Below, piece by piece: positions 1 through 36,853 of a stretch of 36,853 nucleotides of DNA; position 1 is the stretch's first letter; every line of letters begins with the position of its first letter. The stretch spans positions 1 through 36,853 of the forward strand of contig JAGXKM010000012.1 in assembly GCA_018335275.1 (NCBI GenBank). Direction: 5' to 3'. Below the pieces are notes generated by a model, which had not been told where the DNA came from, searched no databases, and saw nothing but the letters and a program-made list of their open reading frames with translations. Made by a program: the position numbers and the translations under genes. This DNA comes from Anaerolineales bacterium (lineage in GTDB: Bacteria > Chloroflexota > Anaerolineae > Anaerolineales > UBA11858).

Positions 1-617
1 CCCAGATGGTCCATGGCCTCCCGCACGGTGTAAATCACTCCAAACCCGGTGGCTTCTGTCCGACCCAGGGATCCTCCCCCTCCGACCGGCTTCCCGGTAA
101 TCACCCCCGGGGTGTACTCGCCGGTCAGCTTTGAATATTGATCCATCATCCAGCCCATCATGCGGGGATTGGTCCCCACATCCGGAGCGGGTACATCCTG
201 GCGGGGGCCGATGTTGCGGTAAATTTTATCGATCCAGCCCCGGCACAGCCGTTCTTGCTCCGTGACGGAAAGCGTAGATGTATCTACCGCCACCCCACCC
301 TTTCCTCCTCCCAGGGGGATGTCCGCTACTGCGCACTTCCACGTCATCCACATGGCCAGGGCCCGGACTGTGTCCAGGGTCTCAGAGGGATGGAACCGGA
401 TGCCGCCTTTCGACGGTCCCCGGGCATCGTTGTGCTGAACACGGAAACCATAAAAGACTTTGATGGACCCATCATCCATGCGGACCGGGATTTGAAATCT
501 GAACTCTCGCATCGGACAGCGGAGCATGGAACAAACCTGCGGGTCCAGGTCCAGAAGTTCAGCCACATGGTCGAATTGGGCCTGAGCCATTTTATAAGCG
601 TTAATTTGTTCAGCCAT
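1..617 (-). CDS. gdhA: Glu/Leu/Phe/Val dehydrogenase (glutamate dehydrogenase), N-terminal part; truncated by window edge
   Basis: Minus-strand reading MAEQINAYKMAQAQFDHVAELLDLDPQV...GGIRFHPSETLDTVRALAMWMTWKCAVADIPLGGGKGGV...GVITGKPVGGGGSLGRTEATGFGV; typical Glu dehydrogenase motifs. Confidence 0.9.
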   Translation of the reverse strand, partial: MAEQINAYKMAQAQFDHVAELLDLDPQVCSMLRCPMREFRFQIPVRMDDGSIKVFYGFRVQHNDARGPSKGGIRFHPSETLDTVRALAMWMTWKCAVADIPLGGGKGGVAVDTSTLSVTEQERLCRGWIDKIYRNIGPRQDVPAPDVGTNPRMMGWMMDQYSKLTGEYTPGVITGKPVGGGGSLGRTEATGFGVIYTVREAMDHL

Positions 618-855
618 TTATTTGATCTCCTTCATGATTATTTAAACGACAGGCGGGTGCCCGGTACCGGCACCCGTCACCTATACTAAGATCGCTGCTT
701 GGCGCTGGACATTTCACAGCACACCTCTCATGATTCTTCATACTATACACTCAACATCCTATCATGGGTCATTTCACCAAGCAAGTGACTTCCCAACCGC
801 GGACATGTGACTTATATCACAAGAGACAGCGCGAGGATCCCACTCATTTCCAGCC

Positions 856-2019
856 TCAAGAATGGTTATTGAGAAAGCGACCCATACAGTGCACGGCTTT
901 CTCGATTTCCTCATAGGACGTAGCGTAGGAACAGCGCACAAATCCTTCACCTCCGGCACCAAAAGCTGATCCAGGGACCACAGCCACTTTCTCCTCCTCC
1001 AGCAGCTTCCGGGCAAACATGATTTCATCCATCCCGCTGACGGACACTTCCGGGAAGGCATAAAATGCGCCATGGGGTTCAAAGGTCTCCAGACCAATCG
1101 CGTTTAACCCGTTTACAATCAGTTTCCGCCGCCGGTTATATTCCGCACGCATTTCCTCTGCGTACTCTTGACCCGCTGTTAAAGCTTCCAGAGCGGCGAT
1201 CTGCGACATGGTCGGCGCGGACATGATCGTGTACTGGTGAATGCGCAGCAGGCCCTGCAGGATTTCCTCAGGAGCAGCTGCGTATCCCACGCGCCATCCG
1301 GTCATGGCAAAACTTTTAGAAAAACCACCCAACGTGATCGTCCGCTCTTTCATTCCCGGCAGGGAAGCAAAGCAAACATGTTCAACATCATAAACCAGGG
1401 TCTCATAAATTTCATCCGAGATGACTACCAGATCGTATCTTTCCGCGATGTCACTGATCTCCACCAGGGTTTCCCTGGACGCCACCACGCCGGTAGGGTT
1501 ATTCGGATATCCGATGAAAATCGCTTTCGTTTGAGATGTGACCGCTTCCTCTATCGCCTGAGGGTCAGGTTGGAACTGATCCTCAAACTTGCCCGGGACC
1601 TCCACAGGCGTTCCCCCTGCCAGGATGACTTCCGCCTGATAGGAAACAAAGCACGGGGTGGGGATGATGACCTCATCCCCGGGTTCAATGATCGCTGTCA
1701 ATGCCAAATAAAGGGCTTCTGAGACCCCAACGGTCACCAAGACTTCTTTGACCGGGTCGTAAATCACGTCATACGTATCCGTCAGATAGGAAGCGATCGC
1801 TTCCCGGAGTTCAAAGATTCCCGCATTGGAGGTGTAATGGGTTTCCCCCTCCTCCAGCGCCCGGATGCCCGCCTGCAAAATGGGTTCAGGGGTGATGAAA
1901 TCGGGTTCACCGATCCCTAAAGAGATCACGTCATCCATCGTAGCCACGATATCGAAGAACTCGCGAATACCGGAGGGCTTCAAGTTGGCTACGTTCTGGG
2001 CAAGGTACTTTTTGCTCAT
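856..2019 (-). CDS. PLP-dependent class I/II aminotransferase
   Basis: 387 aa ORF; YPNNPTG and GGFSKSFAMTGWRVGY (PLP lysine) motifs. Confidence 0.93.
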   Translation of the reverse strand: MSKKYLAQNVANLKPSGIREFFDIVATMDDVISLGIGEPDFITPEPILQAGIRALEEGETHYTSNAGIFELREAIASYLTDTYDVIYDPVKEVLVTVGVSEALYLALTAIIEPGDEVIIPTPCFVSYQAEVILAGGTPVEVPGKFEDQFQPDPQAIEEAVTSQTKAIFIGYPNNPTGVVASRETLVEISDIAERYDLVVISDEIYETLVYDVEHVCFASLPGMKERTITLGGFSKSFAMTGWRVGYAAAPEEILQGLLRIHQYTIMSAPTMSQIAALEALTAGQEYAEEMRAEYNRRRKLIVNGLNAIGLETFEPHGAFYAFPEVSVSGMDEIMFARKLLEEEKVAVVPGSAFGAGGEGFVRCSYATSYEEIEKAVHCMGRFLNNHS

Positions 2020-2070
2020 CTTTTCTCCTTGATAGATGCTCTTCTCCAGCCCGAGCGTCAGACTCCCAGC

Positions 2071-3084
2071 TCAAACATCAATGAGACAGTCATCTCCGAT
2101 ATTTATCGAGGAGGCTTCTCCATTGACCTTCGCGTTTTGACCGATCAACGAACCCTCAAGCGCAGCATGGATGACCTGGCTGTTCTTCTCGATAACCGAA
2201 TTTTGGATCACACAACCCTGGATGACGCAGCCCGGTCCGATGGCGACATGGGGTCCAAGCACGCTTGCATCCACCTCGGCCTCAGGATGAATGTAAACGG
2301 GTGGGATCATCTCAACACCCTCTCTTTGAGCAGCTGCTTCGGAATTGTCATGGCCGTGGTCCAGCAGGTACCGATTCGTCTCTAATAAAGCCTCCGGGGT
2401 GCCCGCATCCAGCCACACGCTGACCTTTTCAGTGCGCATCCTTAAATCATATTCGTCGAGCATAATATTGATAGCATCTGCCAAAAAATATTCGCCCTTT
2501 AGTTTGATGTCTTTTTCGATTTGCTCTTCGATCGCCTCCACCAGAAGTTCACCTTGCGAGAAATAGTAAAATCCGACAACGGCCAAATTATTGTCCATCG
2601 ATTTTGGTTTCTCAATCAAGCGGGACACCATCCCATCCTCGCCGACTTCTGCCACCCCGAATCGACGCGGATCAGGAACAGGCTTCACCCAGGCGACGAT
2701 ATCGGACTCTTCCCCTTCCAGAAAAGAAAGATCTGTTTCGAGCAGGGTATCCGCAAATACCATCAGCATCGGCCCCTGAAGGTGTTCTCGCGCCAGATAA
2801 AGGGCATGAGACTGCCCTAACATTTCCTCCTGCCTGACATAATCCACCTTGAGATCAGGGTATTCTTCGTCCATGAAGGTTTTGATCTTATCACCCAGAT
2901 AGCCCACGATGAAAACATATTCCACAAGGGTCGAATCCGGCAGTGTATTGAACATGTTCAAAACATGCCCTATCACGCTCTTATCTGCCATGCGCATGAT
3001 CTGTTTTGGTCGGCTCCAGGTTTGAGGCCGGAGGCGAGTGCCTAACCCAGCCATCGGAATTACGATCTTTAATGTCTCTGACAT
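2071..3084 (-). CDS. Sugar-phosphate nucleotidyltransferase (glucose-1-phosphate thymidylyl/uridylyltransferase-like with C-terminal left-handed beta-helix)
   Basis: MSETLKIVIPMAGLGTRLRPQTWSRPKQ nucleotidyltransferase signature; C-terminal hexapeptide-like repeats; start set at internal Met preceded by a purine-rich RBS. Confidence 0.88.
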   Translation of the reverse strand: MSETLKIVIPMAGLGTRLRPQTWSRPKQIMRMADKSVIGHVLNMFNTLPDSTLVEYVFIVGYLGDKIKTFMDEEYPDLKVDYVRQEEMLGQSHALYLAREHLQGPMLMVFADTLLETDLSFLEGEESDIVAWVKPVPDPRRFGVAEVGEDGMVSRLIEKPKSMDNNLAVVGFYYFSQGELLVEAIEEQIEKDIKLKGEYFLADAINIMLDEYDLRMRTEKVSVWLDAGTPEALLETNRYLLDHGHDNSEAAAQREGVEMIPPVYIHPEAEVDASVLGPHVAIGPGCVIQGCVIQNSVIEKNSQVIHAALEGSLIGQNAKVNGEASSINIGDDCLIDV

Positions 3085-3232
3085 AATTTCTCTTTCCCCT
3101 CCATAACAATCAAAAACTTTGGACAATCATTATACCTGAGCCAGGTCATCCCAGGTACTGACAAAATGCTTAACCGGGACCTGGAAAGCAGTCCGATTCC
3201 ATCTGGTCATGATCACCGATACTCTGTCCACC

Positions 3233-4936
3233 TCAGATTACAGCTTCAAATTCCTGGAGTTTCCCTTCGATGAGGTCTATAGCGGACCCCAGGGTTTCGG
3301 CGTCAAAAGCGAATTTCACACCCGCTGCAGCATACAAATCCGGCAAAGAGGCCGTTCCTCCCAACCCCAAGGATTGGCGATACTTGCGCAGCGCATCCCG
3401 CTCATCATTCAGAGCGTTTTCCCACAGCTGAACTGCCCCCAGCAAGGATAACCCGTATTCGATGTAATAAAATGGAGCGCGATGGATGTGCAGTTTTCGC
3501 TGCCAACCGGTCTCTTTTACATCCTGCAGGTCATCCCAGTCAATGGCGGGCAGGAAACGGTCAACCAGCTCTGACCATTTCTGATCACAAGATGCTGGGT
3601 CAGAGGCTTGTTGGTGATGTTGATACACCCAGTGTTGAAAAGCGACCACAACCGCCATGTAGGGCCAGAAAAGCAGTTTGTTTTCCAAATGACCACGGCG
3701 ATAACGAGCGCTCTCCTCCTCCGTGAAAAACCCCCCTTCTCCTTCAGGGATGTAACGCGACGTTAACAGCTCCATCGCTGTAGAAGCCACTTCTCCAAAT
3801 TCCAGACCCGTATGCCATTGGTGAATGTACGGCAACTGGGTTCTCTCAAAGACATGGAAGGCGTGTCCGCTTTCGTGGAATAACGTGCGCACATCCGTGG
3901 CCAGGCCCACTGCGTTCATGAAGATAAAGGGCCGTTTTTGGGTCGGAAAAGACGTGCAGAACGCGCCGGGACCCTTTCCCTGGCGGTTGACCAAGTCAAG
4001 CAGGTTTTCCTCCCGCATTAAATCAAAATACTTTCCCAGCTTGGGATCCAATTTTCTGTAGATGCCCGATACCCGCGAGGTAAATTCATCCTCGGTTTCA
4101 AAGGCCTTTAAGACCGGAAAATCCATCGTGGAGCGGTTATTAATCACATCCCAAGGCCGGAGCCTTTCCAGCCCCATTCGCTCCTGATATCGATCGTACA
4201 CCCGGGCTGCGGCAGGGACGACCACCTCCTCAACAGCGTCCACGAACTGCAAACTGTCCGCCGGTTCGTAATCCAGGCGGGTCCGCTTCTGCCAGCTGAA
4301 GTCCCGGTAGTCTTCTTTATCCGCGTTTTCCGCCAACTGCAGACGGACCTCCATGAGCTTCCCCCAGATCTCATTGACCTTTTCTCGATCTTCCAACTGC
4401 CTGTCAGACAGCAAACGCCATAATTCTTCCCGTGTTTTTCGTTCAGGCGTTTGCAGTTTTGATTTCAACTGCACGAGGGTTCGTTCCTCGCCTTTCCACT
4501 CCACAGACTGGGCGCCGAAAACTTTGTTATATTGCAGGCCGAGCTTGTACTCTTCTGTAAGCAAAGGCAGGTTCTCTTCTCGGAAAAGCTCTGCTTTTAC
4601 CCGCATTTTTTTGAGGGGAATTTCCATGCCATCCGGCCTCAACCCGCTTGCCAATAATTTTTCCTTCAATACCTGATCAGCCGCTTCCGCCGGTGGAAAC
4701 ACTTCATCCAGGTAGATATGAAAGTCCTCTTCTGCCTCTTCATCCTGGGTGTCAAGGCTCGTCGCTAACTGCAGTCGAGCATACCGTTCGCTGATCAACT
4801 CCCGGAGTGAAGACCAATCCTTCAACCATTTCTCCACATTCCTGTGATTGAGATCACGTGTTTTCAATGCTTCGTAGATCGGTTCTATCTCCTCCCAACT
4901 CATATTCATAAAGTCTTTCATATCGGGCAGCTTCAT
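3233..4936 (-). CDS. M3 family oligoendopeptidase
   Basis: 567 aa; FHESGHAFH (HExxH zinc motif) in M3 context. Confidence 0.92.
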   Translation of the reverse strand: MKLPDMKDFMNMSWEEIEPIYEALKTRDLNHRNVEKWLKDWSSLRELISERYARLQLATSLDTQDEEAEEDFHIYLDEVFPPAEAADQVLKEKLLASGLRPDGMEIPLKKMRVKAELFREENLPLLTEEYKLGLQYNKVFGAQSVEWKGEERTLVQLKSKLQTPERKTREELWRLLSDRQLEDREKVNEIWGKLMEVRLQLAENADKEDYRDFSWQKRTRLDYEPADSLQFVDAVEEVVVPAAARVYDRYQERMGLERLRPWDVINNRSTMDFPVLKAFETEDEFTSRVSGIYRKLDPKLGKYFDLMREENLLDLVNRQGKGPGAFCTSFPTQKRPFIFMNAVGLATDVRTLFHESGHAFHVFERTQLPYIHQWHTGLEFGEVASTAMELLTSRYIPEGEGGFFTEEESARYRRGHLENKLLFWPYMAVVVAFQHWVYQHHQQASDPASCDQKWSELVDRFLPAIDWDDLQDVKETGWQRKLHIHRAPFYYIEYGLSLLGAVQLWENALNDERDALRKYRQSLGLGGTASLPDLYAAAGVKFAFDAETLGSAIDLIEGKLQEFEAVI

Positions 4937-5150
4937 TTTCCTCTCCTAAATTTTCCTCGTCTCAGCGGTAAGCTCAACTATTGCTTGAGAAACAGCATTT
5001 AGTACCTGGTGAATACCAGAAAAGAATCCATGAAGATGGAGATTCTTCCCTGACCGCAGGGTCTCTGGAACGGCCTGTACCCTTGCCGGCCTCTTCTTCT
5101 GTCAAACAAGTGATTACTTATTAAATCCCCATTGGCGGAGAAAGGCCCAC

Positions 5151-5591
5151 TCATTCAGCTTCTTGATCATTCGCGGCGCTCTGATCCTCGTCAGATTCTT
5201 CTTCCGCTGCCTCCCCGGATTCCTCCTCCATCTCAATTTTACCCCGCAGGTAAGCCCCCTCCTCCGTGGAGAAAGAAGATGTGACCACATTTCCCCAGAC
5301 GCGTCCCGTGCTCCGGATCTCCACCCGGTCGGCTTTGATGTCGCTGCGGACAGCTCCGGCGATGATCACAGTATGCGCCTGAATGCCTTCGCTTGTGATG
5401 CGGCCCTTCCGATCCACGACAATCAGGCCGTCAATCTGCATTGATCCCTCGAATGCCCCTTCCACGCGCACCCCTCCTTCTCCCGACAGCTCTCCTTTCC
5501 AACTCATATCCGGACCCAGCACAGAAGTCACGCGCTTTTGGTCGGAAGACGCTTCAAGCTTTTGTGATGATTCCTCTTTTTTCTTAAACAT
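5151..5591 (-). CDS. Bactofilin (polymer-forming cytoskeletal protein)
   Basis: SWKGELSGEGGVRVEGAFEGSMQIDGLIVVDRKGRI... bactofilin repeats with acidic C-terminal tail. Confidence 0.85.
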   Translation of the reverse strand: MFKKKEESSQKLEASSDQKRVTSVLGPDMSWKGELSGEGGVRVEGAFEGSMQIDGLIVVDRKGRITSEGIQAHTVIIAGAVRSDIKADRVEIRSTGRVWGNVVTSSFSTEEGAYLRGKIEMEEESGEAAEEESDEDQSAANDQEAE

Positions 5592-5645
5592 AGGTACCCC
5601 GCGATAATTCTAAGTTTTTTTAAATAAACGGGCTGAAATAAAAGT

Positions 5646-6233
5646 TCACTCCTGGACCGCAAACCGCCAGGGGACGCTTTTCCACGGTTCAGGGACGGAG
5701 TTTAAGCCGATCCGGGGGGTTGCATGGACCCGGCGCTCAGGAATATCAATCCCGCGTTCCAGGAAAAGCGCAGATTCTGGGCTGCAGGTATCCTCACCGT
5801 TAAAACGGCCATCCACCCTCAAGGCTTGACAGAGCTTTGCCGGGCCGTCCGTCCAATGCTCTTTGAGCTGCCCATCCCTCCTCTCTCCCATGAGATCTAA
5901 ACCTTCCTCGGGTTCCAACCCCCGGATGAGCACCGCGCCTGGAAAACCCTCATCTTCGGTGACCACGTTCAATAACCAGTGCATGCCGTAGATAAAATAC
6001 ACATAAGCCACTCCCGGTGGGCCGTACATCACTGCGGTGCGCTCTGTAGGCCCGGCCCGACAATGACACCCCTGGTCATCTTCTCCCCGGTAAGCTTCCG
6101 TTTCCACGATCATCCCCGAGACCCGCTTTCCCCCCTCCTCGAGTCGGACCAACCGGGCACCCAACAGGTCGCGCGCCACATCTACAGTGTGCCGCGCAAA
6201 AAAAGATCTTGGCAAACGGTTCGATTCTGGCAT
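5646..6233 (-). CDS. DNA-3-methyladenine glycosylase (AAG/MPG family)
   Basis: MPESNRLPRSFFARHTVDVARDLLGARLVRL...ETEAYRGEDDQGCH...GVAYVYFIYGMHWLLNVVT; start chosen at internal Met because the upstream extension overlaps the divergent guaB region. Confidence 0.9.
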   Translation of the reverse strand: MPESNRLPRSFFARHTVDVARDLLGARLVRLEEGGKRVSGMIVETEAYRGEDDQGCHCRAGPTERTAVMYGPPGVAYVYFIYGMHWLLNVVTEDEGFPGAVLIRGLEPEEGLDLMGERRDGQLKEHWTDGPAKLCQALRVDGRFNGEDTCSPESALFLERGIDIPERRVHATPRIGLNSVPEPWKSVPWRFAVQE

Positions 6234-6296
6234 ATAGATATTGTACAATAAGCATGGCAAGCAAACGAGATCAATCACCAGTACCAGATAAGAAGG

Positions 6297-7748
6297 ATGA
6301 GAACCATGAACGTACGCTCCCAACCTGGATTGACATTTGATGACGTTTTATTGGTGCCCCAGCGGTCTCATATCCGCAGTCGGGCCAACGTTGACATTTC
6401 CACCCTCCTTGTCCCGGGGATTAAACTGGCCATCCCGGTCATCAGCTCCAACATGGACACGGTCACGGAATCGGAGATGGCCATCGCCATGGCGCATGCA
6501 GGGGGTTTGGGCATTATCCACCGTTTTCTACCCATCGAAGAGCAGGCAGAAGAAGTTCGGAAAGTCAAACGTTCAGAGAGTTTTGTCGTCGAAAACCCCA
6601 TCACGATCCAACCCGACGACGACATAGCGGAAGCGAAAGAGATCATGTCCCGGTCGGACATCGGGGGCTTGGTGGTAACCGACAAGGACGGACACTTGCT
6701 TGGAGTAGTCACATCCCGGGATTTGCTTTTAGCTCCTGAAGGATCCCTGCAGGTGGGAGAAGTCATGACGCCCCGATCCGAAGTTGTGGTTGCTTCCACG
6801 CAGGAGCCCATTAAAGACGCCCGGAAAACACTCCACAAACACCGCATTGAAAAGCTTCCCCTGGTGGATGAACAGGATATAGTACAGGGGTTAATCACCG
6901 CTCAGGACATCGTTAAACTCCAGAAGCACCCCCAGGCGACAAAGGATGATAAGGGTCAGCTGATCGTCGGCGTCGCGGTGGGCGTAAGATCAGAAGACCA
7001 CCACCGGGCCCAAGCCTGCATCGAAGCAGGAGCGGACGTCTTGGTCGTCGATGTCGCCCACGGGCATGCCGACCACACCATCGAGATGGTGAAAAGCCTC
7101 AAAAAACGGCACGCCATCCCCGTTATCGCCGGCAACGTGGCCACAGCGGCCGGCGTCCGAGATCTGGTTGAAGCGGGGGCAGATGCAGTCAAAGTGGGCG
7201 TTGGAGCAGGTTCCATTTGCATCACGCGGGTGGTGACCGGTTTTGGCGTCCCCCAGCTGACAGCCATTGCGGACTGCGCGGAGGAAGCCCAAAAACTGGG
7301 CGTACCGATCATCGCTGACGGGGGCATTCGCAAATCGGGAGATATCTCAAAAGCCATCGCGGCCGGGGCAAGCACAGTTATGCTGGGCAGCTTGCTGGCG
7401 GGCACAGACGAAAGCCCCGGGGCCACAGTCATCCGCGATGGGCAGCAGCAGAAGGTCGTGCGCGGGATGGCCTCACTCTCCGCAAACGTCGACCGCAAGA
7501 CCATGGACCCGGATAACGAAGAAGAAGAGATCGATTACGGAGAAGTGGTGCCGGAAGGTGTGGAAGCCGTGGTCCCTTACCGCGGATCCGCGGCAGATAT
7601 CCTGCACCAATTACTCGGCGGTTTGCGCTCTGGTATGAGTTATGCTGGGGCAGATAACATCCCCTCTTTCTGGGAAAAAGCAGAATTTATTCAGATCACC
7701 CCAGCCGGCAAACAGGAATCAGGGGTGCATGACGTGGACGTGCTGTAA
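6297..7748 (+). CDS. guaB: Inosine-5'-monophosphate dehydrogenase
   Basis: [10 protein letters not shown] start, two CBS domains, GAGSICITR active-site loop; start may be 6306. Confidence 0.95.
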
Positions 7749-7764
7749 AACTGTTTGGTTCCTA

Positions 7765-8685
7765 TTAAAAACGGGGGTCGCGCTTCAGGGTTAGCCTCAA
7801 CCCTTCCCGGAGGGAAATCTGCGGTTCATAATCCAATAATTCTCGAGCCCTTGTGATATCAGCCCGCATGCGTTTCACGCCCCCATCTGATTTGGGATTG
7901 TGCACAACTTCAGGCTCCCCGTCCGTGACCTCGAGAACCAGATCAGCAAGTTCGGTGACGCTCACTTCGGTCCCGCTTCCCACATTGATGATCTCCCCGT
8001 CCACTTCATCAGCGCTCGCTGCTCTGGACATGGCCCGGACGACATCATCCACATACACAAAATCCCGCGTTTGATCTCCGCTGTTGTGGATGACCAGGGT
8101 CCCCTCCTGCACAGCTTGTTTCAGATAATTTGGAATCACCGGAGGGTGGGCAGGCGGCAAATGCTGACCCTGACCGTAGGCGTTGAAGATCCGCAGGGTG
8201 ACCGTTTCGATCTCCCATAATTTCCCGATGGTCCGCACATAATACTCGGCCGACAATTTGGAAACCGCATAAGGGGAGTCCGGATGAGGACGAAGATCTT
8301 CAGAGAGAGGCTGCTTTTTCTGGGATCCATATACCGCGCCGGAAGAAGTGAAAACCACGCGCCTTACCCCCACGTCGCGCATCGCCTCCATGAGACTCAC
8401 CGTCCCTCCCACATTGGTCTCGTTGTACTCCCGCGGATAGAGGATGGATTCCTGGACAGAGACGCGGGCAGCCAGATGGAAGACACACTCCACATCCTGC
8501 AGCAGCGTCCACAACTTAGGCCTGTCCATGACATCCCCCCGGGTGAAGAGCACATCTTCATGTACTGCCTCCTCTTTACCCGTGGACAGGTCGTCCAGAC
8601 CCCGGACTTCGTGGCCTTGTCTTATTAAATGCGCGCCAAGGGCAGACCCTAAAAACCCGGCTGCTCCAGTAATTAACACTTTCAT
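7765..8685 (-). CDS. NAD-dependent epimerase/dehydratase (UDP-glucose 4-epimerase-like)
   Basis: MKVLITGAAGFLGSALGAHL Rossmann motif, SSGAVYG and YAVSKLSAE motifs. Confidence 0.92.
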   Translation of the reverse strand: MKVLITGAAGFLGSALGAHLIRQGHEVRGLDDLSTGKEEAVHEDVLFTRGDVMDRPKLWTLLQDVECVFHLAARVSVQESILYPREYNETNVGGTVSLMEAMRDVGVRRVVFTSSGAVYGSQKKQPLSEDLRPHPDSPYAVSKLSAEYYVRTIGKLWEIETVTLRIFNAYGQGQHLPPAHPPVIPNYLKQAVQEGTLVIHNSGDQTRDFVYVDDVVRAMSRAASADEVDGEIINVGSGTEVSVTELADLVLEVTDGEPEVVHNPKSDGGVKRMRADITRARELLDYEPQISLREGLRLTLKRDPRF

Positions 8686-9011
8686 CGATTAACGAACGAT
8701 CCTCTCACTAGTCAAAGCCTCCAAATTATAGCACGCCCCGGATGAAAATGAATTAAGATTCATCCCAGATCCCGTAGAATAAATGACCATCATTTAGTAC
8801 AATACATGGTCAGCGAGGTTATCCTTCATCATCACCTCGGGCGCATATTATAAGCAGTCCTCTGGCTCTGTGTAAACCCATTGGGGAATGAAAAGGATGA
8901 GGGAATGGATCTTAAAACAGTTTTCCATGGGTTTTATGCCAGGAAACCAGACGCCACCAGCATTTGTTATCATGAGTAAAAGCCCCACTAAGTGAACCTC
9001 TTGGGCGAACT

Positions 9012-9575
9012 ATGTCCGACCCATTGGCGAAAATTCATCAAGCGGGATCTAATTCTAATCACAACAGAGAAGACCTTATGTTTAAAGACATCCTTTCTCG
9101 AATCCAAAGAAATCACGGTTTGGAACACGCCACATTAAATTTGCTTCACGCCCGCTACCCCCAACGGCCCTTTGCCGGACATTCTGATCTTGGTGGTTTC
9201 TGGATTGTGGGGGAGATCACTGCACCGCAGCTCACGGAAGTCGTCAAAGACGCCTTAGAGCAACTCCAATCAGGAAGGCAGAATTTAGCCTTACACGACA
9301 ACTGCGGCACCAACCTGCTCACCTCCGGAATGCTGGCCGGCCTCGCTGGAGCAGCGGCTTTGATCGGCGTCGGGGACAAACGCCGCCAAAAACTCAGCCG
9401 GATCCCTCTCATCATCAGCCTGGCGACGATCGGTCTGGTGCTTTCTCGCCCGCTGGGACGGTTTCTCCAAAAACACGTCACCACCAGCGGAGACCCCGGG
9501 AGCCTGCAAATTCGAAAAGTCCTCACCCACCAACAGGGCCAACTCACTGCCCACCGTGTCCAAACTCAGGGTTAA
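9012..9575 (+). CDS. DUF6391-like conserved protein with hydrophobic segments
   Basis: NHGLEHATLNLLHARYPQRPFAGHSDLGGFWIVGEI; TM-like segments; start may be 9078 (MFKDILSR). Confidence 0.7.
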   Translation: MSDPLAKIHQAGSNSNHNREDLMFKDILSRIQRNHGLEHATLNLLHARYPQRPFAGHSDLGGFWIVGEITAPQLTEVVKDALEQLQSGRQNLALHDNCGTNLLTSGMLAGLAGAAALIGVGDKRRQKLSRIPLIISLATIGLVLSRPLGRFLQKHVTTSGDPGSLQIRKVLTHQQGQLTAHRVQTQG

Positions 9576-9578
9576 AGC

Positions 9579-10562
9579 ATGAGCAACGTTTCTCCTACAA
9601 TCTACATTCTGCACGGGGAAGATGAATTTGCCATTCAGGAACTCATCAACCAAAAACTGAAACCCCTGATGGGGGACTCCGCCAATGCGGAAATGAACAT
9701 CACCACATTGGACGGCAAAGAGATTACCCCAAGCGCACTGGAATCAGAAACCCACGCCATGCCCTTCCTCACCGAGCGCCGCATGGTCATCCTTTCCCAT
9801 CCTTTGCCGCTGGGGAAAAAGGCAGAAAATCGGAAAAAATTCTTATCCCTCCTGGAAGGGATTCCGGAGACCACCGCCTGCATACTGAAGATCAATAAAC
9901 ACCTGGAAAAAGACCATTGGCTGCTGCAATGGGCCCAGAACCATCCTTCGCTGACTTGGCAGAAATCTCTCCCGCTGCCCAAGGGACAAAACATGACCAG
10001 CTGGATTCAGAACAGGGCTCAGGCCCACGGGGGAGAATTTTCCCATCAGGCCGCTCACCTCCTGGCTAATTATGTCAGCGAGGACCCGCGTCTGGCCTCC
10101 CAGGAAATAGAAAAATTAATCACCTATACGAATTTTGAGCGCAAGGTCACAGAGGAGGATGTTCGGACTCTGACAGCTGATGTGCGGCAAGGGGATATTT
10201 TCGCCATGGTAGACGCAATCAGCGTGGGGGACGGGGAAACCGCCATGCGCATGCTCCGCCGCCAATTACAAGAAAAATCCCCCCTCCCCCTCTTCGGGAT
10301 GATCGTCCGCCAATTCCGCCTCCTGATCCAAGTCAAAGAGATTCTGGATCAGGACCCAGACCGGGATCGCTTCAGCATCGCCAACCAGCTGGATATCCAT
10401 CCCTACCCCATCAAAAAAATCATCCCCCAAACCAGACGCTTCACGCTTCCCCAGTTGGAAAGGATATACCACCAATTGTCCGACATGGACGCAGCCATGA
10501 AAACCGGACAATTGGACCAAGAATTGGCCTTAGATCTGCTTGTCGCGGCCTTAACTCGATGA
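9579..10562 (+). CDS. holA: DNA polymerase III subunit delta
   Basis: IYILHGEDEFAIQELI...; HolA-like layout, 327 aa, C-terminal LALDLLVAALTR. Confidence 0.87.
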   Translation: MSNVSPTIYILHGEDEFAIQELINQKLKPLMGDSANAEMNITTLDGKEITPSALESETHAMPFLTERRMVILSHPLPLGKKAENRKKFLSLLEGIPETTACILKINKHLEKDHWLLQWAQNHPSLTWQKSLPLPKGQNMTSWIQNRAQAHGGEFSHQAAHLLANYVSEDPRLASQEIEKLITYTNFERKVTEEDVRTLTADVRQGDIFAMVDAISVGDGETAMRMLRRQLQEKSPLPLFGMIVRQFRLLIQVKEILDQDPDRDRFSIANQLDIHPYPIKKIIPQTRRFTLPQLERIYHQLSDMDAAMKTGQLDQELALDLLVAALTR

Positions 10563-10632
10563 AACCCCGCGGAATCGTTCACTTACACCTCCCATTACCC
10601 AAAGGGAGAATGGAGTTCCTTTAAAACCCGTC

Positions 10633-11937
10633 ATGAAAGAACAAACGTTATTGGAAAAAGTTCAACCCGTCCGGCTGGAAAACGGCTTGACAGTGATGTT
10701 AAAAGAGATCCACACGGCCCCTTTGGTCAGCCACTGGGTCTGGTACCGGGTAGGATCCCGGGACGAAATCCCTGGAAAGACGGGGGTTTCCCACTGGGTG
10801 GAACATATGCTTTTCAAAGGTACACCCCGGTTTCCAGCTGAGGAACTGGAGCGGAATATTTCCCGCACAGGGGGTATCTGGAATGCTCTCACATACCTGG
10901 ATTGGACGACTTACTTTGAAACCATGCCCGTGGACAAAATCGACCTCGCCCTGGAATTAGAGGCCGATCGGATGACCAACGGCTCGTTTGACCCCCAGGA
11001 GGTCGCCAGAGAACGCACGGTGGTGATCTCTGAAAGGAAAGGAAGGGAAAACAGCCCAGGATTTCAATTGAAAGAAGCTCTCCGGGCGGCAGCCTTTCGG
11101 GTTCACCCTTACCACCACGAGATCATCGGCGATATGGCAGATTTAAAAACCATGCAGCGCGCGGATCTCTACGAGCACTACCAGACTTATTACCGCCCCA
11201 ATAACGCTCTGGTGGCCGTGGCAGGCGATTTTCAAACCGACTCCATGCTGGAGAGGATCAAAGAATTATACGGAGATCTTTCCCCCGGTGAGGAAATTCC
11301 CCGTCGCGCGCGTCCAGAACCAGCTCAAAGAGGGGAACATCGTCTGAACGTGGAAGGACCAGGGGATACCACCATCGTTGAGGTCGCTTATCACACCCCG
11401 CCTGCCTCTGACCCTGATTTCTTCCCCCTCCTGATCATGGACAGCCTGCTTTCCGGCCCCAGGGGATTAAACCTCTTCGGCGGAGGCGGTGTTTCCAACA
11501 AAACGTCTAGACTGTACAGGAGCATGGTGGAGGAAAATGAGGTGGCGATCGATATCCACGGCGGATTACCGGCGACCATTGACCCATTTCTCTACAGCCT
11601 CCACTTCATCGTGCACCCCCAGACCTCGGTGGATGAAGCTTTGGCCATCTTGGATGAGGAGATTACCCGGATGCAGGAAACTCCCCCTGCCAGAGAGGAG
11701 CTCCAGCGGGCCATGAAACAGGCCCAGGCCCTTTTCGCGTATGGGAGTGAGAGCATCACCAACCAGGCTTTTTGGTTAGGTTTCGCAGAGATGTTCGCGG
11801 AGTACGAATGGGTCAGGTCCTATGTCGAGAGACTAGCGGATGTCGCCCCAGAGGATGTCCAGCGCGCAGCGATGAAGTATCTCCAACCCCAAAACCGGAT
11901 CATTGGCACATATCTACCCCAGAGAAATGGACGATAA
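10633..11937 (+). CDS. M16 family metallopeptidase (catalytic subunit)
   Basis: HWVEHMLFKGT inverted zinc motif HxxEH; M16 layout. Confidence 0.93.
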   Translation: MKEQTLLEKVQPVRLENGLTVMLKEIHTAPLVSHWVWYRVGSRDEIPGKTGVSHWVEHMLFKGTPRFPAEELERNISRTGGIWNALTYLDWTTYFETMPVDKIDLALELEADRMTNGSFDPQEVARERTVVISERKGRENSPGFQLKEALRAAAFRVHPYHHEIIGDMADLKTMQRADLYEHYQTYYRPNNALVAVAGDFQTDSMLERIKELYGDLSPGEEIPRRARPEPAQRGEHRLNVEGPGDTTIVEVAYHTPPASDPDFFPLLIMDSLLSGPRGLNLFGGGGVSNKTSRLYRSMVEENEVAIDIHGGLPATIDPFLYSLHFIVHPQTSVDEALAILDEEITRMQETPPAREELQRAMKQAQALFAYGSESITNQAFWLGFAEMFAEYEWVRSYVERLADVAPEDVQRAAMKYLQPQNRIIGTYLPQRNGR

Positions 11938-11938
11938 G

Positions 11939-13231
11939 ATGACAAGTACACAGCCCCTGGCATCCTTACGCAAATCTTCCCTCCCGGGACCCGACGACAT
12001 CACAAGGCGCGAGATGGAGAACGGCATCACGCTCCTCATCCGGCCCAACTTCAACACCCTCTCTGTCACGGTTTCCGGCTATCTGATGGCGGGAAGTTTA
12101 TACGAACCCCTGCCCAAGATGGGACTTGCAAACTTTGTCTCCTCCACCTTAATGAGGGGTACAAAAGATCATTCTTTTCAGGAAATTTACAATCGCCTGG
12201 AATCCATTGGAGCCAGCTTGAGTTTCAGCGGGGGAACCCACACTGCAGGTTTTTCAGGAAAATCATTGGGAGCCGATTTGGATCTTCTGATCGAAACCAT
12301 CGGGGAAACGCTCCGCCGTCCCACATTCCCGGGGGATCACGTGGAGCGTGTGCGCTCCCAGCTGCTGACATCCCTGGACCTCCGGGCCCAAAACACCAGC
12401 GAGATGGCCTCCCTGGCCTTTGATGAGATCGTTTATAAAGGCCATCCTTATCAATATCCGGAGGATGGAACGCCAGAAACAGCCTCCACCATTACCCGCG
12501 ATGACTTGATCGGTTTTCACAGAGAACATTACGGCCCCCGGGAAATGGTAATCGCCGTTGCCGGTGCAGTTGAACCAGACAAAGCCCTGGAGACCATCTC
12601 CAACAGCTTGGGAGACTGGCACAACCCCGACCAACCGGCTGTGCAAACGGTCCCCCCTGCTCCCCCGCTGGAAAAAACAGAGAGACGCCATTACACGATC
12701 CCTGATAAAAGTCAAACGGATATTGTCCTTGGGGTCGCTGGACCTTCCCGACTGTCCCCCGATTTTTATGCGGCGAAAATAGGCAACAGCGTCTTAGGTC
12801 AATTCGGGATGATGGGATGGATCGGCGAAGCTGTGCGCAATAAAGCGGGGTTGGCTTACTACGCTTACAGCTCCGTGAGCAGTTCCATGGGACCTGGGCC
12901 CTGGACTGTATCAGCTGGTGTCGATCCGGATCACACCGAGCAGGCCATCCAGTTGATCAAACAAGAAATTAAACGCTTCCTCGACCAACCGGTGCCGGAG
13001 GAGGAATTTGCGGACAGCCAGTCCAGTTACATCGGGAAGCTGCCCCTGGCGCTGGAGTCAAACGCCGGTGTCGCCGGGTCCTTGCTCAACATAGAACGAT
13101 ACCAATTAGGTTTGGATTACTTCCACCGTTATGAGGAAATGGTTCGGGAGGTCACCCCCCAAGACGCCTTCCGGGTGGCGAATGCCTACCTTGACCTGCA
13201 GCGTTTGGGGATCGCCACCGCGGGACCCTAG
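11939..13231 (+). CDS. M16 family peptidase-like protein (non-catalytic partner)
   Basis: M16-like sequence with no HxxEH (MGLANFVSSTLMRGTK at that position); retains NKAGLAYYAYSS; start placed 1 nt after the previous stop. Confidence 0.88.
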   Translation: MTSTQPLASLRKSSLPGPDDITRREMENGITLLIRPNFNTLSVTVSGYLMAGSLYEPLPKMGLANFVSSTLMRGTKDHSFQEIYNRLESIGASLSFSGGTHTAGFSGKSLGADLDLLIETIGETLRRPTFPGDHVERVRSQLLTSLDLRAQNTSEMASLAFDEIVYKGHPYQYPEDGTPETASTITRDDLIGFHREHYGPREMVIAVAGAVEPDKALETISNSLGDWHNPDQPAVQTVPPAPPLEKTERRHYTIPDKSQTDIVLGVAGPSRLSPDFYAAKIGNSVLGQFGMMGWIGEAVRNKAGLAYYAYSSVSSSMGPGPWTVSAGVDPDHTEQAIQLIKQEIKRFLDQPVPEEEFADSQSSYIGKLPLALESNAGVAGSLLNIERYQLGLDYFHRYEEMVREVTPQDAFRVANAYLDLQRLGIATAGP

Positions 13232-13234
13232 CAC

Positions 13235-13603
13235 ATGAACATAAAAACGGGAGTCGACCTGGTAGAAATCGAACGCGTTGACCGCGTCTTCAAGCGTCAT
13301 GGTGAACGCTTCCTGCAGCGCATCTACACCCCCAATGAAATCGAACAATCGAAAAGGAATCCCCCCGAACTTGCCGTCCGTTTTGCTGCCAAAGAAGCGG
13401 CATCCAAAGCTTTGGGCACAGGGATCGGGATTATTTCCTGGAAAGATGTTGAAGTCTATTCTCACCCATCCGGTGAACCACACCTGCGGCTGCACGGCTC
13501 CGCTCTGAACATCAGCCGGGCCAGGGGAATTACGAACTGGTCAGTCAGTCTAAGCCATTCCAGGGAGATGGCAGTCGCTGTTGTCGTAGGGTACGGGGAA
13601 TGA
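13235..13603 (+). CDS. acpS: Holo-[acyl-carrier-protein] synthase
   Basis: GVDLVEIERV...LAVRFAAKEAASKALGTG signature. Confidence 0.95.
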   Translation: MNIKTGVDLVEIERVDRVFKRHGERFLQRIYTPNEIEQSKRNPPELAVRFAAKEAASKALGTGIGIISWKDVEVYSHPSGEPHLRLHGSALNISRARGITNWSVSLSHSREMAVAVVVGYGE

Positions 13604-13763
13604 CGATGGGGTTTTAACCTTTCCCTTCCTCATCGACCGGTGCCTTTTGGGTAATCCCCCGAATGACAAAGAAAACCAGGGGGAGCGAGTTTTTCATCCA
13701 GTAAAACCTATCACCGGTTAATTTTTACCGGCAGGATGGGTGCCCCCCCCCGCTCAGGCTGGG

Positions 13764-14978
13764 TCATTCATTTTCAACACTGGAAGTGACAGAGAGCCCA
13801 AGGACCCACCGGGACCTTATCAGGCCGTAAATAGCCCCGAGGGCGAGAAGAAAAATCCCCACAGGCGCAACCTGTGCCGCACCATATCCAAAGGGGCCAA
13901 AGAACTCCCGGGCACCTGAAAATTGCCCTAAGGCACTCAGGATATTCAATCCATTCCACACGCCATGAAAGAGGACAGACACGAAAAACGCCTTTGCGAG
14001 GCGCATAAAGTTTTCTTCTGTCCAGCTGGACGCCAGCCCCCAGCCCACATACGCAGCCGTCAACATATGCACCGCAGTGGTCCCAAAACGACTGATCATC
14101 GCAATCGTCCACGTACCTGCGTTTGCGGACAGGGCCAGATTTTCAAATAACGCATATCCCGCTCCGCTAACCATCCCCCATTTATACCCTTGGGCAGGGG
14201 TAATTTTCTTTTTAATCAGCAGCCACACACCAAGGGGCTTGATGAGCTCCTCCACCAAAGGAATTAAGACAGCTACATAAGTAAATACGGAAGTCACAAT
14301 CCCGGGGAGGAAAAGATATTTACTGGCCATCCGTTCCAAGATCACAGGAGAGGCAACAGACTGGGGTAAGCGCTCCAATACACGGGTAATCTGGGCTTTC
14401 AACGCTGGATGCTCCAGCAAGTAAAGATACCACATCCCTCCGATCAGGATCAATAAGAGCAGTTCAAGCAGCAGCACCAGCGCCGGTGCCAGGGTCAATC
14501 CACTCCCAAACGCACCCCAGAAACGCTGTGGTGATCCTTCAGGCAAACCCTTCTGACTTAAGTGGAGGATCCAAAACACGGCAACCCCATTGGCCAGGAC
14601 ATGAGCCAAGACGAGAAGAAAACGACCTCCGCCGGTCTCCCACTCCGCAAGATAGCCAACTCCCAGGAGAATGGGATAAAGGGCAATCAACCAGTCTGCT
14701 CCCCGCCATGTTTTTTCTTCTCCTGTAGACAATCCAAATAAGCTTTTCGCAGCGTACAACATAGAAGGCAGCAATAAAAACCCAACAAACCCCAGGCTGG
14801 AAAAGAACAGGAGTAACGTCGTTGTTTGCACTGCAGGGACAGGGACCGATAAGCTCCTACTCGACAAAGCCACAAACCCAATCCCCCCTAAAGAGATCCC
14901 GGCCAATAACAGGATCATGAAAAGACTGCCCGTAAATTGAATCCCTGAAGCCCAATCAAACTTCTGCTTTCCTTTCAT
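13764..14978 (-). CDS. PrsW family intramembrane metalloprotease
   Basis: Multi-TM; PLVEELIKPLGVW (EExxK), FENLALS, SVLFHGVWNG motifs. Confidence 0.85.
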   Translation of the reverse strand: MKGKQKFDWASGIQFTGSLFMILLLAGISLGGIGFVALSSRSLSVPVPAVQTTTLLLFFSSLGFVGFLLLPSMLYAAKSLFGLSTGEEKTWRGADWLIALYPILLGVGYLAEWETGGGRFLLVLAHVLANGVAVFWILHLSQKGLPEGSPQRFWGAFGSGLTLAPALVLLLELLLLILIGGMWYLYLLEHPALKAQITRVLERLPQSVASPVILERMASKYLFLPGIVTSVFTYVAVLIPLVEELIKPLGVWLLIKKKITPAQGYKWGMVSGAGYALFENLALSANAGTWTIAMISRFGTTAVHMLTAAYVGWGLASSWTEENFMRLAKAFFVSVLFHGVWNGLNILSALGQFSGAREFFGPFGYGAAQVAPVGIFLLALGAIYGLIRSRWVLGLSVTSSVENE

Positions 14979-14996
14979 TGATCAACCTTTCAGTCT

Positions 14997-16307
14997 TTAA
15001 TTATTCAATTCCGATTCAAAAACTCTTTGAAATTGATCCAGGCGCCACATCCAGGCCACTTTTCTCATGAAGTCAGAGAAGGATGGTAGGGTTTCTTTTA
15101 GCTCACGCAGGTTTTGCCCCAGACGATTCTCCTCTGCCCCTCCCGCCCCTCCCGGCTGGGCGGCATAAGAACCATGAAAAGCGAAGTAAGCCTGATTTAG
15201 TTTCCGGATCCGGTAGCCGTGATCCCAGAAAACCTGGCGGCGTTCTTCCATGTACGCCTCCGCTTCCGAAACTTTCCCCTCCTCCAACAAGCGGTCCACC
15301 GTGAGCCGTGTTTTGTACATTTCATATCGAAAATCAAAGGGGATCGGTCCGATCACTTCCTGAAGCCGTTCTCTTTCGGTTTTCTGATTCTCTGGAACGT
15401 TTCCTCCTGGACTATTATCCTCAGGTGGCAGCCGATCCGGGTAATACCGGGTGAACACAGCCCGATAGATCTCCCTTCCCGCCAATTCCGCCACCGTCTC
15501 GTTAATGGTCCGCATCTCGGGACTTGAAAAATACTGCAAACCAAGCGGGTGTAAAGTCAGGTAGTTATGAGTCCATTCATGGCCAATGACCTCCACCATC
15601 CAATTCAAATTACTGGATTCAATGATCATGGCTGGATACATCCCCACCCCTCCGATACCCACTACCAGAGCGGAAAGGTCCAATTCTTCTTCAAGTTTGC
15701 GTTCCAGGGCAATTTTCTCATCCAAGGTCAGGCCCGAGACCAGCATCACATTTGCCTCTTGGCGGATGACATCCCGGGGGGACACCACCAGAGCATGAGA
15801 ATCAGGTTCAGCGCGGTATAAAACAGGGGGGACAGCCTTTCCGCCCCAGGTGAGATCAAGATCCGCCAGACTGGTGTTAATTTGACGCTGGAGGACCTCC
15901 TGTACAAACGGGGCTAGATCCTGGGCCCGGGAACGTTTACCAGCTAACCTCTCCCTCACAGCAGCAGAAGCCTCATCGGGGTTTTCCACGTCCGGATCAG
16001 CGATGATGTTTTTCAACTCCTCCTCAAGCGCGTTGACATCAGCCCTGAGCTGGAGGTAATCCAAGACCAATGCCCGGGTATCAGCAGGGGATATATAATG
16101 TTCTGCACCCAAACTGGAGTGTTTTGCTTTGCCCCACAGGGCCGATATGGTCCAGGAGGAAAAGTTAAACTCCAGGGGCCGCGTAAAATCCCTGACCCCT
16201 TTCTCCAGGTAAGAGCGGTCGATGGTGGCGCCGCGGAGTGGCAAAAACAATAAGATTAGAATGAGGAGAGACAATCCCACTCTCTTTAATTGCGTTTTCC
16301 ATGCCAT
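14997..16307 (-). CDS. Membrane-anchored putative zinc metallopeptidase (HExxH), conserved hypothetical
   Basis: N-terminal TM; EVIGHEWTHNYLTLHPLG (HExxH) and downstream NETVAELAGREI acidic residues. Confidence 0.7.
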   Translation of the reverse strand: MAWKTQLKRVGLSLLILILLFLPLRGATIDRSYLEKGVRDFTRPLEFNFSSWTISALWGKAKHSSLGAEHYISPADTRALVLDYLQLRADVNALEEELKNIIADPDVENPDEASAAVRERLAGKRSRAQDLAPFVQEVLQRQINTSLADLDLTWGGKAVPPVLYRAEPDSHALVVSPRDVIRQEANVMLVSGLTLDEKIALERKLEEELDLSALVVGIGGVGMYPAMIIESSNLNWMVEVIGHEWTHNYLTLHPLGLQYFSSPEMRTINETVAELAGREIYRAVFTRYYPDRLPPEDNSPGGNVPENQKTERERLQEVIGPIPFDFRYEMYKTRLTVDRLLEEGKVSEAEAYMEERRQVFWDHGYRIRKLNQAYFAFHGSYAAQPGGAGGAEENRLGQNLRELKETLPSFSDFMRKVAWMWRLDQFQRVFESELNN

Positions 16308-16494
16308 ACAAATCTTTACTTTCCTTTAAGACAAGGCATCATGTATTCAAACAGTCCCTGTATTTTACCATGGGCAAAGAAAGGACCATAATAGGGACTC
16401 TTTAATCCAATTACCAAGATATTCAGTTTAAATACGGGAAGAATACGGATGTCAGGTGACAAAGTTAAGCAGAATACGTTTCAAAGAAAGAAAC

Positions 16495-17433
16495 TCACCA
16501 TTCCACTTGTGGGGCACGTTTGGCTTGGATTTCGAGTGTTTCATCCATCTCATCAGAAAGGATTTTTTGTCCCAGTTCCTCACCATACGCGGTCAATTCT
16601 TCCATTTTTTCTGCCTCATCCATGCCAACGGGCTCCTTCAAGTCCACCTGAAAGCGCCGGAAATCGATTTCCTCAAAAAAGGTATCCACCAGGTGAATTT
16701 GCTGGTCATCGGAAGACTGCATGAAAGCCCCTAATATGGGCTGGATCCAATCCCAGGCGAAAAACGATTTCACCTGATCAGGCTGCAGGTGGTGAGGAAC
16801 CCGCCCGGTGCCCAGGCTGATCAGGGTGGTTTCCGCCGGATCCCAACCCAGCACAAAACTGGCTTCATAGGCCGCCAGGTAAGCAGGATTATGGTAGGAA
16901 CCCACTCCGCCGTCCACGAACCTTCCGTCCACGGCAGGGAAAAAGGTCGGGGCTGCGGAAGAAGCCAGCACCGCTTTGACAAGGGACCAATCCTGATAAG
17001 CTTCCTTGAAAGGCTTGATAAAGCGCGTACGGTTCTCCACCAGGTCAAAGGTGGTGATGATCACATCCATAGGAAATTCGGATTCCCACAAGTCACCCAC
17101 CACCCGATCTCCCAGGACCGTTTTCAATGCGGTTCGGAGCGGTTCCTGGGGGTAGCGGTAGCGGGTCAGGGGCCAGAGGACTGAGCGCAGCCTTTTTTGA
17201 AAAATGGTCGTCCCAAATTCCAGATACAGGCGGTGGAGCTCCATCCCGAACAACCCCGAAGCGATCCCCGCGGAGATGATGGACCCGGTGGAGGTCCCGG
17301 CCAGAAGCCGGAAAATCTCATAGGATGGTTTACCCAGATGATCTTCCAAGATGGACAAAGCCCGGGTCACAATCACCCCCCGAATACCTCCCCCATCCAC
17401 TGCCAACGCAACATGTTTGCGAAAGGGTTTCAT
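16495..17433 (-). CDS. Patatin-like phospholipase
   Basis: DGGGIRGV oxyanion motif, GTSTGS nucleophile elbow, DGGVGSYHNP catalytic Asp. Confidence 0.92.
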   Translation of the reverse strand: MKPFRKHVALAVDGGGIRGVIVTRALSILEDHLGKPSYEIFRLLAGTSTGSIISAGIASGLFGMELHRLYLEFGTTIFQKRLRSVLWPLTRYRYPQEPLRTALKTVLGDRVVGDLWESEFPMDVIITTFDLVENRTRFIKPFKEAYQDWSLVKAVLASSAAPTFFPAVDGRFVDGGVGSYHNPAYLAAYEASFVLGWDPAETTLISLGTGRVPHHLQPDQVKSFFAWDWIQPILGAFMQSSDDQQIHLVDTFFEEIDFRRFQVDLKEPVGMDEAEKMEELTAYGEELGQKILSDEMDETLEIQAKRAPQVEW

Positions 17434-17603
17434 GCTCTTTCCTTTACTTGTACGTATTGAAATGTATTATGCCATAGAGTTTTTGGAACCACAGGATGAA
17501 AATATCCATCAAAATGAAAAAGCAGAGGTGAAATAAAACCTCTACTTTGCATGAACATACAATTCATTTGGTCATAAGGTGGTGATTTAGTTCCTGTCAT
17601 CAG

Positions 17604-17637
17604 AAAAAATTGAGGGGCCGTTTTCACAGCCCCTCAA
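17604..17637 (-). terminator. Rho-independent terminator for the subtilase gene
   Basis: Minus strand TTGAGGGGC-TGTGAAAACG-GCCCCTCAA followed by TTTTT. Confidence 0.85.
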
Positions 17638-17652
17638 GGGTTTCTAGGTTGG

Positions 17653-19476
17653 TTACCAGGTGGCGGTAACTTCGTTGGAGCAGGTGCTCGTGCCTGCCTC
17701 ACAGACCTGGTAGATGGCGGAGCCGCCCCCTTTCTGACCGGTGGTGTCAGTATGGGCCCCATCATTCTCCGTAGTGGCAACAACGGACCCGTCGCGATAG
17801 ATGTCCACGTTGGTTGACGTGGCCCCGCTCCAGGTCAGGTCCGCATACTGCGTCCCCCGGACCTTATAAGCGCTTACACTGAGAGTGAAATCGCCGCCGC
17901 TGCCGCCTCCCACGGTGATTGTGATGCTGTCGCTTCCGGTGTTGTCCCCGGAGTCGGTCACTTCGGCCGTGATGGTGTGGGTGCCATCGCTGAGCACCGC
18001 AGTGAAAGACCCACCCGTGCCGATTTGCCCATCCAAATCCGATGTCCAGACCAGTTCGCTTGTCAGATCGCCGTCTTCGTTGTCAGTAGCAGATCCAGCG
18101 AAGTCAATGGATGCACCTGAGTCGAACGAGGCCCCGTCAGCCGGGCTGGTGATGCTCACGCTGGGCGGACTGTCCGTGGTACCGCCCGTTTCAATTAAAA
18201 CCGGAGCAAAGAGCGAGGTGTCACTCACATCCAGGAGCGGTTCCTGGATCCCGTCCCCGCTGTCGTCCGTCCAGTCGAAGTTCCCGGCGTTGATGACCTG
18301 GTCGTAGAGGTTGTAGACATCCGTGGCATTTGCAGGGTTGTTGGCGCTGGCCAGCAGTGCCAGGGCTCCCGCGGCGTGGGGGCTGGCCATGCTCGTGCCG
18401 CTGATCGTGCCGTATTCCCCCTCTTCGATGGGGAAGGTGGAATAAATGCACGCCCCCGGGGCTGCGATGTCCACCGCCGAACCCCAGTTGCTGAAATCCG
18501 CTAACGTGTCGTCCTGATCATCATAGCAGGTGGGGCTGCCCAATCCTCCGGGTTCGCCGTCGAAATCCGCCAGCGCGCTCACTGTCAAAGCATTGTCGAA
18601 CGCGGCCGGGCTGTAATTGCTGGCGTCGTCATTATCGTTCCCAGCTGCCACCGCGAAAGCGACTCCCGCGTCCACTGCGCCCTGGATGGCATCGTATTCC
18701 GCCTGGCTGAATCCGCTCCCACCCAGGCTCATGTTAGCCACTTCAATGTCAGCAGCATTGGCAGCCACGTAGTCGATGCCGGCGATGATCGCCGAGCTGG
18801 GGCAGCTGCCCTGGCCGTCACAGACCTTGACCGCCCACAGGCGGGCGCCCGGCGCCACGCCCACTACGCCGAAGCCGTTATCCAGAGCGGCCACTGAACC
18901 GGCCACATGGGTGCCATGGTAATGGTCATCATCCCCGCCCTCGCCGCAGTAATATTCTCGCGACCAGGGGGGACCGCCGCCGCTGGTGTTCATGCAGCTG
19001 GTGCTGCTGACCACGTTGAGGTCCGTGTGCTCCAGGTCAATCCCGGTATCGATGATGGCCACATCCACATCCAGCCGGTAGTCGTCCGTCCCGTCAATAT
19101 CGATATTCCCATTTTCATCTGCGAATATACGCTGCACGCCGGTGGGGACGGTCTGCGCACCCACGGTGCGGAGCATATCTTCCACCACATAGGCCACGCG
19201 GGGATCATGCTCAAACGCTGTTAAACGGCCTTCCGGGATGTAGGCTGCCATCCCTTTCAACGCGTGCCGGTAAACATGGGATACCGTCAATCCATAATTG
19301 GCCTCCATGTCAGGGGCTGAAGCATTGATATTTACTCCCTCTTTAAAGACCACGATATAGTGGTCCTTCAAACCTCCCCCGGGTTTACCCGCCTGGGCGA
19401 TGCCCGTGCTGGGAAGCAACAAGGCCAGCACAAATAAGATCGCCATCAATCTGGTGAATCGTTTCCGAATATGCAT
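17653..19476 (-). CDS. Secreted S8 subtilisin-like serine protease with I9-type propeptide and C-terminal Ig/FnIII-like domains
   Basis: Signal peptide; IDTGID / HGTHVAGS / SGTSMASPHAAG catalytic triad; start set at MHIRKRFTRLMAIL. Confidence 0.93.
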   Translation of the reverse strand: MHIRKRFTRLMAILFVLALLLPSTGIAQAGKPGGGLKDHYIVVFKEGVNINASAPDMEANYGLTVSHVYRHALKGMAAYIPEGRLTAFEHDPRVAYVVEDMLRTVGAQTVPTGVQRIFADENGNIDIDGTDDYRLDVDVAIIDTGIDLEHTDLNVVSSTSCMNTSGGGPPWSREYYCGEGGDDDHYHGTHVAGSVAALDNGFGVVGVAPGARLWAVKVCDGQGSCPSSAIIAGIDYVAANAADIEVANMSLGGSGFSQAEYDAIQGAVDAGVAFAVAAGNDNDDASNYSPAAFDNALTVSALADFDGEPGGLGSPTCYDDQDDTLADFSNWGSAVDIAAPGACIYSTFPIEEGEYGTISGTSMASPHAAGALALLASANNPANATDVYNLYDQVINAGNFDWTDDSGDGIQEPLLDVSDTSLFAPVLIETGGTTDSPPSVSITSPADGASFDSGASIDFAGSATDNEDGDLTSELVWTSDLDGQIGTGGSFTAVLSDGTHTITAEVTDSGDNTGSDSITITVGGGSGGDFTLSVSAYKVRGTQYADLTWSGATSTNVDIYRDGSVVATTENDGAHTDTTGQKGGGSAIYQVCEAGTSTCSNEVTATW

Positions 19477-19766
19477 GATGGATCCTCCTTTGGGATTAGA
19501 GTGAATATGGTGCTGAGCGCGGACCCTATCCATACCCCCAATGGTTAAACCCGTCTTTGAGAAATCCGCAAGCCTCAACAGAATTCATTTCCTGTATTCT
19601 AGCAACCTCTTCCCCCTCCGTCAACAAAAGGAAAAAAATCTAGCCCAGTTTTTCCTTAAAATTTTGTGTTAGCTTGGATCCATAAAAGGGTGGATTCCGG
19701 AGAGGCTTTGAGAACTATCCGAAGCAAATCAATATGAAAAAAGGCCTCATTTTATGGTATCCAAGG

Positions 19767-21239
19767 TTAGGTCTTTTCAAAATTCCAGCGCCGGTAGGGC
19801 GACCAATCGGGCAGTCCAAACCACAGTTCGAGCCCCTCGACTGCTCCCTCCTGGTTTCGGGCAAAGATGACCTGCCCCTCAAACTCCAGAAGTTCAAAGA
19901 GGTCTCGCTCCGTGGGTACTGCGGACATGATCAGATCTTCAAACTCATATTCGATTCGTAAAATAGGGTCCCAAGGATGATCCTCAACCGATTTCCATCC
20001 CAATTCTAACTTCACGCCCGGCATTTCGTATGTCCCTTGATAGGCTTCAAGATCCCCCCTGTCTAACCGGACAGGGGTCACCACCTCCGGTTCCCATCCC
20101 GGCCAGCCCAGAAAAGAGGCGATGCCCCGCTCCACCTCAGGCCAGACCACATAGCCATTAGCCCCGTTGGTGAGGACAGCGATGCTTTCCCTGCGTTCCG
20201 GATAGGCGATGACCTGGCCCTGCCAGCCCCGGGTGGCTCCGCCGTGATTAAAGCGGAGATTAAGACCCTCTCCCAGGACGCGCACGCCGAGGCCAAAATC
20301 CCAGAAGTGGGTCTCAAGCATTGCTTGAACCAAATCCGGGCTCAGGACCTCCCCTTCTTCGCCGTGGTAGGCGCGCATGATGTCCAGGGTCAATCTCAGC
20401 AAATCAGAAGGTGTGCTCCACAACCCTCCCGCTCCCGATTCGACATGAATAGGTCCCTTCCCGGGGATGGGCTGACCGTTGGAATGACCGCTGGCAGCCC
20501 GGCCTTCAAATTCCGGGTCCAGGGGCGCATAGATGCTGTTCTGCATGCCCAATGGCGAAAAGACTCGCTCCCGCATGACCTCAGGGAAAGGTTCGCCCAT
20601 GACTTCTTCGATCACTTTCTGGACCACGAGATAGCCCCCTCCCGAATAGCGGAAACCTTCCCCGGGCGGCTTGATGACCTTAACCGGAGGGGAATTGACG
20701 ATCTCCGCTCCCTCCAGAACCTGGCGGAGATCCGGAAGCTCATCATCCATCCCGTAGCCTTCAAAACCCAGCGTGCTGACCCCGGCCGAATGGGACAACA
20801 AACGGCGCAGGGTGACTTCCCCTCTGTGGCCCCCCCGGGGAAGATGCCACGCCTCAAGGTAGGTTTTTACATCTTCATCCAGTGATAACAAACCTTCGCG
20901 AACCAGATGCAGTGCCCCCACCGCGGTGACGAACTTGCTGATGGACGCCGTCTGGAAAAGGGAACATGGGGTTGCTTGCGCTGCTCCTCCCTCCTCAAGC
21001 ACGCCCCAGGCCTGGGACCAAGCGATCTCCATATCCCGGACAACGGCAGCAGACACAGCCGGGACGTGAAAACGTTCCATCCGGTCTTCTACACACCAAT
21101 CGGTTTTTGACTGTCCCGAAATCACTTTGGCAGGGAGCGGGCTATCCGGCAATCCGGGCCCAAAACCAGCGGGGTCTCTGTTCTCTTTTGGCATGCGGGT
21201 CTCAGATTTCTCCATGCTCTCATTTACTCCATCATTCAC
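19767..21239 (-). CDS. Serine hydrolase (class C beta-lactamase/penicillin-binding-protein-like)
   Basis: FQTASISKFVTAVGALHL (SxxK) and RYSGGGYLVVQKVIEEV (YxG-like). Confidence 0.88.
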   Translation of the reverse strand: MNDGVNESMEKSETRMPKENRDPAGFGPGLPDSPLPAKVISGQSKTDWCVEDRMERFHVPAVSAAVVRDMEIAWSQAWGVLEEGGAAQATPCSLFQTASISKFVTAVGALHLVREGLLSLDEDVKTYLEAWHLPRGGHRGEVTLRRLLSHSAGVSTLGFEGYGMDDELPDLRQVLEGAEIVNSPPVKVIKPPGEGFRYSGGGYLVVQKVIEEVMGEPFPEVMRERVFSPLGMQNSIYAPLDPEFEGRAASGHSNGQPIPGKGPIHVESGAGGLWSTPSDLLRLTLDIMRAYHGEEGEVLSPDLVQAMLETHFWDFGLGVRVLGEGLNLRFNHGGATRGWQGQVIAYPERRESIAVLTNGANGYVVWPEVERGIASFLGWPGWEPEVVTPVRLDRGDLEAYQGTYEMPGVKLELGWKSVEDHPWDPILRIEYEFEDLIMSAVPTERDLFELLEFEGQVIFARNQEGAVEGLELWFGLPDWSPYRRWNFEKT

Positions 21240-21619
21240 TAATAGAAGCTCCCCAACCTGAATATCTATTTCTTATCTAGGTCTCAGTTCCTGTGTTCAT
21301 ATCCCCGTACATTCACAAAGTCCAAACTAAAAATATTATGCCATAAAACAGAACACAAAATCTCCCCTTCCAAGGACAAATGTGGATGAAAAGTTCTTGC
21401 ATCATAGAGGAAGGTAACCTGACTCAAGCCCACCCGAAAGAATTTAAAACCTTTCATTTAACACGGTGATTTCCCACTTATATCAGGGCTCCTAACAAAA
21501 ATTTTAGGGTTCAGGTTATAGAAACGCCCAGAATTTGCAGTCCTGTTAGAACTAGGTTCTAGAGCATACATATTTCCCCGATAGTTTCAAGGCTGTGCTA
21601 ATCTCTATATTACATCTGG

Positions 21620-22303
21620 ATGCCAAAAGAACAATGGATCATAAAAATGACCCTTGGATGGTTAAACTTTCTCGCCCCAGTCCTGATACTGATCCCCTTT
21701 TTTTCCCTTCCTGCTCCCCAGCAGATTGACTTCCCGGGGGTTCCGTCCGAGCACACATACCAGAGAGATACGCAGGATGACATTCCATCCCAAAATGACC
21801 GCATATCCAGGGTAGAAATTTCCGGTAAGCATTCCTATACCATCATCGAGCAACCGAAAGACAACCCGGCCTTTGTCTCTAACAAGCCTGGAACGTTCAC
21901 CCACTTTTTATTGGCAGAACGATACGGGACGATCGGCCTTATGGCACACAACACCCAAGTCGGACCCATATTTTCAGAGTTTGAAATCGGGACCCAAGTC
22001 ACATTATTCCGTCACGATCAGGAACCTATTCACTACCAAGTCCAATCCATCAGGAAATTTAAAGCCCTTTCCCCAAACAGCGCTTACTCAGCATTCATTG
22101 ATCTCGAAGACGGTGCCCATTACACTGCCGGAGAATTATTTCTGGATATATACGGGGCGGGCGACCGGCTGGTACTTCAAACCTGCTTATCCAGGAATGG
22201 CCTAAAAAATTGGGGGAGATGGTTTGTGATCACGAATCCTGTGGGTGATGAACTTATCCTCGAATCTTACCTCCCTACATACAAGCAGATCAATCCTTAT
22301 TAA
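21620..22303 (+). CDS. Sortase-like protein (divergent)
   Basis: N-terminal TM; GLMAHNTQVGPIFSEFEIGTQV (His), LVLQTCLSRNGLKNWGRWFVI (Cys and Arg) in sortase order. Confidence 0.7.
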   Translation: MPKEQWIIKMTLGWLNFLAPVLILIPFFSLPAPQQIDFPGVPSEHTYQRDTQDDIPSQNDRISRVEISGKHSYTIIEQPKDNPAFVSNKPGTFTHFLLAERYGTIGLMAHNTQVGPIFSEFEIGTQVTLFRHDQEPIHYQVQSIRKFKALSPNSAYSAFIDLEDGAHYTAGELFLDIYGAGDRLVLQTCLSRNGLKNWGRWFVITNPVGDELILESYLPTYKQINPY

Positions 22304-22345
22304 TCACCGATAAAGAGATAAATCCACTTCACGTTTCTTAAAGAA

Positions 22346-22376
22346 AAAACTGGCTGCCGTAAAAACAGCCAGTTTT
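22346..22376. terminator. Bidirectional hairpin terminator between convergent genes
   Basis: AAAACTGGCTG-CCGTAAAAA-CAGCCAGTTTT, perfect 11-bp stem with flanking A/T tracts. Confidence 0.85.
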
Positions 22377-22415
22377 AATTTATATTTTGAGTGGAAGAGT
22401 CTTCATCCCCGGAAA

Positions 22416-23300
22416 TCAGTCAGGAAGGAACACCGGACTCGAAATCTCCGGCGGCGAGGGGAGAACTTCCACATTGACCGGGGTGGCCACGACCACAACC
22501 CGGTGTGTGTTGCTTGGATACGGCCAGCAGGAAATCAGCGTCAACCGTTCATCTTCAGAAGGATGGATCCACCGGGCATTCGCCATCCTGACTTCGATGG
22601 GCTCCCAACGCTCCTTGAGGATGATCTTGTTGGCCACCACATAGCTATACTGAAAATGACCCGCCTGGAGGAGGATTTCGTCCCCATTCTTGAGTTTTTC
22701 CAGGTCCCGAAAAATCTCGCCGTAGCCGCTGCTGTGTCCGTTAATAACTGTGTTCCCCTCACGGCCAAGTTTCGCGGAGCCGCTGTGCCAACCCAAATCA
22801 CCGGAACGCGGGGCTAACCACTGCTGGTAAGTATCTCCCAGATATTCCACCTCACGTGAAGAAACAGGGACCACAAAAGCCTCGACCCCAAGAGAAGGGA
22901 TCATCAACCGTTCCGGTTCAGCGGCAGGGGTCCTGGATAAACTTTCAGGTAAGGCACTCCCCTGCTTGACCGGCGGATCCGCTGCTACCAACAAGGAGAA
23001 TTTCGCCGGCTCTCTGTTTATATTAACATCCGGAGCAGAAGTTGATTGATCATCCCCAGCAGGGGAGTACAAGGGTAAAAATTCATCATCTTGTCCTGGA
23101 GTAAGTACCTGGTCAGCCCGGTTAGAGGCCTCCTGCTGGCTTTTCTCTCGACCTTCCGTTACCCGGTCGAGGGGAGAGTGGATACGTCGATATTCCCGGG
23201 ATACATTCCTGACACCGAAAAAGACCATCACAAACCCCATCGCCATGATGAATACAGCATAAGGGGCCAAGCGCCCTTCCCGAATTCCAAAAGCTTTCAT
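22416..23300 (-). CDS. Sortase
   Basis: TM; NTVINGHSSGYGEIFRDLEKLKNGDEI and LTLISCWPYPSNTHRVVVVA catalytic His/Cys/Arg. Confidence 0.88.
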   Translation of the reverse strand: MKAFGIREGRLAPYAVFIMAMGFVMVFFGVRNVSREYRRIHSPLDRVTEGREKSQQEASNRADQVLTPGQDDEFLPLYSPAGDDQSTSAPDVNINREPAKFSLLVAADPPVKQGSALPESLSRTPAAEPERLMIPSLGVEAFVVPVSSREVEYLGDTYQQWLAPRSGDLGWHSGSAKLGREGNTVINGHSSGYGEIFRDLEKLKNGDEILLQAGHFQYSYVVANKIILKERWEPIEVRMANARWIHPSEDERLTLISCWPYPSNTHRVVVVATPVNVEVLPSPPEISSPVFLPD

Positions 23301-23314
23301 ATTTCTGAAGACCC

Positions 23315-24253
23315 TTATATTTCCCTCTTTTTCTGCAACAGCGAAACACCATGGAAAATCAAGCCCAAGCCAAACACCAACAAACCAGATTGGGCGCTGA
23401 TCCTAGATAAGAATGCCTGTTTTGTATCCACATCTGCTCCAGAAAAAGGTGCTTCACGTCCGGTTACAGGTATCAGCAATCCTTCATCATCGACCTCAGG
23501 GGGAGGAAGGGTGGATACTGGCGTCTGTGTCGGGTTTCCCACAGGGGTCGCTGTGGCTTCCGGGGTGCCGGTCGGTTCTTCAGGCGGGTCCGTCGGATCG
23601 GGCGTCGAGGTTGGGTTTTCAGGTGTGACCGTCGGTTCTGGAGTTTCCGTGGGATCCACCGGCGTGCTGGTCGGTTCCGGGGTTTCGGTTGGGTCCACGG
23701 GTGTGCTGGTCGGCTCCGGGGTCTCGGTGGGGTCTACAGGTGTGCTGGTCGGCTCCGAAGTTTCGGTGGGATCCACCGGTGTGCTGGTCAGCTCCGGAGT
23801 CTCGGTGGGAACAGGATCAATCACCACAATTTCCAGGTGGGAAATTTCCCGACAGGAACTAGGAGCATCCTCCAGATCCCACACCGTCACAGAATTTGTG
23901 CCTATCCCGCTCACACCATAACAGGTGCTGGTCCCGTCAGCAGTGAAAATCTGGGCACACTCTGTAGCCGCTTTAATGCCGACAACGGAAATATATCCAG
24001 GCCCTGTCAGTGTAAACTCCCACGGGGAGGTTTGGTCCTCCACCTTTAGGACCGTCCCCTCATATTCATCAAAGTTGCAGAAAATCCTCTCCTGCTGGTT
24101 CTCTGCCAGGGGTGGAGAAGCTCCCACGGGCACAATGCCCGCGCTGAGGGTCACAGCAAATGCGACCAGAATCGCACTCAACGCATAGAACAGTTTGGAC
24201 AAAGACCAAAAAATTCGGGAGACCTGTCCTTTCATTATCGCTTTTTTAAACAT
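23315..24253 (-). CDS. Cell-surface protein with Thr/Pro-rich repeat and C-terminal LPxTG-like sorting signal
   Basis: Signal-like N-terminus; PTETPEPTSTPVD repeats; C-terminus LLIPVTGRE...SGLLVFGLGLIFHGVSLLQKKREI. Confidence 0.85.
   Translation of the reverse strand: MFKKAIMKGQVSRIFWSLSKLFYALSAILVAFAVTLSAGIVPVGASPPLAENQQERIFCNFDEYEGTVLKVEDQTSPWEFTLTGPGYISVVGIKAATECAQIFTADGTSTCYGVSGIGTNSVTVWDLEDAPSSCREISHLEIVVIDPVPTETPELTSTPVDPTETSEPTSTPVDPTETPEPTSTPVDPTETPEPTSTPVDPTETPEPTVTPENPTSTPDPTDPPEEPTGTPEATATPVGNPTQTPVSTLPPPEVDDEGLLIPVTGREAPFSGADVDTKQAFLSRISAQSGLLVFGLGLIFHGVSLLQKKREI
23649..23804. repeat. 39-bp tandem repeat (about 4 clear copies plus degenerate flanks) encoding PTETPEPTSTPVD
   Basis: gtgggatccaccggcgtgctggtcggttccggggtttcg and near-identical following units read directly. 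Confidence 0.9.
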
Positions 24254-24287
24254 ATGAACTCCTCAATATCCCTTTTTCCAGGGATAT

Positions 24288-24431
24288 TCATTGAGCCCCC
24301 GGGGGCATATAGGTTGGATCAAATGGATTGTTGGAGTTGAGGAGATACCAGGCCGGGTTCTTGCCGTTTTCGGACCACATACTCCGTGACCGAAATCGGT
24401 ACGCAGCACTTATAACATCAGCCGGTCCCAT
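24288..24431 (-). CDS. Candidate 47-aa small protein upstream of the sorting-signal protein
   Basis: MGPADVISAAYRFRSRSMWSENGKNPAWYLLNSNNPFDPTYMPPGAQ*; coding-like composition but no clear RBS. Confidence 0.35.
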   Translation of the reverse strand: MGPADVISAAYRFRSRSMWSENGKNPAWYLLNSNNPFDPTYMPPGAQ

Positions 24432-24774
24432 GTTTAATCGTCTCAACTATTAAATTTTAAGAAATATATCATAGAAAACAAAAATAGCAATGATCCCATG
24501 GTTTTTCTAATCAAACGTTTAGGTACATGTGAATATTTACACTCATACAGAGAAAACCCGCTTAAGGAAAGATAAGGATAAGATGCAAAAAAGGAGGCAA
24601 GAAGACTTTCATATGACCCATCTGAGTGGCTCATGCAGCTGAGCTGACAAATTTATCCTCCTGGTCTCCTGCCGGAATAAAAAAAAGAAAACCTCAGGTG
24701 AAATTAAAAACATGCAGGCAAGTGACCTTTATCCCCCTGTGTGGCCAACTCACCTGCAATACAACAGGGCAACT

Positions 24775-25230
24775 TTACTTTACCTGGATTTCAACCACGC
24801 CTTTCACCTGAACTTTCCCGGAGAAACCGGGCAGGACCATGCGGAGCTCGTCGCCGTCAAAGGCCACCACGCAGTCGCTGCAGCCTTCCAGGTCGCTGAG
24901 AGGGAGTTCTGCCTCATAGCCGTCTGAGGCCACGAACACGACAGCGGACGCATCCCCGCCCAGGCCCGCTTCTGAAAGAAGGTCATTGACAGGGGCACCG
25001 GTATAGGCTTCCGTCTCACCGTCTTTGCCAGTGTACTCCACGTCCACAGTCTCCATGCTCTGGAGATCATCCATGGACAGAGAGAATTCCTGGTCGACAG
25101 CGCCTGAAACCGTGAGGGCAGCATCCCCCCTTCCGCTCTCCGCGGGTTCTGGGGCCTCTTCACCACAACCCGCCAGGAGCAGGACAAATACTGCCAGGAC
25201 AGCAAGCAAGACAGGGATATGTTTCTTCAT
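24775..25230 (-). CDS. Lipoprotein with molybdopterin-binding-oxidoreductase-like domain
   Basis: Lipobox LLLAGCGE; LTVSGAVDQEFSLSMDDLQSMETV...GAPVNDLLSEAGLGGDASAVVFVASDGYEAELPLSDLEGCSDCVVAFDG. Confidence 0.75.
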   Translation of the reverse strand: MKKHIPVLLAVLAVFVLLLAGCGEEAPEPAESGRGDAALTVSGAVDQEFSLSMDDLQSMETVDVEYTGKDGETEAYTGAPVNDLLSEAGLGGDASAVVFVASDGYEAELPLSDLEGCSDCVVAFDGDELRMVLPGFSGKVQVKGVVEIQVK

Positions 25231-25258
25231 AAACCTCTCCTTCGCTATATCGCAATTC

Positions 25259-25735
25259 TTATTGATTAACTTGAATTTCCGTCAATTGAAAGACCCAGCG
25301 GTTGGCTGGGGTTTCCGGGGTGACCAGGCGAATGGGTCCTTTATCCGGGGTGGTGTTGGCAATCCAATCCTCATGATCTTTTAGAGCCACTATGGCGCTT
25401 TCCAACTCGTCCTCCGTGACCTCAATGGCGTACCCATCCGCGGCCAGGGCGGTGATGGTGGAAAACTCTCCGGCGCCGGCCTCATCGAGCAGCTCCGAGA
25501 GCTCCACACCGCTCCAGGACCGAATTTCATCTTCCCCGGTCGATTTTTCCATCAGGATCTCATCCAGACTGACCTGCTCCATCTTGGCCAGTTCTTTGTA
25601 AGTAAAGGTCGTGGGATCCTCCACATCTCCACTGATCGTAAGCTCCCAATCCACATTGGGCGCCCCGCCGCAGGCTGTCAAAAGCAACAGCAAGGCGGCC
25701 AGGATCAGGAACAGCGTACCTCTTCTTCTCTTCAT
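25259..25735 (-). CDS. Lipoprotein with molybdopterin-binding-oxidoreductase-like domain
   Basis: Lipobox LLLTACGG; WELTISGDVEDPTTFTYKELAKMEQV...WSGVELSELLDEAGAGEFSTITALAADGYAIEV...WVFQLTEIQV; start at MKRRRGTLF. Confidence 0.75.
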   Translation of the reverse strand: MKRRRGTLFLILAALLLLLTACGGAPNVDWELTISGDVEDPTTFTYKELAKMEQVSLDEILMEKSTGEDEIRSWSGVELSELLDEAGAGEFSTITALAADGYAIEVTEDELESAIVALKDHEDWIANTTPDKGPIRLVTPETPANRWVFQLTEIQVNQ

Positions 25736-25761
25736 ACCTTTCTCCTTTTTAAAAACAGCAC

Positions 25762-26904
25762 TTAATCTAAATACGTAATCCAAATCGGAATCAGCATGTC
25801 TCGTTCAATCAAATGCCCATGGTTTCCTGATCTCTCCTGTCCTTCAACGCGGTGCATACCGTGATCTGCAAAGATCACCACCAATGTATCGGGAGGCATC
25901 ATGCTCAGGATTCTCCCTACCGCCTGGTCCACCTCGCGGATCTTCTCCCCCTCTAAAGGCGCCCCTGGTCCCACTTCGTGCCCCAGATCATCAATGCCGT
26001 GGAAATGGACCAAGAAGAGGTCCGGCATTCCTCGTTCTAAAACGGAGAGGGCATGGGCCAGAACATTGTCATCCGTCCCCCCATCCCCATCCCGGTCTCC
26101 TGAGAGCTGGAAATCCGCTCCTTTGAGTTGAAAAGCCAGGGCTTCCCCCTCCACGGCCGAGACCCTCAGTCCTGCCTGCCGGGCAACCTCCAACAGGGTT
26201 TCGTGATCCGTTTTTCGGATCCCGCGCTTATCCACGCCGTGGACCGGGGGCTTCGCGCCAGTGAGCAGGGAAGCCGTGGACACTGTGGTGATAGGCGGGT
26301 AGGTGGTAACACCCACCAGGGGTGGGTCCAATTGGGCCAATTCCGGGATCAAGCCCGCCTCCAGGGCTTCTTCGTAACGCAAATACCCAAATCCATCCAA
26401 GAACAAAAGCAGAACCTGGTAAGCGGTCTGGTCGGTGAGAGAGCGGCCCGCAGCGATCTCGGGCGCCGGAATACCCAACGCGCTGGCTGCGCTGGGGGCA
26501 ATATCCGTGATCGAGGCCTCAATTCTTGACACCCAGGGAGATTGTTCAACGGCGATTGCCCTGGGATGGATTACCCGGTCATGTACAACAAGGGTCCCAT
26601 CCTCCTCCAGCCAGGTGCCTCCTGCGGTATCCGCCCAGGCGTAGGTGAGTTCTTCTCCATCCCGATCGGTAATCTGCAGTGTTTCAATCACCTGATAGCC
26701 GTGTCCGTACAATACCTTTTCCAGGGGAAACCCGCGTTCCCCGGCAAAGTCTGCATACGCCTTCCAGGTCCCATGGCTGAGTCGAATCTCTTCTCCCGCA
26801 GGGCCTTCCAGAGAAACGTCCCACTCTGAAGCGCATCCTCCCAGCATCAGGACGGTGATCAGAAATCCCCCGACCACGAAATCGCGAATCCTCTTAGCCA
26901 TCAT
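25762..26904 (-). CDS. Lipoprotein type I phosphodiesterase/nucleotide pyrophosphatase (alkaline phosphatase superfamily)
   Basis: Lipobox LMLGGCAS; LFLDGFGYLRY, ITTVSTASLLTGAKPPVHGV, HFHGIDDLGHEVGP, VIFADHGMH motifs. Confidence 0.83.
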   Translation of the reverse strand: MMAKRIRDFVVGGFLITVLMLGGCASEWDVSLEGPAGEEIRLSHGTWKAYADFAGERGFPLEKVLYGHGYQVIETLQITDRDGEELTYAWADTAGGTWLEEDGTLVVHDRVIHPRAIAVEQSPWVSRIEASITDIAPSAASALGIPAPEIAAGRSLTDQTAYQVLLLFLDGFGYLRYEEALEAGLIPELAQLDPPLVGVTTYPPITTVSTASLLTGAKPPVHGVDKRGIRKTDHETLLEVARQAGLRVSAVEGEALAFQLKGADFQLSGDRDGDGGTDDNVLAHALSVLERGMPDLFLVHFHGIDDLGHEVGPGAPLEGEKIREVDQAVGRILSMMPPDTLVVIFADHGMHRVEGQERSGNHGHLIERDMLIPIWITYLD

Positions 26905-27834
26905 TTACTCCGTTTTGATCTCGATAACATGCTCGATCCACTGCGACCGGCCCCGATCCGGAAACACCAACGTGACCCCGGAGGAAAGGGGTGACAATAC
27001 AGCGTTCTCGATGTCCTGAGCCTGAAACTCGTACGTTTCCTCGCTGCGGTCAGTGACGATCACCACTTCATAAGACTTACCTTCCAACAGGTCCGCGAGG
27101 GAGGCGCCCAGGATCCGCGAGGCTGTTTTCGCTTCGCGCACCTTTCCATCTTCCTCGCTGGCGTACATCACTTTGGCCTGCTCCACGGTCACTTCCCGGG
27201 TCGGCCCTAACAGCAAACGGCCTACGGACGTCTCCCGTTCCTGGATGGTCAGAGGACGCTCCCTGCCAACCACGATGATCCTGTTCAGCCCTTTCAACCA
27301 GGTGGAGACATGCAGGTCTTCGGAGGCAAACCGGACGCCGTCCGCGTACGGCATCAGCAGTGCACTCTGATTCAGATCCTCCTTTTGGATGGTGACCAAC
27401 CCCCCATCCCTTGACGTCATGGCCACCCGGTCAAAATCATCCACACCCTGCCGCTCCAATAATTCCAATAAGGGAAGGTGCGTGTTAGGGTGATCCTGAT
27501 AAGGGAGGACGTCATGGACCTCGATATATCCCGGATCAGGGACATCCCCCGTAAAGGCTATCAGGGCGTAGAAAGGAAGTTCCGCGAATTCCACCGCTCC
27601 ATGGTCATCATGGCAGTCCGAACAGCTATGATATGCTTCCGCTTCATGACACTCCGCGCACTCATTCATGGTCACCGCCTCTTCCCAGAGCATGCCTGCT
27701 GAATAGTGAGAGACCAAACCTACAGGCAGCCCATTCCTTCTGCCGGCTAAAAAGCAGCCCACGATGAGGAAAAGTGCACTGAAGAATAACCCGACACCCA
27801 TGATGATTTTTTTCCAGCGTTTTCCGTCGAACAT
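26905..27834 (-). CDS. Membrane-anchored protein with two CxxCH heme-binding motifs and two molybdopterin-binding-like domains
   Basis: N-terminal TM; NECAECHEAEAYHSCSDCHDDHG; start at MFDGKRWKK overlaps upstream stop as TGATG. Confidence 0.75.
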   Translation of the reverse strand: MFDGKRWKKIIMGVGLFFSALFLIVGCFLAGRRNGLPVGLVSHYSAGMLWEEAVTMNECAECHEAEAYHSCSDCHDDHGAVEFAELPFYALIAFTGDVPDPGYIEVHDVLPYQDHPNTHLPLLELLERQGVDDFDRVAMTSRDGGLVTIQKEDLNQSALLMPYADGVRFASEDLHVSTWLKGLNRIIVVGRERPLTIQERETSVGRLLLGPTREVTVEQAKVMYASEEDGKVREAKTASRILGASLADLLEGKSYEVVIVTDRSEETYEFQAQDIENAVLSPLSSGVTLVFPDRGRSQWIEHVIEIKTE

Positions 27835-28607
27835 CAACCCTCCCAAAATGTAACCATGACAGCACTTATCAATACAAAGACCAATCCTCCCGCAGCAACC
27901 CAATCCCACCGGGTCATCTCCCGCTTCCGGTAATATGTACGGGTGGGGTACCTACCGAAGCAGCGCCCCTCCATGGAAACGGAAAGGGCATCCACTTTGC
28001 TCATCGCTGAAACCAGCATAGGCAGCAAGAGTGTTCGCAAGTATTGAAGCAAACCGCGCAGGTTTTTGCGGTCATAAGTCGATCCGCGGACCAACTGAGC
28101 TCGATACACGGTCAAAGTTTCCTGCTCAAAAAGGGGAATTAAACGCAGGGCAGTCACCAGCGTGAAACCAAATCGGTAAGGCAGGCCAGCGCGCATCAAG
28201 GCATAAGCCAGTTCATTGGGAGACGTAGTAAGCACAAACAGATAACTCAAAAAGATCACTGCCAAAAAGCGGGAGGCCAGGTAGAGCCCCCGCTCGAGAC
28301 CATCTTGCGTTACCGCCACAGGACCGAGCTGCCCCAATACCGGGCCGCTGTCCACGAACAGGACCTGCAGCAGAGCGATCATCAGCGCCGAAATCCCCAG
28401 CACCTTCACACCGCGCAGTTCCCTGAATTTCAACCCCGCACTGGGAAACACAGCTAGCAGCAGCACTGTAAAGGAGGCATTGAGATATGGGTCCTGGAAC
28501 AAAAACACCAATACCGTCAGCGCCACCAGCCAGGCAAACTTCACCAGAGGATGATATCTGTGCAGAAAAGACCGTCCCGCCTGGTAAGCGATTTTCCGCT
28601 TCACCAC
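27834..28607 (-). CDS. ECF transporter T component (YkoC/EcfT-like)
   Basis: Multi-TM; FGFTLVTALRLIPLFEQETLTVYRAQLVRG and AMSKVDALSVSMEGRCFG typical EcfT motifs. Confidence 0.88.
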   Translation of the reverse strand: MVKRKIAYQAGRSFLHRYHPLVKFAWLVALTVLVFLFQDPYLNASFTVLLLAVFPSAGLKFRELRGVKVLGISALMIALLQVLFVDSGPVLGQLGPVAVTQDGLERGLYLASRFLAVIFLSYLFVLTTSPNELAYALMRAGLPYRFGFTLVTALRLIPLFEQETLTVYRAQLVRGSTYDRKNLRGLLQYLRTLLLPMLVSAMSKVDALSVSMEGRCFGRYPTRTYYRKREMTRWDWVAAGGLVFVLISAVMVTFWEG

Positions 28608-30061
28608 CCACCTCCAGGGAGATATGCATCCATGCCGATCCGGGCCAAGTCCTGCATAGCCTCCCGCAGCGGAGCGTCGACGACCAACTTTCCTCCCGCT
28701 AAAAAGAAGATCCGGGACACCACCTCGGGGTAATAAGCGGGATTGTGGTTGACCATGATCACGCTGCCTCCATTCTCCACAAATTCGCTTAACAAGGTCA
28801 ACAAAAACTCCGCGTTCTCACGATCCTGTCCGATGAAAATTTCGTCCAAAAGCAGCACGTCCGGCTTGTAGGACAGGACAGAGATCAAGTTCAAACGGCG
28901 TTTTTCCCCATAGCTTAACCGGTAAGGGTGTTCCTTCACGCGGTCTCCCAGGCCGGCCCGTTCCAAAAGGGACCGGGTAAATCCCGTAAATTCTGACTCC
29001 TCAAGTTTAAAATTCCGGGCTCCAAATACCGCCTCGTCCCAAACCGTGGAGGCGAATAACTGGTGGTCAGGATTCTGAAATACCAGTCCCACATTCTTCC
29101 CCAGCGTGGAGCTGGGAACTTGATCCACATTTTCACCCAAGACCCACACATCACCCGCGCTCTTTTCCACCAACCCCAACAAACTCAACAACAGCGTGCT
29201 CTTTCCGGATCCGTTATCCCCCATTAAGCTGACCCATTCCCCGGGCTCCAGGCGGAAGGAAATCTCCTTCAATACCGACTGGTTCTGATACCCCAAACGA
29301 AGGCGCTTGACCTCGAGGAGAGGGTGTTCAGTGCTCCCTTTAAAGGCGGGTTTTTTTACTTTAATCTCAGGGGCTGGATAAGTCTTTCGATCCGGTTCCA
29401 AAATACATCCCATCCCCATCTCAATGATCCGGGGCTTCACCCGGCTCAAAAAGTCCAATTTATGCTCAATGACCAGCACCGTGAGACCGGTCTCCCGCTG
29501 CAGATTTAAAATTACGTCAAAGATCTCCTCCGTGGAAGGAGGATCCAGGTTGGAGGTGGGTTCATCAAAGAGGATCACCTCCGGTTGGGAGGCCAGAATG
29601 GAGGCCAGGGCCACCTTTTGTTTTTCCCCTCCCGAGAGCGTTCCCAGGTCCCGACCCCGCAGGTGTTCTATGCCTGTCATCTCCAGCGACCAGGTCAGCA
29701 GACTGTCAATCTTCTCCCGGGTATATTTTCGATTTTCCAATCCAAATACGATCTCATCCTCCACTCTCAAGGTGCAAAATTGTGATTCCGGATTTTGCTG
29801 GACAAGTCCCACGACATCCGCGATCTGGTAGATGGATTTTTCCTGCACATCCATCCCTGCCACCGCCACCGTCCCCTCCACCTCCCCGTCAAACTGGGAA
29901 AACAGGACCCCGGCGACAGCCAGAGCCAGGGTGGACTTGCCGCAGCCGGATGGACCGGTGAGCAGGGTGAATTCCCCGGATGCAATTTCCAGATTGATGC
30001 TCTGGAGCGCGAAATCCTCTCTTCCTCTGTACCTGTAGCTGAAATCTTTCAGGCGGATCAT
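28601..30061 (-). CDS. ECF transporter ATPase with two fused ABC domains (YkoD-like)
   Basis: Walker A GPSGCGKST and GDNGSGKST; signatures LSGGEKQKVALAS and LSYGEKRRLNLIS; Walker B ILFDEPTS, LLLDEIFI. Confidence 0.93.
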   Translation of the reverse strand: MIRLKDFSYRYRGREDFALQSINLEIASGEFTLLTGPSGCGKSTLALAVAGVLFSQFDGEVEGTVAVAGMDVQEKSIYQIADVVGLVQQNPESQFCTLRVEDEIVFGLENRKYTREKIDSLLTWSLEMTGIEHLRGRDLGTLSGGEKQKVALASILASQPEVILFDEPTSNLDPPSTEEIFDVILNLQRETGLTVLVIEHKLDFLSRVKPRIIEMGMGCILEPDRKTYPAPEIKVKKPAFKGSTEHPLLEVKRLRLGYQNQSVLKEISFRLEPGEWVSLMGDNGSGKSTLLLSLLGLVEKSAGDVWVLGENVDQVPSSTLGKNVGLVFQNPDHQLFASTVWDEAVFGARNFKLEESEFTGFTRSLLERAGLGDRVKEHPYRLSYGEKRRLNLISVLSYKPDVLLLDEIFIGQDRENAEFLLTLLSEFVENGGSVIMVNHNPAYYPEVVSRIFFLAGGKLVVDAPLREAMQDLARIGMDAYLPGGGW

Positions 30062-31434
30062 CGGAGTTTGATAACCCCCACATCCAACAGGTACACCTCT
30101 CCATTCATGTGCCCTACAGCATAAGAGACAGCGCCCTCTTCAAGGACAACGAAGACCCGGATCCCCTCATCCGCTGCAATATCATCGACCGGCAGGGTGA
30201 CACCCCCATCCTCCACACCCACCAGTACTACCTCTTCAAAGGAATTTTCTTCCAAATGGGAAGAGAAAAGGGATTTCAAAGGTACCCCCTGATACTTGTT
30301 AGAACCATAACCCAGATCCAGTTGTGTGCTGTCCATCTCCTGGATCCAATCCCCGGGTTGAAATACCCGCGAATCCTTCCCTTCCACCTCCAAGACCAGA
30401 GGTGCAGATTCAACCAGCGTGATTTCCACCACCCCGTTCACCCAGGCCTTCTTCGTGGACGGTCCCACCATGTTGTAAACCAGATTCTTTCCACTTCCCT
30501 GGGTTTGTAATAGCAATCCCGGGTTTTCCTCTAACTCGGTTTGGGTGATAAAAAACTCATAGCCATCCGATGCCTGAAGCAGCACGAGGTCAAAACCGGG
30601 TTCCGGTCCGGCTTTTTGGAGGATCTCCTGCAGGAGAAAGCCCCGGTAGGACATGGACACATCTCCCTGGGAGACCTCCACAGTCTTTTCTTCAAGGTCG
30701 GTTTGTGCGGCGTTGAATTCGTAAGGGGTGGAAACGGCACCATTAACCGCCACTTCACCGGACCCTGATCGGGCGACCTTTAGATATCCGAAAAGGCTCA
30801 GCGCTAAGAGGAGGCTTCCCACAAAGAATACCCGCAGCAACCGCGGCCGCATCGGCTGCGGTTCCTGGTCCTTGACCACGCCGGATTCTCGCAAGGTATT
30901 AATCAGAGCATAGCCCAGTAAGCCCGCAAATATCACCCCGGAAAGGAAAGCCACCAAAGCGATCAAGCCGATCACACTGTAGGCCAGGACATCCGCGGGA
31001 ACCGCGGCAAAAAGTTGAAATACAAAGACATTGGAGGCGGAGGCAATTCCTCCAGCGACAGCGTAAGCCAGCCAATGGTGCCGCTTACGGAAAGCCAGGA
31101 GGCCCAGATCGACCAAGATCCCGGCGGCGATATCCACGAGCACCACCAATAGTCCATGGGTGTTCCCGGAGAAAAGTTCAACCGCCCCTTTCAGGACCCC
31201 GGTGATGGTTCCAGCGCCTTGCTTCTTGGTAAGCCCCGCGGCGAGGATCAACCACAGGACATGAAATCCCGCCGCCCACTGGGTTGTCCCCGCAAACCCC
31301 AGGATGGATTGGAAGAAATCCCCGATGAAGTTGATGTACGTGCTGGCAATCCCCCCCAGAGCAGCCAGGGCCGCCATCATCAATAAATCACGCGTGGAAT
31401 AATAATAAAGATCTCGGCTCATCATGTAGGGCAC
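30058..31434 (-). CDS. ECF transporter S component (YkoE-like) fused to two C-terminal molybdopterin-binding-like domains
   Basis: N-terminal about 5-6 TM YkoE-like region (TRDLLMMAALAALGGIASTYINFIGDFFQSILGFAGTTQW...), then two repeats with DGYEFFITQTELE / DGGVTLPVDDI motifs. Confidence 0.8.
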   Translation of the reverse strand: MPYMMSRDLYYYSTRDLLMMAALAALGGIASTYINFIGDFFQSILGFAGTTQWAAGFHVLWLILAAGLTKKQGAGTITGVLKGAVELFSGNTHGLLVVLVDIAAGILVDLGLLAFRKRHHWLAYAVAGGIASASNVFVFQLFAAVPADVLAYSVIGLIALVAFLSGVIFAGLLGYALINTLRESGVVKDQEPQPMRPRLLRVFFVGSLLLALSLFGYLKVARSGSGEVAVNGAVSTPYEFNAAQTDLEEKTVEVSQGDVSMSYRGFLLQEILQKAGPEPGFDLVLLQASDGYEFFITQTELEENPGLLLQTQGSGKNLVYNMVGPSTKKAWVNGVVEITLVESAPLVLEVEGKDSRVFQPGDWIQEMDSTQLDLGYGSNKYQGVPLKSLFSSHLEENSFEEVVLVGVEDGGVTLPVDDIAADEGIRVFVVLEEGAVSYAVGHMNGEVYLLDVGVIKLR

Positions 31435-31473
31435 CCCGAATCATTCTCTCACTCAAAAGTATTTAATCAGAAA

Positions 31474-31492
31474 CTATTTAGTTTGTAAATAG
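31474..31492. promoter_or_regulatory. Perfect inverted repeat CTATTTA-N5-TAAATAG, candidate operator
   Basis: CTATTTAGTTTGTAAATAG in the PadR / ECF S-component intergenic gap. Confidence 0.5.
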
Positions 31493-31548
31493 GTATATAA
31501 AAAAACACATCTCAATCCCAATTCCCGTCATGTCCCCTGTAAAGTCCG

Positions 31549-32088
31549 TCAGGCAAACCTTTCCAGATAAGTGTCCAGCCAGGCATTGATAAAGGACGCC
31601 TGGCGAATGCGAAACTCATACACCTCCTTGAGAAAAGGGTCCGATTCCCCCTCTTGATCCTCAGCCCACTCCTGGATCATGTCCTGGAACACCTTCTGCT
31701 GAGCGTGGATCAAATCCTCTACCCGGGGGAGGTCCAGGAGATTGAAAAACCGCAGTTTGGCGATCAGTTCCACGCGCACAGCGCGCATGGAGGGGACAGG
31801 TGATCTGACCCAGGACAGGAACTCTTGACGCCCCTGATCGGTGAGGTGATATACCTTGCGGTCGGGCCGGTTTTCCTGCGGCTCCAATTCGGAACCCAAA
31901 AGGCCTGCTTCTTCCAGTCGGGAAAGGGTGACATAGAGTTTCGTCTGGCCCGCTTTCCAGATCATCTGGAAGTCCTCTTCCAGCGTTTGATCGAGCTGGT
32001 ATCCATGGTCAGGGCCTTTCATCAGCAGCCCCAGCGCCAGGTAGCGCAGCGGGTAGGTTCCAAAACCGGGGCTTTTTTTTGCACTCAT
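31549..32088 (-). CDS. PadR family transcriptional regulator
   Basis: LRYLALGLLMKGPDHGYQLDQTLEEDFQMIWKAGQTKLYVTLSRLEEAGLLGSE wHTH and PadR C-terminal region. Confidence 0.92.
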   Translation of the reverse strand: MSAKKSPGFGTYPLRYLALGLLMKGPDHGYQLDQTLEEDFQMIWKAGQTKLYVTLSRLEEAGLLGSELEPQENRPDRKVYHLTDQGRQEFLSWVRSPVPSMRAVRVELIAKLRFFNLLDLPRVEDLIHAQQKVFQDMIQEWAEDQEGESDPFLKEVYEFRIRQASFINAWLDTYLERFA

Positions 32089-32338
32089 ACGTCTTTCCCT
32101 TTTCTCTTCAGCCGCACCAGGTCAACCACCTTTCATTATATCCCAGCTCCAGGGAGCGGAACCCTGGCGCGCCTCATCCACTTTTAGCAATCTCGATCAG
32201 AGAACAGTACGATCACGACCCCAGGATATCCCTCCCACACACCCCGTAACCATTTGAAATGGAGAGAAGTTCACATCTTTGAACGATGTCTGAGATTTCA
32301 TCCAACCCGCTCCCGGGGATGCGCCCTAAAGCCTTTGA

Positions 32339-32950
32339 CTACCCTTCCGAAGGGCCAACCATCTCCCGCAATTCCTTAAAGGCCGTGGCTGGTTCTTTGG
32401 ATTGAAGGAAGGAAAGGATCTCCGCTGCCCCTTCTTCCGGGCTGAGTGAGGAGGTATCCAATTCCAGATCGTAAATGGCTTGAGCGTGAACCTCCTCAAA
32501 TTGTTTCCGCGCCATGCCTTCTTTCCGGTTACCACGGTTCCGCTCGCGTCTCTCAAGTTCCTCCACAGGGCAATGAATGCCGACGAAGATCACTTCCAGG
32601 CCTTCAAACAAAGACAGGACACTCTCCACCCAGGGCGGGTCAGATTCCAGTACATCATCCATGATCACCAGGTTCCCGGCACGGGCCACGGCCGCCCCTG
32701 CAGCATGAAAGCCCCGGATGATCCGTGGCCACGTCCTGCGGACGATATCCTCCCGCTCCCACAACCCATCCTGGTACGCTGCCAGATACTCATCAATACA
32801 GAGATGAAAACAGGGTTCCTCCATGACCGCCTGCAAGGCGCGGGCGATGGAACTTTTGCCGGCACTGGAGGCGCCGTTGAGAAAGATGATTTTTCCGTCC
32901 ATCAACTCCGGACTCCTATCCTGATGCTTGCCTCTATACCCTTTCTTCAT
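32339..32950 (-). CDS. Chloramphenicol phosphotransferase-like P-loop kinase
   Basis: IIFLNGASSAGKSSIARALQ P-loop; CIDEYL; CPT-family layout; true start may be 32902 (MDGKIIFLNG). Confidence 0.8.
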   Translation of the reverse strand: MKKGYRGKHQDRSPELMDGKIIFLNGASSAGKSSIARALQAVMEEPCFHLCIDEYLAAYQDGLWEREDIVRRTWPRIIRGFHAAGAAVARAGNLVIMDDVLESDPPWVESVLSLFEGLEVIFVGIHCPVEELERRERNRGNRKEGMARKQFEEVHAQAIYDLELDTSSLSPEEGAAEILSFLQSKEPATAFKELREMVGPSEG

Positions 32951-33141
32951 TATTTTCCAAAATCCCCGTTACCCATTGAGCTGCTCTTTCTAATTCCCCT
33001 TCCAGAAGGGGACCCTCCATTCCACTGACATAAAATCCTTCCGAGAACCACAATCATTGTACCCAGAAAAGCAGCGATCCACATAAAATGGGCATTCCAT
33101 GTCGTAGAATCATTGTCGATATCAAGTAACCCATATGTAAG
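32934..33141 (-). pseudogene. Possible frameshifted remnant of a small membrane protein gene
   Basis: Two adjacent reading frames give coding-like peptides LTYGLLDIDNDSTTWNAHFMWIAAFLGTMIVVL and EGFYVSGMEGPLLEGELERAAQWVTGILENNEERV*. Confidence 0.3.
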
Positions 33142-33527
33142 TCAACCCTGCATGGGGTTAAGTACGGAAACGATCAGGCGAGTTGTTATCAATAATCAAG
33201 GGCTTTTACTACGAAATACTGATTCTTACCTCAGTAAAAATCGGGGACTTGGAAAACGAAACTTTTTCGATACGTTTTTCCATTGAAAGACACAAAAAGG
33301 GGAAAGCATGGATTAGGGAAACATCTTTTCAGAAGCCAGCTCCAGACCACTATCCCACATGACCCGGGAAGGCCAGGGCTGTCGGGGGTGATTGACCTAT
33401 AATCTATTCTAAGATTTGTAATACTCGTATTAATTCCTCACCACCTAAGAACAAACAGTCCACCTTTAAGGTATAGTATAGAAAGCGATAAAGACAGATA
33501 ACAATAAAAAGCAAATGGAGATAGTCA

Positions 33528-34277
33528 ATGAAATTACAGACAGGCGATCGAGCGCCAGACTTCACACTTATGAGTCATCTGGATAAGAAGGTGACCCTGG
33601 AGGAGTTCAGGGGCCAGACGGTGGTGCTGGCTTTCTTCCCCCAGGCTTTCACCCCCGTTTGAACGGCTCAAATTCCGTCTTATGAAGCCGAATACGCTTC
33701 ATTCGCGGAATTAAATGTCCAGGTTCTGGGCATCAGCGTTGATCACATCCCCGTTTTGAAAGCCTGGGCGGAAGACATAGGCGGCGTTTCGTTTCCACTC
33801 TTGAGTGACTTCTGGCCCCACGGCGAGGTGATCAAAAAATACCACGTGTTCAGGAAAGCGGACGGTTATTCTGAAAGGGCAATCTTCATCATCGATAAAG
33901 AGGGGATCATCCGCTACATCGACGTCCATGACATTGATGACCAACCCAGTAATGAGGTCCTTTTTGAGGAGATCAAACGCATCCAGCCCGAAGTTCAGCC
34001 TGCTGTTTCCGATAATAAAGAGGGACAAGAAGATAAGCTGCAGCTGGATGGGGTGATGCTGTTTTGCAATCAGTGGTGCCCGGGCTGCCGCAGAGCCCGC
34101 ATCTGGCTGGCGAAGCACAACATCGATTACATAGAAGTCGATGTCAGCCGAAACCCGCAGGCAGCTGCCCAGGTCAAGGAATGGACAGGGGGCAATTTGA
34201 CTACACCGACGTTTTACATCCATGGAGAAGTGGTCATTGACTGGAAGGAGAGAGAGGTCGCCCGTTTGCTGCTCTAG
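33528..34277 (+). CDS. Selenocysteine-containing peroxiredoxin fused to glutaredoxin (TGA at 33660-33662 read as Sec45)
   Basis: MKLQTGDRAPDFTLMSHLDKKVTLEEFRGQTVVLAFFPQAFTPV-U-TAQIPSYEAEYASFAELNVQVLGISVDHIPVLKAWAEDIGG...; PxxxTxxU Prx motif; C-terminal CNQWCPGCRRARIWL...TTPTFYIHG glutaredoxin; GGAG RBS before ATG. Confidence 0.88.
33660..33690 (+). promoter_or_regulatory. Candidate bacterial SECIS element following the in-frame UGA
   Basis: CGGCU (33664-33668) pairs with AGCCG (33686-33690); inner CA/UG and AA/UU pairs; loop UUCCGUC with G15 after UGA. Confidence 0.55.
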
Positions 34278-34343
34278 AAGCATGAAACGAAGGCAGCCGC
34301 ATGACTCCCTGTTTTGCCTCCTTTTACAAACAATATAAGCTTG

Positions 34344-35400
34344 GATTCAAGTACCAACTGCAACAGCACTTGATTTGAAGAACACCATTTCTGGTGTCAT
34401 GATATCGAGACACTTTCTTGGCCTGGTGTTTAGCCGGTTTTTCGCAAACTGTGTATCTTCATCCGTGATCTTTGAAAAATCACTTCCCTTCGGAAAATAC
34501 TGGCGGACCAGCCCATTTGTGTTCTCGTTGGTTCCTCTCTCCCAAGAGGCATAGGCATGGGCAAAATAAACATCAGTATCCAGCTCTTCAGCAATCTCTT
34601 GATGATCAGCGAATTCCTTCCCGTTGTCACAGGTAATGGTCAGCGTTTTTGTAGGATATGGCTTCAACATTTGAACAATTGCATTCTTAGCAGCTTCAGC
34701 TGTGCGGTTGTCGATTTTCTTCAATAAGGTGAAGCGTGACTTCCGTTCAACCAGGGTAACTAACGCATATGAATTTTTCTTCCCAAGCATGGTATCAGCT
34801 TCCCAATCTCCCAGACGTTTTCTCTCCTCAACCACGGCTGGACGCTCTTCGATACTCACTCTGTCGGGTATTTTCCCTCGACGATCGTTACTTCCGTACC
34901 GTTTTCGGCGCTTTTTCTGGCACCGCAGATGTTTGTGCAGCTTGCCGCCAGCTCTCTTGTCCGCGTAGATATACAGGTAAATCCATTCATGACTGACGCT
35001 GTCATCTCTGTGCTCGTTCATCCAGAGCGTAATTTGTTCCGGGCTCCAATCCTCCCGGATCTTTTCCTCGATCCAGGACCACGTTTGGGGCTGGATACGC
35101 TTCTGATTCTGCTTGCGTCTGCTCGTCGCTTTACGATGGGCTTGTTTGGGACGATATCCACGCTTCCCTTTGTTTCTTTTCAGCTCACGACTGATGGTCG
35201 ATTTATGGACGCCGATGGCTTCAGCGATTTCTGTTTGGGTTTTGCCACTTTTCAAAAGTACCTTAATCTGATATCGTTGACACTGGGTAAGCTGTTTGTA
35301 GGTCACGAATGCTCCTTTAGTTTAGTCGCTGGAGAGGTATTCTATCCTACTACAGCTTACCTCTTTTTACGACACCAAAGTTGCAGTTCGTAGTTGAATC
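34344..35400 (-). mobile_element. IS30-family insertion sequence
   Basis: IRL GATTCAAGTACCAACTGCAAC (34344-34364) vs reverse complement of IRR GATTCAACTACGAACTGCAAC (35380-35400), 19/21 identical; encloses an IS30-type transposase. Confidence 0.9.
34347..35306 (-). CDS. IS30 family transposase
   Basis: MTYKQLTQCQRYQIKVLLKSGKTQTEIAEAIGVHKSTISRELKRN HTH; DWEADTMLGK, CDNGKEFADH, NENTNGLVRQYFPKG DDE motifs. Confidence 0.95.
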   Translation of the reverse strand: MTYKQLTQCQRYQIKVLLKSGKTQTEIAEAIGVHKSTISRELKRNKGKRGYRPKQAHRKATSRRKQNQKRIQPQTWSWIEEKIREDWSPEQITLWMNEHRDDSVSHEWIYLYIYADKRAGGKLHKHLRCQKKRRKRYGSNDRRGKIPDRVSIEERPAVVEERKRLGDWEADTMLGKKNSYALVTLVERKSRFTLLKKIDNRTAEAAKNAIVQMLKPYPTKTLTITCDNGKEFADHQEIAEELDTDVYFAHAYASWERGTNENTNGLVRQYFPKGSDFSKITDEDTQFAKNRLNTRPRKCLDIMTPEMVFFKSSAVAVGT

Positions 35401-35436
35401 TAAGAAGAGAAATAAATTACGAATATTTTGCAAAGA

Positions 35437-35472
35437 AAAGGAGCCCTGTACCTGGCAATACAGGGCTCCTTT
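35437..35472. terminator. Strong rho-independent hairpin (bidirectional)
   Basis: AAAGGAGCCCTGTA-CCTGGCAA-TACAGGGCTCCTTT, perfect 14-bp stem with T/A tails. Confidence 0.88.
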
Positions 35473-35580
35473 CTTAAGAAATATCGAAGAAGGACATTTT
35501 ATTTTAGGAGGATTGTCCATTTCTTCATCTGCTTTCATTGTAAACAAAAGCAGAGAGGGCACACCTTTCTGTTTTGTTAA

Positions 35581-35958
35581 TTATTCTTCCGCCTGCCTGC
35601 TCCGCAGCCCGTAATAAAGAAAAATCAAAGAAGGGGAGGAAAAGATCAAAAAATACGGCCCCCTGGGAAAGGTGCCAGAAAAGAGGTAGTCCAATAGATA
35701 AAAAGCCACCGCTGCGGCGATGGTAAGCAGCGCGCCGGTCAGCTCCCACTTCCAACTCAGGACCAATCCCAACCACATCACAGCGAAGGCAACCATCATC
35801 AGGGTCTCCCGGGATGTCATCTGGAGAAAGGGGGCGAACCCCTCCGCGATGCCCTCTCCGATAAAAATGAACAAAATCAACCCTGCCGCGAGCCCGGCTG
35901 AGATCCTTCCCGCCCAACGCACGATCTCAACCCCTCTCTTTTCACCCTTTTCAGCCAT
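35581..35958 (-). CDS. Small membrane protein of unknown function (four TM-like segments)
   Basis: 125 aa hydrophobic ORF MAEKGEKRGVEIVRWAGRISAGLAAGLILF...; terminator just downstream. Confidence 0.7.
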   Translation of the reverse strand: MAEKGEKRGVEIVRWAGRISAGLAAGLILFIFIGEGIAEGFAPFLQMTSRETLMMVAFAVMWLGLVLSWKWELTGALLTIAAAVAFYLLDYLFSGTFPRGPYFLIFSSPSLIFLYYGLRSRQAEE

Positions 35959-36275
35959 AGGTTCTCCTCATGAATGTCAACCCTTTCTTACTATCTATTC
36001 TAAACGAACTCAGCACAGAACACGATTTAGAACCCACTTTTTTGTAATCTTCACCTTCTAAACCTTGCTGTTTTGGATGAATTTCCGAAATAGATCCCCT
36101 GCTTTCTCTCCCATTTCCTCCAATTGACCCCCATTTCAGGTCCATTTTTCCCTATCTCACCCTCTAGGTTGAGGAAAAATCGGAGTAAAACGCAGCCACT
36201 CAGATGGTTTTTCAATAAAATCAAGGAAGAAATATTAAAAATTGAATAAATTATCAAATTTCTTTAATAAAACAC

Positions 36276-36308
36276 TTGACAAACTAAAAAATATTGATAT
36301 AATTTAGT
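36276..36308 (+). promoter_or_regulatory. Consensus sigma70-type promoter with overlapping imperfect palindrome
   Basis: TTGACA (36276-36281) N16 TATAAT (36298-36303); ACTAAA-N2-ATAT-N2-ATAT-N2-TTTAGT palindrome 36283-36308. Confidence 0.75.
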
Positions 36309-36373
36309 CAGAATATGAGAAAAACACTAAATAATTTGAAAATAAGCATTCAAAATTCTTAAAGGAGAAAAAC

Positions 36374-36565
36374 ATGTTTACCCCCACCATGAGCCTTTTT
36401 TACGCCCAGTCCGTGCAAGAGGATCACCTCCGCCGCGCCCAAACTCAGCGTTTGTTTTCCCAGCTGCAGCGTAAAGTTTCCTTCCAGAGCATTTTCGTCG
36501 ATAACATAGCGGACTTTTTGATCACCTCCGGCCGTTCCCTCAAGCAGCGCTACCAGGCGGCTTGA
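36374..36565 (+). CDS. Small hypothetical protein (63 aa)
   Basis: AAAGGAG RBS 5-10 nt before ATG, strong promoter upstream; MFTPTMSLFYAQSVQEDHLRRAQTQRLFSQLQRKVSFQSIFVDNIADFLITSGRSLKQRYQAA. Confidence 0.6.
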   Translation: MFTPTMSLFYAQSVQEDHLRRAQTQRLFSQLQRKVSFQSIFVDNIADFLITSGRSLKQRYQAA

Positions 36566-36604
36566 GAGGGGACCAGGCGATAGAAAGCAGACTAAACTTT
36601 GTGA

Positions 36605-36664
36605 GAAGGAAGCCCTCCTCCAACCTGGGAATTCAGCACCCATCCGAGTGAGCGGGCTTCCTTC
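36605..36664. terminator. Inverted repeat GAAGGAAGCCC / GGGCTTCCTTC, possible terminator or processed hairpin
   Basis: Perfect 11-bp arms separated by a 38-nt loop, 40 nt after the small ORF stop. Confidence 0.45.
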
Positions 36665-36727
36665 GTTTGATTTAAAGAGATTTAACCCCCTGAGTTAATT
36701 TGACATTTAACAACCACTTTTAAACCC

Positions 36728-36853
36728 TTACTCTTCCGGCACCAAAGGGGCGAGAGGTATATCTTCTGTATACAGAGTCCAGGTGTGATACCCACTTCCC
36801 GCAGCAAAGGGCCTCATCGATGAATAGCCTTCCGGGCTATCCACCAGGTAGAA
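36728..36853 (-). CDS. C-terminal fragment of an unidentified CDS running off the window edge
   Basis: Open frame ...FYLVDSPEGYSSMRPFAAGSGYHTWTLYTEDIPLAPLVPEE* ending in TAA. Confidence 0.5.
   Translation of the reverse strand, partial: FYLVDSPEGYSSMRPFAAGSGYHTWTLYTEDIPLAPLVPEE

Follow-up and report, generated by a model that had tools for sequence, protein, structure and literature searches.

The locus raises the question of what is taken up by an importer whose extracellular side carries one domain in six or seven copies. The window, i.e. the whole stretch of 36,853 nucleotides analysed here, contains on its minus strand an operon of which all eight open reading frames were found: a PadR regulator, a YkoE-type ECF S component, a fused ATPase, a T component, a CxxCH protein, a type I phosphodiesterase and two lipoproteins. 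The operon likely encodes an ECF importer of group I that takes up the Mo/W cofactor or molybdopterin, its organic part. We infer this substrate from computed folds, sequence, gene order, riboswitches, gene neighbours and the loss of moa genes.

Features of the operon

31549..32088, minus strand: PadR-family regulator (PF03551, 6e-19)
31474..31492, minus strand: candidate PadR operator between padR and the S gene, inverted repeat CTATTTA-CAAAC-TAAATAG (sequence reading and alignment)
30058..31434, minus strand: ECF S component, YkoE type (PF09819, 7.5e-17; AF2 and Foldseek)
30406..30765, minus strand: surface domain 1 of the S component (profile matches to LP1 6e-15, LP2 1e-14, S domain 2 8e-15)
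30061..30405, minus strand: surface domain 2 of the S component (profile match to LP2 2e-8)
28601..30061, minus strand: ECF ATPase A-A', two fused ABC domains (TIGR04520 over cut-off, two stretches)
27834..28607, minus strand: ECF T component, CbiQ family (PF02361, 1.2e-32)
26905..27834, minus strand: CxxCH protein, membrane-anchored and with two surface domains, putative c-type cytochrome (AF2, Foldseek)
27610..27660, minus strand: two CxxCH motifs, CAECH and CSDCHDDHG (sequence)
25762..26904, minus strand: phosphodiesterase lipoprotein with a probable N-terminal surface-type domain and a type I phosphodiesterase/nucleotide pyrophosphatase domain (PF01663, 2e-18)
25259..25735, minus strand: lipoprotein LP1, single Cys-less SUOX/PruR-type domain (PF00174, 8.7e-12), start corrected to the ATG at 25735
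24775..25230, minus strand: lipoprotein LP2, single SUOX/PruR-type domain with a conserved CxxC (PF00174, 2e-12)

The co-directional arrangement given in the preliminary description was verified together with its overlaps, namely between the S stop (30058) and the A start (30061), between the A stop (28601) and the T start (28607), and in a TGATG at 27834 joining the T and CxxCH protein genes. Its assignments of PadR, S component, fused ATPase, T component, phosphodiesterase and lipoproteins were backed by Pfam/NCBIfam matches, including 330 bits (above cut-off) for the double ECF ATPase profile TIGR04520. As in other group I ECF systems, S, T and two ABC ATPase domains occur together in the window, and they are kept together in relatives.

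Surface domains, S component and accessory proteins

Six domain copies (S domains 1 and 2, CxxCH-protein domains 1 and 2, LP1 and LP2) proved homologous by profile-profile comparison, as had been described from the letters. Most pairs gave E-values of 6e-5 to 4e-18 and the two weakest about 0.002, compared with 0.04-0.65 for unrelated controls. The seventh copy tentatively proposed at the phosphodiesterase N-terminus gave weaker links (CxxCH domain 1 3e-5, S domain 2 8e-5, LP1 2e-4, but 0.04 to S domain 1) and is called probable.

The repeated domain has a sulfite-oxidase-type fold. Against PDB sequences, the lipoprotein profile matched PruR (7KOS) best with 7.6e-8, followed by sulfite dehydrogenases, and Foldseek searches with AF2 models of the S component and the CxxCH protein returned YkoE, the SUOX family and PruR including its neopterin complex. 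The CxxCH protein (pLDDT 81.7) had PruR 7KOU/7KOS (5e-4) and sulfite dehydrogenase 2BLF as top Foldseek matches; against PDB sequences it gave no match, and it was placed by fold search alone. The suspected resemblance to the molybdopterin-binding domain of sulfite oxidases was thus borne out, and the repeats share one fold. The domain is homologous to that of sulfite oxidase and YedY (PF00174), but it is shorter, and the molybdenum-ligating Cys typical of these oxidoreductases is absent from LP1 and LP2. The cysteines of LP1 are confined to that of the lipobox and one further upstream in the signal peptide (10 of 11 sequences); the only Cys feature of LP2 is its conserved distal CxxC. The surface domains are likely non-catalytic. 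In Bacillota and archaeal homologues S domain 2 is missing (alignment A6).

PruR (7KOS, 7RKB) resembles these proteins in being exported, Cys-less, of SUOX-type fold and about one domain in size, the window copies being exported by a lipobox or TM anchor. It differs in being soluble and in partnering the c-di-GMP enzyme DcpA, whereas the window domain is repeated six to seven times on an importer, with pterin as predicted ligand. Since PruR is a sensor partner (PMC13259868), and some operons of relatives encode an HdrD-like membrane Fe-S protein together with the cytochrome, a PruR-DcpA-like surface complex for redox or sensing by pterins was considered, in which the ECF transporter is included incidentally. 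This is very improbable: the S-A-T genes are the part of the operon that stays constant, a partner of the DcpA type was not recognised, and the riboswitch feedback described below suits a nutrient supply operon.

The S component (AF2 pLDDT 85.8) consists of six TM helices, a seventh TM helix and two extracellular PruR/SUOX-type domains. Its model matched YkoE 5EDL (Foldseek E 1e-6, TM 0.74; profile E 3.9e-17), besides sulfite dehydrogenases and PruR. YkoEDC, the group I ECF thiamine transporter, likewise has S, A-A' and T in one operon, with an S component of the same family (PF09819) and fold. Uptake of thiamine or HMP, as by YkoEDC of B. subtilis, with the pyrophosphatase cutting thiamine diphosphate outside, would account for this match. 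The thiamine-specific site of YkoE (Y46, W49, E77, Q95, D131) is, however, not conserved in the S component. All 34 aligned sequences have His in place of W49, which YkoE requires for thiamine binding (PMC5037267), and Gln in place of D131; Y46 is replaced by Ala, as is Q95 in the window, and E77 is retained. Thiamine, an example substrate in the preliminary description, is disfavoured on account of W49 and D131, and the thiamine importer was rejected as highly unlikely; no TPP riboswitch was found ahead of the operon, relatives carrying a Moco riboswitch there instead. The window further departs from YkoEDC in the extra TM helix, in the one or two extracellular domains on its S component and those of relatives, and in the added lipoproteins, phosphodiesterase and CxxCH protein.

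The CxxCH protein is a putative c-type cytochrome by its heme motifs, of which the second (CSDCHDDHG) is present in 22 of 22 aligned sequences and the first (CAECH) in 16. A weak match of its profile in one genome (G393, 45 residues) was left out of the counts. ECF heme importers are known (PMC7299338), which together with the CxxCH motifs might suggest heme import with this protein handing over heme. We regard heme import as hardly credible and unsupported, as the surface proteins of the window gave no heme-binding domain family and the pterin-type fold, the Moco riboswitches and the AOR/Tup/Moa context point elsewhere. LhaSTA (heme) and the ECF cobalamin importers are comparable in taking up a large cofactor by an ECF system, but they use other S components, those for heme having little sequence in common (PMC7299338), and have no pterin-type domains.

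In the phosphodiesterase, the positions unchanged across 16 sequences include D170, T206, D305 and H309. They fit the metal ligands and nucleophile of NPP enzymes, judged from the alignment; D and H of the ADHGMH and NHGH motifs are present in the window sequence. Catalytic Thr and metal ligands are accounted for at the sequence level. Across loci, this phosphoesterase slot is occupied by two unrelated families, a point in favour of the cofactor reading.

Riboswitches, neighbours and cofactor biosynthesis genes

A contig search with the single S protein gave no relatives; with the S alignment, 79 loci were obtained. The gene set does not lie together by chance: G006 has the identical gene order, and so do a second family of the order and many further Anaerolineae. 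In the phylum-level sample, zero carriers were found outside the class.

All 19 other (non-congeneric) Anaerolineae loci scanned carry the Mo/W-cofactor riboswitch RF01055 ahead of the S gene, with 59-79 bits (cut-off 36). The S gene is the first gene behind it, except in L078 with one small ORF between. In Bacillota, RF01055 precedes operons of the types TupA-TupA-S, S, or phosphoesterase-lipoprotein-S-A. The Rfam scan gave nothing in the window, and RF01055 was found neither there nor in its congeners L012/L013, nor in the archaeal, Acetothermia and Phycisphaerae loci scanned, which counts against a Mo/W-cofactor importer. A padR gene, restricted to the window's genus, lies at the riboswitch position of the relatives, and at the same place in L012/L013; by alignment, the candidate operator is partly conserved in both congeners. 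In Syntrophomonas wolfei, "sulphite oxidase" genes controlled by Moco riboswitches of the tungsten type were noted as exceptions in 2008 (PMC2408646); operons of the importer type probably explain them.

Neighbouring genes belong to the same metabolism: TupABC with TupA fused to the surface domain, followed by MoaA (L043); TupABC, a TupA fusion and WtpA (L049); ModABC and MoeA (L127, Pelotomaculum); ModABC and two TupA (L125); MobB (L123). These neighbours and the TupA fusions would also suit an ECF transporter for the tungstate or molybdate oxyanion, with PruR-like domains as accessory sensors or scavengers, the more so as Moco riboswitches control oxyanion transporters too (PMC2408646). This reading is improbable. 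TupABC, WtpABC and ModABC serve the same nutrient (W/Mo), but are classical oxyanion ABC importers unrelated to ECF S components, and as dedicated transporters they already lie alongside. The S component resembles vitamin-binding YkoE, and an oxyanion would give no reason for six to seven pterin-type domains and a nucleotide pyrophosphatase.

The biosynthesis genes bear on the same point. Known members of the AOR family employ a tungsten-pterin cofactor. The family was present in 21 of 21 checked carriers, nine of which (G045, G318, G415, G133, G157, G191, G102, G322, G379) lack MoaA, MoaC, MoaE and MoeA altogether and so combine a Mo/W enzyme with missing cofactor synthesis; imported oxyanion metal would therefore be unusable in them. 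In three genomes without MoaACE and MoeA, the operon is followed on its own strand by an AOR-Hdr operon. In the 397-genome class sample, MoaC was absent from 11 of 21 carriers and 45 of 376 others (p=2e-5), and among high-quality genomes from 8 of 10 and 24 of 223, respectively (p=2e-6); stratified within families, the association was weaker (p=0.015). All absences refer to draft genomes. In the roughly half of carriers that retain moa genes, uptake would be a supplement. The idea that only carriers combine AOR with a missing MoaC did not hold, as 27 of the 45 MoaC-less non-carriers have AOR; in three of these 27 an S gene was found on a second look, which covered the MoaC-less genomes and a few others. 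No S gene showed up in three genomes of the window's genus that have AOR and lack MoaACE (G002, G003, G005; completeness 86-91%).

The window genome and G006 lack MoaA, MoaC and MoaE and retain MoeA, which would suit import of a metal-free pterin (cPMP, molybdopterin, dephospho-molybdopterin or another reduced pterin) with the metal inserted inside. PruR binds small reduced pterins (PMC13259868), and APH-type kinases adjoining the operon in Bacillota and archaea could re-phosphorylate them. The known route of metal insertion would, however, be closed to the nine MoeA-less carriers, and cPMP would also require MoaD/MoaE, of which MoaE is missing. Metal-free import is a real possibility that we consider somewhat doubtful. 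Import of molybdopterin is a sub-case of the preferred reading, an importer for the Mo/W cofactor or molybdopterin. Against the finished cofactor count the PruR site, reported as not large enough for Moco (PMC13259868), and the lability of free Moco (PMC9370521).

Proposed mechanism and significance

In the proposed mechanism, the PruR/SUOX-type domains of lipoproteins, cytochrome and S component would keep the pterin at the outer side of the membrane. The phosphodiesterase may cleave nucleotide or phosphate off forms such as MGD/MCD, and the putative cytochrome, fed in some relatives by the HdrD-like membrane Fe-S protein, may keep the dithiolene/pterin reduced. The S component would then bind the trimmed cofactor, the A-A'-T module would drive inward transport, and the cargo would supply aldehyde:ferredoxin-oxidoreductase-family (tungsten) enzymes. 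The operon would be switched by the Moco/W-cofactor riboswitch in most Anaerolineae and probably by PadR in the window's genus. The earlier idea of surface pterin capture and phosphodiesterase processing before ECF uptake is supported by fold, sequence, riboswitches, neighbours and moa loss, the substrate itself being deduced from them.

In the prevailing view, each cell needing Moco makes its own, the free cofactor being too unstable for exchange. The only exception reported is C. elegans, for which the route is not known (PMC9793310); its uptake of dietary protein-bound Moco (PMC9793310, PMC9370521) is likewise use of exogenous cofactor, but by an animal. No importer for the Mo/W cofactor was found for any organism in the literature searched. 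We lean towards this being the first dedicated cellular Mo/W-cofactor importer, by which some anaerobes use the finished cofactor as a vitamin, captured by PruR-type repeats and trimmed outside, and depend on tungsten enzymes while having no biosynthesis genes for the cofactor. If true, a bacterial, perhaps also archaeal, importer would turn the Moco/W-cofactor into a nutrient shared among members of anaerobic communities and would explain how some AOR-bearing genomes do without moa genes. It would supply a transporter and binding proteins for cofactor-delivery tests, and might bear on the cultivation of such anaerobes.

The importer operon and its repeated surface domain

By family searches, the operon in the window encodes a PadR regulator, a PF09819/YkoE-family S component, an ECF ATPase with two ABC domains, a T component of CbiQ type, a lipoprotein with a type I phosphodiesterase domain (PDE) and two lipoproteins (LP1, LP2) with one PF00174 domain each. 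The CxxCH protein had no family match in these searches. All eight genes and their overlaps were confirmed where the preliminary description had placed them. One further gene adjoins padR:

window 32339-32950: chloramphenicol-phosphotransferase-like small kinase (PF07931, 1e-48)

Elsewhere in the window, an ORF (33756-34277) carries an AhpC/TSA C-terminal part fused with a glutaredoxin domain. An IS30-like transposase ORF (34347-35306) and a sortase-like protein beside a proline/threonine-repeat surface protein (22416-24253) were recognized by eye.

For surface-domain comparison, proteins were cut into domains and compared profile against profile (unrelated controls, E 0.04-0.65). Both S domains, both CxxCH-protein domains, LP1 and LP2 were all linked, mostly at E 6e-5 to 4e-18 (two weakest pairs, ~0.002), which bears out the repeat described as occurring twice in S, twice in the CxxCH protein and once per lipoprotein. 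The tentative copy at the PDE N-terminus was linked to CxxCH domain 1 (3e-5), S domain 2 (8e-5) and LP1 (2e-4) but not to S domain 1, and is therefore graded a probable seventh copy. The proposed sulfite-oxidase-type likeness was supported by sequence and fold. Against PDB sequences, a lipoprotein profile best matched PruR (7KOS, 7.6e-8), followed by sulfite dehydrogenases. AlphaFold2 models of S and the CxxCH protein (pLDDT 85.8 and 81.7) both matched sulfite dehydrogenases as well as PruR, whose neopterin complex 7RKB was among the hits; the S model alone matched the YkoE fold.

Whereas sulfite oxidase ligates molybdenum by a cysteine, LP1 of the window has the lipobox cysteine alone and therefore cannot do so. 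PruR, a periplasmic pterin-binding protein, is described in the same terms in a 2026 review, which considers Moco probably too large for the PruR site (PMC13259868). The transmembrane part of S keeps the YkoE fold but not its thiamine site: W49 is replaced by His and D131 by Gln in 34/34 aligned sequences, with E77 retained. The seventh transmembrane helix leads into the surface domains.

Distribution and regulation

The gene set extends beyond this genome, with the same order in G006 and in G045, from another family of the order. The core order across relatives is S-A-T-[HdrD-like Fe-S protein]-CxxCH-PDE-lipoproteins. The CxxCH-protein profile matched 22/397 genomes of the class (21 convincingly) and 4/399 of a phylum-wide sample, every one in the window's order. 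An S alignment search recovered one-surface-domain homologues with A and T in Syntrophomonas, Pelotomaculum, Thermovorax subterraneus, Bipolaricaulota/Acetothermia, Thermoplasmata and Asgard archaea, and more distant S homologues in Phycisphaerae.

Outside the window's genus, the Moco/tungsten-cofactor riboswitch RF01055 lies immediately ahead of the operon in 19/19 Anaerolineae loci scanned (59-79 bits; cut-off 36). The first gene behind it is S, except in L078 (one small ORF between). Among Bacillota, it stands ahead of S (L127), of TupA-TupA-S (L125) or of phosphoesterase-lipoprotein-S-A operons (L128, L130, L137, L154). Separate surface-domain genes can have further copies in front of them (L099, L109, L125, L127). 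Compared with the E. coli moaA RNA, most of these riboswitches are shorter where the P3 hairpin would be expected. RNAs without P3 have been proposed as tungsten-cofactor sensors, and exceptional 'sulphite oxidase' genes of Syntrophomonas wolfei stand under such riboswitches (PMC2408646); these genes probably belong to the present Cys-less domain family. RF01055 was not found in the window or its congeneric loci L012 and L013; in this genus padR occupies the riboswitch position, and a candidate inverted repeat lies between padR and S.

Between riboswitch and S, L043:13931-14395 encodes a small protein ending CQLGCF (no Pfam/NCBIfam match). Secreted proteins of 1700 aa behind a Moco riboswitch (L125:13811-19050, L127:13712-18882) carry PKD domains along with Shr-like heme-interacting ones, the Pfam matches being those of L125.

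Cofactor genes and neighbours

For cofactor biosynthesis, 21 carriers of the importer genes were checked for AOR, MoaA, MoaC, MoaE and MoeA; all absences were read from draft genomes. AOR-family genes occur in 21/21. Nine drafts lack all four biosynthesis genes (G045, G318, G415, G133, G157, G191, G102, G322, G379), among them G045, 97% complete in 9 contigs. The drafts of the window genome and G006 retain MoeA without MoaA, MoaC and MoaE. MoaC is absent from 11/21 carriers versus 45/376 other genomes of the class sample (p=2e-5), and from 8/10 versus 24/223 among high-quality genomes (p=2e-6). Stratified by family, the association persists, though weaker (p=0.015). A later S-profile search also found S in MoaC-less, AOR-bearing G244, G256 and G305, which were kept out of the statistics because that search targeted MoaC-less genomes. 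The link has limits: AOR is present in 27/45 MoaC-less non-carriers, and the drafts G002, G003 and G005 have AOR, no MoaACE and no detected S gene.

Beside the riboswitch and the cofactor-gene pattern, the neighbouring genes form another pointer to the substrate. Behind the operon of G118 (L043) come genes for a TupB-like permease, an ABC ATPase and a TupA fusion, then MoaA. In G183 (L049), the CxxCH protein, WtpA and a TupA fusion share one stretch with ECF and Tup-type genes.

Fusions of the tungstate-binding protein TupA with a C-terminal PruR/SUOX-type domain:
L043:2931-4220
L049:9958-11292

In Pelotomaculum, ModABC precedes S-A-T, with MoeA further up (L127) or two TupA genes (L125); in Bacillota locus L123, MobB follows the ATPase gene. 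A 603-aa lipoprotein with several surface domains (L015:8164-9975, G033) precedes genes for an SBP, a TupB-like permease and a WtpC-like ATPase.

Three Brevefilum-type genomes, all without moaA/C/E and moeA, carry an AOR gene with HdrA/MvhD-like genes downstream on the operon's strand, separated from the importer by a second ECF operon, probably a B12 importer. At the head of the latter (L058, L059, L060) stands a squalene-cyclase-like surface protein.

AOR-family gene within a large electron-transfer operon of HdrA/MvhD/Hdr-like type:
L058:231-9026 (G045)
L059:5360-15191 (G318)
L060:8235-18019 (G415)

Cobalamin riboswitch near the start of the second ECF operon:
L092:15727-15864
L101:15710-15848
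L060:1806-1944

Proposed mechanism

PDE retains residues fitting the metal ligands and nucleophile of nucleotide pyrophosphatases. A calcineurin-type phosphoesterase takes its slot in Bacillota and an Asgard locus, and several of these loci have an APH-like kinase near T, possibly a salvage kinase.

Small APH/RIO-like kinases near ECF genes, Bacillota and archaea:
L125:12461-13153
L123:10549-11226
L118:6564-7304
L144:6838-7620

On the simplest reading, a phosphorylated or nucleotide-bearing pterin cofactor would be captured by the surface proteins, trimmed outside the cell and taken in by the ECF transporter. At a guess, it would be re-phosphorylated inside in the kinase-bearing loci, and the cytochrome (CxxCH protein) might have a reducing role.

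None of the open-access papers searched described a Moco importer in bacteria; according to one of them, uptake of exogenous Moco had been neither examined nor observed except in C. elegans (PMC9793310). Overall, this is a known kind of ECF transporter bearing a new surface apparatus, and its substrate class is probably new. Carriers lacking MoeA would be expected to depend on metallated cofactor, and those with MoeA could use molybdopterin.
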